Notes under the pieces: model-generated
Databases searched by the model: none
The model's input: the letters and a program-made list of their open reading frames with translations, nothing else
What the model was told of the DNA's origin: nothing
From: an uncultured Pseudomonadota bacterium
GTDB lineage: Bacteria; Myxococcota_A; UBA796; SXON01
Assembly: GCA_903921785.1 (NCBI GenBank)
Contig: CAIXRH010000297.1
Span: 1 to 46,197 of the forward strand
DNA length: 46,197 nt
Direction of reading: 5' to 3'
Part shown: positions 1 to 46,197 of the stretch, one piece after another
How positions within the stretch are numbered: the first letter of the stretch is position 1
Layout: each line of letters begins with the position of its first letter
Position numbers and translations under genes: made by a program

Positions 1-80
1 TCCGCCTCACGCGCCGCCGCCGCCGCGCCCTTCCAAGCCCTCCACCGCCCGCCGCTGCGCGGCCGGCTCGCTCCGGGCCC

Positions 81-114
81 AAAAACAACCACGGCCGCCC
101 GGGTGGGCGGCCGT
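81..114 (-). terminator. Rho-independent terminator of the sigma factor gene
   Basis: A perfect 10-bp stem (arms 91-100 and 105-114) closes a GGGT loop. On the minus strand it is followed by GGTTGTTTTT (90-81). It lies 23 bases past the stop of the sigma factor gene, the expected place for its intrinsic terminator. Confidence 0.8.
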
Positions 115-136
115 GATCGCGGGCGAAGAGTAAGGA

Positions 137-1183
137 CTACGCTTCGCCCGGCTCCGGCAGCGGCATGCCGCGGAGGTCCCGGATTCCCGACTGGTCGCGC
201 AGGCGGATGAGCGCCTCACGCTCGATCTGGCGCACGCGCTCGCGGGAGAGCCCCATCTCCTTGCCTACCTCGGAGAGGGTACGGAACTCGCCGTCCTCCA
301 GGCCGTAGCGGCGGGTGAGCACGAAGCGCTGGCGCTCGCTGAGCACGTTGTTGAAGGCCTTGCCCATGCGGGAGAGCTCCTGGATCTGGATGCTCTCGTC
401 GTCCGGCGACACGGCGTCTTCATCCGAGAGGAACCGCTCCAGGGGGCGGGGGCGCGGCCCGTCGTCCACCGGCTGCTCCAGGGAGATGGTGTTGCCCTGG
501 GAGAGGAGCAGCTCGGCGCGCTCCTTGTCGATGCCCACTTCTTCGGCGAGATCGCCCACGTTGTACTCGATGCCCGCGGCCTCGAAGCGCTTCATCGCCT
601 TGCGGAGGTTGCGGGTCTGCTCCACCGCGCAGCCGGGGAGGCGCACGGGGCGGCCGGTATGGTCGATCGCGCGGGTCATCTGCGCACGGACCCACCACCG
701 CGCGTAGGTGGAGAAGCGGATGCCGCGGTCCGGATCGAAGCGCTTGGCCGCGCGGAGCAGGCCGATGTAGCCCTCCTGCACCAGGTCCTCCTCGTCCATG
801 AACGGGCCGGCGAGCTTGCGGGCTTCGCCGTGGGCGATGCGGCGTCCGCTCATCGCGAGGCGCCAACGCAGCTCCTCGGCCTGCTGCCAGGCGCCCTGGG
901 CCTTGCGGGCGTACATCTTGAGGTCGTCTTCCTTGCGGGCGGCCTTCGCCACCGCGCGGACCGCCTCCTCCAGACGATCGACTGCGCCGGCTCGCGTGCG
1001 CTCCGCCCGGTCCGGACGGCGACGGAGGATGTTCTCCGCCGCGTCGATGCCGGCGACACATTCACGCGCCACCTGCTCCGCCTTGCGGATTTCGCGCGCG
1101 ATCAGCTTCTCCTCCTCCGCGGTCAATCGTTCGGAGCGGCGACGGGCACCATCAGAGGAGGATGAACGCAAGCGCAGCGACAT
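137..1183 (-). CDS. Sigma-70 family RNA polymerase sigma factor
   Basis: 348 residues. It directs RNA polymerase to promoters. Region 2 is clear, with DLVQEGYIGLL and RFSTYARWWVRAQMTRAI at about residues 133-172. Region 3 follows at about 190-230, and region 4.2 near the C-terminus carries the helix-turn-helix GLSRERVRQIEREAL. There is no region 1.1. The N-terminal 110 residues are basic, helical and unlike region 1.2 of housekeeping sigma-A. The usual NLRLV motif of region 2.1 is replaced by a WRLAMSGRR stretch. These points favour an alternative, RpoD-like group factor over the primary sigma; that assignment is inference. The gene is monocistronic, with a strong terminator downstream. The leader before the ATG contains AGGTGATCC, a plausible Shine-Dalgarno. 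Confidence 0.9.
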   Translation of the reverse strand: MSLRLRSSSSDGARRRSERLTAEEEKLIAREIRKAEQVARECVAGIDAAENILRRRPDRAERTRAGAVDRLEEAVRAVAKAARKEDDLKMYARKAQGAWQQAEELRWRLAMSGRRIAHGEARKLAGPFMDEEDLVQEGYIGLLRAAKRFDPDRGIRFSTYARWWVRAQMTRAIDHTGRPVRLPGCAVEQTRNLRKAMKRFEAAGIEYNVGDLAEEVGIDKERAELLLSQGNTISLEQPVDDGPRPRPLERFLSDEDAVSPDDESIQIQELSRMGKAFNNVLSERQRFVLTRRYGLEDGEFRTLSEVGKEMGLSRERVRQIEREALIRLRDQSGIRDLRGMPLPEPGEA

Positions 1184-1308
1184 GGATCACCTGGGACGAA
1201 GGGATTTGGGCCGGGGGCGGGCCGGGGCGGGACTGAATTCGCCGGGGGCGTGGAATATTCCCGGCGGCAAGCGTGGAGCGGTGCGTGGGGACGAAGCCCC
1301 GGCCGCCG

Positions 1309-1352
1309 TTAATAGGGGGAACGGCGACCCATGATTGTCAAGAAGCTGTCAA
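1309..1352 (-). promoter_or_regulatory. Possible promoter of the sigma factor gene
   Basis: On the minus strand two TTGACA hexamers (1352-1347 and 1341-1336) lie upstream of TATTAA (1314-1309). The nearer spacing is 21 nt, longer than the usual 17, so the match is imperfect. The rest of the 251-base gap between trpS and the sigma gene shows no ORF. A GGAATATTCC palindrome sits at 1252-1261. Confidence 0.3.
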
Positions 1353-1434
1353 GCTGGAGGGGTGCGGGTTGCAGGCTGCGTCCTTGCAGCATTTTTGCAG
1401 TCAAGCCACTGCGGGGAGAACGCAAGTGGCGCGC

Positions 1435-2421
1435 TCAAGGGATCGGCAGTCGCGGCGCGCGCCGAAAGCCCGAAGCTTCACGAGCGCGCGCGAGCACCCC
1501 GGCGGCAACGCCGCGAGCGCGCCGGGCGCCGGCTTCCAACGCGGCGTCGAGCTCGGTGCCCTCCGCGAGGAGCGCCTCGTAGCGGGCGCGGGCCGGGCCG
1601 AGCCGAGTCTCCATCGCCTCGAAGAGCGCCTGCTTGGCGTGGCCGTAGCCCATGCCCGGCGCGCGGTAGCGCGCGGCGAGCTCCGCCACCTGCTCGGGCG
1701 TGCCGAAGAGCTTGTAGAGCGCGAAGACGTTGCACGTCTCCGGGTCCTTGACGTCCTCGACGCCCTTGCTGTCCGTCACGATGGACATGATCTTCTTGCG
1801 CAGCTGCTTCTCGGGCAGCCACAGCTCCACGGTGTTTCCGTAGGACTTCGACATCTTGCGCCCGTCGAGCCCGGGGATGGTGGCCACGTCATCGCGGATG
1901 AGCGGCTCCGGGAGCACGAAGACCTCGCCGAAGCGGTGGTTGAAGGCGATCGCCATGTCGCGCGCCATCTCCACGTGCTGCTTCTGGTCCTTGCCGACCG
2001 GGACCAGGTTGCTGTCGTAGATGAGGATGTCGGCCGCCATCAGCACCGGGTACAAGAACGTGCCGACGTTGATCTCGCGACCATCGGCTTGCGCGGCCTT
2101 GAACGCGTGGGCCCGCTCCAGGGCGCCGGTGCCGAGCACGCAGGCCAGGAGCCAGGTGAGCTCGGCCACCTCAGGCACGTCCGACTGGTCGAAGAGGGCG
2201 GTGCGCGCCGGGTCCAACCCGAGGGCGAGCCACGTGGCCGCGACCTCGCGCCGGTACTGCCGCATCTTCGCGGCGTCCTGCAGGGTGGTGAGCGCGTGGT
2301 AGTCGGCGATGAAGTAGAACGCCTCGTGCTCCTCCTGCAGGCGGAGCGCGGGCTCGATCGCCCCGAGCAGGTTGCCCACGTGGGGCATCGCGGTGGGCTT
2401 GATTCCGGTCAGAACGCGCAT
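1435..2421 (-). CDS. trpS: Tryptophanyl-tRNA synthetase
   Basis: 328 residues, the normal length for bacterial TrpS. It charges tRNA-Trp with tryptophan in the cytoplasm. The class I signature is present as AMPHVGN (residues 11-17, HIGH-like) and KMSKS (189-193). The GKDQKQHVEMARD segment (143-155) is typical of TrpS/TyrS. The frame stays open far upstream, but the family starts at MRVLTGIKPT, so the ATG at 2421 was chosen. A TA dinucleotide sits 14 bases before this ATG and no Shine-Dalgarno is visible. It is transcribed divergently from the lipoprotein gene at 2494, with only 72 bases between them. No T-box or trp leader peptide fits in that gap. Confidence 0.97.
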   Translation of the reverse strand: MRVLTGIKPTAMPHVGNLLGAIEPALRLQEEHEAFYFIADYHALTTLQDAAKMRQYRREVAATWLALGLDPARTALFDQSDVPEVAELTWLLACVLGTGALERAHAFKAAQADGREINVGTFLYPVLMAADILIYDSNLVPVGKDQKQHVEMARDMAIAFNHRFGEVFVLPEPLIRDDVATIPGLDGRKMSKSYGNTVELWLPEKQLRKKIMSIVTDSKGVEDVKDPETCNVFALYKLFGTPEQVAELAARYRAPGMGYGHAKQALFEAMETRLGPARARYEALLAEGTELDAALEAGARRARGVAAGVLARAREASGFRRAPRLPIP

Positions 2422-2429
2422 GGCGGGCG

Positions 2430-2437
2430 GGTTTAGG
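2430..2437 (-). promoter_or_regulatory. trpS: -10-like box of trpS
   Basis: The minus strand reads CCTAAACC, placing T and A 14 and 13 bases before the trpS ATG. This is the same geometry as in thirteen other genes of the window and suggests an almost leaderless mRNA. No convincing -35 was found. Confidence 0.4.
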
Positions 2438-2478
2438 CACGGGGAGGAGGCACGGCAAGGCCTCGGGACGCCTTTGTT

Positions 2479-2487
2479 GGCTATACT
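2479..2487 (+). promoter_or_regulatory. -10 box of the PPC lipoprotein operon, leaderless geometry
   Basis: GGCTATACT contains the -10 hexamer TATACT at 2482-2487, only six bases before the ATG at 2494. Transcription would therefore start at or next to the A of the start codon. There is no Shine-Dalgarno. Confidence 0.55.
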
Positions 2488-2493
2488 CGCGCG

Positions 2494-3795
2494 ATGCGCC
2501 TCACTTTGCTCACGCTCCTGCCCCTCCTCGGCTGCGCCACGACGCCCGGGGCAGACACCAGCGAGCCGACCGACCGCGACACGGACTCCGGCGATCCCGT
2601 CGTGATCGACGACGCCGACGATCCCGAGCACGCCGTGGTGATCGACTTCGACGAGGAGATCGCCGACAACCTCCACGACACCGACGTGGACTGGTACAAG
2701 ATCACCGGCACCGCGGGCAAGCCGTTCCGGGTGCAGGTCGTCAACGACGACGAGAACGTGGACGAGGACGCCCTCGACACCCTCGTGAGCGTGTACGACA
2801 GCGCGATGACCCTCATCGCCGAGGAGGACGAACACCCGATCGGCGACGTCGGCACGTACGACTCGGTATGCTTCGGCTTCTTCCCCACGTCCGGCGACTA
2901 CTACATCGCGGTCCAGGATGTCCGCACCGCCCAGGGACTCGCCAACAACGTCGGCACCACAAACTACACGATCGAGGCGTTGGCGCCCTCGTCTGTGCCC
3001 GCCGAGACCGACTCCCTGCTCAGCGCGGGGAAGGACGTCACGTTTGGCGACGAGACCGACAACCTGTGGTTCGCCGTCCCGGTGCTGAGCGAGCGCGTCG
3101 GCGACACCGACTTCGTCAAGCTCAACCTCGCCCACGACGGCGGCGCGCTCTTCTTCGCCGTCGACCCACACGTGTACTCCAGCCCCTACCAGGCCGAGAT
3201 CGAGGTCTACAACGCCGATGCCGACCTCGTGCTCAGCGCCAGCTCCGCCCTCCCCGAAGACGGCCGCACGCTGATCTCCACGCCTGGCAGCAGCTACGTC
3301 CTCGCCATGCAGGACGCCAGCGGCGGCTCCGGCGACGCCGACGGCGCCTGGGTCTTCGTGCTCGACACCGAAGCCGGCTACGGCAACCCCTACGAGGTCG
3401 AGCCCAACGACGACGCGGCGTCCGCGCCGCCGCTCACCCTCGAGGCCAAGGACCCCGACGCCGGCTTCTGGTACGCCGCCTACGGCGAGGGCCGGATCAG
3501 CCCGGCGGGCGACGAAGACTGGTTCCCGTTCACCAGCCCCGAGGAGGGCTACATCACCGTCGCGTTCGGCGGCGCCACGTACGGCAGCCTCCTGCAGGCC
3601 TCGGTGGAGGTCTACTCCGGGGATACCCTGGTGGCCTCCGGTCTCACCACTGGCGGCGTCGACCCCCACGTCGTGACCGACGCCAAGGTGCCCGCGGGCG
3701 ACTACACCCTGCGCGTGCGCGCGCAGGACGGCACGCCGACGGGCGAAGGCGCCTACTACCGGCTGTCCGTGAACGTGGCGAGCGTGGCGCTGTGA
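2494..3795 (+). CDS. Secreted lipoprotein with PPC-type beta-sandwich domains
   Basis: 433 residues. The short signal peptide MRLTLLTLLPLLGC ends in a lipobox (Cys14) and is followed by an acidic Asp/Thr/Ser linker. Residues about 45-155 form one bacterial pre-peptidase C-terminal (PPC) type unit, with DTDVDWYKI and FPTSGDYYIAVQD. Residues about 295-430 form a second, with NDDAASAPPL, DEDWFPF and PAGDYTLRVRAQDG. PPC domains are usually non-catalytic parts of secreted enzymes; here no enzyme is attached, so the protein is probably a surface-anchored binding or structural lipoprotein. It is first in an operon with the CotH-like and hydrolase genes, overlapping the next start by four bases (GTGA). 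Its role is unknown. Confidence 0.85.
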   Translation: MRLTLLTLLPLLGCATTPGADTSEPTDRDTDSGDPVVIDDADDPEHAVVIDFDEEIADNLHDTDVDWYKITGTAGKPFRVQVVNDDENVDEDALDTLVSVYDSAMTLIAEEDEHPIGDVGTYDSVCFGFFPTSGDYYIAVQDVRTAQGLANNVGTTNYTIEALAPSSVPAETDSLLSAGKDVTFGDETDNLWFAVPVLSERVGDTDFVKLNLAHDGGALFFAVDPHVYSSPYQAEIEVYNADADLVLSASSALPEDGRTLISTPGSSYVLAMQDASGGSGDADGAWVFVLDTEAGYGNPYEVEPNDDAASAPPLTLEAKDPDAGFWYAAYGEGRISPAGDEDWFPFTSPEEGYITVAFGGATYGSLLQASVEVYSGDTLVASGLTTGGVDPHVVTDAKVPAGDYTLRVRAQDGTPTGEGAYYRLSVNVASVAL

Positions 3796-5012
3796 TCCTC
3801 GCCGCGCTCCTGGGCTGCGGCGGCGATCCGACCATCGGCCTCGCCCCGCCCGACGCCACCGACAGCGCCGCTGAGCTCCCTTCCGCGCCCGACGACACCG
3901 CGGAGCCCGACGACACCGGCGACACCGCGGAGCCCGACGAAGACTTCGGCTGCAGCCCGCTCTTCGCCCAGGATCGCCTCCCGGTCTACGAGGTCACCAT
4001 CGAGGAGCGGGACTGGCACCACCTCCAGACCGAGTGGCGCACCGCCGACGGCACGAAGGACTACTTCCCGATCACCGAGCTCCGGGTCGACGGGGAGGTG
4101 GTCCCCGACGCGGAGATCCGGCTCAAGGGCAACAGCAGCTGCTGTTGGCTCGGCGACAAGATGCAGTTCGTCGTCGCGTTCAACGAGGTCAACGAAGTCG
4201 CGCGTTTCCAGGGAGAGCGAAAGATCGCGCTGGACAGCCCCTTCTACGACCCCACGGTGCTCAAGAACCGGCTCGCGAGCTGGTATCTCCTCCGGCAAGG
4301 CCTCCCCGCCGCGTGCACCAACAGCGCCCTGCTCTACGTCAACGGGGAATTCTACGGGCTCTACGCGAACATGGAGGAGCTCGACCACGAGTTCCTTGAG
4401 CGCAACTTCGGGAAGGACAACGCCGACGGCTACCTGTGGAAGTACGGAACCGTCCTCGACAATCACGAAGGCGAGGAGGTCGACTACACCCGGATCAACG
4501 ACTTCTGGTCCTCCTACGACCCGGCCTACACCACCACCTTCGGCGACGTGGACCAGTGGATGACCGAGTGGGCGGCCGAGGCCGTGCTCCCCGACGGCGA
4601 CGGCTATTGGTGCTGCGGGCACAACTATTACCTCTACGATCACCCCGAGCAGGGGATGATGTGGATCCCCTGGGACATGGACGGCACCTTCGACTGGGTC
4701 GGCTACGACATCTCCCCAGACTACCTGTATTATCCCGACTACACCCCCCACATGGCGTACATCCTCGCCAGCGACGAGGGGCACGCCGCGTTCGTGGAGC
4801 ACGTCGCCGCCGCCACCGACCTCTATGGCACCCCCGAGATGCTCAGCGCGCTCGACGACATGATCGCGCAGACCGCCGAGTGGAGCGCCCAGGACCCCTA
4901 CCGGTACTACGACCAGGCCACCTACGAGACCAGCCTCGCCGACCTCCACCCCTACGTGGAGAACCGGAGGGGGTGGCTCGACGCCTGGCTGGCCGCGCAG
5001 CCGGCCCCATGA
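3792..5012 (+). CDS. CotH-like secreted lipoprotein kinase
   Basis: 406 residues starting at a GTG that overlaps the upstream stop (GTGA). The signal is extremely short (MILAALLGC, lipobox Cys9) and is followed by repeated Asp-Asp-Thr motifs. The body matches the CotH family. EIRLKGNSS is near residue 110, NGEFYGLYANMEELDHEFLE near 180, and PWDMDGTFDW near 300; the last is the Asp-x-Asp region of the CotH kinase fold. CotH phosphorylates spore-coat proteins in Bacillus, and related secreted proteins occur in many bacteria. Target and activity here are not known. The neighbouring PPC lipoprotein, translated in step with it, is an obvious candidate partner or substrate (inference). Confidence 0.85.
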   Translation: MILAALLGCGGDPTIGLAPPDATDSAAELPSAPDDTAEPDDTGDTAEPDEDFGCSPLFAQDRLPVYEVTIEERDWHHLQTEWRTADGTKDYFPITELRVDGEVVPDAEIRLKGNSSCCWLGDKMQFVVAFNEVNEVARFQGERKIALDSPFYDPTVLKNRLASWYLLRQGLPAACTNSALLYVNGEFYGLYANMEELDHEFLERNFGKDNADGYLWKYGTVLDNHEGEEVDYTRINDFWSSYDPAYTTTFGDVDQWMTEWAAEAVLPDGDGYWCCGHNYYLYDHPEQGMMWIPWDMDGTFDWVGYDISPDYLYYPDYTPHMAYILASDEGHAAFVEHVAAATDLYGTPEMLSALDDMIAQTAEWSAQDPYRYYDQATYETSLADLHPYVENRRGWLDAWLAAQPAP

Positions 5013-5869
5013 GCGTCCTCCTCCCCCCGGCGCTCGACTGGCGGGGCGCCGCGGCGCTCCGGGCCCTCCGTCGCGCCGCCCACCCCGCCCCGGTGGAGCG
5101 CGAAGCGCTCGAGCTCCACTCCACCGCCGGCTACAAGCTGGCCGCGCAGCTCCTCCGTCCGAAGGGCGCCGGTCCCCTCCCCGGCCTCGTCGTCTCCCCG
5201 GCGATCCACCAGGGCATCGAGGCGCTCTCCGGCCGCGGCGCGGTCGTCGACGGGGCGGAGCTGGCGTCCCTCGGCTTCGCGGTGCTGCTCCACGACCCCG
5301 CCGGCCGCGGCGCGAGCTGGGGCGAAGAAGACTTCGGCGGGCCTGAACACCAGGACGACGTGCGGGTGTGCGTCCGCCACCTCGCCGCGCACCCCGCGTG
5401 CACGGGCCGCGTCGGCCTCCTCTCTTTGTCCCTGGGGGTCGCCGCCGCCGTCGGCGCCGCGGCGCGCTGGCCTGAGCTGCCGCTGGATTGGCTGGTCGAC
5501 TGGGAAGGCCCATGCGACCGGGAGATCATCACCGCGGGCGGCACCCGACTGGAGCCGGCGGCCGGCCACACGCTCGACGACGACCACTACTGGGCCTCGC
5601 GAGAAGCCGTACGTGGTGTCGCCTGGCTGACGTGCGGGTACCTCCGCCTCCAAGCGTTCCCCGACCACGCCCAGCCCGACGAGCTCCGCCACGCGCGCCG
5701 GATGGTGCACGCGGCCGCGGCCGGCCCCGCTCGTTTTGTGCAGCTCAACGACCACCCGATCGGGCAGGTCCCCTCCCGGCCGGAGTGGCTCGCCGGCGGC
5801 GCGTGGGCAGCGAACCGCGCCATCCTCGCGGCCCTCCGACGCCTACGTCGCGGAGCGTACCCGGGGTGA
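5009..5869 (+). CDS. Alpha/beta hydrolase family protein
   Basis: 286 residues. The ATG overlaps the CotH-like stop by four bases (ATGA). The fold pattern is that of dienelactone-hydrolase-like or acetyl-xylan-esterase-like enzymes: LPGLVVSPAIHQG near residue 55, HDPAGRGASWGE near 95, and the nucleophile-elbow candidate LSLSLG near 138. That elbow deviates from G-x-S-x-G because the first glycine is serine. A C-terminal His is present in LNDHPIGQ. There is no signal peptide, so the protein is cytoplasmic, unlike its two upstream operon partners. Substrate unknown. Confidence 0.75.
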   Translation: MSVLLPPALDWRGAAALRALRRAAHPAPVEREALELHSTAGYKLAAQLLRPKGAGPLPGLVVSPAIHQGIEALSGRGAVVDGAELASLGFAVLLHDPAGRGASWGEEDFGGPEHQDDVRVCVRHLAAHPACTGRVGLLSLSLGVAAAVGAAARWPELPLDWLVDWEGPCDREIITAGGTRLEPAAGHTLDDDHYWASREAVRGVAWLTCGYLRLQAFPDHAQPDELRHARRMVHAAAAGPARFVQLNDHPIGQVPSRPEWLAGGAWAANRAILAALRRLRRGAYPG

Positions 5870-5939
5870 GCCGGCCTCCCGTCAAGCACCCGTGAAGGCC
5901 GCGACACTCGGCCGGTCGCCGTGCCACGATGACGTGCCG

Positions 5940-6854
5940 ATGCGCTCCGCCCTGCTCCTGCTCCTCGCCGCTTGCACCACCGACTCAGCGACCGAGTCGG
6001 CGCAGCCCTCCGACTCCATCCTCCTCACCGACGCCAACAACGCCACGTTGGACGTACAGTTGGTCCTCGGCCACGTCGACGTCGAGCCGACCGACGCGAT
6101 GGTCCTCGACTGGGGCTCCCTCACCGAAGACCTCGGCCGGGGCTCCCTGGCGCCGGCGACCATCAACACGGCCAGCCTCTATTGGTTCTCCGAGCTCTCC
6201 GAAGCGGACCTCCTCGCTGCGATTTTGGACAACTCGCTCAGCCAGGCGTCCACCTCCGGTCAGGCCGGGGTGATGTTCAACCACGGGGAGACGAGCGTGC
6301 GCCTGGACCAGCTCATGGCGCTCACCGGGCCGGAGCACGCCACCGAGTTCTTCAAGGACACCCAGGGATGCTGGCTCCTCGCCCTCTCCGACGCGCAAGC
6401 GGCGCGGTGGGCCACGTTCGTCACCCCGGTGGCGGACGACGCCGACCTCCGCGCCGACCTCTCGCAGGCGGGAAGCTCCTTGACGGTCAGCGCCACGCTC
6501 AGCGAGCCAGTGGTCCTCCCCGCGGGAAAGCCCGCGACGGTCGACTGGTCGGGGCTCGCGCATGACGCTCGCGGCGCAGCCTGGCGGCCCGAAAACGCCC
6601 GAGAGCTCGACGTGTCGAGGTTCGGGGGTTCGCCCGAGTCCGTGGCCGCAGACCTGTTGCGCGCGCGGGATGACATCAACGGCTGGTATCGCCTCGACGT
6701 CTACGGGGATTCCGTGGCCGATCTCGCGAGCGCCAGCGACGGATCGGGCACGTTCAGCGGCATCCAACCAGGTGAAACCTGGGGTCTCTCTATCCTCTGC
6801 GACACCTGTTTCCTGCCGCTTCCGGTCTTCGCCACTCAGCTCGTCGCGGAGTAA
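5940..6854 (+). CDS. Lipoprotein of unknown function
   Basis: 304 residues with a short signal, MRSALLLLLAAC (lipobox Cys12), and a Thr/Asp/Ser-rich linker. The body alternates beta-strand-like segments and acidic loops. It contains a WFSELSEADLLAAIL helix near residue 80 and ends with a segment containing CDTCF near residue 288, a CxxC pair that could form a disulfide. I recognise no family. It stands alone between the CotH operon (70 bases upstream) and the convergent ABC transporter, and its stop is followed by a long inverted repeat. Confidence 0.75.
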   Translation: MRSALLLLLAACTTDSATESAQPSDSILLTDANNATLDVQLVLGHVDVEPTDAMVLDWGSLTEDLGRGSLAPATINTASLYWFSELSEADLLAAILDNSLSQASTSGQAGVMFNHGETSVRLDQLMALTGPEHATEFFKDTQGCWLLALSDAQAARWATFVTPVADDADLRADLSQAGSSLTVSATLSEPVVLPAGKPATVDWSGLAHDARGAAWRPENARELDVSRFGGSPESVAADLLRARDDINGWYRLDVYGDSVADLASASDGSGTFSGIQPGETWGLSILCDTCFLPLPVFATQLVAE

Positions 6855-6862
6855 GCCGCAGC

Positions 6863-6932
6863 CGCTCCCCGCGTCGGGTCCGGGTTTGATGGGGGATTTG
6901 GGCGCCATACCCGATCGGCGACGCAGGGAGCG
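6863..6932. terminator. Inverted repeat between convergent genes
   Basis: Arms 6863-6876 and 6919-6932 pair over 13 of 14 positions (CGCTCCC/GGGAGCG and GCGTCG/CGACGC with one mismatch), with a 42-base loop. It sits between the lipoprotein and the convergent ABC ATPase gene. No T-tract follows, so a bidirectional terminator role is only suggested. Confidence 0.35.
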
Positions 6933-6974
6933 GGGTCAGGCGCAACGACCGTCACCCCTCGCTTCCCACGCCCG

Positions 6975-7646
6975 TTATCCGAAGACCCTGGCGAGTCCCT
7001 CGGGCCCGAGCTCCGCCACCGGCGCGTCGGCCTCCACGCGGCCCGCGCGGAGCACCACGACCCGATCGGCCACCCGCGGCACCAGGTCGATCACGTGGGT
7101 GCTCAAAAGCACCGCCGCGCCCGCCGCCGCTCGCCGCTGCAGCTCCTCCGCCACCCGCAGCGCGCTCGGCGGGTCCAGGCCGTTGAGCGCCTCGTCGAAG
7201 ATCAGCGCGGGCGGATCCGCGATGAGCGCCGCGGCGATCGCCACCTTCCGCCGCATCCCCTGGCTGTACTCGCGTACGAGCCGATCCGCGTCCGCACCGA
7301 GGCCGGTGAGCTCCAGCGCTGCGTCCACGTCACCGCGGCCGCGCACGCCGACCACGAACTCCAGCATCTCCCGCGCGGTGAGGTAGTCCCAGACCGCGGG
7401 CTCCTCGGGCACAAACCCGAGGCGCTCCCGCGCTGCGTTCGGGGAGACGGCCACGTCGATCCCGGCGATGCGCACGCTCCCCTCGCCCGGGAGCATCTGC
7501 CCGGTCAAGAGCTTCATCAACGTGCTCTTCCCGGCGCCGTTGTGGCCGAGCAGCGCCACGCGCTCGCCGGCGCGCACATGCAGCGAGACGCCCCCGAGCG
7601 CCGTCGTACGCCCGAACCGCTTGACCACCCCCTCCGCGACGATCAC
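6975..7646 (-). CDS. ABC transporter ATP-binding protein (ABC-2 type)
   Basis: 223 residues, starting at a GTG that overlaps the permease stop (GTGA). It is a complete nucleotide-binding domain: Walker A GHNGAGKST (34-42), Q-loop region FVPEEPAVWDY, signature YSQGMRRKVAIAAAL in place of LSGGQ, Walker B ALIFDEALNGLDPP, and switch histidine STHV. The YSQGM form of the signature is usual for ABC-2 exporters and ABC membrane-modifying systems. It powers the permease encoded immediately upstream. Substrate unknown. Confidence 0.92.
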   Translation of the reverse strand: MIVAEGVVKRFGRTTALGGVSLHVRAGERVALLGHNGAGKSTLMKLLTGQMLPGEGSVRIAGIDVAVSPNAARERLGFVPEEPAVWDYLTAREMLEFVVGVRGRGDVDAALELTGLGADADRLVREYSQGMRRKVAIAAALIADPPALIFDEALNGLDPPSALRVAEELQRRAAAGAAVLLSTHVIDLVPRVADRVVVLRAGRVEADAPVAELGPEGLARVFG

Positions 7647-8950
7647 GCCCACCCCCCGAGCGCCCAGAGCACAAGCGCCAACGGAACGTAAGCCGCCGCC
7701 GGGAGCCGCGAGCCCAGCGCCGCAAACAGCAGCAGCAGCGCCTCCAGCCGCGCCCCGCTCGCGAACGCGACCACCCCCTGCCGCACCGCCAGCGCCGCGA
7801 CGCCCCCGATCACCACCACCTGACCCCAGGCCACAATCGCCACCGCCACCGCCGTGGCGCGGCCGCGAGCGGGCAGCGAGAGGGTGAGCCAGACCGGGTC
7901 GTGGCCGCGCAGCCGCGGCCCGACCAGGCCGAACGCCGCCAAGGACAGCCCGGCCACGGTCACCAGCCGCGGAGCGAGGGCCGGATCGTCCGTCCAGCCG
8001 GCGGCGGCGGCGACGAGCGCACCGAGGAAGGTGGCGCCGACCCAGCCGCGCTCGGCGCGCCAGCCGGCACGCAAGACCCGGAGCAGCTCCGCCCGGAGCC
8101 CCGGCGGCGCCCACGGGACGATCCACTCCAGGTAGACCGCCCGCCCCTCTTCCGCGGCCTCGACCGCGGCGTAGCTCGCGTCCACCTCGCCGAGGACGGC
8201 CGGGATGCGGGCGAGGGTGTCCCCGTCGACGAAGGCGAGCCGGGCGCCGGCGGCGCCGACGATCCACGGGAGGAGGACCCCGGCGTAGCCCCAGGTTTCG
8301 CCGCGGAGGCCGACCGCGAGCGCCTCCCCTCCCCCCATCACCGCGAGCCCGGCGCCCGCGAGCGCCACCGCCGGCGCCCAGATGAGCGCGGCTTGTGCGC
8401 GCGGGTTCACGCCGCGGACCGCGTCGAGCAGCCCAGAGACGCCGGGCCGTGTCGCCAACGCGGGCGCCGCGAGGTTGACGCCGATCCCCACGCCGAGCCC
8501 CGCTGCCCAGGCGCCGCCGACGAACAGCGCGCCGAGCCCGAGCACCTGGAGATCGAACCGCAGCGGCACGAGCGCCGCCAACCCCGCAAGCAGCGACGGC
8601 CACGCCCCGAGCGCCGCTCGCCGGAGGCGCGCGGCGACGTACAGGCCCGGCCGCACCGGGTGGAGGTCCACCACCCCGCGGTCCGGGCCGCGGACCACGA
8701 GGTCGTAGGCCCGCAGCGCCAGCACCGCTGCCATGAGCACGCCGACCCGGTCGAGGAGCCCGACCGCCCCGACGCGGCGGCCCACTTCGTCCAGATTCGT
8801 AAAGGAGTAGACGCTGTTCGACAGCAGCGGAAGCGCTCCGAGGACGGCAATCGCGGGGGTCAACCCCCAGATCAACGCACCGAGCCCCCCCGAGGCACGC
8901 TGGGCGCCGAGGGCATCAGCGTGCTGGTACGGGTTTCCAACCGTTGACAT
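7643..8950 (-). CDS. ABC transporter permease, multispanning membrane protein
   Basis: 435 residues with many hydrophobic segments rich in Ala, Gly, Leu and Val (for example near residues 30-50, 80-95, 115-135, 150-175, 210-235 and 330-430). A hydrophilic loop lies near 255-300. No soluble domain was recognised. Its stop overlaps the ATPase start, which makes it the transmembrane partner. The ATG at 8950 was chosen because the frame upstream has no protein-like character. This ATG lies inside the -35 hexamer of the divergent promoter, so transcription of the two directions may interfere. Confidence 0.8.
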   Translation of the reverse strand: MSTVGNPYQHADALGAQRASGGLGALIWGLTPAIAVLGALPLLSNSVYSFTNLDEVGRRVGAVGLLDRVGVLMAAVLALRAYDLVVRGPDRGVVDLHPVRPGLYVAARLRRAALGAWPSLLAGLAALVPLRFDLQVLGLGALFVGGAWAAGLGVGIGVNLAAPALATRPGVSGLLDAVRGVNPRAQAALIWAPAVALAGAGLAVMGGGEALAVGLRGETWGYAGVLLPWIVGAAGARLAFVDGDTLARIPAVLGEVDASYAAVEAAEEGRAVYLEWIVPWAPPGLRAELLRVLRAGWRAERGWVGATFLGALVAAAAGWTDDPALAPRLVTVAGLSLAAFGLVGPRLRGHDPVWLTLSLPARGRATAVAVAIVAWGQVVVIGGVAALAVRQGVVAFASGARLEALLLLFAALGSRLPAAAYVPLALVLWALGGWA

Positions 8951-8971
8951 TTGCGCTGCACCGTCTATCGT
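8944..8971 (+). promoter_or_regulatory. Sigma-70-type promoter with perfect -35
   Basis: TTGACA (8944-8949), a 16-base spacer and TATCGT (8966-8971). The predicted start near 8978 leaves a leader of about 24 bases with AAGAGG before the ATG at 9002. It supports starting the downstream gene at 9002 rather than at an in-frame codon at 8951. Confidence 0.65.
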
Positions 8972-9001
8972 GCGCTCGCTCTCCGCGGTCAAGAGGTCGC
9001 C

Positions 9002-9646
9002 ATGCCACTCTTCCTCCTCCTGTCTTCGCTCCTCAGCGCCCACGCCCACGCCGACGACAGCTCGTCGGTCGCTCCGGCCACGCCCCCCACGGTGGCCGTC
9101 GCTGGAGACGACGACGACGACTTCTTCACCGAAAAGAAGCCCGAATCTACGGGAGTCAACGCCGGCATCGGCAACGGCGACTTCAAGGACGACGACGACC
9201 TGAACATCCCCCAGGCGCCGAAGCCCGTGGCGAAGGTCATCGTCACGCCGCCCCCGGAGGCCGCGGCCGGCCCGAGCATGCCGATGCTCGATGGCAACAC
9301 CAAGCCGCTCGGCGACAACTGGAAGCCCGAGGTGGTGATCACCGACAAGGACGCCGTGGTCATCGAGCTCCCGGTGCTCTACGCGCTGAACAAGAAGGAA
9401 TTCGACGGCGTGTCGTACTGGCTCGTCGCCGAGGTGTGGGCCGATGGCAAGAAGGTCTCGGAGTCCCGGACCAACGTCACGCGGGATGCGATCGCCGACA
9501 AAGGACCGTCCATCCAGTTCTTCCGGATGTTCACCCCGGTCAGCGCGGCCGCGGGGGTGCTCGAGGTGAAGGTGAGCAAGACGGCGTCCGGCGGAAAGTC
9601 GGAGCTGTTGTTCACCCGCTCGGTTAAGTACGCGGTCAGTGGCTGA
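9002..9646 (+). CDS. Secreted acidic protein of unknown function
   Basis: 214 residues with a signal peptide (MPLFLLLSSLLSAHAHA, cleavage after AHA) and no lipobox. Residues about 18-75 are low-complexity, with DDDDD and DDDD clusters. The C-terminal half (about 105-214) looks folded, with beta strands such as VSYWLVAEVWADGKKV. No family was recognised. A good promoter and Shine-Dalgarno precede this start. The stop overlaps the next start by eight bases, implying coexpression with the small membrane protein. Confidence 0.8.
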   Translation: MPLFLLLSSLLSAHAHADDSSSVAPATPPTVAVAGDDDDDFFTEKKPESTGVNAGIGNGDFKDDDDLNIPQAPKPVAKVIVTPPPEAAAGPSMPMLDGNTKPLGDNWKPEVVITDKDAVVIELPVLYALNKKEFDGVSYWLVAEVWADGKKVSESRTNVTRDAIADKGPSIQFFRMFTPVSAAAGVLEVKVSKTASGGKSELLFTRSVKYAVSG

Positions 9647-9995
9647 CCTCCCCGCCGATCCGTACGGGTACACCGACGCTGCTCCGCTCAACCCCGACGA
9701 GGAGATCGTCACCGCGTTGTGGCTGGGCGTAGCTGCCTGCATGCTCGGCGCGGTGTCGCCGTGCGTCTGCTACATGCCGTGGCTCATCGCCGGGCCGATG
9801 TCCTGGTACGGGCTCTACAAGGCGATCCAGAACCGGAATTCGTCACAGGCGAGCCTGGCCACGATGGCCATGGTCAGCAACGGCCTCGCCGGCGCGATGA
9901 GCGTCTTGTTCATCCTGCTGCTGCTGTTCTACGTGCTGTACATCGTCGTGATCATGGGCTTCGTCGGCCTGGCGGGGATCGCGGGTCAGCACTGA
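9639..9995 (+). CDS. Small membrane protein, DUF4190-like
   Basis: 118 residues starting at GTG. Two hydrophobic stretches, LWLGVAACMLGAVSPCVCYMPWLIAG (residues about 28-53) and SVLFILLLLFYVLYIVVIMGFVGL (about 88-111), flank a short polar loop. The pattern of two helices with an acidic, Pro/Tyr-rich N-terminus resembles DUF4190-type proteins; this is a weak resemblance. It is coupled to the upstream secreted protein. Its last ten bases overlap the end of the convergent ORF at 9986. Confidence 0.7.
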   Translation: MADLPADPYGYTDAAPLNPDEEIVTALWLGVAACMLGAVSPCVCYMPWLIAGPMSWYGLYKAIQNRNSSQASLATMAMVSNGLAGAMSVLFILLLLFYVLYIVVIMGFVGLAGIAGQH

Positions 9996-10318
9996 TCCTC
10001 GAGGCGGAGGTTCACGCGGAGCACGGTGGGGCGCGGCGTCGGGAGCCGCACGCTCACCATGAAGGTGCCGCCCTGCTGCGCGACGTCAATGGCGGCGGCG
10101 CCGAGGCCGTGCTGGAGCAGCACCGCCCGCGCTTCGCGGACCAGACTCGGCCCCACGGCTTCGTGCGCGGAGCGCCCGGCGAGGGCGTCCAGTAGCGCGG
10201 CTTCGAGCTCCGCCTCCAGCGCGGCGGGGCCGGTCGCGGCGCCGGACACGCGTAGCGCCCAGCCGGCTCGCGGCGCCGCGCCGAGCGGGCGGCGCCCGTT
10301 GGGGCGCTCGCGGCTCAC
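9986..10318 (-). CDS. Small protein coupled to miaB, unknown function
   Basis: 110 residues starting at a GTG that overlaps the miaB stop (GTGA). It has an Arg/Pro-rich N-terminus, then a helical Ala/Glu/Leu region (about 30-65), then VREARAVLLQHG and beta-like VSVRLPTPRPTVLRVNLRL near the end. No family recognised. The precise overlap with miaB, and the fact that the frame ends just inside the convergent gene, favour a real gene, but the function is open. Confidence 0.55.
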   Translation of the reverse strand: MSRERPNGRRPLGAAPRAGWALRVSGAATGPAALEAELEAALLDALAGRSAHEAVGPSLVREARAVLLQHGLGAAAIDVAQQGGTFMVSVRLPTPRPTVLRVNLRLEDQC

Positions 10319-11652
10319 TCGTCGACCCGCTCGCTGCCCTCGACCCGCTCGCCGCGGAGCGTGTTCGCGAAGCCCCGCGTGACCCGCACGGTCGCCCAGG
10401 TGCCGGTGGTGGCGGGGTCGCCGGGGAAGTTGATGGTCTTGAAGGTGCTGGTGCGGCCGCAGATGACGCCTTCGTCGTGCGCGGAGGGGCCCTCGACGAG
10501 CACGCGCTGCACCGTGCCTACGAGCGCCGCGTGCTCCTCCAGGGCGATCTGGCGCTGGCGGGCCTGGAATCGCTCCAGCCGCGCCTGGGCCACCGCCTCG
10601 GGGATCGCTTCGTCCAGCAGGCGCAGCGCGGGCGTGTTGGGACGGGCGTTGTAGGCGAAGCTGAACGAGGCGTGGAATCGTACAGCTTCGAGCAGCGACA
10701 TCGTCTCGTCGAAGTCGGCGTCGGACTCACCAGGGAAGCCCGTGATGATGTCGGTGCTCAGCACGAAATCGGGACGGACGGCGCGGAGCTTCGCCACCAC
10801 CTCCAGGTAGTGGGCGCGGGTGTAGAACCGCTTCATGCGGCGCAGCACCCGGTCGCTGCCGCTCTGCACCGGAAGATGCAGGTGGGAGGCAAGGTTCGGC
10901 AGGTCGCGGTAGCAGTCCACCACGTCGTCGCCGATGTCTCGGGGGTGGGAGGTCGTGTAGCGGATGAGCTCGACGCCGGGCATCGCGGCCACCGCGCGGA
11001 GCAGCTCGGCGAAGGTGGGGTGCCCCGGCACCTTCAGTCCGTAGGAGTTCACGTTCTGGCCAAGGAGAGTGATCTCCTTCACCCCGGTGTCCACGAGGCG
11101 GCGCACCTCGTCGAGCACGTCCGCCAACGGGCGGCTCACCTCTTCGCCACGCGTGGCGGGGACGATGCAGAAGGTGCACTTGTTGTCGCACCCCTTCTGG
11201 ATGGTGACGAAGGCGCCCACGCGACGCGAGGCGTCCGGGTCCACGTCGCTGGGGAAGGGGTAGCCTTCTTCGCCGAGGAACTCGGTGTCGAGCACGCGCT
11301 GGGTGCCGGCGGTGGCGACCATCTCCCCGATGCGCGACACCGCGTCCGGACCGAAGACCAGGTCGACATTGGGGTACTTCTTGAACAACCGGTCGCCGTC
11401 CACCTGGGCCATACACCCGGCGATGCCCACCGTGACCCGCCGCTGGCGCTTCATCGGCAGCACCCGCCCGAGGAAACTATGGAGCTTCTGCTCCGGCTTC
11501 TCGCGGACGGAGCAGGTGTTCACCAGCACCACGTCGGCGTCGCTGAGCTCCTCGGTGGCCTCAAACCCGTCCTTCCCGAGGAGCGCGCGCATCTTCCCCG
11601 AGTCGTACTCGTTCATCTGGCAGCCGAAGGTCTTGATGTACACGCGCGGCAT
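10315..11652 (-). CDS. miaB: tRNA-2-methylthio-N6-dimethylallyladenosine synthase
   Basis: 445 residues, full length for MiaB. This radical SAM methylthiotransferase adds a methylthio group to i6A37 in tRNAs reading UNN codons. The N-terminal UPF0004 domain has its three cluster ligands Cys11, Cys47 and Cys80. The radical SAM motif C-x3-C-x2-C is at Cys155, Cys159 and Cys162 (KGCDNKCTFC). A C-terminal TRAM domain follows (about residues 375-440). The upstream caspase-like gene ends 27 bases before the ATG. A GGTTACC box lies in that interval and into the 3' end of the neighbour, so miaB may have its own start. Confidence 0.97.
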   Translation of the reverse strand: MPRVYIKTFGCQMNEYDSGKMRALLGKDGFEATEELSDADVVLVNTCSVREKPEQKLHSFLGRVLPMKRQRRVTVGIAGCMAQVDGDRLFKKYPNVDLVFGPDAVSRIGEMVATAGTQRVLDTEFLGEEGYPFPSDVDPDASRRVGAFVTIQKGCDNKCTFCIVPATRGEEVSRPLADVLDEVRRLVDTGVKEITLLGQNVNSYGLKVPGHPTFAELLRAVAAMPGVELIRYTTSHPRDIGDDVVDCYRDLPNLASHLHLPVQSGSDRVLRRMKRFYTRAHYLEVVAKLRAVRPDFVLSTDIITGFPGESDADFDETMSLLEAVRFHASFSFAYNARPNTPALRLLDEAIPEAVAQARLERFQARQRQIALEEHAALVGTVQRVLVEGPSAHDEGVICGRTSTFKTINFPGDPATTGTWATVRVTRGFANTLRGERVEGSERVDE

Positions 11653-11660
11653 GGCGCCGG

Positions 11661-11669
11661 CGGGTAACC
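11661..11669 (-). promoter_or_regulatory. miaB: GGTTACC box upstream of miaB
   Basis: The minus strand reads GGGTTACCC, with TA 14 and 13 bases before the miaB ATG. The same heptamer precedes fbp, the Nfu-like gene, tsaE and the LuxR-type gene. Confidence 0.45.
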
Positions 11670-11679
11670 CGGCTCGCGG

Positions 11680-13473
11680 CTACTGGACCGTGGCGGGCGG
11701 GGGCGCGTTCGCGGTGCAGAAGGTGGGACTACCGGCAGCCGTCTCGCAGAGCTGGTAGGCGCGCTCGCTCGGCTGCCCCGCGACGGTCGCGTAGTCGAGC
11801 CACTCGCGGGCGCTGTTCTTGGCGAAGCCGCGGGCCTCCTCCGCGTCGCCGATGGTGTCGTCGGTGCGGTTGGTGAGCAGCTCATCCTCGGCGTCGATCC
11901 AGACGCGAGTCCCCGTCTCGGCGCGGAGGCGGTAGAGGTTGTAGACCCGGGCGATGAAGGTCGGACCTTCCCACTGGGACTTGTTCTCCAGGGCGTAATC
12001 CGCCCACTTGAGCACCTCGTCCGCGTCCTCGATGGTGCCTTCACGGGAGAGCGCGAGGGCGTAGCGGAAGCAGAGGTCGGGGTCCGACCGGTCGATCTCG
12101 TCGAGGTGGCGCGCCGCGAGGCGCATCCACTCGCTGGCGCTGCCCTTGCCGTCCGCGTTGGCGAGGAGCACCCGGGAGATCTTGTCCCGGTCCGTCTGCT
12201 TCGGGGACTGGTTGATCTTCACTTCGAGGCAGGTGAGCTGGTCGGGGCTCAGCGTGCCGCCCATGGCGGCGGGCTCGAGCTTGACCAGGTCGTCACAGAG
12301 GGCGGTGTTGCTCGGCGGGGGAGCCGGCGCAGCCACCCGCTTCTTCGACCCCTTCTTCGGACGCTTCTTGCCCTTGGCCTTTCGTTCGTCGCGGGTGAAG
12401 CCGTCCAGGCGGGCGCGGGCGTCCGCCACCTCGGGCACGTTCACCGCCACATCCACCCCGTCCACCTGCACCACGGCCAGCTCGTACTTGGCGATGAACC
12501 CGTTGAGCCGCGCGATCCCGGCCGGCGACGACACCGCCGTGCCCACCGCGATCTCCAGCCATTCCCCCGTGGCCGCCGAGGCCAGCCGATCGGACGCCTC
12601 CTTCACCCGGCGCGCCTTCTCCTCCTGGGCGAGGACGGACCAGGCGTCCTTGTCGGGTCCCGGCTCCAGCGACGAGCCACGCGCGAGGGACCACTTCATC
12701 ACGTCGGCGCGGGACTCCCGCGTGGGGTTCCACAACTTTCCGCCGACCTGCCGGACCTTCCCCGCGACGAAGGTCTGGGCCTCCTCCAACGACACGTCCC
12801 CGTTGGCCTTGCCGCCCGTGGCGCCGTCGGCCCAGCCGCGCAGCGAGCCGAGCAGCAGGTAGCTGAACATGCCATGGCCGGAGGACGGCCAGCCCACGAC
12901 CGGCTCCTCCCCCGAGGCCGCCGCCCAGATCGACACGTTGGCGGCGGCAGGCGTGGCCAGCGGGGCGACCTTTGCATCCGGCAGCCCGAGCGGCTCCCCG
13001 CCCCGGCCCACGCCGGAGAAGTCGGCGTCGAGGATCACCAGGACCTGCTTCGCGCGGCCGGTGCCGGCGCTCGCCGTGAGGTCGTCGAGGAGCACGCCGG
13101 ACAGGTCGTCTGGCGCGGCCTCCTTGGTGAGGAGCAGGCGATGCCCCGCGTCGTCCACCGTGCCGTGGCCCGCGAAGTAGACCCACAACATGCCGCCGCC
13201 TCGCACCGACCGGGCCGCTTCGCTCACGCCCTTGCGGAGCTGTGAGCGGTCCGGGTTGGTGAGGCGGGTGATCCGGTCCATGCCTCGGGTGGTGCCGAGG
13301 AGCGCGGAGAGCGCGTCGCCGTCGTGGGTCGCCCCCGCCACGTCGGGGAGGAAGGTGTAGTCCTCGATCGACACGATCAACGCCGCGTCCTTACGCACCT
13401 TGGCGCCCGGGGGAAGCGGAGTGTCCACGTCGGGAGGGGCGGCGAGGGCGAGCGCGGTGAGGGCGAGGAGCAT
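11680..13473 (-). CDS. Secreted caspase-like protein lacking the catalytic cysteine
   Basis: 597 residues with a short signal peptide (MLLALTALALAA). Residues about 28-250 follow the peptidase C14 (caspase/metacaspase) fold. The histidine of the catalytic pair is present in VYFAGHGTVDDAG (His103). The second motif, normally D-A-C-x-S-G, reads LDADFSG with Asp151 where the cysteine should be; I checked the codon as GAC. The protein is therefore probably not a cysteine protease. A Lys/Arg-rich linker at about 400-420 (KGKKRPKKGSKKR) leads into an alpha-helical, TPR-like C-terminal half (about 430-590). The start at 13473 gives the signal peptide; the frame runs open upstream without a better start. 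Role unknown; a scaffold or sensor is possible. Confidence 0.85.
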   Translation of the reverse strand: MLLALTALALAAPPDVDTPLPPGAKVRKDAALIVSIEDYTFLPDVAGATHDGDALSALLGTTRGMDRITRLTNPDRSQLRKGVSEAARSVRGGGMLWVYFAGHGTVDDAGHRLLLTKEAAPDDLSGVLLDDLTASAGTGRAKQVLVILDADFSGVGRGGEPLGLPDAKVAPLATPAAANVSIWAAASGEEPVVGWPSSGHGMFSYLLLGSLRGWADGATGGKANGDVSLEEAQTFVAGKVRQVGGKLWNPTRESRADVMKWSLARGSSLEPGPDKDAWSVLAQEEKARRVKEASDRLASAATGEWLEIAVGTAVSSPAGIARLNGFIAKYELAVVQVDGVDVAVNVPEVADARARLDGFTRDERKAKGKKRPKKGSKKRVAAPAPPPSNTALCDDLVKLEPAAMGGTLSPDQLTCLEVKINQSPKQTDRDKISRVLLANADGKGSASEWMRLAARHLDEIDRSDPDLCFRYALALSREGTIEDADEVLKWADYALENKSQWEGPTFIARVYNLYRLRAETGTRVWIDAEDELLTNRTDDTIGDAEEARGFAKNSAREWLDYATVAGQPSERAYQLCETAAGSPTFCTANAPPPATVQ

Positions 13474-13602
13474 GAAGCCCGGGGATCGTACCCGGCCCAG
13501 CCCCCGAGCGGTAGCCGCGGCAGCGGAACGGGGCGGGTCAAAGTGCCACGCCCGCACGGAGCGATCGTGTTCCACGCGCGGCCGGCGAGGACGCGGCGCC
13601 CC

Positions 13603-14547
13603 TCACCGCCGCGGGCGGAACCGCTCCAAGACCGCCAGATAGTCGACCGGGTGCGGCGCGTCCGGCGGTCGATACCGCCAGTCGGCGGCGAGCATCGGCG
13701 CGGCGCCTGCGGGCAGGTGCGCGAGGTGGGGCAGCAGGCCCTCGGCGTGGGCGTGCCCACGGGAGAGTACGTCCTCCAGCTCCGTGAGCGCCGCGGCGTC
13801 GGTGAGGCCGCTGCCGGCCAGCACGGGCGAGAGCGAAGCGGGCAGGAGCTCGCCGACGGACACGAGGATCAAGGCGGCGGCGTACCAGGTGCGCACGGGG
13901 ATGGTGCGGCTGCCGAGCGGGGCGAAGTCGGCGAAGGGCCGGCCGCGCTCCAGGCGGATGAAGATGCGATCCACCGCGTCGGCGAGGGAGACCCGGCGGA
14001 GCGCGGCGAGGGTGGCGACGATGTCGTCGGAGTAGGCGCCGCCGGACTCCAGGACCCGAGAGAGCTCCACCGAGCCGATACGGCCGGCGATGGCGTCCGC
14101 GTAGACCGAGTACACCACGGCGTCGATCTCGGCGTCGTCCCCGAAGAGGCTCTCGCGGACGGCGGCGCCGAGGCCGACCCGCCCGGTGACCAGCTCCGGG
14201 AGCTTGTAGCCGAACTGGTTGCGTACAGCGCGGATGCGGCCGCGGCGGAGGTTGCCGAGGTTGTCCTTGAGCACGAGGCTGTCGTAGCGGACCCCGTCGA
14301 TCCGGAGCTTCTCCTCTAGCTTCTGCCGCATCTGCGTCGGAGAGCCGCTGACGATGTGCACCCGCGGACGCCACCCCGGCCCCTCTCGTCCCAGCTCCCG
14401 CACCAGCGCCGTGGCCCCGGGGACCGCCTTCTTCGCCCACGCCGGCTCCATCGCCGAGCGGAACAGCCCTCGGACGCTGTCGAAGTCGGTCAGGAGGTAG
14501 GTCTTGTCGAGGTCCCAGCGGTAGACGCGCAGGCCCGGGTCACTCAC
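13603..14547 (-). CDS. HAD-like protein related to App1 phosphatidate phosphatase catalytic domain
   Basis: 314 residues starting at a GTG that overlaps the ROK-type gene by eight bases. The N-terminus has the HAD nucleophile motif WDLDKT (Asp12, Asp14). VHIVSGSPTQMRQKLEE (about 65-80) and LVLKDNLGN correspond to motif II and the following strand of the App1/LNS2 group. Eukaryotic App1 dephosphorylates phosphatidate; many bacterial members are uncharacterised. The C-terminal 120 residues are helical and specific. There is no signal peptide. Substrate unknown. Confidence 0.7.
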   Translation of the reverse strand: MSDPGLRVYRWDLDKTYLLTDFDSVRGLFRSAMEPAWAKKAVPGATALVRELGREGPGWRPRVHIVSGSPTQMRQKLEEKLRIDGVRYDSLVLKDNLGNLRRGRIRAVRNQFGYKLPELVTGRVGLGAAVRESLFGDDAEIDAVVYSVYADAIAGRIGSVELSRVLESGGAYSDDIVATLAALRRVSLADAVDRIFIRLERGRPFADFAPLGSRTIPVRTWYAAALILVSVGELLPASLSPVLAGSGLTDAAALTELEDVLSRGHAHAEGLLPHLAHLPAGAAPMLAADWRYRPPDAPHPVDYLAVLERFRPRR

Positions 14548-15829
14548 GGTGCGCCCCAACGCGGCGCATCCCCCGCAGCGGCGCGTTGACCCGCGGCGCC
14601 AGGGCGGCGGCGATCGCGCCATCTTCCCCGGGTCGGGCCGCCACCACGAAGGGCAGCGGGCTGGTCTCGTTCACCCGCTGCTCCAGCAGCCGGCCCGCCG
14701 GCCCCTGCAACATCGAGCCGCCACACTCCACCGACTGCACACCCACCAGCAGCGCCGCCAGCTCCCGGATGACCCCCACGACCACCTCGGACATGCGGTC
14801 GATCGTCGCCAGCCCCGCCGGCTCGCCCTCCTCCAGCGCCTTGCGCAGGACGCGCCCGGACTCCGCGGGCGCGACCACCACGCCGCTCTCCGCGAGCATA
14901 TGCGCGATGCCGACGTTGCTCAGGTACGTGCGCATGGCGCCGGTCAACGGGAGGTAGGTGTGGGGCAGCGCGTCGGGGCTCATGTCCACCACGAGGCGGC
15001 CCATCTCCGTGGCCACGACCTCGCCGTCCGCGTCGATCCAGCAGCCGCCGAAGCTCGTGCCGATCTGCACGCGCACCATGCGTCGCGAACCCAGCGCCGA
15101 GAGGTGGCGACCCAGGTTGCTGAGATCATTGAACAAGGCCACGGGGCCGCTCACCAGGCCGGTCGCGATCCGGTCGGCGAAGCCGTTGAACGCCTCGGGG
15201 TCGCCCACCCGCTCGCGAAGGATCGTGGAGAGCTCCAGCACTTGACCGCCCACGCCCAGCGGCGCCGCCAGCCCGATGCCCAGCGAGCCGATGGGGCGCC
15301 CCGCCGCCGCCTCCACCACGAGCGCGCGAGCCCGGGTGATCAGCGACTCGATGCCCCGCTCCTCCCCCGGCCACGTGCGCCCGCCCGCGCTGCCGACGAC
15401 CGCCTCCCCTTCCAGCGCGACGACCTTCATGCTCGTCCCCCCGATGTCGAGGCCGATGGCCACGCCGACGCCGGGCGGCTCGAGCACCGGACGGTCCACG
15501 CTCGGCACGTCCATGTGGCGGTTGGGCTCCACCCGCGCGGGCGCGATCACCATGGGGACGTGCTGCACCGAGCGTACGCGCCCGAGGACCGGCTGCAGCT
15601 CCGCCTCGGGGAGCGGGCTCACGATCTCCACTGCCGCGGGGTTGAACACCAACGCTGCGTTGTGGGCGCGCGCCAGCACGGGCCACACGGAGCGGCCGAG
15701 CGGCGGCGCGAAAACCACGTACTCCCGAGGGGGCGCTGCCGCGGCCCAGCGCGAGTGCAGGAGGAGCCGCCAGGGCACCGCACGGGGGTGAGCGCCCAGC
15801 TCAGCGAGGGCGTCGGCGAGGGCGCGCAT
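14540..15829 (-). CDS. ROK-type ASKHA kinase-like protein with N-terminal extension
   Basis: 429 residues. The ASKHA phosphate-binding loop GLDIGGTSMKVVALEG lies at about 126-141, followed by a second acidic region (LFNDLSNLGRHLS) and the adenosine-side segment VECGGSMLQGPAG near residue 385. This suggests a sugar or sugar-derivative kinase of the ROK/hexokinase group. The usual ROK zinc motif (CxCGxxGC) is missing. The first 120 residues are an extension of unknown fold. It begins two bases after the aminopeptidase stop and overlaps the App1-like gene, so all three are probably co-translated. Whether it phosphorylates anything is untested. Confidence 0.7.
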   Translation of the reverse strand: MRALADALAELGAHPRAVPWRLLLHSRWAAAAPPREYVVFAPPLGRSVWPVLARAHNAALVFNPAAVEIVSPLPEAELQPVLGRVRSVQHVPMVIAPARVEPNRHMDVPSVDRPVLEPPGVGVAIGLDIGGTSMKVVALEGEAVVGSAGGRTWPGEERGIESLITRARALVVEAAAGRPIGSLGIGLAAPLGVGGQVLELSTILRERVGDPEAFNGFADRIATGLVSGPVALFNDLSNLGRHLSALGSRRMVRVQIGTSFGGCWIDADGEVVATEMGRLVVDMSPDALPHTYLPLTGAMRTYLSNVGIAHMLAESGVVVAPAESGRVLRKALEEGEPAGLATIDRMSEVVVGVIRELAALLVGVQSVECGGSMLQGPAGRLLEQRVNETSPLPFVVAARPGEDGAIAAALAPRVNAPLRGMRRVGAHRE

Positions 15830-15831
15830 CC

Positions 15832-18315
15832 TCAGGCCTTGGACTCCAGGCGCGTGAGGCGATCCCGGAGCTTACGGTTGTCTTCGGAGAGGCCCTCCAC
15901 CTCGCGGCGGAGGCCGGCGAACGCGCCCTCGACCGTGCGCCCTTCGCGCACGTTGGCCATCGCGTCGAACGCGAGGCGACGACAGCGCGCGTCTCCCGCC
16001 GCGCGGTGCAGGCGGGTGAGCGTGCCGAGGCAGCGCGGGTCGCGGAGCACGCCGAGCGCGTTGATGGCGGACACCTGCACGCGGTAGTTCGCGTCCTCCG
16101 CGAGCTCCTGGAGGCGCTCCACGGCGGCCGTGCGGGTGACCTCCACGTCGTCGCCGAGGCGGGCCAGCGCCGAAGCGGCGGCGGCGCGGGCGCGAGCGGG
16201 GCGCTCCACGGCGGTCCAAGCCAGGAGCGTCGGGAGCACCTCGGCGTCGCGGGTGGCGCCGAGACCTTCGAGGGCGCGGGCGCGCAGGAGCTCGCACCAG
16301 CTCGACTCGGGGAGCAGCCGCTCGCACGCCGCGCGGGCCTGCGGGGCGCGGAGCTTGCCGAGCACCCGGGCGACCTCGCCCCGGACGTGGATCGAGGGGT
16401 CGGGACGGAGCGCCACCAGGGCGGCGACCACCTCATCCCGGCGGAAGGCGGCGAGCGCCGCGACGACCCGGCGGCGGACACGCGCGTCGGCGTCGGCGAG
16501 GGCAGCGAGGAGCGCTTCGACCGCGGGCGCCGCACCGGTGGCGGCGAGGACGTCCGGCAGCTCCACGCGCACACACCAGCTCGGCTCCTTGCGCATGGCG
16601 GCGGTGAGCGCGGCGAGGGCGGCCGGAGAGCCCTCCGCGCCAAGCGCCTTCGCGGCGCGGATGCGGCCGATGATGTTGGGGTCGCCGACGAGGGCGGCCG
16701 CGAGCATCGACACCGGCCCGGAGAGGGTGATCTCCGCGAGCAGGCCGAAGTCGGCGTCCACCGAGACCCAGGCGGGGGCGGTGGGGCACGGGAGCAGGAA
16801 GGTGCGCTCCCGCGCGTCGAGCGCCAGGGTGTGGCGCACGCCCGCCAGCGACACCGTGAGCGGCACCGCGAAGGCCGAGGCGACGCACTCGCCTTCCTGC
16901 GTCTGCTTCACCGCGACCTTGAGCTGCCCATCGGTGTGGCCGAGCTCCACCTTGAGCTGGGGGTGGCCGGCGCCGAAGACGTACTGGTCGAAGAACCGGT
17001 CGAGGTTCTGGCCGCTGGCGTCCTCGAAGGCGCGCTGCAGGTGGCGGGTGTGCACCGTGCCCCCGCCGTGCCGCCCCAGGTAGAGCCGCACCGCGGCCCA
17101 GAACGCCTCGTCCCCGAGCACGGTGCGCAGCGTGTGCAGCACGAGCGCGCCCTTCTCGTAGAGGTGACGGTCGAACAGGTCGATCGGGTTCTTGAACTTG
17201 TACGAGACGATCGGGCGGCGGTACCGGCCGCCGTCCTCGCCGAGGTAGTTGAGGAGGTGCTCCCAGAGGTGGTAGCGCCCCTCGTCCACGCCCCGATCGT
17301 GGTGGAACCACAGGGTCTCGGTGTACGTGGCCCAGCCTTCGTTGAGCCAGCCCTGCGACCAGTCCTGGCAGGTGACGAGGTCGCCCCACCACTGGTGGCC
17401 GAGCTCGTGGACCACCAGGGAGTCCATGTCGGAGTCGAGCGCGGCGGTCTCATCGACCATCACCACGTCGATGAGCGTGGTGGCGGCGAGGTTCTCCATG
17501 CCGCCGAAGATGAAGTCGTAGACGACGACCTGGTCGTAGCGGGACCAGGGGTAGGCGCCGTAATGCGCCGCGAGGAACTCGATCATCGCCGGCGTCTTGT
17601 GGAAGGCGCGCTGGACCATCGGCGCGGGCGTGCCCGCGGGCACGTAGTACGCGACCGGGACGCTCCCCGGGGGCGCGTGATGTACGTCCAACCGGGCGAC
17701 GACGGCGCTGAACAGGTACGCCGGCATCGGCGCTTCGACGACCCACTCTTCGCCCTCGCGGCGACCGTTGCCCACCACCACGAAGCCGGGGGGCGCGTGG
17801 ATGCGCACCCGCCACGGGTGCTTCACCGAGGGGTGGTCGAGGCAGGGGAAGATGTGGTGGGCGTCTTCGTCCTGGCACTGCGTCCACGCCTGCCAGTCGC
17901 GGTTCGGCTCGGCGGGGGTGGGACCCACGAAGTACAGGCCGCGGCGCGGGGACCCGTGCCACGCGACGGTGACCACGTCGGCGTGGGCGATGCGCAGCTT
18001 CCCGTCGGCATGGCGCCACGCGAGCGACGCGCCATCGAGCCCCGTGACCTGATCGACCACCACCGAGTCAAGGTCGAGCACCAGCTCCCCGCCCTGGCCC
18101 GCGAGCCCCTTCACGGAGATGGTGGCCTCGCCGCGGAGCGACTGCGCCTCGGGGTCGATCCACAAGGCCAGGTGGTACGCCGCGATGTCGAACGAGCGCG
18201 ACGGCGGGTAGTTCGCCTCGACGCCGGGCTCGGAGAACGCGCGGCGATCCAACGCCCAGCCGCCGAAGGCGCTCTCCAAAAGCATCGACTTGTCGGTGAA
18301 TCCGGTCGTGGACAT
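15832..18315 (-). CDS. M1 family aminopeptidase with HEAT-like tail
   Basis: 827 residues. This zinc metallopeptidase releases N-terminal amino acids. The exopeptidase motif GGMEN (271-275), zinc site HELGH (303-307) and downstream NEGWAT with ligand Glu326 are intact. The catalytic region ends near residue 530. Residues about 560-790 consist of repeated Ala-rich helices with LGDPNIIGRIRAAKALG, ALAALTAAMRK and DVEVTRTAAVERLQEL patterns, typical of HEAT/PBS-lyase-like repeats. The last 25 residues form a short coiled coil (GLSEDNRKLRDRLTRLESKA). There is no signal peptide. The frame is open for 285 further codons upstream, but this is repeat-rich, non-protein-like sequence; MSTTGFTDKS was chosen as start. 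Confidence 0.92.
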   Translation of the reverse strand: MSTTGFTDKSMLLESAFGGWALDRRAFSEPGVEANYPPSRSFDIAAYHLALWIDPEAQSLRGEATISVKGLAGQGGELVLDLDSVVVDQVTGLDGASLAWRHADGKLRIAHADVVTVAWHGSPRRGLYFVGPTPAEPNRDWQAWTQCQDEDAHHIFPCLDHPSVKHPWRVRIHAPPGFVVVGNGRREGEEWVVEAPMPAYLFSAVVARLDVHHAPPGSVPVAYYVPAGTPAPMVQRAFHKTPAMIEFLAAHYGAYPWSRYDQVVVYDFIFGGMENLAATTLIDVVMVDETAALDSDMDSLVVHELGHQWWGDLVTCQDWSQGWLNEGWATYTETLWFHHDRGVDEGRYHLWEHLLNYLGEDGGRYRRPIVSYKFKNPIDLFDRHLYEKGALVLHTLRTVLGDEAFWAAVRLYLGRHGGGTVHTRHLQRAFEDASGQNLDRFFDQYVFGAGHPQLKVELGHTDGQLKVAVKQTQEGECVASAFAVPLTVSLAGVRHTLALDARERTFLLPCPTAPAWVSVDADFGLLAEITLSGPVSMLAAALVGDPNIIGRIRAAKALGAEGSPAALAALTAAMRKEPSWCVRVELPDVLAATGAAPAVEALLAALADADARVRRRVVAALAAFRRDEVVAALVALRPDPSIHVRGEVARVLGKLRAPQARAACERLLPESSWCELLRARALEGLGATRDAEVLPTLLAWTAVERPARARAAAASALARLGDDVEVTRTAAVERLQELAEDANYRVQVSAINALGVLRDPRCLGTLTRLHRAAGDARCRRLAFDAMANVREGRTVEGAFAGLRREVEGLSEDNRKLRDRLTRLESKA

Positions 18316-18480
18316 GGGCGCTCCCGCGGGCCCGCGCACTAACGCTCCGCCCACCCGCGCGCCAAGAAGCGTCCCGCTCCCGACGCCGCCAAGGTTCCAG
18401 CTCCATTTTTGTTGCCCCTCCCGCGACGACGCCGCGACCCTCGAACCCGACGAGGTCAAGGGGCGGGTGGCGCGACACGG

Positions 18481-18541
18481 CCCTGCCCGGCCGGAGCCGC
18501 CGAGGTCGAGGAGCCGCCGCGGTGAGAATGGGGGATGGGAG
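18481..18541 (+). repeat. Dispersed repeat, copy 1
   Basis: Aligns without gaps to 41501-41561; the core GGTCGAGGAGCCGCCGCGG (18502-18521 region) and the following GAGAATGG are shared. Neither copy is coding. Confidence 0.6.
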
Positions 18542-18551
18542 GCGGTTCGGG

Positions 18552-18578
18552 CCCCTCGCCCCACCCGGGGGCGAGGGG
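18552..18578. repeat. REP-like palindrome
   Basis: Arms CCCCTCGCCCC (18552-18562) and GGGGCGAGGGG (18568-18578) are perfect complements around ACCCG, followed by TTGGGGAG. It resembles the widespread intergenic CTC-rich palindromes of Proteobacteria. Confidence 0.55.
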
Positions 18579-18654
18579 TTGGGGAGTGGGGGTGGGGAGC
18601 GGTGGGCCCAAGCCCACCGCGGGACCCAAAAGCAAAGAGAGACCCTGAAGCCTT

Positions 18655-18703
18655 GAGCCTCCAGCCTCCAGCCTCCAGCCTCCGGCCTCCGGCCTGAAGC
18701 CTC
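18655..18703. repeat. Seven-unit 7-bp tandem array
   Basis: Consecutive units: AGCCTCC four times, GGCCTCC, GGCCTGA, AGCCTCC. It is flanked on both sides by TGAAGCCT. No coding or RNA function is evident. Confidence 0.8.
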
Positions 18704-18747
18704 CCGTCTCCCGCCTGATTAGTCCCCGCGGACCCCCGGAGACCCCC

Positions 18748-19254
18748 ATGCTGCTCCTCGCCGCCACCCTCGCGTTCGCCCACCACGGCGAAGAGGCCGC
18801 CGCCGCCCCCAAGCCGAACCCGGCCTTCGAGGCGATCAAGGCCCTCGCCGGCACCTGGAAGGGCACCGCCCAGCACGGCGGCGATCCCATGCCCGCCGAG
18901 GTCACGTACCGGGTCTCCGGGAGCGGCACCTCGGTCATCGAGACGCTTTTCCCGGGGAGCGACCACGAGATGGTCACGGTCTACTACCCGGACGGCGACG
19001 TCGGGGTCATGCTCACCCACTTCTGCGCGTCGGGGAATCAGCCGCGGATGAAGCTCGACCCCAAGAGCCCCGCCGGCACGATGCACTTCGCCTACGTGGA
19101 CGCCACGAACCTCAAGAAGGGCGACTACCACATGCACGAGGGCACCGTCACCGTCGTGGACGGGGCGCACCTCAAGGAGTCATGGCTCGGCTACGCCGGC
19201 GGAAAGCCGGCTGGCGCTGCCGAGTTCACCCTCGAGCGCGTCGTTACGCCATAG
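18748..19254 (+). CDS. Secreted beta-barrel-like protein of unknown function
   Basis: 168 residues with a very short signal peptide (MLLLAATLAFA) and a His-rich mature start (HHGEE). The body begins with FEAIKALAGTWKGTAQ, a calycin-like opening (Gly-x-Trp), and continues as alternating strands to the end. It therefore probably forms a small beta barrel similar to lipocalin or DUF1579-like proteins. His and Met residues cluster at KGDYHMHEGTV. GGAG eight bases before the ATG is a plausible Shine-Dalgarno. Monocistronic, convergent with the DUF429 gene. Ligand unknown. Confidence 0.75.
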   Translation: MLLLAATLAFAHHGEEAAAAPKPNPAFEAIKALAGTWKGTAQHGGDPMPAEVTYRVSGSGTSVIETLFPGSDHEMVTVYYPDGDVGVMLTHFCASGNQPRMKLDPKSPAGTMHFAYVDATNLKKGDYHMHEGTVTVVDGAHLKESWLGYAGGKPAGAAEFTLERVVTP

Positions 19255-19278
19255 TCGCCGGCCGCGAGGGGCCAGCGA

Positions 19279-19311
19279 CGGCGCGCCGACACTCCCCGCC
19301 TCCGCGCGCCG
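19279..19311. terminator. Stem-loop between convergent genes
   Basis: CGGCGCGC (19279-19286) pairs with GCGCGCCG (19304-19311) across a 17-base loop. It lies in the 60 bases between two convergent stops. There is no T-tract. Confidence 0.3.
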
Positions 19312-19314
19312 CCG

Positions 19315-20055
19315 CTACTCCGTCGGGAGCCGGCTCGGGTCGGGCAGGAGGATGTAGCCGCGGTGCTGATCGCCGAGGTAGGCGCAGCTCGCCACGCCGT
19401 TTTCGCCGAGCCACGCCGCGATGTAGGCGACGAGCAGCGCCTCGATACGCTCCTCGAGCTCGCCGAGGCGGGTGCCGTTGAGATCGGGCAGGTGCGCGGA
19501 CATCAGCCCTTCGAGCGCGGGCGACGGCATCAGCCGGGGGGTGCCGTGGAACAGCCGCTCCGCGATGAGCTCCCGCAGCCGGGCGACCGACTCCTTGCGG
19601 CCGCCGATCGGCCCCGCCTTCATGCGCACGGGGCGATCCACCCCGAAGAGCAGCACCTGGGCGGACTGGGTGTGCGTCTCCACCAGGCGCTCGTTCGCCG
19701 TGCTGGACGGATCCAGGTCGAACCCCATGCGCAACAGGCCCTTGGCCATCGTGCGGGGGTGGGAGGCGGAGACGGTGTTGTTGGCGTACTCGTCGATCCG
19801 GTAGCGGTTGAAGTGCTCCTGGAGCAGCTTGTCGCAGGGGCGGGAGCCCGAGAGGTTCTCCACGATCACCGGAGCGTTCACCGTGAGCACGCAGCCACTG
19901 CGACCCCGGTTGCGGGTGATCCACCGCAAGGTGTCCTCGTGCGCGCGCAGCGAGTCCGCCGAGACGACGCGAACGCCGCCCTCCACGGGCTCAAGGACCA
20001 CGCCGCCCGAGCTGTCGCGGGGCGTCCAACCAAGATCGAGACCGAGATACCGCAT
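19315..20055 (-). CDS. DUF429 family protein
   Basis: 246 residues. The N-terminus MRYLGLDLGWTP and the later VLTVNAPVIVENLSGSRPCDK, RLVETHTQSAQ and GGRKESVARLREL match the conserved blocks of DUF429. These are RNase H-like-fold proteins of unknown activity. An in-frame ATG at 20088 would overlap the aldehyde dehydrogenase gene; 20055 was preferred because it starts at the family's usual N-terminus, 17 bases after the neighbour's stop. It is last in the fbp-hydrolase-kinase-dehydrogenase run. Confidence 0.8.
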   Translation of the reverse strand: MRYLGLDLGWTPRDSSGGVVLEPVEGGVRVVSADSLRAHEDTLRWITRNRGRSGCVLTVNAPVIVENLSGSRPCDKLLQEHFNRYRIDEYANNTVSASHPRTMAKGLLRMGFDLDPSSTANERLVETHTQSAQVLLFGVDRPVRMKAGPIGGRKESVARLRELIAERLFHGTPRLMPSPALEGLMSAHLPDLNGTRLGELEERIEALLVAYIAAWLGENGVASCAYLGDQHRGYILLPDPSRLPTE

Positions 20056-20072
20056 CTGCCACCTGTCCTGCT

Positions 20073-21608
20073 TCAGCCGTTCTTCCACCGCCCCAACAAT
20101 CCCGAGAGCGCGTTGCGCGCCCCGGTGAGCCGGCTTCCCCCCACCCTACCAAGCTCCACGAGGCCCTCGGCCATCGTCGAGAGCGCCGGGGTGTAGGGGT
20201 ACCACCAGAGCTCCTTCTTTCCGCCGGAGCGGTCCACCACGACCGTTCGGGGGTGCACCAGGGCGGCGAGCGCCCAACGTGATCCCGTCACTCCGTAGCC
20301 GCTCTGCTTCCGCCCGCCCCAGGCTGCGCCGCCCATGGGACCGGAAAAACAACAGTTGTTGACGTAGGCGACGCCGCAGCGGACCTGGAGGGCCACCGCC
20401 TGGGCCTTGGCCACGTCCTTGCCCCATACGCTCACGCAGAGGCCGTAGGGGGAGTCGTTTGCGGCCGCGACCGCCTCGGCCTCGGTGGAGAACTTCGCCA
20501 CCGGAAGCACCGGCCCGAAGGTCTCTTCCCGCCAGATCGCGCAGTCGGTCGGCACGTCGGTGAGCACGGTAGCCGGGTAGTGGTACCCCTGACCCGTGGG
20601 CGCGCCGCCGCAGCGCACCTTCGCGCCGCGGGCGACCGCCTCCTCCACCTGCGCGTGCACCTTCGCCAGCGCGGCTTCGTTGATGAGCGGCCCCACGTCG
20701 GCGCCGACGCGGAGCTCCTTGGCCCGCGCCACGAGGCGCTCCACGAAGGTGTCGTAGACCTTCTCGTGGACCAACGCCCGCTCTACGCTCGCGCAGTCCT
20801 GCCCGGCGTTGTGGAAGGCGCCCCAGAGGATGCCCTCCACCGCGCGGTCGAGCTTCGCATCCGCCAGCACGATCGCGGCGTCCTTGCTGCCCAACTCCAA
20901 CGCGCAGGGCACGAGGTGCTGCGCGGCGTGGGCGGCGACGGCCTTCCCACCGGCGACGCTGCCAGTGAAGACCACCTTGTCCACCCCGGCGGCGACGAGC
21001 GCGGCGCCCTGGGCGGGGCCCCCCTGCACGGTCACCACCAGATCGGCCGGGAGGGCGGCCGCAAACACCTCGGCCAGCAGCGCGCCGCAACGGGCGGCGT
21101 GTTCGCTCGGCTTGAACACCACGGCGTTGCCGGCGAGGAGCGCCGGTACGATCGTGCGCATCGGCAGGTGGATCGGGTAGTTCCACGGCATGATGAGCGC
21201 CACGACGCCCAGCGCCTCCGGCACCACCTCCACCCGCTTGCCCGGGTAGTTCACCGGGTTGAGCTCCAGCTGCACCGGCTCCAGCTCATCCTCGATGACC
21301 TCGAGCCAATGGGCGAAGAGCTCGCCCATGGTCACGACCTCGCTCGTCCACGCTTCCCCGGGCGGCTTGCCGATCTCGGCTTCGAGCACCGCGACGAGCT
21401 CCTTCCCGCGCGCGAGCAGCGCCGTGCCGAGCCCCCGGACGACCTCCATCCGATCTTCGAGCGGGCGTTTGCTCCAGGCTTCCCCCGCCACGCGCGCAGC
21501 TGCGACGCGGAGCGGGACCTCCCCCACCGGGGTGCACGGGAGCTCGCCCACCGGGGTGCCGGTGCGCGGGTCCAAGAGGACCAGGGTTTCCGCCTCGATT
21601 CTCGACAT
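20073..21608 (-). CDS. NAD(P)-dependent aldehyde dehydrogenase
   Basis: 511 residues. It oxidises an aldehyde to the acid. PWNYP (141-145), the cofactor segment FTGSVAGGKA (214-223), general base Glu238 (LELGSKD) and the catalytic thiol Cys272 (NAGQDCASVER) are all present. ELGGKD has become ELGSKD, a mild change. The C-terminal 45 residues extend past the usual end of the family. The ATG shares one base with the kinase stop (TGATG). Which aldehyde it uses cannot be read from the sequence; succinate-semialdehyde-like and betaine-aldehyde-like members are nearest by motif. Confidence 0.93.
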   Translation of the reverse strand: MSRIEAETLVLLDPRTGTPVGELPCTPVGEVPLRVAAARVAGEAWSKRPLEDRMEVVRGLGTALLARGKELVAVLEAEIGKPPGEAWTSEVVTMGELFAHWLEVIEDELEPVQLELNPVNYPGKRVEVVPEALGVVALIMPWNYPIHLPMRTIVPALLAGNAVVFKPSEHAARCGALLAEVFAAALPADLVVTVQGGPAQGAALVAAGVDKVVFTGSVAGGKAVAAHAAQHLVPCALELGSKDAAIVLADAKLDRAVEGILWGAFHNAGQDCASVERALVHEKVYDTFVERLVARAKELRVGADVGPLINEAALAKVHAQVEEAVARGAKVRCGGAPTGQGYHYPATVLTDVPTDCAIWREETFGPVLPVAKFSTEAEAVAAANDSPYGLCVSVWGKDVAKAQAVALQVRCGVAYVNNCCFSGPMGGAAWGGRKQSGYGVTGSRWALAALVHPRTVVVDRSGGKKELWWYPYTPALSTMAEGLVELGRVGGSRLTGARNALSGLLGRWKNG

Positions 21609-24600
21609 CAGCCCTCCGTATCCCGGCCAGAGCGCCCCGGCTCCTCCAGCGCCCAGCGCGCCTGGGGCAGCTCACGGAAACAGTCCCGAAGGGCGCCATG
21701 GAGGCCGTCGAGGATGCCCCGGGCGAGCGTACGCGCCTCCGAACGGCGAGCAGTGGTGCGGCCCGCGTAGAGCACCTCCAGGAGCAGGCCGACGTCCCCC
21801 GCCTTGCGGGCGCGCGCTTCGGCGGCGGCGAGGATGTCGCGGTCACGACCGACGACGGCGCCGAGGAGGAAGAGCTGCGCGAGGTGGCGGTGCGCGCCGA
21901 GGTCGTCGAGGTGGGTCACCGCCTCGGAGAGCAGGTGGGCGTTCGCGGTGCGCAGCCCGGCCATGCCCTCGTGGAAGTACACCCGCACCACGTCCTCCGC
22001 GGCGCGTGCGGCGTCCAGCCCGGCGAGGTGGGCGGCGAGGACGGCCGGAGCGTCGCCCCGAAGGCGGCGCACCTCCGCGAGCACCTCGAAGTACAACGCC
22101 CGGACTTCGTAGGGCAGCGTGGTCCCCGCCGAGCCCACGCGCGCGAGCGAGACGTCCGCGCCTTCGAGATCGCCGGCCGCCGCGCGTGCCCAGGCACACA
22201 CCACCTCGATCGCGGCCCGATGGCTGCCGCCTTCCTGGCGATCCCCCGTGTCCCCGGCGAGGCTGAGGCTCTCCAGGGCCCGCGAATACTGGCCGCGCAC
22301 GCGCTGGGCCTGGGCGAGGTGCACGTAGGCGGAGGCGAGGAGCCGGGGCAGATCACGGCCGCGGAGCTCACGGATGAGCCCGAGGAGCCGGGACTCGGCC
22401 TCGGCGGAGGCGCCGCGGAGCAGCATCGCGTCCGCCGTGGCGACGCGGGCGCGGCACGCGATGCGGTCGATCGGCGAGCCGGAAGCGGCGGCCGCCGCGA
22501 CGAAGAGCCCCTCCCCCGTGGCGATCTGCCCGCGGATGAGCGCGAGGTCCCCCGCGGCGAGGAGCACCGCCGCCTCCCCGCTGCCGGTGCGCTCCCAGAC
22601 CCGCTGCACCAGCGCGTCGGACGGCGCGGCGCCCATCGCCACCATCAACTCCAGCTCCAGCGGGTCGACGTCCAGGGTGCCGGCCCCGCGGGCGAGCGCG
22701 GCGGCGGCGGCGAGGGCGTCTCGGGATTCGACGAGGCGCCCGGCAGAACGCAGCGCCACCGCGCGGGCGTAGGCGCGGCGCGCGGCGAGCATCGCCGACA
22801 AAAGCGGTGAGTCCGTGAGGTGGTCGACCACCCGCAGCGCGCGCACGGGACGCCCGAAGGCCGAGAGGTGCTCCGCGAGCGAGACGAGGCGCTCCACCCC
22901 CTCCGCGTCGGGCCGGCCGAGCGCGGCATGGAGCAGGGCGAACCTCGTCTCCCACTCGCCACGGGGGCGACGCGACACCCCGTCGGCGAGGGCGCCGTGC
23001 AGGCGCGAACGGTCTTCTTCGCTCAAGCCCTCGAGGATCAACCGCTGCACCACCGCGCGCCGGAGCACGATGCGCTCCTCCTCGCGCTCGGTCCAGATGT
23101 GGGCGAGCCCCTGGCGGACCAGCGGCCCGAGGTCGAGGCCGGAGGGCTCGGCGCCGAGGATGTCGAGCACGAGGTCCAGCGGGACAGCGTCGTCCGCGAT
23201 GGCGAGCAGCTCCAACACCTGACGGGCGAGCGGCGTGAGCCGGCGGAGGGTGCGGTGAAGGGCGCGGCGGGTGGTGGCGCCGGGGACGAGGCCGGCCGCC
23301 GCGTCCCACCGCCAGGCGGCGTGACCGCTCTCGCTGGTCCCCTCACACCAGAGCGTGCTGTTCTCGGCCTGCTCCCTCACCAGCCCCACGACCGTTCCCG
23401 CCAGCCCTCCCGAGGCGTCGTACAGCGCGAGGTCGAGGCCCGGGGGCACGGCGGGGCTGGCGAGCATGCCGCTGACCAACTGGCGGACCTCCGGGATCGT
23501 GAGCGGGCGGAGGGAGAGCTGCCGCGCCCCCGCCACCGGCGGGAGGTCGATGCCCACGATGACGGAGGAGAGCCCCGGGGTGACGGCCAGGGCGATCATC
23601 GTGTGGAAGGCCTCGGGGCCCAGCGCGTCGGCGTCCTCGACCAGCAGGAGCAGCGGCCCCTCAGCGGCGAGCTCGGCGAGGTGGCGACGGAGCGGGTCGA
23701 GGAGCTGCAGGGAAGGCAGCCCGAAGCGAGCGATCTCGGCGGCGAAGCGCTCCAGGACGTCCGCCTCCGTCATGCGGTGACGGGCCCGGAGGGTGATCGT
23801 CTCCACATGATGTTCCGCGGCGAGCGTCTGCACCAGGCGGGGGATCGATCCGAGCCCCGACCCGTCCGCGCCGGTGACCACCACCGCCCCCGCGGCGTCC
23901 AATACCGCCTCCACGGCGCCGCGCACCCCGTCGCGCGCGATGAGCGGTGGCGGGTGAAGCGCTCGGCGAACGCCCCAGACTCCGGTGAGCATCGCGAGCG
24001 CCACCGCCGCGCTCGGGGGCCGGGCGAGCGGGTCCCGCGCCATGAGCCGGTCCACCAGCCCGGCGAGGCGCACCGGCAACCCCGAAGCCACCTCCACCAG
24101 CGGCGTGGCGGTGCCGCCCCGGTGCGCCGCGAGCCAGCCGGCGGCCCCCCGCGCCGCGTACGGGCGGGTGCCACAGATCGCCTCATACAGCGTGACGCCC
24201 AGGCTGTACAGATCGCAGCGATGATCGCTCTCTGCCCCGGCGATCTGCTCCGGCGCCATATACGCGTAGGTCCCGAGGACGTCCCCGAGGGTGGTGGTGA
24301 GCGGATCGGCCGGATCGGCGGCGAGGCCGAGGTCCATCATCACCGTGCGGTTGTCCGAGGCGCAGAAGATGTTCGACGCCTTCACGTCGCGATGGATGAT
24401 CCCCTGCTCATGGAGGTACTGGAGAACCCGTAGGGAGGCGGTCGCGAGGTGCATCGCCTGCTCCGCGTCGAGCGGGCGGCGGAGGATCTGCTGGTCGAGG
24501 GAGAGGCCCTGGAGCAGCTCCAAGACCAACGCCGGCGGCTCGGCCTCAAACACGTGAAGACAGCGCACGAGACCCGGGTGATCGAGCCGTTGGAGGAGGC

Positions 24601-24763
24601 GCCCCTCGCGGAGGAAACGCTTTCGCATCGAGGCACGATCGGTGTCGCGGAGCACCTTGAGCGCCACCTCCCGGCCGTTCCAACGGGCGCGGAACACGTC
24701 CGCGATGCCGCCCTCCCCGATGCGCTCGAGCAGCTCGCAGCCGTGGAGCTCGTGGTCGCTCAC
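21608..24763 (-). CDS. Ser/Thr protein kinase with ATPase-like and TPR-like regions
   Basis: 1051 residues starting at a GTG that overlaps the hydrolase stop (GTGA). The kinase domain (about 8-265) has the glycine loop GEGGIADVF, VALK with Lys36, HRDVKASN with Asp126, DLG (144-146, in place of DFG) and APE (170-172). It therefore looks active. Residues about 275-560 resemble the signal-transduction ATPase region of large myxobacterial and PknK-type kinases. However, the P-loop position reads GADGSGLGS without the lysine, while a Walker B-like LLLLVEDAD (371-379) remains. The C-terminal 450 residues are Ala/Leu/Arg-rich helical repeats of TPR type. There is no transmembrane segment, so it is a cytosolic sensor kinase. 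It is embedded between fbp and aldehyde dehydrogenase genes, which suggests a link to carbon metabolism (inference). Confidence 0.9.
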   Translation of the reverse strand: MSDHELHGCELLERIGEGGIADVFRARWNGREVALKVLRDTDRASMRKRFLREGRLLQRLDHPGLVRCLHVFEAEPPALVLELLQGLSLDQQILRRPLDAEQAMHLATASLRVLQYLHEQGIIHRDVKASNIFCASDNRTVMMDLGLAADPADPLTTTLGDVLGTYAYMAPEQIAGAESDHRCDLYSLGVTLYEAICGTRPYAARGAAGWLAAHRGGTATPLVEVASGLPVRLAGLVDRLMARDPLARPPSAAVALAMLTGVWGVRRALHPPPLIARDGVRGAVEAVLDAAGAVVVTGADGSGLGSIPRLVQTLAAEHHVETITLRARHRMTEADVLERFAAEIARFGLPSLQLLDPLRRHLAELAAEGPLLLLVEDADALGPEAFHTMIALAVTPGLSSVIVGIDLPPVAGARQLSLRPLTIPEVRQLVSGMLASPAVPPGLDLALYDASGGLAGTVVGLVREQAENSTLWCEGTSESGHAAWRWDAAAGLVPGATTRRALHRTLRRLTPLARQVLELLAIADDAVPLDLVLDILGAEPSGLDLGPLVRQGLAHIWTEREEERIVLRRAVVQRLILEGLSEEDRSRLHGALADGVSRRPRGEWETRFALLHAALGRPDAEGVERLVSLAEHLSAFGRPVRALRVVDHLTDSPLLSAMLAARRAYARAVALRSAGRLVESRDALAAAAALARGAGTLDVDPLELELMVAMGAAPSDALVQRVWERTGSGEAAVLLAAGDLALIRGQIATGEGLFVAAAAASGSPIDRIACRARVATADAMLLRGASAEAESRLLGLIRELRGRDLPRLLASAYVHLAQAQRVRGQYSRALESLSLAGDTGDRQEGGSHRAAIEVVCAWARAAAGDLEGADVSLARVGSAGTTLPYEVRALYFEVLAEVRRLRGDAPAVLAAHLAGLDAARAAEDVVRVYFHEGMAGLRTANAHLLSEAVTHLDDLGAHRHLAQLFLLGAVVGRDRDILAAAEARARKAGDVGLLLEVLYAGRTTARRSEARTLARGILDGLHGALRDCFRELPQARWALEEPGRSGRDTEG

Positions 24764-25782
24764 GAACGCGCCTTGATCCAGTTGGACACGGGCGTCCAGA
24801 GGTGTTCGGGGGCGGCGATGCCGCTGATGAGGTCGAGGTGGCCCCAGTGGGAGCCGGTGTTCCAGGGTTCGAGGTCGAGGAGGGTTCGGTCGGAGGAGCC
24901 GGACTCGTCGTAGGCGGCGCGGGCGTCGGCCGGGGGCATGAGGTGGTCGAGATCGCCGGTGATCACGAACAGCGGCACGTCGGTGCGGGCCCACGCCTCG
25001 GCGTATTCGTGGTCGTCTTCGGCGGCCCAGCGGGCCATGTCGAGCCAGACATGCACGGAGGTCCAGTCGAACCCCCGCTCCAGACGCTCGGCGAGCATCT
25101 CCGGCTCCACGCTGCCCGGCGCCCAGCCGCTCACGGGAAACGCGTAGCCCGCGAGATCCGTGATCCCGTAGAGGCGGCCGAGGAGCTGCCCGGCGGCGCG
25201 CGTGCGCACGTTGATCATCCCGAACAGGCCGCGGGCCTTGGCGGCGTGGGAGGCGCGGGCGAGCCAGTTGATGAAGGTGTTCGTCTGCCCGAAACGGTAC
25301 ACCGCGCCGACGCCGACGACCCCCCGGACGGCAACGCGCGTGGCGAGCGAGTAGCTCACCGCCCCGCCGAGCGAATGGCCGACCCAGAACGCGGGCCCCG
25401 GCAGGGCGCTCGCCACCGCCGCCGCGTCGTCGACATACGCGGAGAAGCTCTCCGGTGAGCCCGTGGATCGGGAATTCCCGTGACCGCTCAGCTCCAGCAC
25501 ATATACGTCGAACCCCTGGCCAGCCAGCCACGCGCTCATCGAGCGGTGGGAGCCGTGCCAGGTATAGCGGTTCTGCGCAAACCCGTGGACGAGCACGACC
25601 GGCGGCCCGCTCACGCACGGCAGCGTCTTTCGTACGATCGACAGGCGCCCATCCAGCCGCAGGCGTGACTTTCGGAGGCGCACGTTCGCCCCGGGGACGG
25701 CGAGCTGCTCGACGACCTCGTCCGACTCGACGGCCCACCGGCCTCCTCCCATGGGGGCCGGCGCGCCGACGCGCAGGTTCAT
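24760..25782 (-). CDS. Alpha/beta hydrolase
   Basis: 340 residues. PPVVLVHGFAQNRYTWH (oxyanion region, about 60-76), the nucleophile elbow GHSLGG with Ser137, Asp in TGDLDHLMP and a late His in GSHWGHLDL form a complete catalytic triad. The enzyme class is esterase, lipase or thioesterase-like. The start overlaps the fbp stop by four bases (ATGA) and the stop overlaps the kinase start by four. The cysteine- and Arg-rich N-terminal 55 residues precede the fold and carry no signal peptide. Confidence 0.88.
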   Translation of the reverse strand: MNLRVGAPAPMGGGRWAVESDEVVEQLAVPGANVRLRKSRLRLDGRLSIVRKTLPCVSGPPVVLVHGFAQNRYTWHGSHRSMSAWLAGQGFDVYVLELSGHGNSRSTGSPESFSAYVDDAAAVASALPGPAFWVGHSLGGAVSYSLATRVAVRGVVGVGAVYRFGQTNTFINWLARASHAAKARGLFGMINVRTRAAGQLLGRLYGITDLAGYAFPVSGWAPGSVEPEMLAERLERGFDWTSVHVWLDMARWAAEDDHEYAEAWARTDVPLFVITGDLDHLMPPADARAAYDESGSSDRTLLDLEPWNTGSHWGHLDLISGIAAPEHLWTPVSNWIKARS

Positions 25783-26771
25783 GAGCCGAGCACCTCGACG
25801 ATCCGCGCCACGGCGTCCCGGTTGCCGATGAACAGCGGCGTACGTTCGTGGAGCTCGGTCGGGAGCTTGTCGAGGATCGGCATCACGCCGTCGCTGGCGG
25901 CGCCGCCGGCGGCTTCGGCCAGGAACGCGAGCGGCTGGGCTTCGTAGAGCATGCGGAGCTTGCCCCGCTTCGCCTTGGCGGTGGGCGGGTAGAGGAAGAC
26001 GCCGCCCTTGACCAGGTTGCGGTGGAAGTCGCCCACGAGCGAGCCGATGTAGCGGGCCGACCAGCCGAGCGAGGGGTCCTTGAGCGAGGCGATCCACGCT
26101 TGGAGCCGAGGGTCCCACTGGGCGGAGTAGGCCTCGTTGCAGCTGTAGGCGCGGGTGTCGGGCGCAAGGCGGATATCCCGGTGTGACAAGAAGAACTCGC
26201 CGACGCTGGGATCGAGGGTGAAGCCGTGGACGCCCTCGCCCGTGGACAGCACCATCATGGAGCCCGCCCCGTAGATCACGTAGCCGGCGCAGATGAGCTC
26301 GCGGCCGCGACGGAGCACGTCGGCAGCTACCCCATCCCGACCGGTGCTGAAGCGGCGATGCACCGCGAAGATCGTGCCGATGCTCGCGTTGGTGTCGATG
26401 TTGCTCGATCCGTCGAGCGGGTCCATCGAAAATACGTACTCCCCCACCTCGAACTGGGGCGGAATCTGGATGATCCCGTCGTCCTCCTCGCTGACGATCA
26501 TGCAGAGCACGCCGGCGTGCTCCAGGGCGCGCTTGAACGTCTCGTTGGCGTACAGATCGAGCTTCTGAACGAACTCGCCCTGGATGTTCATTCCGCCCAC
26601 GGCGCCCAGCATCCCCGCGAGGCCGGCGCGCTGCACGCGCGCGCTCACGAGCTTGCCGGCGAGGGCGACCTGCTTGAGCAGGGTGACGAGCTGACCCGTG
26701 GCGCCGGGGTGGGCGCGCATGGTCTCCAGAAGGAACCGGTCGAGGGTCGTGCCCTCTTCGAAGTGCGGCAT
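25779..26771 (-). CDS. fbp: Fructose-1,6-bisphosphatase class 1
   Basis: 330 residues, standard length. It hydrolyses fructose 1,6-bisphosphate in gluconeogenesis. Metal-binding SEED (94-97) and the inositol-monophosphatase-fold signature DPLDGSSNID (117-126) are intact, as are substrate residues in the GGVFLYP segment. It is first in a five-gene overlapping run. A GGTTACC box lies 10 bases before the ATG and there is no Shine-Dalgarno. Confidence 0.97.
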   Translation of the reverse strand: MPHFEEGTTLDRFLLETMRAHPGATGQLVTLLKQVALAGKLVSARVQRAGLAGMLGAVGGMNIQGEFVQKLDLYANETFKRALEHAGVLCMIVSEEDDGIIQIPPQFEVGEYVFSMDPLDGSSNIDTNASIGTIFAVHRRFSTGRDGVAADVLRRGRELICAGYVIYGAGSMMVLSTGEGVHGFTLDPSVGEFFLSHRDIRLAPDTRAYSCNEAYSAQWDPRLQAWIASLKDPSLGWSARYIGSLVGDFHRNLVKGGVFLYPPTAKAKRGKLRMLYEAQPLAFLAEAAGGAASDGVMPILDKLPTELHERTPLFIGNRDAVARIVEVLGS

Positions 26772-26781
26772 GGTGCCCGAA

Positions 26782-26788
26782 GGTAACC
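26782..26788 (-). promoter_or_regulatory. fbp: GGTTACC box upstream of fbp
   Basis: The minus strand reads GGTTACC, with TA 14 and 13 bases before the ATG. This is likely a -10 region serving the fbp operon. Confidence 0.45.
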
Positions 26789-26867
26789 GGGGGGCGCACA
26801 CGACGGAGGGGCCGGCTTCGGCGGGGCCGACGACGACGAGGGACGCGGGCGTGCCGGAGGCCCTCCG

Positions 26868-26890
26868 TCCCGGCGCTGCGGGCGCCGGGA
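26868..26890. terminator. Stem-loop downstream of the PRC-barrel gene
   Basis: TCCCGGCGC (26868-26876) and GCGCCGGGA (26882-26890) form a perfect 9-bp stem with a 5-base loop, 73 bases past the PRC-barrel stop and before fbp. It lacks a T-tract, so termination is only possible. Confidence 0.35.
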
Positions 26891-26962
26891 CCGGCCGCGG
26901 CCAGGGCGACCGGCCCGCCGACGCGCCCGCGAGCCGCGACCGCGCTCCGCTCCCCCTCACGC

Positions 26963-27493
26963 TCAGCCCCCGCGCTCCACCCGCTCGCTGACCACCTTCC
27001 ACCACCCCGGCGACTCCGCCGCGTCCGCCACCTTCTCCGCGACCGACTCGTCGTCGACGATCACGCTGTCGGCGCCGACCGCCGCGCGGGCCCCCGGAAC
27101 GACCAGGCGGTTGCCGTCGAGGACGAAGCCGCAGACCGAGGCGCCCGTCGCGTCGACCACCAGGTCGACCACCTTGCCGACCTCGTTGCCCCGCCGCGTG
27201 AGCACCCGGCACCCGAGCCACGCCGACGCCCAGACTCGATCGTCCAGTGTGCCCCTGGATTCCCCGGCCGGCTCCACCGCGGCCTCGTTCCGTACGAGCA
27301 CGTATTCCTTGCCCAACAGCTCCAGCGCCTCGGCGGGGAACCCTCGGACCCCGCCCCAGAAGCCTGGCGCCTTGATCTTGAAGCCGATCGGCCGGAGCGT
27401 CTCCACGAAGACCAGCATGTCGTCGAGCTTGCCGGCGTGGCTCCCTTCGGCCCGAGCCACGACCGAGAGCCCCCTCACGCCGCCCCAGCTCAC
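26963..27493 (-). CDS. Protein with two PRC-barrel domains
   Basis: 176 residues, starting at a GTG (VSWGGVRGLSVV). Residues about 5-65 (VRGLSVVARAEGSHAGKLDDMLVF) and about 85-155 (LGCRVLTRRGNEVGKVVDLVVD) each show the PRC-barrel pattern of a strand, Gly, Lys-Val-Asp and an acidic strand. PRC barrels occur in photosynthetic reaction centre H subunits and in RNA-processing proteins such as RimM; stand-alone pairs are usually uncharacterised. It follows a possible 38-codon ORF whose stop is 11 bases upstream of this start. Confidence 0.75.
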   Translation of the reverse strand: MSWGGVRGLSVVARAEGSHAGKLDDMLVFVETLRPIGFKIKAPGFWGGVRGFPAEALELLGKEYVLVRNEAAVEPAGESRGTLDDRVWASAWLGCRVLTRRGNEVGKVVDLVVDATGASVCGFVLDGNRLVVPGARAAVGADSVIVDDESVAEKVADAAESPGWWKVVSERVERGG

Positions 27494-27504
27494 CAGGCGG
27501 CGGC

Positions 27505-27621
27505 TCAACGGTCCCGCCGCAGGGCCGCGAAGTCCATCCGGTTCTTCCTCTGGTAGTGCTCCGCCGACCACGCCGCTGGACGAAACACCAACAACCACAG
27601 GGACCGCAGTCGCGCACACAT
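27505..27621 (-). CDS. Possible 38-residue small protein upstream of the PRC-barrel gene
   Basis: The ORF starts with MCARLRSLWLLVF and ends in a basic segment (KNRMDFAALRRDR). Its stop lies 11 bases before the GTG of the PRC-barrel gene. A TA dinucleotide in GGCTATC is exactly 13 bases before its ATG, the leaderless geometry found repeatedly in this window. It could encode a small protein or act as a leader ORF. No homologue is recognised. Confidence 0.4.
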   Translation of the reverse strand: MCARLRSLWLLVFRPAAWSAEHYQRKNRMDFAALRRDR

Positions 27622-27630
27622 CCCCCGGAA

Positions 27631-27637
27631 GATAGCC
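27631..27637. promoter_or_regulatory. Overlapping divergent -10-like boxes
   Basis: GATAGCC on the plus strand places TA 14 bases before the methyltransferase ATG (27647). The same bases read GGCTATC on the minus strand and place TA 13 bases before the small ORF ATG (27621). Only 25 bases separate the two starts. Confidence 0.4.
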
Positions 27638-27646
27638 CGGCCGACG

Positions 27647-28615
27647 ATGCCCCACCCCCTGGTCGACGCCGGCCTGCTCCCGCTCGCCGACCTCCCCTAC
27701 GCCGAGGTCCTCGAGCGGAAGCGTCGTTGGGTCGAGGAGGCGTTCCGCCGCCGCAACCTCCCGGTCGAGGTGCGCCCCACCGTCCCCTCCCCGCGCCCCA
27801 CCGGCGCCCGCGCTCGGGTGAAGCTCCGCGCCGGGCCGGGCGGCAAGCTGGGGTTCTTCCGGCCCGGCACTCACGACTTCGTGGCCGTCCCCCTGGAAGA
27901 CCTCGTGCGTCCCGAGGTGGCGGAGGCCGCCGCCGGGATCGAGGCCAGCGGCGCCGCCCGCGGTGAGTTGGAGCTTCGTAGCGACGGCACCCGCGTCGTG
28001 GTGGCCGCCGAGCGCGCCTTCGCCGGGCCCCCCGACCTCGCCGTGAACGGCCGCGCCGTCCGTGGCGATCCCACCCTGCGGATCGACGGCCTCCGCGTCT
28101 CCCCCGGCTCGTTCTACCAGGTGAACCTGGAGCTCAACCGCGCGCTCGTCGCCCGGGTCGATGAGCTGCTCGTCGCGCTCGCCCCCGCCGCGCTCCTCGA
28201 TCTCTACGGCGGCGTGGGCAACCTCAGCGTCGCCGCCGCCCGCCGCGGCGTCCCCACCACCCTCGTCGAGTCGTCCCCGGACTCTGCCGCGGACGCCCGG
28301 AAGAACCTCGCGGGCACCGGCGCCAAGGTGGTGAAGGGCGACGCCGCACGCGTCCGCGCCGGCGATCATATGGCCGACGTGGTGCTCCTCGACCCGCCGC
28401 GCGCCGGAGCCCAGGGTGTACTTGCCGAGCTCGCGCTCGCTCGTCCGCGCGCGTTCGTGTACGTCTCCTGCGATCCGGTCAGCCTGGCACGGGATGTGGC
28501 GAGCGTACAAGGCTACGCCGTGACCCACGCAGAGCCGTGGGACATGTTCCCCGGAGCCGAGCACGTGGAGACGCTGGTGGTGCTCTCGCGCGTGGATCGC
28601 CGTCGCGGCGTGTAG
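27647..28615 (+). CDS. TrmA/RumA-type RNA uracil-C5 methyltransferase
   Basis: 322 residues. It methylates C5 of uridine in rRNA or tRNA with SAM. The C-terminal domain has the conserved FYQVN (157-161), SAM loop LLDLYGGVGNLS (183-194), VVLLDPPRAG (245-254) and the catalytic cysteine in YVSCDP (Cys275). The protein is short for the family (about 430): the N-terminal TRAM domain and the four-cysteine Fe-S site are absent. The N-terminal 130 residues are a reduced form of the central domain. Target base cannot be told from sequence. Confidence 0.88.
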   Translation: MPHPLVDAGLLPLADLPYAEVLERKRRWVEEAFRRRNLPVEVRPTVPSPRPTGARARVKLRAGPGGKLGFFRPGTHDFVAVPLEDLVRPEVAEAAAGIEASGAARGELELRSDGTRVVVAAERAFAGPPDLAVNGRAVRGDPTLRIDGLRVSPGSFYQVNLELNRALVARVDELLVALAPAALLDLYGGVGNLSVAAARRGVPTTLVESSPDSAADARKNLAGTGAKVVKGDAARVRAGDHMADVVLLDPPRAGAQGVLAELALARPRAFVYVSCDPVSLARDVASVQGYAVTHAEPWDMFPGAEHVETLVVLSRVDRRRGV

Positions 28616-28673
28616 TCGGCCCCGCATCGCGGCCGCTCCCGACATGCCCGATCGCGGCGTACGCCCGCAGGCG

Positions 28674-28680
28674 GGTTACC
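28674..28680 (+). promoter_or_regulatory. GGTTACC box upstream of the Nfu-like gene
   Basis: GGTTACC ends eight bases before the ATG at 28689, with T at -12 and A at -11. No Shine-Dalgarno is present. Confidence 0.45.
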
Positions 28681-28688
28681 CGGGCGCC

Positions 28689-29351
28689 ATGATCCGGAAG
28701 CTCCTCGGCGCACCCGTCAAGATCCTCAAGCGCATCCTCGGCCGCGAGGAGGCCACTGCCCCCCCCGCACCCGTGCGGCGGTCGCCCCCACCCCGTCCGC
28801 CGCCCACCCGCGGCAGCGACGACCATCGCGGCGGCGGCCACGGCCACGATCACGGCGGCGGCGGCCACGATCACGGGCACGACCATGGCGGCGGCCAGGA
28901 GCGCGCTCCCGAGCCGGTCCGCGAGCCCGTGGGCGGCCACGACCACGGCCACGACCACGGCGGCGGGCACGATCACGGGCACGACCACGGCGGCGGTCAC
29001 GCGCCCGCCCTGAAGCAGGCCAAGGCCGCCAAGGCGGCGGCGCCCGCGGCGCCGGCCAACGTCGGGATGCACATCAACGTCACCGAGTCCGACACGCCGA
29101 ACCCCAACGCCCACAAGTTCACGGCGTCGGTCACCGTGATCGAGAAGGGCTCGTTGTCGTTCAACGCGGCAGACGAAGCGGCGTCCCACCCAGTGAGCCG
29201 GTACATCTGGGCGCTGGGCGGGATCAAGGGGATCTTCGCGGTGAAGGACTTCGTCACGGTCACGAAGACGCCCGAGGCGGACTGGTCCGTCCTCTCGCCG
29301 CAGATTCCCGGCGCCCTGCGCCGCGGGTTGGTGGAGCGGGACGGGAGCTGA
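28689..29351 (+). CDS. His-rich protein with C-terminal Nfu N-terminal domain
   Basis: 220 residues in three parts. Residues 1-42 are basic and proline-rich. Residues 46-104 are made of GHDHGHDHGGG-type repeats and should bind metal (Ni, Zn or Cu). Residues about 127-212 match the Nfu N-terminal scaffold domain: ESDTPNPNAHKF, FNAADEAASHPVSRYIWALGG, GIFAVKDFVTVTKTPEADW. Nfu proteins normally carry a following CxxC Fe-S transfer domain; that domain is missing and the protein has no cysteine at all. It thus cannot assemble an Fe-S cluster through Cys ligands. A metal carrier or accessory of the Fe-S machinery is possible; a cysteine desulfurase is encoded 0.8 kb downstream. Confidence 0.85.
   Translation: MIRKLLGAPVKILKRILGREEATAPPAPVRRSPPPRPPPTRGSDDHRGGGHGHDHGGGGHDHGHDHGGGQERAPEPVREPVGGHDHGHDHGGGHDHGHDHGGGHAPALKQAKAAKAAAPAAPANVGMHINVTESDTPNPNAHKFTASVTVIEKGSLSFNAADEAASHPVSRYIWALGGIKGIFAVKDFVTVTKTPEADWSVLSPQIPGALRRGLVERDGS
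28824..29000 (+). repeat. In-gene tandem repeats coding His/Asp/Gly
   Basis: Degenerate repeats of CACGACCACGG and GGCGGC units encode the metal-binding segment of the Nfu-like protein. Two nearly equal blocks (28845-28895 and 28935-29000) are separated by a non-repetitive linker. Confidence 0.8.
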
Positions 29352-29380
29352 TCCCCCCGGGTGACCCGGCAGGACCGGCA

Positions 29381-29387
29381 GATTACC
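29381..29387 (+). promoter_or_regulatory. -10-like box of the outer-membrane-type gene
   Basis: GATTACC, a one-base variant of GGTTACC, ends eight bases before the ATG at 29396, with TA at -12/-11. Confidence 0.4.
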
Positions 29388-29395
29388 GGAGTCCG

Positions 29396-30100
29396 ATGCT
29401 GCTCCTCCCGATGGCCCTCGCGGCCGAGCCGATGATCCTCCCGCTCAGCGCCGACCCCCGCGTCGGCGACCGCGTCGTGCGCGCCGAGCTCCGAGGCGGC
29501 GCCGACAGCGTGAACGGCCTCGGCGCCGAGCTTGTCGGCGAGGTGGCGATCGGCAGCCGCGCGGCCGTCGCCGTCCACGCCGGCGTGCAGCCCGCGGAGG
29601 GCGGAGAGCAGCAAGCAGGGGTCGTGCTCGGCGGGGAAGCCCGCGTGGAGCTGCTCGACGAGGCCAAGGCTCCCATCGGCCTCGGCCTCGCCGCCCGCTA
29701 CGCCAAGGTCGGGTTCGACGGGATCGACGCCGAGATGGAGGCCGGGATCACCGCCTCCCGCTCCTTCGGCCGCACCCGCGCGCTCGCCACCTTCACGGCC
29801 GGCAAGGACGTGAACGAAGCCGAGGGCGACCTCGAAGGCGGCCTCGGCGTCGTGCACGCGCTCAGCCCGCTGGTGGGCGTCGGGGTGGACGCGCGGGGGC
29901 GCCTCGCGGTCGGCGAGGTCGAGCCCGAAGCGCTGGACCGCGAAGACCGCCGCGGCTGGGATGTCCGCGCCGGCCCGGTGCTGACCCTCGGCAATGACCG
30001 CGTCTCCGGCTTCGTCTTCGGCGGGGTGAGCGCGCGCGGGGAGGACGAAGAGACGGCGGTCGGGGGGATGGGGAGCGTCGGGGTGGAGGCGAGCTTCTAG
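29396..30100 (+). CDS. Probable outer-membrane beta-barrel protein
   Basis: 234 residues with a very short signal peptide (MLLLPMALA). The rest consists of alternating hydrophobic/polar strands with many Gly and Ala residues, and it ends in a terminal Phe (VGVEASF), the usual C-terminal signature for outer-membrane insertion. No family assigned. It is convergent with the cysteine desulfurase gene, 15 bases apart. Confidence 0.7.
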   Translation: MLLLPMALAAEPMILPLSADPRVGDRVVRAELRGGADSVNGLGAELVGEVAIGSRAAVAVHAGVQPAEGGEQQAGVVLGGEARVELLDEAKAPIGLGLAARYAKVGFDGIDAEMEAGITASRSFGRTRALATFTAGKDVNEAEGDLEGGLGVVHALSPLVGVGVDARGRLAVGEVEPEALDREDRRGWDVRAGPVLTLGNDRVSGFVFGGVSARGEDEETAVGGMGSVGVEASF

Positions 30101-30115
30101 CGCCCTGCCGGCCGA

Positions 30116-31141
30116 TCAGCGCCCCAGGACCCGGGCCACCGCGGCGATCGTGGCGTCGATCTCGGCGTCGGTGGTCTCGATGCCCATCGAGAACCGGATG
30201 CCGGAGCCCGCGAAGCCCATCGCCGCGAGCACCGCCGACGGGCGGGCCGCGCCGGAGGAACACGCGCTCCCGGCGCTGGCCTGGATGCCCGCGAGGTCGA
30301 GCGCCATCACCACGTCGGGCGCGAGGCGGTCGGCGAAGGCCACGCAGGCGGTCTGCGGCAGCCGCGGCGCGCGGACGCTCGCCACCTCGCCGCCGAGGGC
30401 CACGAGGCCGGCCTCGAGGCGGTCCCGCCGCGCCGGCGAGAGCAGCCCCTCCTTCGCCACCTGCTCCGCGATCGCGCCGAAGCCGACGATGCCCGCCACG
30501 TTGTGGGTGCCTGCCCGCCAGCCGCGCTCCTGGGCCGCTCCCCGGATGTGCGGCGAGGGGTCGCCGGGCGGCACCGCGAGCGCGCCCATCCCCTGGGGGC
30601 CGCCGATCTTGTGAGAGGCCAACGTCACGAAGTCGGCGCCCGCGAGGTCGGCCAGCGACACCCGGCCCGGGGCCTGCGCCGCGTCGACATGGACCTTCCA
30701 CCCGCGGGCGCGCGCGATCCGGATGACCTCACGGATCGGCTGCACCACGCCCGTCTCGTTGTTGGCGAGCATGACGCTCACGCCGTCCACCCCTTCGACG
30801 GCCGCCAGCGCGTCGAGGGACACGACCCCCTGACCGTCCACCGGGAGCTCGGCTACGCACCACTGACGCACCGAGGGATGATCCACAGCGGAGGCGACCC
30901 AACGGCCGCGGCTGAGCACGGTGGCGTTGCTCTCGCTGGCGCCGCTGGTGAAGACGATCCGGTCCCGCGGCCAGCCGAGGAGCCCGGCGACCTGGGTGCG
31001 CGCGCGGTCCACCGCCATCGCGGCGGCCTGGCCGCCCGCGTGCGCGGCGCTGGGGTTGGCGGGCACGCCAAACCAGGGGGTCATCGCCGCGAGGGCGGGG
31101 GCGCGGAGCGGGGCGGTGGCGTTGTAGTCGAGGTAGATCAT
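30116..31141 (-). CDS. Cysteine desulfurase
   Basis: 341 residues. This PLP enzyme of the NifS/IscS family mobilises sulfur from cysteine for Fe-S clusters or tRNA thiolation. The PLP lysine is in SHKIGGPQG (Lys178) and the active-site cysteine in SACSSGA (Cys294). Conserved YLDYNATAP opens the protein and HVDAAQAPGR (151-160) carries the cofactor aspartate. It is shorter than IscS (about 400) because the C-terminal IscU-binding tail is reduced. The ATG shares one base with the stop of the HhH gene (TGATG). No iscU, iscA or nifU is adjacent. Confidence 0.93.
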   Translation of the reverse strand: MIYLDYNATAPLRAPALAAMTPWFGVPANPSAAHAGGQAAAMAVDRARTQVAGLLGWPRDRIVFTSGASESNATVLSRGRWVASAVDHPSVRQWCVAELPVDGQGVVSLDALAAVEGVDGVSVMLANNETGVVQPIREVIRIARARGWKVHVDAAQAPGRVSLADLAGADFVTLASHKIGGPQGMGALAVPPGDPSPHIRGAAQERGWRAGTHNVAGIVGFGAIAEQVAKEGLLSPARRDRLEAGLVALGGEVASVRAPRLPQTACVAFADRLAPDVVMALDLAGIQASAGSACSSGAARPSAVLAAMGFAGSGIRFSMGIETTDAEIDATIAAVARVLGR

Positions 31142-31728
31142 CAGGGCTCCACGAGCGGCGCCAGCCGGGCGCGCGTCTTCTCGCCGATGCCCCGTACCCG
31201 CTCCAACTGCGCGACGCTCGCGTACGGGCGCCCCGCGACGATCCGCGCCGCCAGCGCCGGGCCCACCCCCGGGAGCGACTCCAGCTCCGCCGCGGTCGAG
31301 TGGTTCAACGATAGTTTTCGCCCGAGGGCGGCAGCGTGGGGGGGCTCGGCGGCGGGCGTGCCCGGGGCGCGGCCCGCGGGGGACGGAGCCGCCGCGGCCG
31401 CGACGGTTCCCGTCGACGAAAGCAGGCTCTCCGCGACCGCAGGCCCCGCCCCGATGACCGCGAGCGTGAGGCGATCGCCGTCCCGCGCGGCCGGCGGAAG
31501 GTCGGGGATCGTCGTGGCGTCCACCCACCCGGCGGACGGGAGGTGGACCACCCGGGAAGGGAGCACGGTCGGGCTCGGCGCGCGGAGGCAGAGCAGCGCC
31601 GCCACTGCGACGAGCACCGCGAGGACCCGGCGTTCGCCGACCCTTCCGAGCTGCATCGGGAGGGTTGGCAGAGGGGTGTGGACCACGCGGTCCACCCGAG
31701 CGAGAACGAGGTCGAGACCGGTGGCCAT
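31141..31728 (-). CDS. Membrane-anchored ComEA-like helix-hairpin-helix protein
   Basis: 195 residues. An N-terminal transmembrane segment (VLAVLVAVAALLCL, about 34-48) is followed by a small SLBB-like strand region with LPSAGWVDATTI. An Ala/Pro-rich linker leads to a C-terminal helix-hairpin-helix pair (LESLPGVGPALAARIVAGRP, then VRGIGEKTRARLAPL). ComEA binds DNA at the membrane during natural transformation. This architecture fits, but no other competence gene is nearby. It lies 56 bases after tsaE and overlaps the cysteine desulfurase start. Confidence 0.82.
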   Translation of the reverse strand: MATGLDLVLARVDRVVHTPLPTLPMQLGRVGERRVLAVLVAVAALLCLRAPSPTVLPSRVVHLPSAGWVDATTIPDLPPAARDGDRLTLAVIGAGPAVAESLLSSTGTVAAAAAPSPAGRAPGTPAAEPPHAAALGRKLSLNHSTAAELESLPGVGPALAARIVAGRPYASVAQLERVRGIGEKTRARLAPLVEP

Positions 31729-31784
31729 GGCGCCCAGCCTGCTCACCGCGGGGCGCTCGTCAAGCGGGGACGCGTGCGGACGGC

Positions 31785-32228
31785 TCAGTCGGCGAGCAAC
31801 GCCTCGTGGGCGGCGTCCGTCGCGCAGAGCTCTACCCGCCGCCCATCGGGGGTCACCCCGAGCGTGACCTCCAGCCGCCCGGTCGGCCAGGCGCCGGGAA
31901 ACCGGCTGGCCCACTCGATCACCCACACCCCGTCTTCGCCGACCCGCTCGGTGATCCCCGCGGGGAGGAGCTCCGTTTCATCCTCGATCCGGTAGACGTC
32001 CGCGTGGTAGAGCGGGAGCCGCCCCTCGGGGTGCTCGTGGACGATCGCATACGTGGGACTGAGCACCGGGGACGCGGTGCCCAGACCCCGGGCGAGGCCC
32101 TGGGTGAAGGTGGTCTTCCCGGCGCCGAGGTCCCCATCGAGGAGCAGCACGGCGCCGGAGAAGCAGCGGCGGCCGATGCGCTCGCCGAGGGCGGCGAGGG
32201 CGGCGGCGTCCGGGGCGTTCACGATCAT
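31785..32228 (-). CDS. tsaE: tRNA threonylcarbamoyladenosine biosynthesis ATPase TsaE
   Basis: 147 residues, typical length. TsaE is the ATPase that supports TsaB-TsaD in making t6A37 on ANN-decoding tRNAs. The P-loop GDLGAGKTT (32-40), SPTYAIVHEH and YHADVYRIED are the conserved blocks, and VIEWASRFP is the late motif. A GGTTACC box lies eight bases before the ATG and there is no Shine-Dalgarno. Confidence 0.95.
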   Translation of the reverse strand: MIVNAPDAAALAALGERIGRRCFSGAVLLLDGDLGAGKTTFTQGLARGLGTASPVLSPTYAIVHEHPEGRLPLYHADVYRIEDETELLPAGITERVGEDGVWVIEWASRFPGAWPTGRLEVTLGVTPDGRRVELCATDAAHEALLAD

Positions 32229-32520
32229 GGCGGGGCGGTAACCGGCGGCGGCGGCGGCGGCCCCGCGGGCGCGGACGGCGACGGGAGCCTCGGGGAGCGG
32301 TCGGCGCAGCGGACCGACGTCGGCGACGAAGGCACCGGGGTCAGGGGCGCCAGACCGGCGTCGGTCCAGCGCGGGACGGCCCCAGGCGCCGGCGGGCGAA
32401 GCCCGCCGCGGACCGTCGTCGTTCCGGGGGAGGCCGCGGAGGCGGGCGCCCGGCCAGTCGCCAACCCCCCGCGAGCGGGAGCGAGGGCGCGGGCGCCCGA
32501 CGTGGCTTGCCCGCCTACCC
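32229..32520. other. GC-rich interval without a recognised gene
   Basis: 292 bases between tsaE and the terminator of the next lipoprotein gene. No protein-like frame was seen. It holds a hairpin with an 8-bp stem and GAA loop (32390-32408; GGCGGGC-GAA-GCCCGCC, a very stable type). Sequences related to the 41.5 kb repeat (GAGGCGGGCGCCCG at about 32430, GGCTTGCCCGCCT near 32504) are also present. Confidence 0.5.
32237..32243 (-). promoter_or_regulatory. tsaE: GGTTACC box upstream of tsaE
   Basis: GGTTACC on the minus strand with TA 12 and 11 bases before the ATG, the exact geometry of a leaderless -10. Confidence 0.45.
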
Positions 32521-32552
32521 AAAAAAAACGCTGGCGGCCGGCACCACGCCGC
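32521..32552 (-). terminator. Rho-independent terminator of the propeller-like lipoprotein gene
   Basis: On the minus strand GCGGC (32552-32548) pairs with GCCGC (32538-32534), and a run of eight T (32528-32521) follows. The stem begins within the stop codon. The stem is short, but the T-tract is the clearest in the window. Confidence 0.6.
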
Positions 32553-33781
32553 TACGGTTGTACCCCGATGGCCCCGGGGATCGCGGTGTACCCGTCGCCG
32601 AGCGAGGTTGCGCCCTGGTCGGCCGCCCCCCCGACGCCGTCGAAGGTCACCTGCCGTACCGCCACATTCTCCGCCACCAAGGCGGTCCCTGCCAGCTCGC
32701 CCCGAGTGACGACCACGCTGGACCCCGGGAGCGCCACCCCCGAGGCGCTCAGCTTCGTGCTCTTGGTGATCTTCCCGGCGCCGACGCTGAGCACGTACAG
32801 GGAATCCCCGAAGCCGCTGGAGACCAGGACCGCGTCGCCGTCCGGCGAGGCGACCATGGCCACGGGGTCGAGGAGCACCGTCGGGCCGGCCGGGCTGGTC
32901 AGCGTGTCGCCGACGAGCGCTGCGGCGACGTGGTTGTCCGAGGCGGAGAAGCTGCTGTTATCCCCGACGACGAGGGTGTCGCCGGCGAGGGCGCCGCTGG
33001 CGAGGATCGCGTCTTCGTAGTCGAACAGCGTCACCTTCCCCGCCACGGTCGGGGCGTCGGGCCAGCCGTCGAGCAGCCAGGCGTCGCCGCCTTCTTCGCC
33101 GTCCGCGCCCGCCGCCACCAGGACCACGTGGTCGCCGTCGGGGAGCAGCGCCACGGCGAGCTTGCTGGCGATCGTGCGGCCGATGAGCGTGGGCGCGCCG
33201 GTCGAGCAGGCGAACGCGACCTCGTAGAGCCCACCCCCGTTTTTCTCCCAGTTCCCGTCCACGATCCAGGCGCGCTCCCCGCTGGGGTCGAAGACGACGG
33301 CGCCAGCGTAGAAGGCGTCGCCCCCTTCGCCCGCCCACGAGGCCTCGACCACGGTCGGGACGAGCTTGTCGTCCACCGTGAAGATCCCCAGCGTACCGTC
33401 ATCCTGCGGGACAACGCCGAGGGTGCCGTCCGGCGAGAAGGCCGCGACGCCGGAGAACGCCCGTCCCATCGTGAAGCTCGTGCCGGGGCGGGTGAGCGTC
33501 CCGTCCGCCTTGAGGGTGAGCACCTCCCAGGTGGACGCCGGCTTGCCGGTCTTGGTGTACGGAAACGACAGGACCAGGGCGCGGTCGAGGTCGGCGCCGC
33601 GGGGCGTGGCGCGGCAGCCGTCGACCGGCGGGTCGGTGTCGCCGGTGTCGCCCGAATCGGACGTGTCGGTACTGTCGCCAGAGTCCGTGGAACTCCCGGT
33701 GTCGGCGGTGTCGGTGCCCGGGTCGGCGTGGAGGTCCGTGGAGTCGGAGGCCGGAGTGCAGGCGAGGAGCAGGAACAGCAT
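32552..33781 (-). CDS. Lipoprotein with probable beta-propeller body
   Basis: 409 residues. The signal is the shortest seen here (MLFLLLAC, lipobox Cys8) and is followed by about 45 residues of Asp/Thr/Ser/Gly linker. The body has repeated strand patterns with FSPDG, FDPSGERAW, LLPDGDHVV and ASPDGDAVLV at intervals of roughly 50 residues. This pattern is typical of YncE/WD-like propellers that read as surface binding proteins. TA 13 bases before the ATG supports this start. The gene is divergent from the MepA-like gene with 79 bases between them. Confidence 0.78.
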   Translation of the reverse strand: MLFLLLACTPASDSTDLHADPGTDTADTGSSTDSGDSTDTSDSGDTGDTDPPVDGCRATPRGADLDRALVLSFPYTKTGKPASTWEVLTLKADGTLTRPGTSFTMGRAFSGVAAFSPDGTLGVVPQDDGTLGIFTVDDKLVPTVVEASWAGEGGDAFYAGAVVFDPSGERAWIVDGNWEKNGGGLYEVAFACSTGAPTLIGRTIASKLAVALLPDGDHVVLVAAGADGEEGGDAWLLDGWPDAPTVAGKVTLFDYEDAILASGALAGDTLVVGDNSSFSASDNHVAAALVGDTLTSPAGPTVLLDPVAMVASPDGDAVLVSSGFGDSLYVLSVGAGKITKSTKLSASGVALPGSSVVVTRGELAGTALVAENVAVRQVTFDGVGGAADQGATSLGDGYTAIPGAIGVQP

Positions 33782-33790
33782 GGCGCGGCG

Positions 33791-33852
33791 GCTATTCGGT
33801 GCAGGGCGGGCCGGCCCGTGCGCGTGGCCTCCGGCCCCCCGATCCGCTATTT
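33791..33852. promoter_or_regulatory. Divergent -10-like boxes, lipoprotein and MepA-like genes
   Basis: GAATAGC on the minus strand (33797-33791) puts TA 13 bases before the lipoprotein ATG. CGCTATT on the plus strand (33846-33852 region) puts TA 13 bases before the ATG at 33861. No Shine-Dalgarno precedes either start. Confidence 0.35.
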
Positions 33853-33860
33853 CACACGCG

Positions 33861-34925
33861 ATGGACTGCGACTTCGCCCTGCTCACGCCGCCGGCGCACG
33901 TGATCGCCGCGACGATGGCGACGAGCGCGGGCGAGCGGAACGTGCCACGGGGAAGCCTCCTCCGCCGCAGCCCCGCCCCGTGCGACGGCGTGGCCGTCGA
34001 GGTCCTCTCCACCGCCGGCTGGTACACCGTCCCGAACCCCGCCGCGCCCGGCGACCGCGGCTGTGTCCCCGCCGCCGCGCTCCGTCCGCTCGGCGCCGAG
34101 GCGTTCGTCGCCCTCCGCGACGCCCCGGGGCTCGTCGCCGGGGAACTCCTCGCCGCGGCGCCCACCTGCGAGGCGTCGACCGTCCGGTTCGACGATCGCG
34201 CCGTGCCCCTGCCGTCGCTCGCCGCCCTCCGGGCGATCACCCCCGAGTCCCTCGCCCGCGTCGAGTCCGTGCGGTCCACCTACACCGCGCTCTTCGGGCC
34301 CATCGGGCTGCACCAGACTCCCTGGGCGGACGAGGGCTACGTGGGGCTCCCGCTGCCCGATGTCTACGACACCGCCCGCGTGGAAGCCGAGGTCGCTCGC
34401 GAGGGACTCGACACCCCCGCGCGGCGCGAGAAGGTGCTGGTGGCGGCGGGCCCCGGCTACGCCCACTTCTGGGGCGCGGACGCCGCGTGGTCCGACATCT
34501 GGGCGCGCCCCGAGACGATCATTGCGGTCCTGCGCACCGCCGCGGGCTGGGCCAAGGCGTGCGCCGACGCCGGCGGCAGCGAGGCCCAATGCCGCCTCCA
34601 GATCGGCGACCTCGCCTGGTACGACGACGTGAAGCCCGACCCGCTCGGCCACAAGGACCATCGTGAAGGGCGCTGCGTCGACCTGCGCCTGTTCCGTACG
34701 GATGGCTCGGCGTACGAGGCGTGGTGGAACCGCCCGGACGACCGCAGCGGCGCCGCCGCGTACGACGCCGTGCGCACCACGGCGTTCCTCCGCTGGACCG
34801 CCGAGAACGTAGGCATCACCGAAGGCTTCTTCAACGACCCGGCGGTCCTGGCGGCCGTGCCCTGGCTCAAGCCGCTCGCGGGGCACGACGACCACGTACA
34901 CGTGTGCCTGGACGCGGACGGCTGA
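33861..34925 (+). CDS. MepA-like (LAS family) murein endopeptidase homologue
   Basis: 354 residues. The C-terminal third has the LAS zinc-peptidase pattern. HREGRCVD supplies His and Asp ligands spaced as HxxxxxxD, and GHDDHVHVCLD at the end supplies the HxH. These match penicillin-insensitive murein endopeptidases, which cut peptidoglycan cross-links. IGDLAWYDDVKPDPLGHKDH and WTAENVGITEGFFND are in line with this family. The N-terminal 90 residues resemble an SH3-like cell-wall binding module. No signal peptide is apparent, which is odd for a murein hydrolase; export by another route or an intracellular role cannot be excluded. Confidence 0.75.
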   Translation: MDCDFALLTPPAHVIAATMATSAGERNVPRGSLLRRSPAPCDGVAVEVLSTAGWYTVPNPAAPGDRGCVPAAALRPLGAEAFVALRDAPGLVAGELLAAAPTCEASTVRFDDRAVPLPSLAALRAITPESLARVESVRSTYTALFGPIGLHQTPWADEGYVGLPLPDVYDTARVEAEVAREGLDTPARREKVLVAAGPGYAHFWGADAAWSDIWARPETIIAVLRTAAGWAKACADAGGSEAQCRLQIGDLAWYDDVKPDPLGHKDHREGRCVDLRLFRTDGSAYEAWWNRPDDRSGAAAYDAVRTTAFLRWTAENVGITEGFFNDPAVLAAVPWLKPLAGHDDHVHVCLDADG

Positions 34926-34975
34926 GCCGGGCGAAATCCCCCACCTCCCCCCGATTATGGCGCAGCTCCCGACGA

Positions 34976-34997
34976 CCCTCGGTCGGTCGACCGTCGG
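34976..34997. promoter_or_regulatory. Palindromic element, copy A
   Basis: CCCTCGGTCGGTCGACCGTCGG contains the palindrome CGGTCGACCG. It shares 17 of 18 bases with copy B at 35191. It lies upstream of the 37-residue ORF and could be an operator half of a paired site. Confidence 0.4.
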
Positions 34998-35051
34998 TTT
35001 TCCGCCGGATGGGGTGGCACGCGACGTGCATCCCGCGGCGCCGGAGGTTCC

Positions 35052-35165
35052 ATGTCCAGTCCCCTCGTCATCGCCCTCGTCGTCATCTGCGCCACCATGA
35101 TCCTCCCGATCGTCGGGGTGTGGCTCACCTACCGGTCCTTGTCCGCGACTCCCGACGCGAGCTGA
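35052..35165 (+). CDS. 37-residue single-span membrane peptide
   Basis: ATG at 35052 is preceded by a strong Shine-Dalgarno, GGAGG, at the right distance. The peptide begins MSSPLVIALVV and continues with a hydrophobic helix of about 20 residues (residues 5-26). It ends with a short polar tail (TYRSLSATPDAS). It sits alone between the MepA-like gene and the acyl operon, flanked by two similar palindromes. Such peptides often act as regulators or subunits of membrane complexes; the function here is unknown. Confidence 0.65.
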   Translation: MSSPLVIALVVICATMILPIVGVWLTYRSLSATPDAS

Positions 35166-35190
35166 GCCCGGCCCGTCCCTCCCGACCGCC

Positions 35191-35214
35191 CCCTCGGTCG
35201 ATCGACCGATTGGG
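35191..35214. promoter_or_regulatory. Palindromic element, copy B, upstream of the acyl operon
   Basis: TCGGTCGATCGACCGA (35194-35209) is a perfect 16-bp palindrome within CCCTCGGTCG...CGATTGG, 44 bases before the ligase ATG. Its size and position suggest a dimer-binding operator for the operon at 35253. Confidence 0.45.
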
Positions 35215-35252
35215 CCCATCCCAAGCGCGCCATACGGCGCGCGGCCTACCTG

Positions 35253-36863
35253 ATGCTCCCCTCCCCTCCCCTCGCGTCCCTCACCGGCCCCCCCCTGGCC
35301 GCCGTCGCCCCCGTCACCCTGGTCGAAGCGCTCCACCGTCTGGCGGAGCGCCCCGGCCCCTGGCTGCACGTCGGTCCCGGCAACGCCCAGCGCGTCTACA
35401 CCGGCGCCGAGGTGCTCGACCTCGCCCGGAGGTGGCGCACGGCCCTCACCGAAGCCGGGGTTCGCCGCGGTGATCGGGTGGCCCTGCTGCTCCCCAATGA
35501 TGAGCGGTTCGTGGGCGCGTTCTTCGGCGCGCACCTCGCGGGCGCCGCTGCCGTCCCGCTCTCGTGGCCCGTCAGCCTGCTCGATGCGGGGCGGAAGATC
35601 GAGGCGCTCCGCCCGCTCTTCGGCGTAGCGGACGTGCGGGCGGTGGTCACCGACCCCGCCTTCGACAAGGCGATGCTCGGCGAGGTCGCCCAAGCGGCCG
35701 TCGTCACCGAGCCGGCGGGCGTGGCCACGGGCGCGGACGTCGCGCCCGATCCCGAGGAGACGGCCCTCCTCCAGTTCACGTCGGGGAGCACGTCGTTGCC
35801 CCGCGGCGCGGAGATCACCCACCGGGCGCTCTCCACCTGCGTGCGGTCGATGTGCCAGCAGAACGAGTTCACCGACGGCGACGTCGGCGTGAGCTGGCTG
35901 CCGCTGTTCCACGACATGGGGCTCGCCGGAGGCCTCCTCTGCCCGGTGGTGTTCGGCTTCCCCTTCCACCTGATGACCCCCGGAGAGTTCCTCCTCCACC
36001 CCGGCCGGTGGATCCAGCGCTTCGCCGACGTCCGCGGCACCTGCGCCGCCGCCCCCGACTTCGCGTGGCGCCTCGCGGCCCGGCGCGTGCTCAACTTCAA
36101 GGGCGACCTGAGCGCCTGGCGCATCGGCCTCGACGGCGCCGAGCCGGTGCACCGTAGCACGATGGACGCGTTCTTCGCCCGCTTCGGCCCGCATGGCCTC
36201 GCGGAGACCGTGCTCAAGCCCGCGTACGGCCTCGCGGAGAACACCCTGGCGGTGGCGATCTACGACCCGAGACGGCCGGCGCCCGACGTCACCACTTCGC
36301 TGCGGAGCGTGCCGAGCGTCGGCGGTCCACTCCCGGGCGTATCGGTCCGGGTGCTCCGCGACGGCGTCGTGGGCCCCGAAGGCCACGAAGGGCCGATCCA
36401 GGTGCGCAGCGGCTCGCTCATGCGGGGCTACTTCCGCAACGAAGCGGCCTCATCCGCCGCGCTCACCGACGGCTGGCTCAACACCGGCGACCTCGGGGTG
36501 GTCCAGGGCGGCCAGCTCTACGTGACCGGCCGCGCGAAGGAGATGCTCATCCAGAACGGGACGAAGTTCCACCCGTACGACCTGGAGCGGGTCGCCACCG
36601 ACTCGGTCGCCGCCGCGATGGCGGGCGCCGCCGCGTTCTCGACGCCCGGCGCCGACGGCGAGCGGCTGGTGATCGCGGTGGAGGTGCCCGCGGCCTTCTC
36701 CGGCGACGTGACCCGCACCGTCCGCGGCGCGATCATGGAGGACCTCGGCGTACGCGTGGACGTGGTGCTGGCGCTCGCCCCTGGCGAGCTCCCCCGCACC
36801 ACCAGCGGGAAGGTCCGCCGCGGCGACGCCGCCGCCCAGCTCGTCGGCCGCGTCGATGGCTGA
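35253..36863 (+). CDS. Fatty acyl-AMP ligase (FAAL-like)
   Basis: 536 residues. It is an adenylating enzyme of the ANL superfamily. The P-loop LQFTSGSTSLPRG (173-185), VSWLPLFHDMGLAGG (213-227), adenylate motif YGLAENT (325-331) and hinge TGDLGVV with downstream Lys are present. The SWLPLxHDMGL block and YGLAE point to FAALs, which make acyl-adenylates and pass them to a carrier protein, rather than acyl-CoA ligases. A stand-alone ACP two genes downstream fits this use. First gene of the operon; stop overlaps the next start by eight bases. Confidence 0.88.
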   Translation: MLPSPPLASLTGPPLAAVAPVTLVEALHRLAERPGPWLHVGPGNAQRVYTGAEVLDLARRWRTALTEAGVRRGDRVALLLPNDERFVGAFFGAHLAGAAAVPLSWPVSLLDAGRKIEALRPLFGVADVRAVVTDPAFDKAMLGEVAQAAVVTEPAGVATGADVAPDPEETALLQFTSGSTSLPRGAEITHRALSTCVRSMCQQNEFTDGDVGVSWLPLFHDMGLAGGLLCPVVFGFPFHLMTPGEFLLHPGRWIQRFADVRGTCAAAPDFAWRLAARRVLNFKGDLSAWRIGLDGAEPVHRSTMDAFFARFGPHGLAETVLKPAYGLAENTLAVAIYDPRRPAPDVTTSLRSVPSVGGPLPGVSVRVLRDGVVGPEGHEGPIQVRSGSLMRGYFRNEAASSAALTDGWLNTGDLGVVQGGQLYVTGRAKEMLIQNGTKFHPYDLERVATDSVAAAMAGAAAFSTPGADGERLVIAVEVPAAFSGDVTRTVRGAIMEDLGVRVDVVLALAPGELPRTTSGKVRRGDAAAQLVGRVDG

Positions 36864-37860
36864 CGACGTCCTCGTCCTCGGGGCGAATGGCTACCTCGGG
36901 CTGCACGTGGTGGACGCGCTCCGCGCCGAGGGCGTGGAGCCGCGCTGCGGTCGCCGGAAACGCTCCAACGTCCTCGGGCTCCTCAGCCGAAAGGCGAACC
37001 GGGTGCTCGCCGACCTCGACGATCCGGCCACCCTCCGCGAAGCGATGGCTGGCGTGCGCACCGTGGTCCACGTCGCGGGCCACTACCCGCGCACCTCGCT
37101 CGATCCCGCCGCCAGCCTCGCCCTCGGCCTCCGCCAGGCGACCACGCTCCGGGAAATCGCCGAAGAAGCCGGGGTCGCCCGGTTCGTCTACGTCTCGACC
37201 ACGGCCACCGTGGCGCCCCGCCCCGACGGAAAGCCCTCCACCGAGGCCGACGTCTTCCCCGCCGCCCCGGACTGGGGGCTCTACCACGCGCTGAAGTGGG
37301 AGATGGAGCGGGTCTTCTGCGGCTCCACCCGGATGGAGGTGCGCCTCGCGCTCCCCGCCGGCTGCATCGGCCCCGGCGACCTGCGCGTCGGCACCAGCGC
37401 GATGGTCGTGGCGCTCGTCCGGGGGATGGACCCGCCGCACGCCAACGGCGTGGTCCCCCTGGTCGATCCGCGCGACGTCGGCATCGCCATCGCCCGGATG
37501 GCGGTCCGCGAGGACGCGCCTTCCCGACTGATCCTCAGCGCCGAGTCCCTCCGACTGCACGAGGTCCTCGTCCGCGCCGCCGAGACCCTCGGCCTGCCTG
37601 CGCCTTCGCCGGCGATGTCCGACGCCGACTTCCTCGCCCTGGCACACCGCTCCGAACAGGAGTCGCTCCAGACCGGCAAACGCCCCGCCTTGAGCGTGGA
37701 GATCGCCGAGCTCACCGTGCACGGCGTGCCGCTCGACGGCACCCTCGCCACCCGCGCCCTCGGCCTCCACTACCGACCGTCCACCGAGAGCCTCACGGAC
37801 TTCGTCCGTTGGGCCACACCCCTGGGCTTCTTCGCCCACTCCCCGGAGTCACGACCATGA
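36856..37860 (+). CDS. NAD-dependent epimerase/dehydratase (extended SDR)
   Basis: 334 residues. The N-terminal nucleotide motif VLGANGYLGLHV is the G-x-x-G-x-x-G of extended SDRs. The catalytic pair YxxxK is YHALK and the preceding serine region is VSTTATV. The family includes 3-beta-hydroxysteroid dehydrogenase-like and dihydroflavonol-reductase-like enzymes, and OleD of the olefin pathway belongs to the same broad group. It probably reduces or oxidises a hydroxy/keto acyl intermediate (inference). Overlaps the ligase by eight bases and the ACP by four (ATGA). Confidence 0.85.
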   Translation: MADDVLVLGANGYLGLHVVDALRAEGVEPRCGRRKRSNVLGLLSRKANRVLADLDDPATLREAMAGVRTVVHVAGHYPRTSLDPAASLALGLRQATTLREIAEEAGVARFVYVSTTATVAPRPDGKPSTEADVFPAAPDWGLYHALKWEMERVFCGSTRMEVRLALPAGCIGPGDLRVGTSAMVVALVRGMDPPHANGVVPLVDPRDVGIAIARMAVREDAPSRLILSAESLRLHEVLVRAAETLGLPAPSPAMSDADFLALAHRSEQESLQTGKRPALSVEIAELTVHGVPLDGTLATRALGLHYRPSTESLTDFVRWATPLGFFAHSPESRP

Positions 37861-38105
37861 TCGACGCCGCCACCCACACTCGCATCTTCAAGATCCTGTC
37901 CGACCTCAGCGCGGTCCCGGCCGAGCAGATCAAGGTCGACGATCGCCTCCGCGAGGACCTGGGCCTGGACTCGGTCAGCTCCATGGAGCTCGTCTCCATG
38001 CTCTCCGAAGAGTTCAACCTCGACATCGAGCTCGAAGAGGCCGTCGCCACCACCACCGTCTCGGCGCTCCTCTCGCTGGCCGAGCGCCGGATCCCCAATG
38101 CCTGA
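37857..38105 (+). CDS. Acyl carrier protein
   Basis: 82 residues, acidic, with the phosphopantetheine site DLGLDSVSSMEL (Ser39). Four helices are typical of ACPs. It is not the fatty-acid-synthase acpP, since no fab genes are adjacent. The start overlaps the dehydrogenase stop (ATGA) and its stop lies inside the next start (eight-base overlap). It is most likely the carrier for the FAAL product. Confidence 0.92.
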   Translation: MIDAATHTRIFKILSDLSAVPAEQIKVDDRLREDLGLDSVSSMELVSMLSEEFNLDIELEEAVATTTVSALLSLAERRIPNA

Positions 38106-39564
38106 GCCCACCGTCACCGACGACGTCGCCGTCGCGATCGCCGACGGCGTGGAGCGCTGGGCCAACGACCGCGTGCAGCCGCTCGCGCTCGACCACGCCC
38201 ACAAGATGGACCCCGCGCTCATCGAAGAAATGGCGGAGATGGGCCTCTTCGGGCTGGTCCTCCCCGAAGCGTACGGCGGCTCGGGCCTCGGTCTGGCCGC
38301 GGCCGCCACGGTCATCGAGCGCCTCGCGCGCCGCGACCGCTCCGTGGCCACCACGCTGGGTCTGCACCTCGGCCTCGGCACCCGCGGACTCGTCCGCTGG
38401 GGCACCCCCGAGCAGCACGAGCGGCTCATCCCCCGCCTCGCCTCAGGGAAGGCCCTCGCCGCCTTCGCCACCACCGAACCCGACGCCGGCAGCGATCTCA
38501 CCGCGCTGCGCACCACGATCGAGGCGCACCCGGAAGGCATCTCCGTCCGCGGCACCAAGATCTACGTCACCAACGGCGGCCTCGCGACGATCTTCACGAT
38601 CTCCGGGCGTTCGCCAGGGCTCGGCGGGGCGCGCAAGGGCCAGAGCCTGATGCTCCTGGAGAAGGGGGACAAGGGCCTGGAGGTCGGCGCCGAAGAGGGC
38701 AAGCTCGGGCTCCGCGCTTCGTCCACCACCACGCTCAACCTGGACGACATGGTGGTCGGCGCGGACCGGATCCTCGGCGCGCCGGGCACGGGCGCGGACA
38801 TGCTCCGGCACATCCTCGCCTGGGGGCGCACGGTGATGGCCGCGGGCTGCGTCGGCACCGCCGTCGCCGCCTACACCGCCACCCGCCGCCACACGGCGGA
38901 GCGCGTACAGTTCGGCAAGTCCCTGGACAAGCTCGCCGTCGTGCGGGAGCAGCTCGCCGACATGGCAGCGCTGATCTACGCCGCCCGCGCGCTCGTCGAC
39001 CAGACGACCGCCGACGAGGAGAACCTCGAGGTCCCGTCGCTCTCCGCGAAGGTCTTCGCCTCCGAGTGCTCCGGGGAGGTCTGCGACCTCGCCATCCAGC
39101 TCCACGGCGGCGCCGGCTACATCGAGGAGACCGGGATTCCCCTGATGCTGCGTGACACGCGCATCACCCGGATCTTCGAGGGCGCCAACGACGTGCTCCG
39201 CATCCACCGCGGCCTGTTCGCGGTGGTGGCGGAGGCCCCGCCCGCGGCGGACGGGAGCGCTTCGGCGGCCTCCGTCGCCGCCCGGAAGGTGCGCGCCGAG
39301 GCCTTCCGCGCCACGCAGAACGCCAAGGACCGGCTGGGCATCCGCCTCGCCGGGGATCACCCGACGCTGCACCAGCTCGGTGCCCGCGCCATCCTCGCCG
39401 ACGCGGCGGAGGCGGCCGCCCGCCGCGCCGACCGCGAAGGCAACGAAACCAGCGCCGCCTTGGCGCTCCGGTGGGCCGAGATGGCCGCCTCTCGTATCGC
39501 CGCCATCGACGCCCGTGAACCCGCCAAGCTGCAGTCTGAGCGCTGCATGGAGTGGTCGCCATGA
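38098..39564 (+). CDS. Acyl-CoA dehydrogenase family flavoprotein
   Basis: 488 residues. It is an FAD-dependent dehydrogenase that introduces a 2,3-double bond into an acyl thioester. PEAYGGSGLG opens the fold, ATTEPDAGSDLTALRT contacts FAD, QFGKSL and HGGAGYIEETG are the C-terminal motifs, and the catalytic base position is Glu361 (IFEGANDVLRIHRG). About 110 extra C-terminal residues resemble the tail of VLCAD-like members and may shape a long-chain or ACP-bound substrate site. Given the neighbours, an acyl-ACP substrate is likely (inference). Confidence 0.9.
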   Translation: MPEPTVTDDVAVAIADGVERWANDRVQPLALDHAHKMDPALIEEMAEMGLFGLVLPEAYGGSGLGLAAAATVIERLARRDRSVATTLGLHLGLGTRGLVRWGTPEQHERLIPRLASGKALAAFATTEPDAGSDLTALRTTIEAHPEGISVRGTKIYVTNGGLATIFTISGRSPGLGGARKGQSLMLLEKGDKGLEVGAEEGKLGLRASSTTTLNLDDMVVGADRILGAPGTGADMLRHILAWGRTVMAAGCVGTAVAAYTATRRHTAERVQFGKSLDKLAVVREQLADMAALIYAARALVDQTTADEENLEVPSLSAKVFASECSGEVCDLAIQLHGGAGYIEETGIPLMLRDTRITRIFEGANDVLRIHRGLFAVVAEAPPAADGSASAASVAARKVRAEAFRATQNAKDRLGIRLAGDHPTLHQLGARAILADAAEAAARRADREGNETSAALALRWAEMAASRIAAIDAREPAKLQSERCMEWSP

Positions 39565-40853
39565 AGATCCTGTTCGTCTACCCGAAGTTCAAGCGCCACG
39601 CCGAGGCGAACCCCGAGCTGCTCACCTTCGTACCCATGAAGGAGTACCTGGGGAGCCCGTCGCTCGCGATCGCCGCGCTGGTCGCCTCCACCCCCGCGGG
39701 GGTGGAGATCGAGTACCGCGACGACCGCCTGGAGAACGCGGCCCGGTCTACGGACGCCGACCTCGTCGCGATCACCTTCTTCACCGCGGCCGCCAGCCGC
39801 GGGCTGGAGCTCTGCGACTACTTCCGGGCCCTCGGCAAGAAGGTCGTCGCGGGGGGGATCTTCCCCACGATGATGCCCGACGAGGTGCAGCCCCACGTCG
39901 ACGCGGTGGTCGTCGGCGAGGGGGAGCCGGTGTGGGAGCAGATCCTCACGGACGTGCAGGCAAACGCGCTCAAGCCCCGGTACACGCCGCCGCCCGCAGA
40001 CGTGAACACGCTCAAGCCGCCCAACCTCGACGTGTACTTCAAGAGCGAACGCGGGGACTTCTGCCCCGACGACTACCCGCTACAGGTCTCCCGCGGCTGC
40101 CCGCTGGTGTGCGAAGCCTGCGCGCTGCCGACGGTGATGGGCAAGAGCGCCCGCGCCCTGCCGATGGACTACATCCTCGCCGTCGCGGAGCAGCTCGTGA
40201 AGAGCGGGCGGCGCGCCTGCCTCACCGAGGACACCGGCTGGCTCCCGGGCACCGCGGGCTCCCGCCGGCTCATGGAGCTGATGGAGTACCTCGCCGCCAA
40301 CGAACACCCGCTGAAGATCTCCTACATCGGGATTTCGATGCCGATGATCCTCTCGGCGCCCGCCCGGGCCTTCGAGCTGGCCCGCAAGGCCGGCGTGGAG
40401 ATGTTCTACCTGGTCGGCGGCTTCGACCCGGTCACCACCAAGGCCTTCACGGGCAAGGACCCTCGCGCCTACCAGCGTGCGATGGACGCGATCAAGAAGT
40501 CCTGGGATCACGGAATCGAGCCGTACACCTCGTTCCTCCTCGGCAACGAGGACGACGACGAGGGCACGGTCGACCGCATGCTGGAGTACAGCCTGGCCGC
40601 CGGCATCAAGAAGGCCGAGTTCGCGGTTTTCACCCCGTACCCGGGCACGCCCGCGTGGCGCCGCCTCCTCGCCGAGGACCGCATCCTCACCAAGGAGTGG
40701 GGCCGGTACAACGACGCGAACGTGGTGTTCAAGCCCAAGCACATGTCGCCCGAGGCCCTGCACCAGGGCTACCTGCGTCTGTGGAAGGAATTCTACGCCG
40801 CGCGTCCGGAGCAGGGACAGCGTTCGGAGTACGAGCGCACGATCCAGTTCTGA
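39561..40853 (+). CDS. B12-binding radical SAM protein
   Basis: 430 residues; the ATG overlaps the previous stop by four bases (ATGA). An in-frame GTG nine bases upstream (39552) is less likely. Residues about 1-135 form a Rossmann-like B12-binding domain (LVAITFFTAAASRGLELCDYF, VVAGGIFPTMMPDE, VVVGEGEP), and the radical SAM motif is SRGCPLVCEAC (Cys180, Cys184, Cys187). Class B radical SAM enzymes methylate unactivated carbons or phosphorus; others rearrange or cyclise. Placed last in a lipid-loading operon, it probably acts on the carrier-bound chain. Confidence 0.9.
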   Translation: MKILFVYPKFKRHAEANPELLTFVPMKEYLGSPSLAIAALVASTPAGVEIEYRDDRLENAARSTDADLVAITFFTAAASRGLELCDYFRALGKKVVAGGIFPTMMPDEVQPHVDAVVVGEGEPVWEQILTDVQANALKPRYTPPPADVNTLKPPNLDVYFKSERGDFCPDDYPLQVSRGCPLVCEACALPTVMGKSARALPMDYILAVAEQLVKSGRRACLTEDTGWLPGTAGSRRLMELMEYLAANEHPLKISYIGISMPMILSAPARAFELARKAGVEMFYLVGGFDPVTTKAFTGKDPRAYQRAMDAIKKSWDHGIEPYTSFLLGNEDDDEGTVDRMLEYSLAAGIKKAEFAVFTPYPGTPAWRRLLAEDRILTKEWGRYNDANVVFKPKHMSPEALHQGYLRLWKEFYAARPEQGQRSEYERTIQF

Positions 40854-40936
40854 GCGAAAAACCGCCCTCGTCAACGCCGGTCGGGACGCTTCCCACGCAG
40901 TCCTGACCGTGTGTTGATGATCGGACCGGTGCGCTC

Positions 40937-40950
40937 GGTTACCGATCGGT
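40937..40950 (+). promoter_or_regulatory. GGTTACC box and palindrome at the LuxR-type gene
   Basis: GGTTACC (40937-40943) with TA 12 and 11 bases before the ATG, followed directly by the palindrome ACCGATCGGT (40941-40950). A repressor or the regulator itself bound there would cover the start codon, an arrangement for autoregulation. Confidence 0.45.
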
Positions 40951-40951
40951 C

Positions 40952-41443
40952 ATGCGACCGAAGGTCAAGCTCCCCGTCGTCTATGTGACCGACCCCCACG
41001 GCACGATCCTGAAGGAGTCCGGGGCGGCGAGCGCCTGCCTCGGCCCCTCGGAGGGTCTCTGCTGCCGGGAGGTCGTCGGTGCCGTCACGGAAGACAACCG
41101 CCCCGTCTGCACCGCGACGTGCATGTACGAAGAGCCGCGGGACGCGATGCGCGTGAAGGTGAAGGACAAACCCTTCCGGATGACCTGCGCCGAAGCCGGC
41201 GATCAACGGGTGGTGATCCTCGAGCCCCTGGTCGAGGCCGGCGGTGGCTACGTGTCGCCGCGCGAGCTCGAAGTGCTCGGGCTCATCGCCCAGGGTCTCA
41301 CCAACGCCCGCATCGCCCGCAGGTTGGACCTGTCGAAGTTCACGGTCCGCACCCACGTCGAGCACATCCTCGAGAAGCTGCACGTCCGCACGCGCACGGC
41401 GGCGGTGGCGCGCGCGATCCAGCTCGGAATCCTCGGCGGCTGA
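40952..41443 (+). CDS. LuxR-type HTH regulator with cysteine-rich PAS-like domain
   Basis: 163 residues. The C-terminal half (about 100-163) is a LuxR/FixJ helix-turn-helix: VSPRELEVLGLIAQGLTNARIARRL, then FTVRTHVEHILEKL. The N-terminal half is PAS-like (VVYVTDPHGTIL) and has six cysteines (29, 37, 38, 53, 57, 79). The C...C-x3-C pattern is like PAS domains that read G-x-x-C-x-E-V and P-C-x-x-x-C and may bind a cofactor or metal. There is no receiver domain with a phosphorylatable Asp. It lies 98 bases after the acyl operon and is a good candidate to control it. Confidence 0.85.
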   Translation: MRPKVKLPVVYVTDPHGTILKESGAASACLGPSEGLCCREVVGAVTEDNRPVCTATCMYEEPRDAMRVKVKDKPFRMTCAEAGDQRVVILEPLVEAGGGYVSPRELEVLGLIAQGLTNARIARRLDLSKFTVRTHVEHILEKLHVRTRTAAVARAIQLGILGG

Positions 41444-41500
41444 CCCGTCGGGACGCGCAGGATGCGAAGGGGCTGGGGGGGGCCCACCGGCTTGCCCGCC

Positions 41501-41561
41501 TGGAGCGTCGGCGGTCGAGGAGCCGCCGCGGCGAGAATGGCGAGGCGGGCGCCCGAGATCG
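41501..41561 (+). repeat. Dispersed repeat, copy 2
   Basis: Gap-free partner of 18481-18541. Its ends CTTGCCCGCCT and AGGCGGGC are inverted complements, so it could fold into one long hairpin. Confidence 0.6.
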
Positions 41562-41563
41562 TC

Positions 41564-41862
41564 GTAACAAATATGCATGCGCAATGCAGTAACTATTCCC
41601 CTTCCCCCTCCGGGAGAAGGGGGCGCGCAGCGCCGGATGAGGGGGCTCACAGCGCTGGCGATACGGCGTAACAAGACATGTCTGTCATCGCGCAATTTCT
41701 CCCCTTCTCCCTCCGGGAGAAGGTGGCGCGCAGCGCCGGATGAGGGGACTCACAGCGCTGGCGATACGGCGTAACAAGACATGTCTGTCATCGCGCAATT
41801 TCTCCCCTTCTCCCTCCGGGAGAAGGTGGCGCGCAGCGCCGGATGAGGGGACTCACAGCGCC
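41564..41862. repeat. Tandem 103-bp repeat with internal REP-like hairpin
   Basis: Three copies are aligned by CTCCGGG at 41608, 41711 and 41814, exactly 103 bases apart. Copies two and three are almost identical; copy one has C/T changes, and a decayed tail of a further copy precedes it (41564-41602, starting CGTAACAA). The third stops after CACAGCGC. Each copy has CCTTCTCCC-TCC-GGGAGAAGG. The rest of the 430-base gap 41444-41873 holds no gene. The elements sit between convergent genes and might also terminate transcription. Confidence 0.85.
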
Positions 41863-41873
41863 CGAATTCCACG

Positions 41874-42902
41874 TCACCCCGAAGGCCAAGGCGAAGCGCC
41901 GATGATCCACATGTGGCTGTAGAGCACGCCCACGAACGCCCCGACCGCGATCAGGATCCGCACCACCCCGATCTCGCGGAGCGCCCGCCCCAGGGAGCCC
42001 TTCCCCGCGACGATCCCGGCGAACGGCCAGAGCGACGTCTGCGCGGCGTACTGCGCCCAGGCCTCCCCGTGCTCTGCCGCGAGGCGACGGTCGATGTGGT
42101 AGCTGCCGAGGATGCCGAGGAGGCCGACGCCGCCGAAGAGCAGGAGGCTCGCGACGTCGCCGTTGGGGAAGCAGTGGGCGAGCGCCCAGAAGGAGCTGCT
42201 CACGTTCACCGGGTGGCGGGTGATCCACTGGATGCCGCGCGGCGTGGGCGCCTTCGCGAGGAGGCCACCCTGCCCCGAGAGCGTGGGGCTGGGGGTGCTG
42301 TAGCCGGCCACCTGCGCGAGGAGCACGAAGGGCATCGTGCAGAACGGCACCCACCGCATCCACGGCGCGGGCGCCCAGAGGGGGACGAACGGCGCGCGCG
42401 ACCACGTCCACACCATCGCCGCGAAGGCCACGCCGATCGCCAGGGAATAGAGCCCCAGGAACGCGCCGAGGCCGAGACGGCGGACGCCGGGGCCGCGGAT
42501 CGAGTGGGCGCTCAGGCCGAGGTGCCCGGCCGCGAAGGCGAGGACCGCGACCGCGAGGGCGGCGAGGCCGCCCCGGGCGGGCGCGGAGTCGGGCCCGAGC
42601 GCCTGGAGCGCCGGGAGCAGCGCCTTAGCCTTCGCCTCCCCGACCGCCGCCATCACGTGGTGGGGGTAGCCCACGCGCACCTCCGCCTCGGGGTCGGTCA
42701 TCGCGCGGAGCAGGTAGGCTTCGTCGCGGGGGACGGTGCGGGTCGCGCCGGCGGTGGTGACCTCGACCTCGGCCAGGCCGGCGCCCAGCGGTGGCCCGAC
42801 CCCGGCGGCCGTACCTGCGTCGTGGCACGCGAGGCAGCCCTCGGTGCGCAGCTCGGCCACGGGATCCGCGAAGGCGAGGGAGAGGGAGGCGAGGAGCACC
42901 AT
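41874..42902 (-). CDS. Cytochrome c domain fused to NnrU-family membrane protein
   Basis: 342 residues. A short signal peptide (MVLLASLSLAFA) is followed by a cytochrome c domain with the haem motif CLACH (23-27) and a possible axial Met in PHHVMA (Met84). A transmembrane helix starts near residue 112. Residues about 112-340 match NnrU, with RHPVNVSSSFWALAHCFPNG and LLGILGSYHIDRRL and six or so helices. NnrU proteins occur with denitrification genes and are related to the haem-dependent carotenoid isomerase Z-ISO. Fusion to a c-type haem domain suggests a membrane redox enzyme fed with electrons through the periplasm (inference). Confidence 0.85.
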   Translation of the reverse strand: MVLLASLSLAFADPVAELRTEGCLACHDAGTAAGVGPPLGAGLAEVEVTTAGATRTVPRDEAYLLRAMTDPEAEVRVGYPHHVMAAVGEAKAKALLPALQALGPDSAPARGGLAALAVAVLAFAAGHLGLSAHSIRGPGVRRLGLGAFLGLYSLAIGVAFAAMVWTWSRAPFVPLWAPAPWMRWVPFCTMPFVLLAQVAGYSTPSPTLSGQGGLLAKAPTPRGIQWITRHPVNVSSSFWALAHCFPNGDVASLLLFGGVGLLGILGSYHIDRRLAAEHGEAWAQYAAQTSLWPFAGIVAGKGSLGRALREIGVVRILIAVGAFVGVLYSHMWIIGASPWPSG

Positions 42903-42910
42903 CGGGTCGG

Positions 42911-42918
42911 AACGTATC
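42911..42918 (-). promoter_or_regulatory. -10-like box of the cytochrome c-NnrU gene
   Basis: GATACGTT on the minus strand contains TACGTT, whose T lies 14 bases before the ATG. Confidence 0.4.
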
Positions 42919-42944
42919 GCCTCCGGGGGGGCCGCGGCGGCGCC

Positions 42945-42996
42945 GCGATGGGCAGCCAGCGAGCGCCCGTCGAGCGGATCGGGATCCGCCCATCGC
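42945..42996. promoter_or_regulatory. Nested inverted repeats between divergent genes
   Basis: GCGATGGGC (42945-42953) pairs with GCCCATCGC (42988-42996). Nested inside is GCGGATC-GG-GATCCGC (42974-42989). Both are perfect. They lie in the 233-base divergent region between the NnrU fusion and the serpin and are candidates for operator sites. Confidence 0.4.
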
Positions 42997-43135
42997 CCAG
43001 ATGGGAATGGGAGTCCGAGAGCCCCCCGCCGGCCGCGCCCCCTCGACACCCCATCCATCCCCCGAAAACCGGATGGCGAGCCCCGCGATCCGCGACTATG
43101 TTCACTGCCGCCGGGGCACGGCGGACGGAGTCAAG

Positions 43136-44407
43136 ATGACCCTCCCTCTCCTTTTGTCCCTCCTCAGCGCCTGCTCCAGCGAAACGTCCACCGACACCGG
43201 CGCGGCCGTCGATCCCGGCACCGGCGCGCCGCCAGGCGAGACCGTGATGGGCTCCGTGGAACGCCGGAGTGCGCCATCCACCGCCCACGTGGAGGACCTC
43301 GCCGCCGCCAACAACGACTTCGGCCTCCGCTTCCTCCAGGAAGTCTACGCCGCGGAGCCGAACAACACCGTCGTCTCCCCGTGGAGCCTCCAGGTGGTGC
43401 TCGCGCAGGTGCACGGGGGCGCCAGGGGCGACGCCAAGGCCGCCATCGGCGGCACCTTCGGCTGGACGCTCGCCGACGCCGACCTCCACGAAGCCTTCGA
43501 CGCGACCGACCTCGCCGTGCAGGCCCACAACGACGCGGCCGCCGAACCGCCGGTCGCCGTCACGTCCACCAACCAGATCTTCGTCACCACCGGGTATCCG
43601 CTCGGCGCCCCCTGGCTGGACACGCTCTCCGAGTTCTACGGAACCGGCGTCCAAACTATGGACTTCGCCGCCGATCCCGCCGGTGTGGCTGCCGACATCA
43701 ACGACTGGATCGCCCTCCGCACCGGCGACCGCATCAAGGACCTCATCACCGAAGGCACTGTCTCCGACAACCGGATGCTCCTGGTGAACGCCATCTACTT
43801 CAAGGTGAGCTGGTTCGTGCCGTTCGCCGAGGAGAACACCGCGGACAAGCCCTTCACCCTGGTGGACGGCAGCGAGGTGAGCGTGCCGATGATGTCCGGC
43901 AGCGTGAACGTGCACGGCGCGGAGGGCCCGGGGTACTTCCTCGCGGAAATGCCCTACAGCGACGACGGGCTGGTGATGACGCTGGTCATCCCGGATGAAG
44001 GCACGTTCGCGTCCACGGTCGATACGCTGGCCTGGGCCGACATCCAGGCGACGATCGACAGCGAGGCCTTCTGCGAGGAGTGCCCGGTTCAGCTTCCGAA
44101 GTTCGAGGTGAAGTCGCGCCCCCCGGTGTACGACGTCCTCACCGCCATGGGCATGGCGCCCGCGTTCGGTGGAGACTATTCGGACATCAGCCCCGACCTG
44201 ACGCTCACCAACGTGGAGCAGGCCGGGTTCGTGGCCGTCAACGAGATCGGCACGGAGGCCGCCGCGGCGACCGTGGCCGAGTTCAGCGACTCCGCCACCG
44301 AACCCCCGTTCGGCCCCATCGTGGTGGACCGTCCGTTCTTGTGGTTCATCCGCGAGGTGGAGACCGGCGCGGTGTTGTTCTCGGGGGTGGTCGTGGATCC
44401 GCGGTAG
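43136..44407 (+). CDS. Serpin lipoprotein (serine protease inhibitor)
   Basis: 423 residues with signal MTLPLLLSLLSAC (lipobox Cys13) and a Thr/Gly/Pro linker. The serpin fold is complete: NNDFGLRFLQEV, VVSPWSLQVVLAQVHGGARG, MLLVNAIYFKVSWFVPF and the C-terminal RPFLWFIRE. The hinge of the reactive loop, NEIGTEAAAAT (369-379), has the small residues needed for loop insertion, so the protein should be inhibitory. By counting from the hinge, P1-P1' is near Ser386-Ala387, in a loop about three residues longer than in antitrypsin. Membrane-anchored serpins in bacteria may protect against own or foreign proteases. Confidence 0.95.
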   Translation: MTLPLLLSLLSACSSETSTDTGAAVDPGTGAPPGETVMGSVERRSAPSTAHVEDLAAANNDFGLRFLQEVYAAEPNNTVVSPWSLQVVLAQVHGGARGDAKAAIGGTFGWTLADADLHEAFDATDLAVQAHNDAAAEPPVAVTSTNQIFVTTGYPLGAPWLDTLSEFYGTGVQTMDFAADPAGVAADINDWIALRTGDRIKDLITEGTVSDNRMLLVNAIYFKVSWFVPFAEENTADKPFTLVDGSEVSVPMMSGSVNVHGAEGPGYFLAEMPYSDDGLVMTLVIPDEGTFASTVDTLAWADIQATIDSEAFCEECPVQLPKFEVKSRPPVYDVLTAMGMAPAFGGDYSDISPDLTLTNVEQAGFVAVNEIGTEAAAATVAEFSDSATEPPFGPIVVDRPFLWFIREVETGAVLFSGVVVDPR

Positions 44408-44410
44408 GGG

Positions 44411-44419
44411 CGCTAAGCT
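44411..44419 (+). promoter_or_regulatory. -10 box of the sigma-54 activator gene, leaderless geometry
   Basis: CGCTAAGCT includes TAAGCT (44414-44419), six bases before the ATG at 44426, with only 18 bases between the serpin stop and this start. Confidence 0.45.
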
Positions 44420-44425
44420 CCCCCG

Positions 44426-45752
<1,327 letters not shown>

Positions 45753-45772
<20 letters not shown>

Positions 45773-46197
45773 CGCGGCGCTCGTCGCCGTCCGCGCCGCG
45801 GATTGCGGGGGTGGGGCGCTCGCCGCCGTCTGGAGCTGGGGCAGCGGGAGCGCGGCGTTCTTCGCCCTCGCCGTCCTCCTCGTCGCCTGCGGCACCCCCT
45901 CGGTCGAGGCGGTCAACGCGGGCTCCGGCTGCGTCGGCTGCCACCCGGACGCCCCCGCGGGCAAACACGCCCTCGTCCCCTGCATCTTGTGCCACCTTGG
46001 CAATGCGACCGGTACCGTCGCGGAGACGGCCCACGCCGGCCTGGAGCGGGAGCCCGGCGCGCTGGACACGGTCGACCGCACCTGCGGCACCTGCCACCCC
46101 GAGGAGGTCGCGCGCGTGCGCACCTCGCCGATGACCACCGGCCGCGGCATCCTCGGCGTCGACCGGTTCGCCTTCGGCGAGGCCCAGACGCCAGACA
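45753..46197 (+). CDS. Multihaem cytochrome c lipoprotein, 3' end beyond the window
   Basis: Partial, at least 148 residues. The frame holds three CxxCH motifs (CVGCH, CILCH, CGTCH) within about 55 residues and a lipobox (AVLLVAC) before them. It is therefore an exported, probably outer-membrane or periplasm-anchored multihaem cytochrome. The best start is GTG at 45753, which overlaps the activator gene by 20 bases; this leaves about 43 residues before the cysteine, longer than other lipoproteins here, so the start is uncertain. It may be a target of the adjacent activator, though no -24/-12 promoter was identified. Confidence 0.8.

Follow-up and report, generated by a model that had tools for sequence, protein, structure and literature searches.

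A conserved operon with a fatty acyl-AMP ligase, an ACP and a B12-binding-like radical SAM protein in Myxococcota

Described acyl loading systems and the layout of the operon

Desaturases, halogenases and acyl-ACP dehydrogenases have all been described as partners of FAAL-ACP modules that tailor a carrier-bound fatty acid. The mycobactin acyl arm depends on MbtM (FAAL), MbtL (ACP) and MbtN (acyl-ACP dehydrogenase), and the FAAL, ACP and acyl-CoA dehydrogenase-like (ACAD) set of isonitrile lipopeptides is similar. The acyl arm of tambjamine YP1 is made by TamA, a FAAL-ACP, the dehydrogenase TamT and the thioester reductase/transaminase TamH (PMC5939613). The sphingolipid operon aasR-cerR-acpR-spt is found in E. 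coli BL21 and Caulobacter (PMC9386255, PMC11324152), and AasR loads solely its own AcpR for SPT (PMC9386255). A review of FAAL pathways in bacteria published in 2025 (PMC11837247) makes no mention of radical SAM enzymes.

The window, the whole stretch of 46,197 nucleotides analysed here, contains five overlapping genes on the forward strand at 35253-40853. A FAAL-type fatty acyl-AMP ligase (35253..36863, 536 aa) is followed by an extended SDR (36856..37860, 334 aa), an ACP (37857..38105, 82 aa), an ACAD-like flavoprotein (38098..39564, 488 aa) and a radical SAM protein with a B12-binding-like N-terminal domain (RSAM; 39561..40853, 430 aa). The overlaps are 8 bp (FAAL/SDR), 4 bp (SDR/ACP, ATGA), 8 bp (ACP/ACAD) and 4 bp (ACAD/RSAM), reproducing exactly the coordinates of the original prediction, and the five-gene unit is confirmed as a real operon. 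Searches for sigma-70 promoters and terminators gave no signal beyond chance level.

As in the window, the FAAL, ACP and ACAD of the mycobactin and isonitrile lipopeptide systems are stand-alone proteins that cooperate on an acyl chain, but there the chain enters an NRPS-made product and neither a radical SAM protein nor an SDR takes part. The tambjamine route agrees with the one proposed here in that an acid is loaded on an ACP, is predicted to be desaturated by an FAD enzyme and is released reductively, with no ketosynthase working on the chain. It differs in having no radical SAM protein, a FAAL fused to the ACP, a reductase fused to a transaminase, and a pyrrole antibiotic as product. No NRPS/PKS- or pyrrole-joining enzyme was found in the operon or recurring beside operon loci. 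The sphingolipid operon has in common with the window a FAAL-type acyl-ACP synthetase, an extended SDR and a dedicated ACP, and in E. coli BL21 (FAAL-SDR-ACP-spt) these three genes stand in the same order; however, spt is missing from the window operon, the SDRs are not close, and the ACAD and RSAM are extra.

The missing ketosynthase, pointed out in the original prediction, is a true feature of the window operon but not an unusual one, because the tambjamine, mycobactin, isonitrile lipopeptide and sphingolipid systems also load a chain and then tailor it. The combination of the five families had no match in the searchable literature, in agreement with the original prediction, which recognised no described pathway in the set; its first three genes are ordered as in E. 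coli BL21. The novelty is the pair of radical SAM proteins, RSAM and the partner rSAM2 described below; the load-desaturate-tailor logic is already known.

Conservation of the operon and of its proteins

The five families were expected to co-occur in a fixed order across genomes, and the same order recurs widely. Searching species genomes with the RSAM gave 58 further loci, almost all in Myxococcota or 'Deltaproteobacteria' MAGs, and the order FAAL-SDR-ACP-ACAD-RSAM is kept in about 30 of them. Within the taxonomic order of the window, the same gene set and order is present in 10 intact loci. Pairwise distances of the RSAM correlate with those of the ACAD, FAAL and SDR (r = 0.89-0.92). Because gene set and order recur and the distances correlate, the operon is not a chance assembly. 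A divergent group has the arrangement FAAL-(SDR)-ACP-RSAM-ACAD, the SDR being absent from several of these operons. Plasmid searches gave distant relatives only.

The window operon has neither a condensing nor a release gene, but this is not so in all relatives. An SPT-like gene overlaps or follows the ACAD gene in three divergent loci (L093, L095 and L100), and a FabF-like gene joins the operon in another divergent group, which suggests that the exit of the chain from the ACP may differ by branch.

The ligase has an AMP-binding domain (181.8 bits), and its best NCBIfam models are FAAL types (PRK07768/PRK09192 at about 315 bits, FadD32/MbtM-type above 215), although it stays under the curated cut-offs of the individual FAAL models; the best plain acyl-CoA ligase model gives 157 bits. 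Its PDB relatives are FAALs, it shares 32% identity across 497 aa with the aasR-type ligase of E. coli BL21, and the second gene downstream encodes a cognate ACP. By sequence it belongs with the FAALs and not with the acyl-CoA ligases.

The SDR (Epimerase domain, 61 bits) keeps its catalytic pair Tyr143 and Lys147 in 35 of 35 homologues and matches the HpnA model with 148 bits, under the cut-off of 368. Its similarity to E. coli CerR is weaker (31% over 131 aa, 46.6 bits), which rules it out as a CerR orthologue. In the ACP (PP-binding, 49 bits) the DS motif with the phosphopantetheine Ser39 (codon 37971-37973) is found in 40 of 40 homologues. The ACAD has three ACAD Pfam domains, and its catalytic Glu361 (codon 39178-39180) is present in 47 of 47 homologues. 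Among solved structures it comes closest to very-long-chain acyl-CoA dehydrogenases, and the MbtN model gives 69.5 bits only. The FAAL, ACP and ACAD of a tailoring module are thus together in the operon with intact active sites. Ser39, Glu361 and the RSAM cysteines, reported as intact in the original prediction, are all invariant across homologues.

Radical SAM proteins and the anaerobic setting

The RSAM has B12-binding (44.6 bits, over the Pfam cut-off), Radical_SAM and DUF4070 domains. Cys180, Cys184 and Cys187 (codons 40098-40100, 40110-40112 and 40119-40121) form a CxxxCxxC motif found in 52 of 52 homologues, and with the B12-binding domain this gives two of the features of a cobalamin-dependent radical SAM methylase. 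The N-terminal domain is without the DxHxxG cobalamin motif and has an invariant D54 and R56 at that place. Among sequence models TIGR04013 gives 67 bits, BchE 52 and AprD4 28; the window protein reaches no NCBIfam cut-off, its best being 67 against 251 bits, and is not placed in a characterised methylase family. In fold comparisons the confident structure model (pLDDT 94.4) is closest to AprD4 (TM 0.76); the C-methylases MgmA, TsrM and CysS come next. All four share the fold and the CxxxCxxC cluster with the RSAM at 17% identity or less, and its use of cobalamin is putative. CysS, from the myxobacterium Corallococcus, has a pantetheinylated substrate. AprD4 is a radical dehydratase that is not known to use B12 and pairs with AprD3 on an aminoglycoside. 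The assignment to the B12-type radical SAM family and its cysteines hold, but methylation or rearrangement is a tentative assignment, with DxHxxG absent and AprD4 the best fold match.

A ladderane (anammox) pathway was rejected, the window protein scoring far below the cut-off of the cluster's radical SAM model TIGR04072 (34.6 against 360 bits). The one 'Kuenenia'-labelled record that has a divergent operon (L103) gave no hydrazine synthase match, and the control gave none either, so that the label is provisional.

The system exceeds the five genes of the original prediction and includes a LuxR-type regulator and rSAM2, neither of which that prediction took in. The regulator gene (40952..41443, forward strand, 163 aa; GerE 63 bits) starts 98 bp past the operon end, and the same protein adjoins the operon in about 12 loci. 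In its cysteine-rich N-terminal sensor region, four cysteine positions are kept by almost every one of 16 homologues, and with this set it probably senses redox, O2 or NO.

The gene for rSAM2 lies directly downstream of the operon in seven loci (L054, L055, L056, L066, L069, L078 and L079); in the window genome it is found elsewhere, away from the operon. It was present in 11 of 15 operon genomes compared with 0 of 12 without the operon. Among 379 Myxococcota genomes the RSAM occurs in 31, rSAM2 in 22 and both in 16 (hypergeometric 2.8e-15, with kinship and genome size not factored in), and three operon genomes without rSAM2 are G028, G033 and G036. By sequence profile and whole-chain fold its nearest relative is GDGT-MAS/Tes, but rSAM2 is shorter and without the Tes N-terminal region. 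The GDGT-MAS/Tes profile gives 54 bits and the Tes model 61-62, the Tes cut-off of 450 not being reached, and the Tes fold matches with TM 0.59 over 442 columns where most other fold matches span the core only. Of the 31 operon genomes, 15 have a separate and fuller Tes homologue, but the link to the operon is only weak, because 9 of 43 genomes with neither RSAM nor rSAM2 also have one; a true Tes/membrane-spanning-lipid synthase was on these counts rejected as the specific partner.

Relatives of the operon often neighbour denitrification genes, as judged from a local marker set picked after viewing the neighbourhoods. The window encodes NnrU, and in one complete genome (G356) the operon, rSAM2, NirK and NorB are all within about 30 kb. 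NorB is found in 12 of 31 operon genomes against 50 of 348 others (p = 0.0015) and in 11 of 22 rSAM2 genomes (p = 1.6e-4), neither value taking kinship or genome size into account. NirK is absent from 18 of the 31 operon genomes, including the window genome, which has NorB; the denitrification link is not obligate. Upstream of the operon, L081 has a perfect FNR-type box and L101 a 9/10 match, and the window's own operon has none. The pathway probably runs under oxygen limitation.

Proposed pathway and alternative explanations

The original prediction that a fatty acid is loaded on the ACP and altered there by a flavoprotein and a radical enzyme agrees with the gene overlaps, the conservation, the intact catalytic residues and the FAAL family fit; the type of RSAM reaction is more tentative. 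We consider the odds somewhat in favour of a dedicated pathway, probably oxygen-limited, that tailors a carrier-bound fatty acyl chain with RSAM and rSAM2 in the following steps. The FAAL would adenylate a free medium- or long-chain fatty acid and load it on the ACP, and the ACAD would desaturate the bound chain beside the thioester or close to it. The oxygen-sensitive RSAM would then use radical chemistry to alter an unactivated or allylic carbon of this chain, C-methylation being the most likely change, ahead of radical dehydration or rearrangement. The SDR may adjust an oxygen function or reduce the thioester. Exit from the ACP would depend on the branch, with an alpha-oxoamine synthase serving one divergent group and FabF-type extension another, and rSAM2 may act on the resulting product or on its lipid. 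The substrate could be other than a fatty acid. Nearly all carriers of the operon are MAGs.

The RSAM could instead be an AprD4-like radical dehydratase or oxidase that, with the SDR, deoxygenates or isomerises a hydroxyacyl-ACP and is not a cobalamin methylase. The fold match, the missing DxHxxG and an SDR partner resembling the AprD4/AprD3 pairing point this way, but TIGR04013 and BchE outscore AprD4, the B12-binding match exceeds its cut-off and several divergent operons have no SDR; we regard this as unlikely. Rather less probable is a variant of sphingolipid synthesis with FAAL, ACP and SDR as counterparts of AasR, AcpR and CerR, the RSAM altering the chain and the C2=C3 bond made by the ACAD becoming the sphingoid C4=C5 after SPT. 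The shared order of the first three genes in E. coli BL21, the exclusive loading of AcpR by AasR and the SPT-like genes of the three divergent loci agree with it, whereas the SDR is closer to HpnA than to CerR and operon loci of the window's branch have no neighbouring spt. The alpha-oxoamine synthases of the window genome are also encoded by operon-free relatives, and a dedicated SPT in the window genome was rejected on this ground.

Equally improbable in our estimate is remodelling of membrane lipids, in which the operon prepares a chain and rSAM2 joins or crosslinks tails into a membrane-spanning or rigid lipid of denitrifiers. The Tes-like profile and fold of rSAM2 and its strong co-occurrence with RSAM are in line with this, but its scores are far from the Tes cut-off, the N-terminal region is absent, and fuller Tes homologues are present in many of these genomes whether or not they carry the operon. 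It is very improbable that denitrification islands have merely acquired a normal cassette for beta-oxidation or fatty-acid salvage that makes nothing special: fatty-acid degradation often involves ACAD and ligase families, but this ligase is of FAAL type and has an ACP of its own, hydratase and thiolase genes do not recur at operon loci, the radical SAM proteins are invariant and the gene order is conserved.

More tentatively than the tailoring pathway itself, it is proposed that uncultured Myxococcota use the ACP as a platform for radical, possibly cobalamin-dependent, acyl remodelling, and that with the Tes-like partner a specialised lipid may be built during anaerobic nitrogen-oxide respiration, a type without a described member. 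If the RSAM acts on acyl-ACP, this would be an oxygen-free route to functionalise unactivated lipid carbons. The Tes-like partner and the link to denitrification genes give a concrete prediction, a new lipid that mostly uncultured members of the phylum would produce under anaerobic conditions.

Gene order and conservation of the operon

The operon consists of five genes on the forward strand, encoding a fatty acyl-AMP ligase (FAAL, 35253-36863), an extended short-chain dehydrogenase/reductase (SDR, 36856-37860), an acyl carrier protein (ACP, 37857-38105), an acyl-CoA-dehydrogenase-like flavoprotein (ACAD, 38098-39564) and a radical SAM protein with a B12-binding-like domain (RSAM, 39561-40853). 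Re-measured overlaps of 8, 4, 8 and 4 bases agree with the original prediction, and the motifs it described as intact are present. These residues (ACP Ser39, ACAD Glu361, RSAM Cys180/184/187), together with SDR Tyr143/Lys147, are invariant in alignments of 35-52 homologues. Pfam and NCBIfam assign the ligase to AMP-binding proteins of the FAAL type, the flavoprotein to three-domain acyl-CoA dehydrogenases and RSAM to the B12-binding and radical SAM families; they class the SDR as extended and the ACP as a phosphopantetheine carrier. A LuxR-type regulator gene (40952-41443, forward strand) starts 98 bp past the operon; its product has four conserved cysteine columns in the N-terminal half (16 homologues aligned), slightly shifted in one member.

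The evidence is comparative throughout, the carriers being nearly all MAGs, part of them fragmented, with genes at the relatives' loci called by a simple codon-usage script. RSAM at no less than 60% identity was found in 15 of 58 genomes (the 7.5 Mb MAG containing the window and 57 relatives), one copy being a fragment, and this search gave all five genes in order at 10 loci beyond the window. A species-genome scan gave 58 loci, nearly all in records titled Myxococcota or Deltaproteobacteria MAGs; the queries were two octapeptides only, so carriers outside Myxococcota may exist. The ordered co-occurrence for which a genome search had been proposed is kept in about 30 loci. A divergent group (identity about 48-52%) has the order FAAL-(SDR)-ACP-RSAM-ACAD. 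When all neighbouring ORFs were clustered, only the five operon genes, the LuxR type and a second, Tes-like radical SAM protein (rSAM2) recurred often and at roughly constant positions. Pairwise RSAM distances correlate with those of the partners, from 0.81 (ACP) to 0.92 (SDR).

The first of two additional radical SAM genes in the operon of the closest relative (L052, L023:5197-6848) overlaps the LuxR gene, and at another locus (L065, L032:2077-3819) a further FAAL-like ligase lies immediately 3' of RSAM. A tryptophanase/tyrosine phenol-lyase-like gene is found near the operon or rSAM2 in L089 (adjoining RSAM), L058 and L147. A record titled Candidatus Kuenenia stuttgartiensis (L103, DYIT01000192.1), possibly a mislabelled bin, carries a divergent operon; it gave no hydrazine synthase match in a search whose control also gave none.

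The two radical SAM proteins

The predicted RSAM structure (pLDDT 94.4) matches AprD4 best (TM 0.76), then MgmA, TsrM, MiaB and CysS; the DxHxxG motif is not present in RSAM. By score the window protein is far from every characterised NCBIfam family (TIGR04013 67 bits against a cut-off of 251, BchE 52, the ladderane model 35, MgmA 30, AprD4 28), and the same families are the commonest matches among 52 RSAM members. Given these low scores, methylation is only a first guess at the reaction, since structurally solved cobalamin-type members mostly methylate, and dehydration or rearrangement the second.

rSAM2 has about 405-430 aa and a CxxxCxxC motif. Its gene lies immediately 3' of RSAM in L025, L026, L027, L033, L034 and L035 (the same loci as L054, L055, L056, L066, L069 and L078) and in L079, and on a separate contig (C119) in the window genome. 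It is present in 11/15 genomes with the operon versus 0/12 without. Among 379 Myxococcota genomes RSAM was found in 31, rSAM2 in 22 and both in 16 (hypergeometric 2.8e-15, kinship ignored); genome size and kinship confound all these co-occurrence tests, including those for NorB and NirK below. Six of these genomes have rSAM2 without RSAM, and it may therefore be active outside the operon pathway as well. Among proteins of solved structure, a profile comparison puts rSAM2 closest to Tes/GDGT-MAS (54 bits), and Tes is also the best match of the predicted structure (pLDDT 91.8), spanning the entire chain (TM 0.59). Identity as a Tes orthologue was rejected, at 61-62 bits versus a cut-off of 450. 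Tes homologues of about 130-365 bits, under the same cut-off, are common in Myxococcota (in the window genome, G000:C75:11477-12814) and are candidate membrane-spanning-lipid synthases.

Nitrogen-oxide genes and the downstream region

The neighbourhoods of the operon and rSAM2 repeatedly hold NirK, NirV-like, SCO1, NorBC, Crp/Fnr, Rrf2, hemerythrin, Ric and NnrS-like genes, named by reading the sequences except for NirK, NorB and NnrU, which were tested. At least one nitrogen-oxide/redox marker was found in 19/62 operon loci versus 0/20 control windows, an enrichment that is suggestive only because the marker set was picked after viewing. NorB is present in 12/31 operon genomes versus 50/348 others (p = 0.0015) and in 11/22 rSAM2 genomes (p = 1.6e-4), NirK in 13/31 versus 73/348 (p = 0.013). 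The complete genome G356 has operon, rSAM2, NirK and NorB inside about 30 kb. NorB is also present in the window genome, which gave no NirK match. An FNR-type box 5' of the operon is perfect in L081 and 9/10 in L101, and none was found 5' of the window operon. Radical SAM enzymes are oxygen-sensitive, so an anaerobic role for the operon fits.

An NnrU protein (PF07298, 128 bits) is encoded on the opposite strand 430 bp past the LuxR gene (41874-42902); its N-terminal part has a CxxCH haem-binding motif, resembling a cytochrome c fusion. A 103-nt unit is present as three adjacent copies between these two genes (41597-41905), every copy containing an inverted repeat; the other two match the first at 97% and 68% identity. 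Further downstream a bacterial serpin gene (PF00079, 258 bits; 43073-44407, forward strand) adjoins one for a sigma-54 activator (44426-45772).

Known pathways and the exit of the acyl chain

In the mycobactin and isonitrile lipopeptide pathways a fatty acid is loaded on an ACP and desaturated there, with no ketosynthase of their own. In the tambjamine pathway, too, the fatty acid is attached to an ACP, on which its desaturation is predicted, and no ketosynthase of the pathway's own takes part (PMC5939613). The operon would share this loading and desaturation without a ketosynthase with all three, and E. coli BL21 has the gene order FAAL-SDR-ACP-spt, the first three of the same kinds as in the window. 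The absence of a ketosynthase, which headed the original prediction, is thus ordinary. Radical SAM enzymes are not mentioned in a review of FAAL pathways (PMC11837247), and a full-text literature search found no report of the FAAL-SDR-ACP-ACAD-radical SAM combination. The load-and-desaturate logic is known and the radical SAM addition is without match in the literature searched.

No thioesterase gene recurs near the operon in the neighbourhoods examined. In L093 and L100 the ACAD gene has a 4-base overlap with one for an SPT-like alpha-oxoamine synthase; in L095 the latter lies 44 bases behind ACAD, and its product scores 400 bits on a serine palmitoyltransferase model (cut-off 640). In L097-L099 a FabF-like ketosynthase gene is immediately 5' of FAAL, and other loci have CrtI-like or ThiO-like flavoprotein genes downstream. 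Elsewhere in the window genome (L130, G000:C50, 560-8746) a FAAL gene is followed by a polyketide synthase of about 2000 aa with a C-terminal alpha-oxoamine synthase domain, and a similar long frame is present in most relatives searched. The branch-specific SPT-like, FabF-like and flavoprotein genes suggest that the operon is a constant core with a changeable exit step, which in the branch of the window could be reduction by the SDR, as one possibility.
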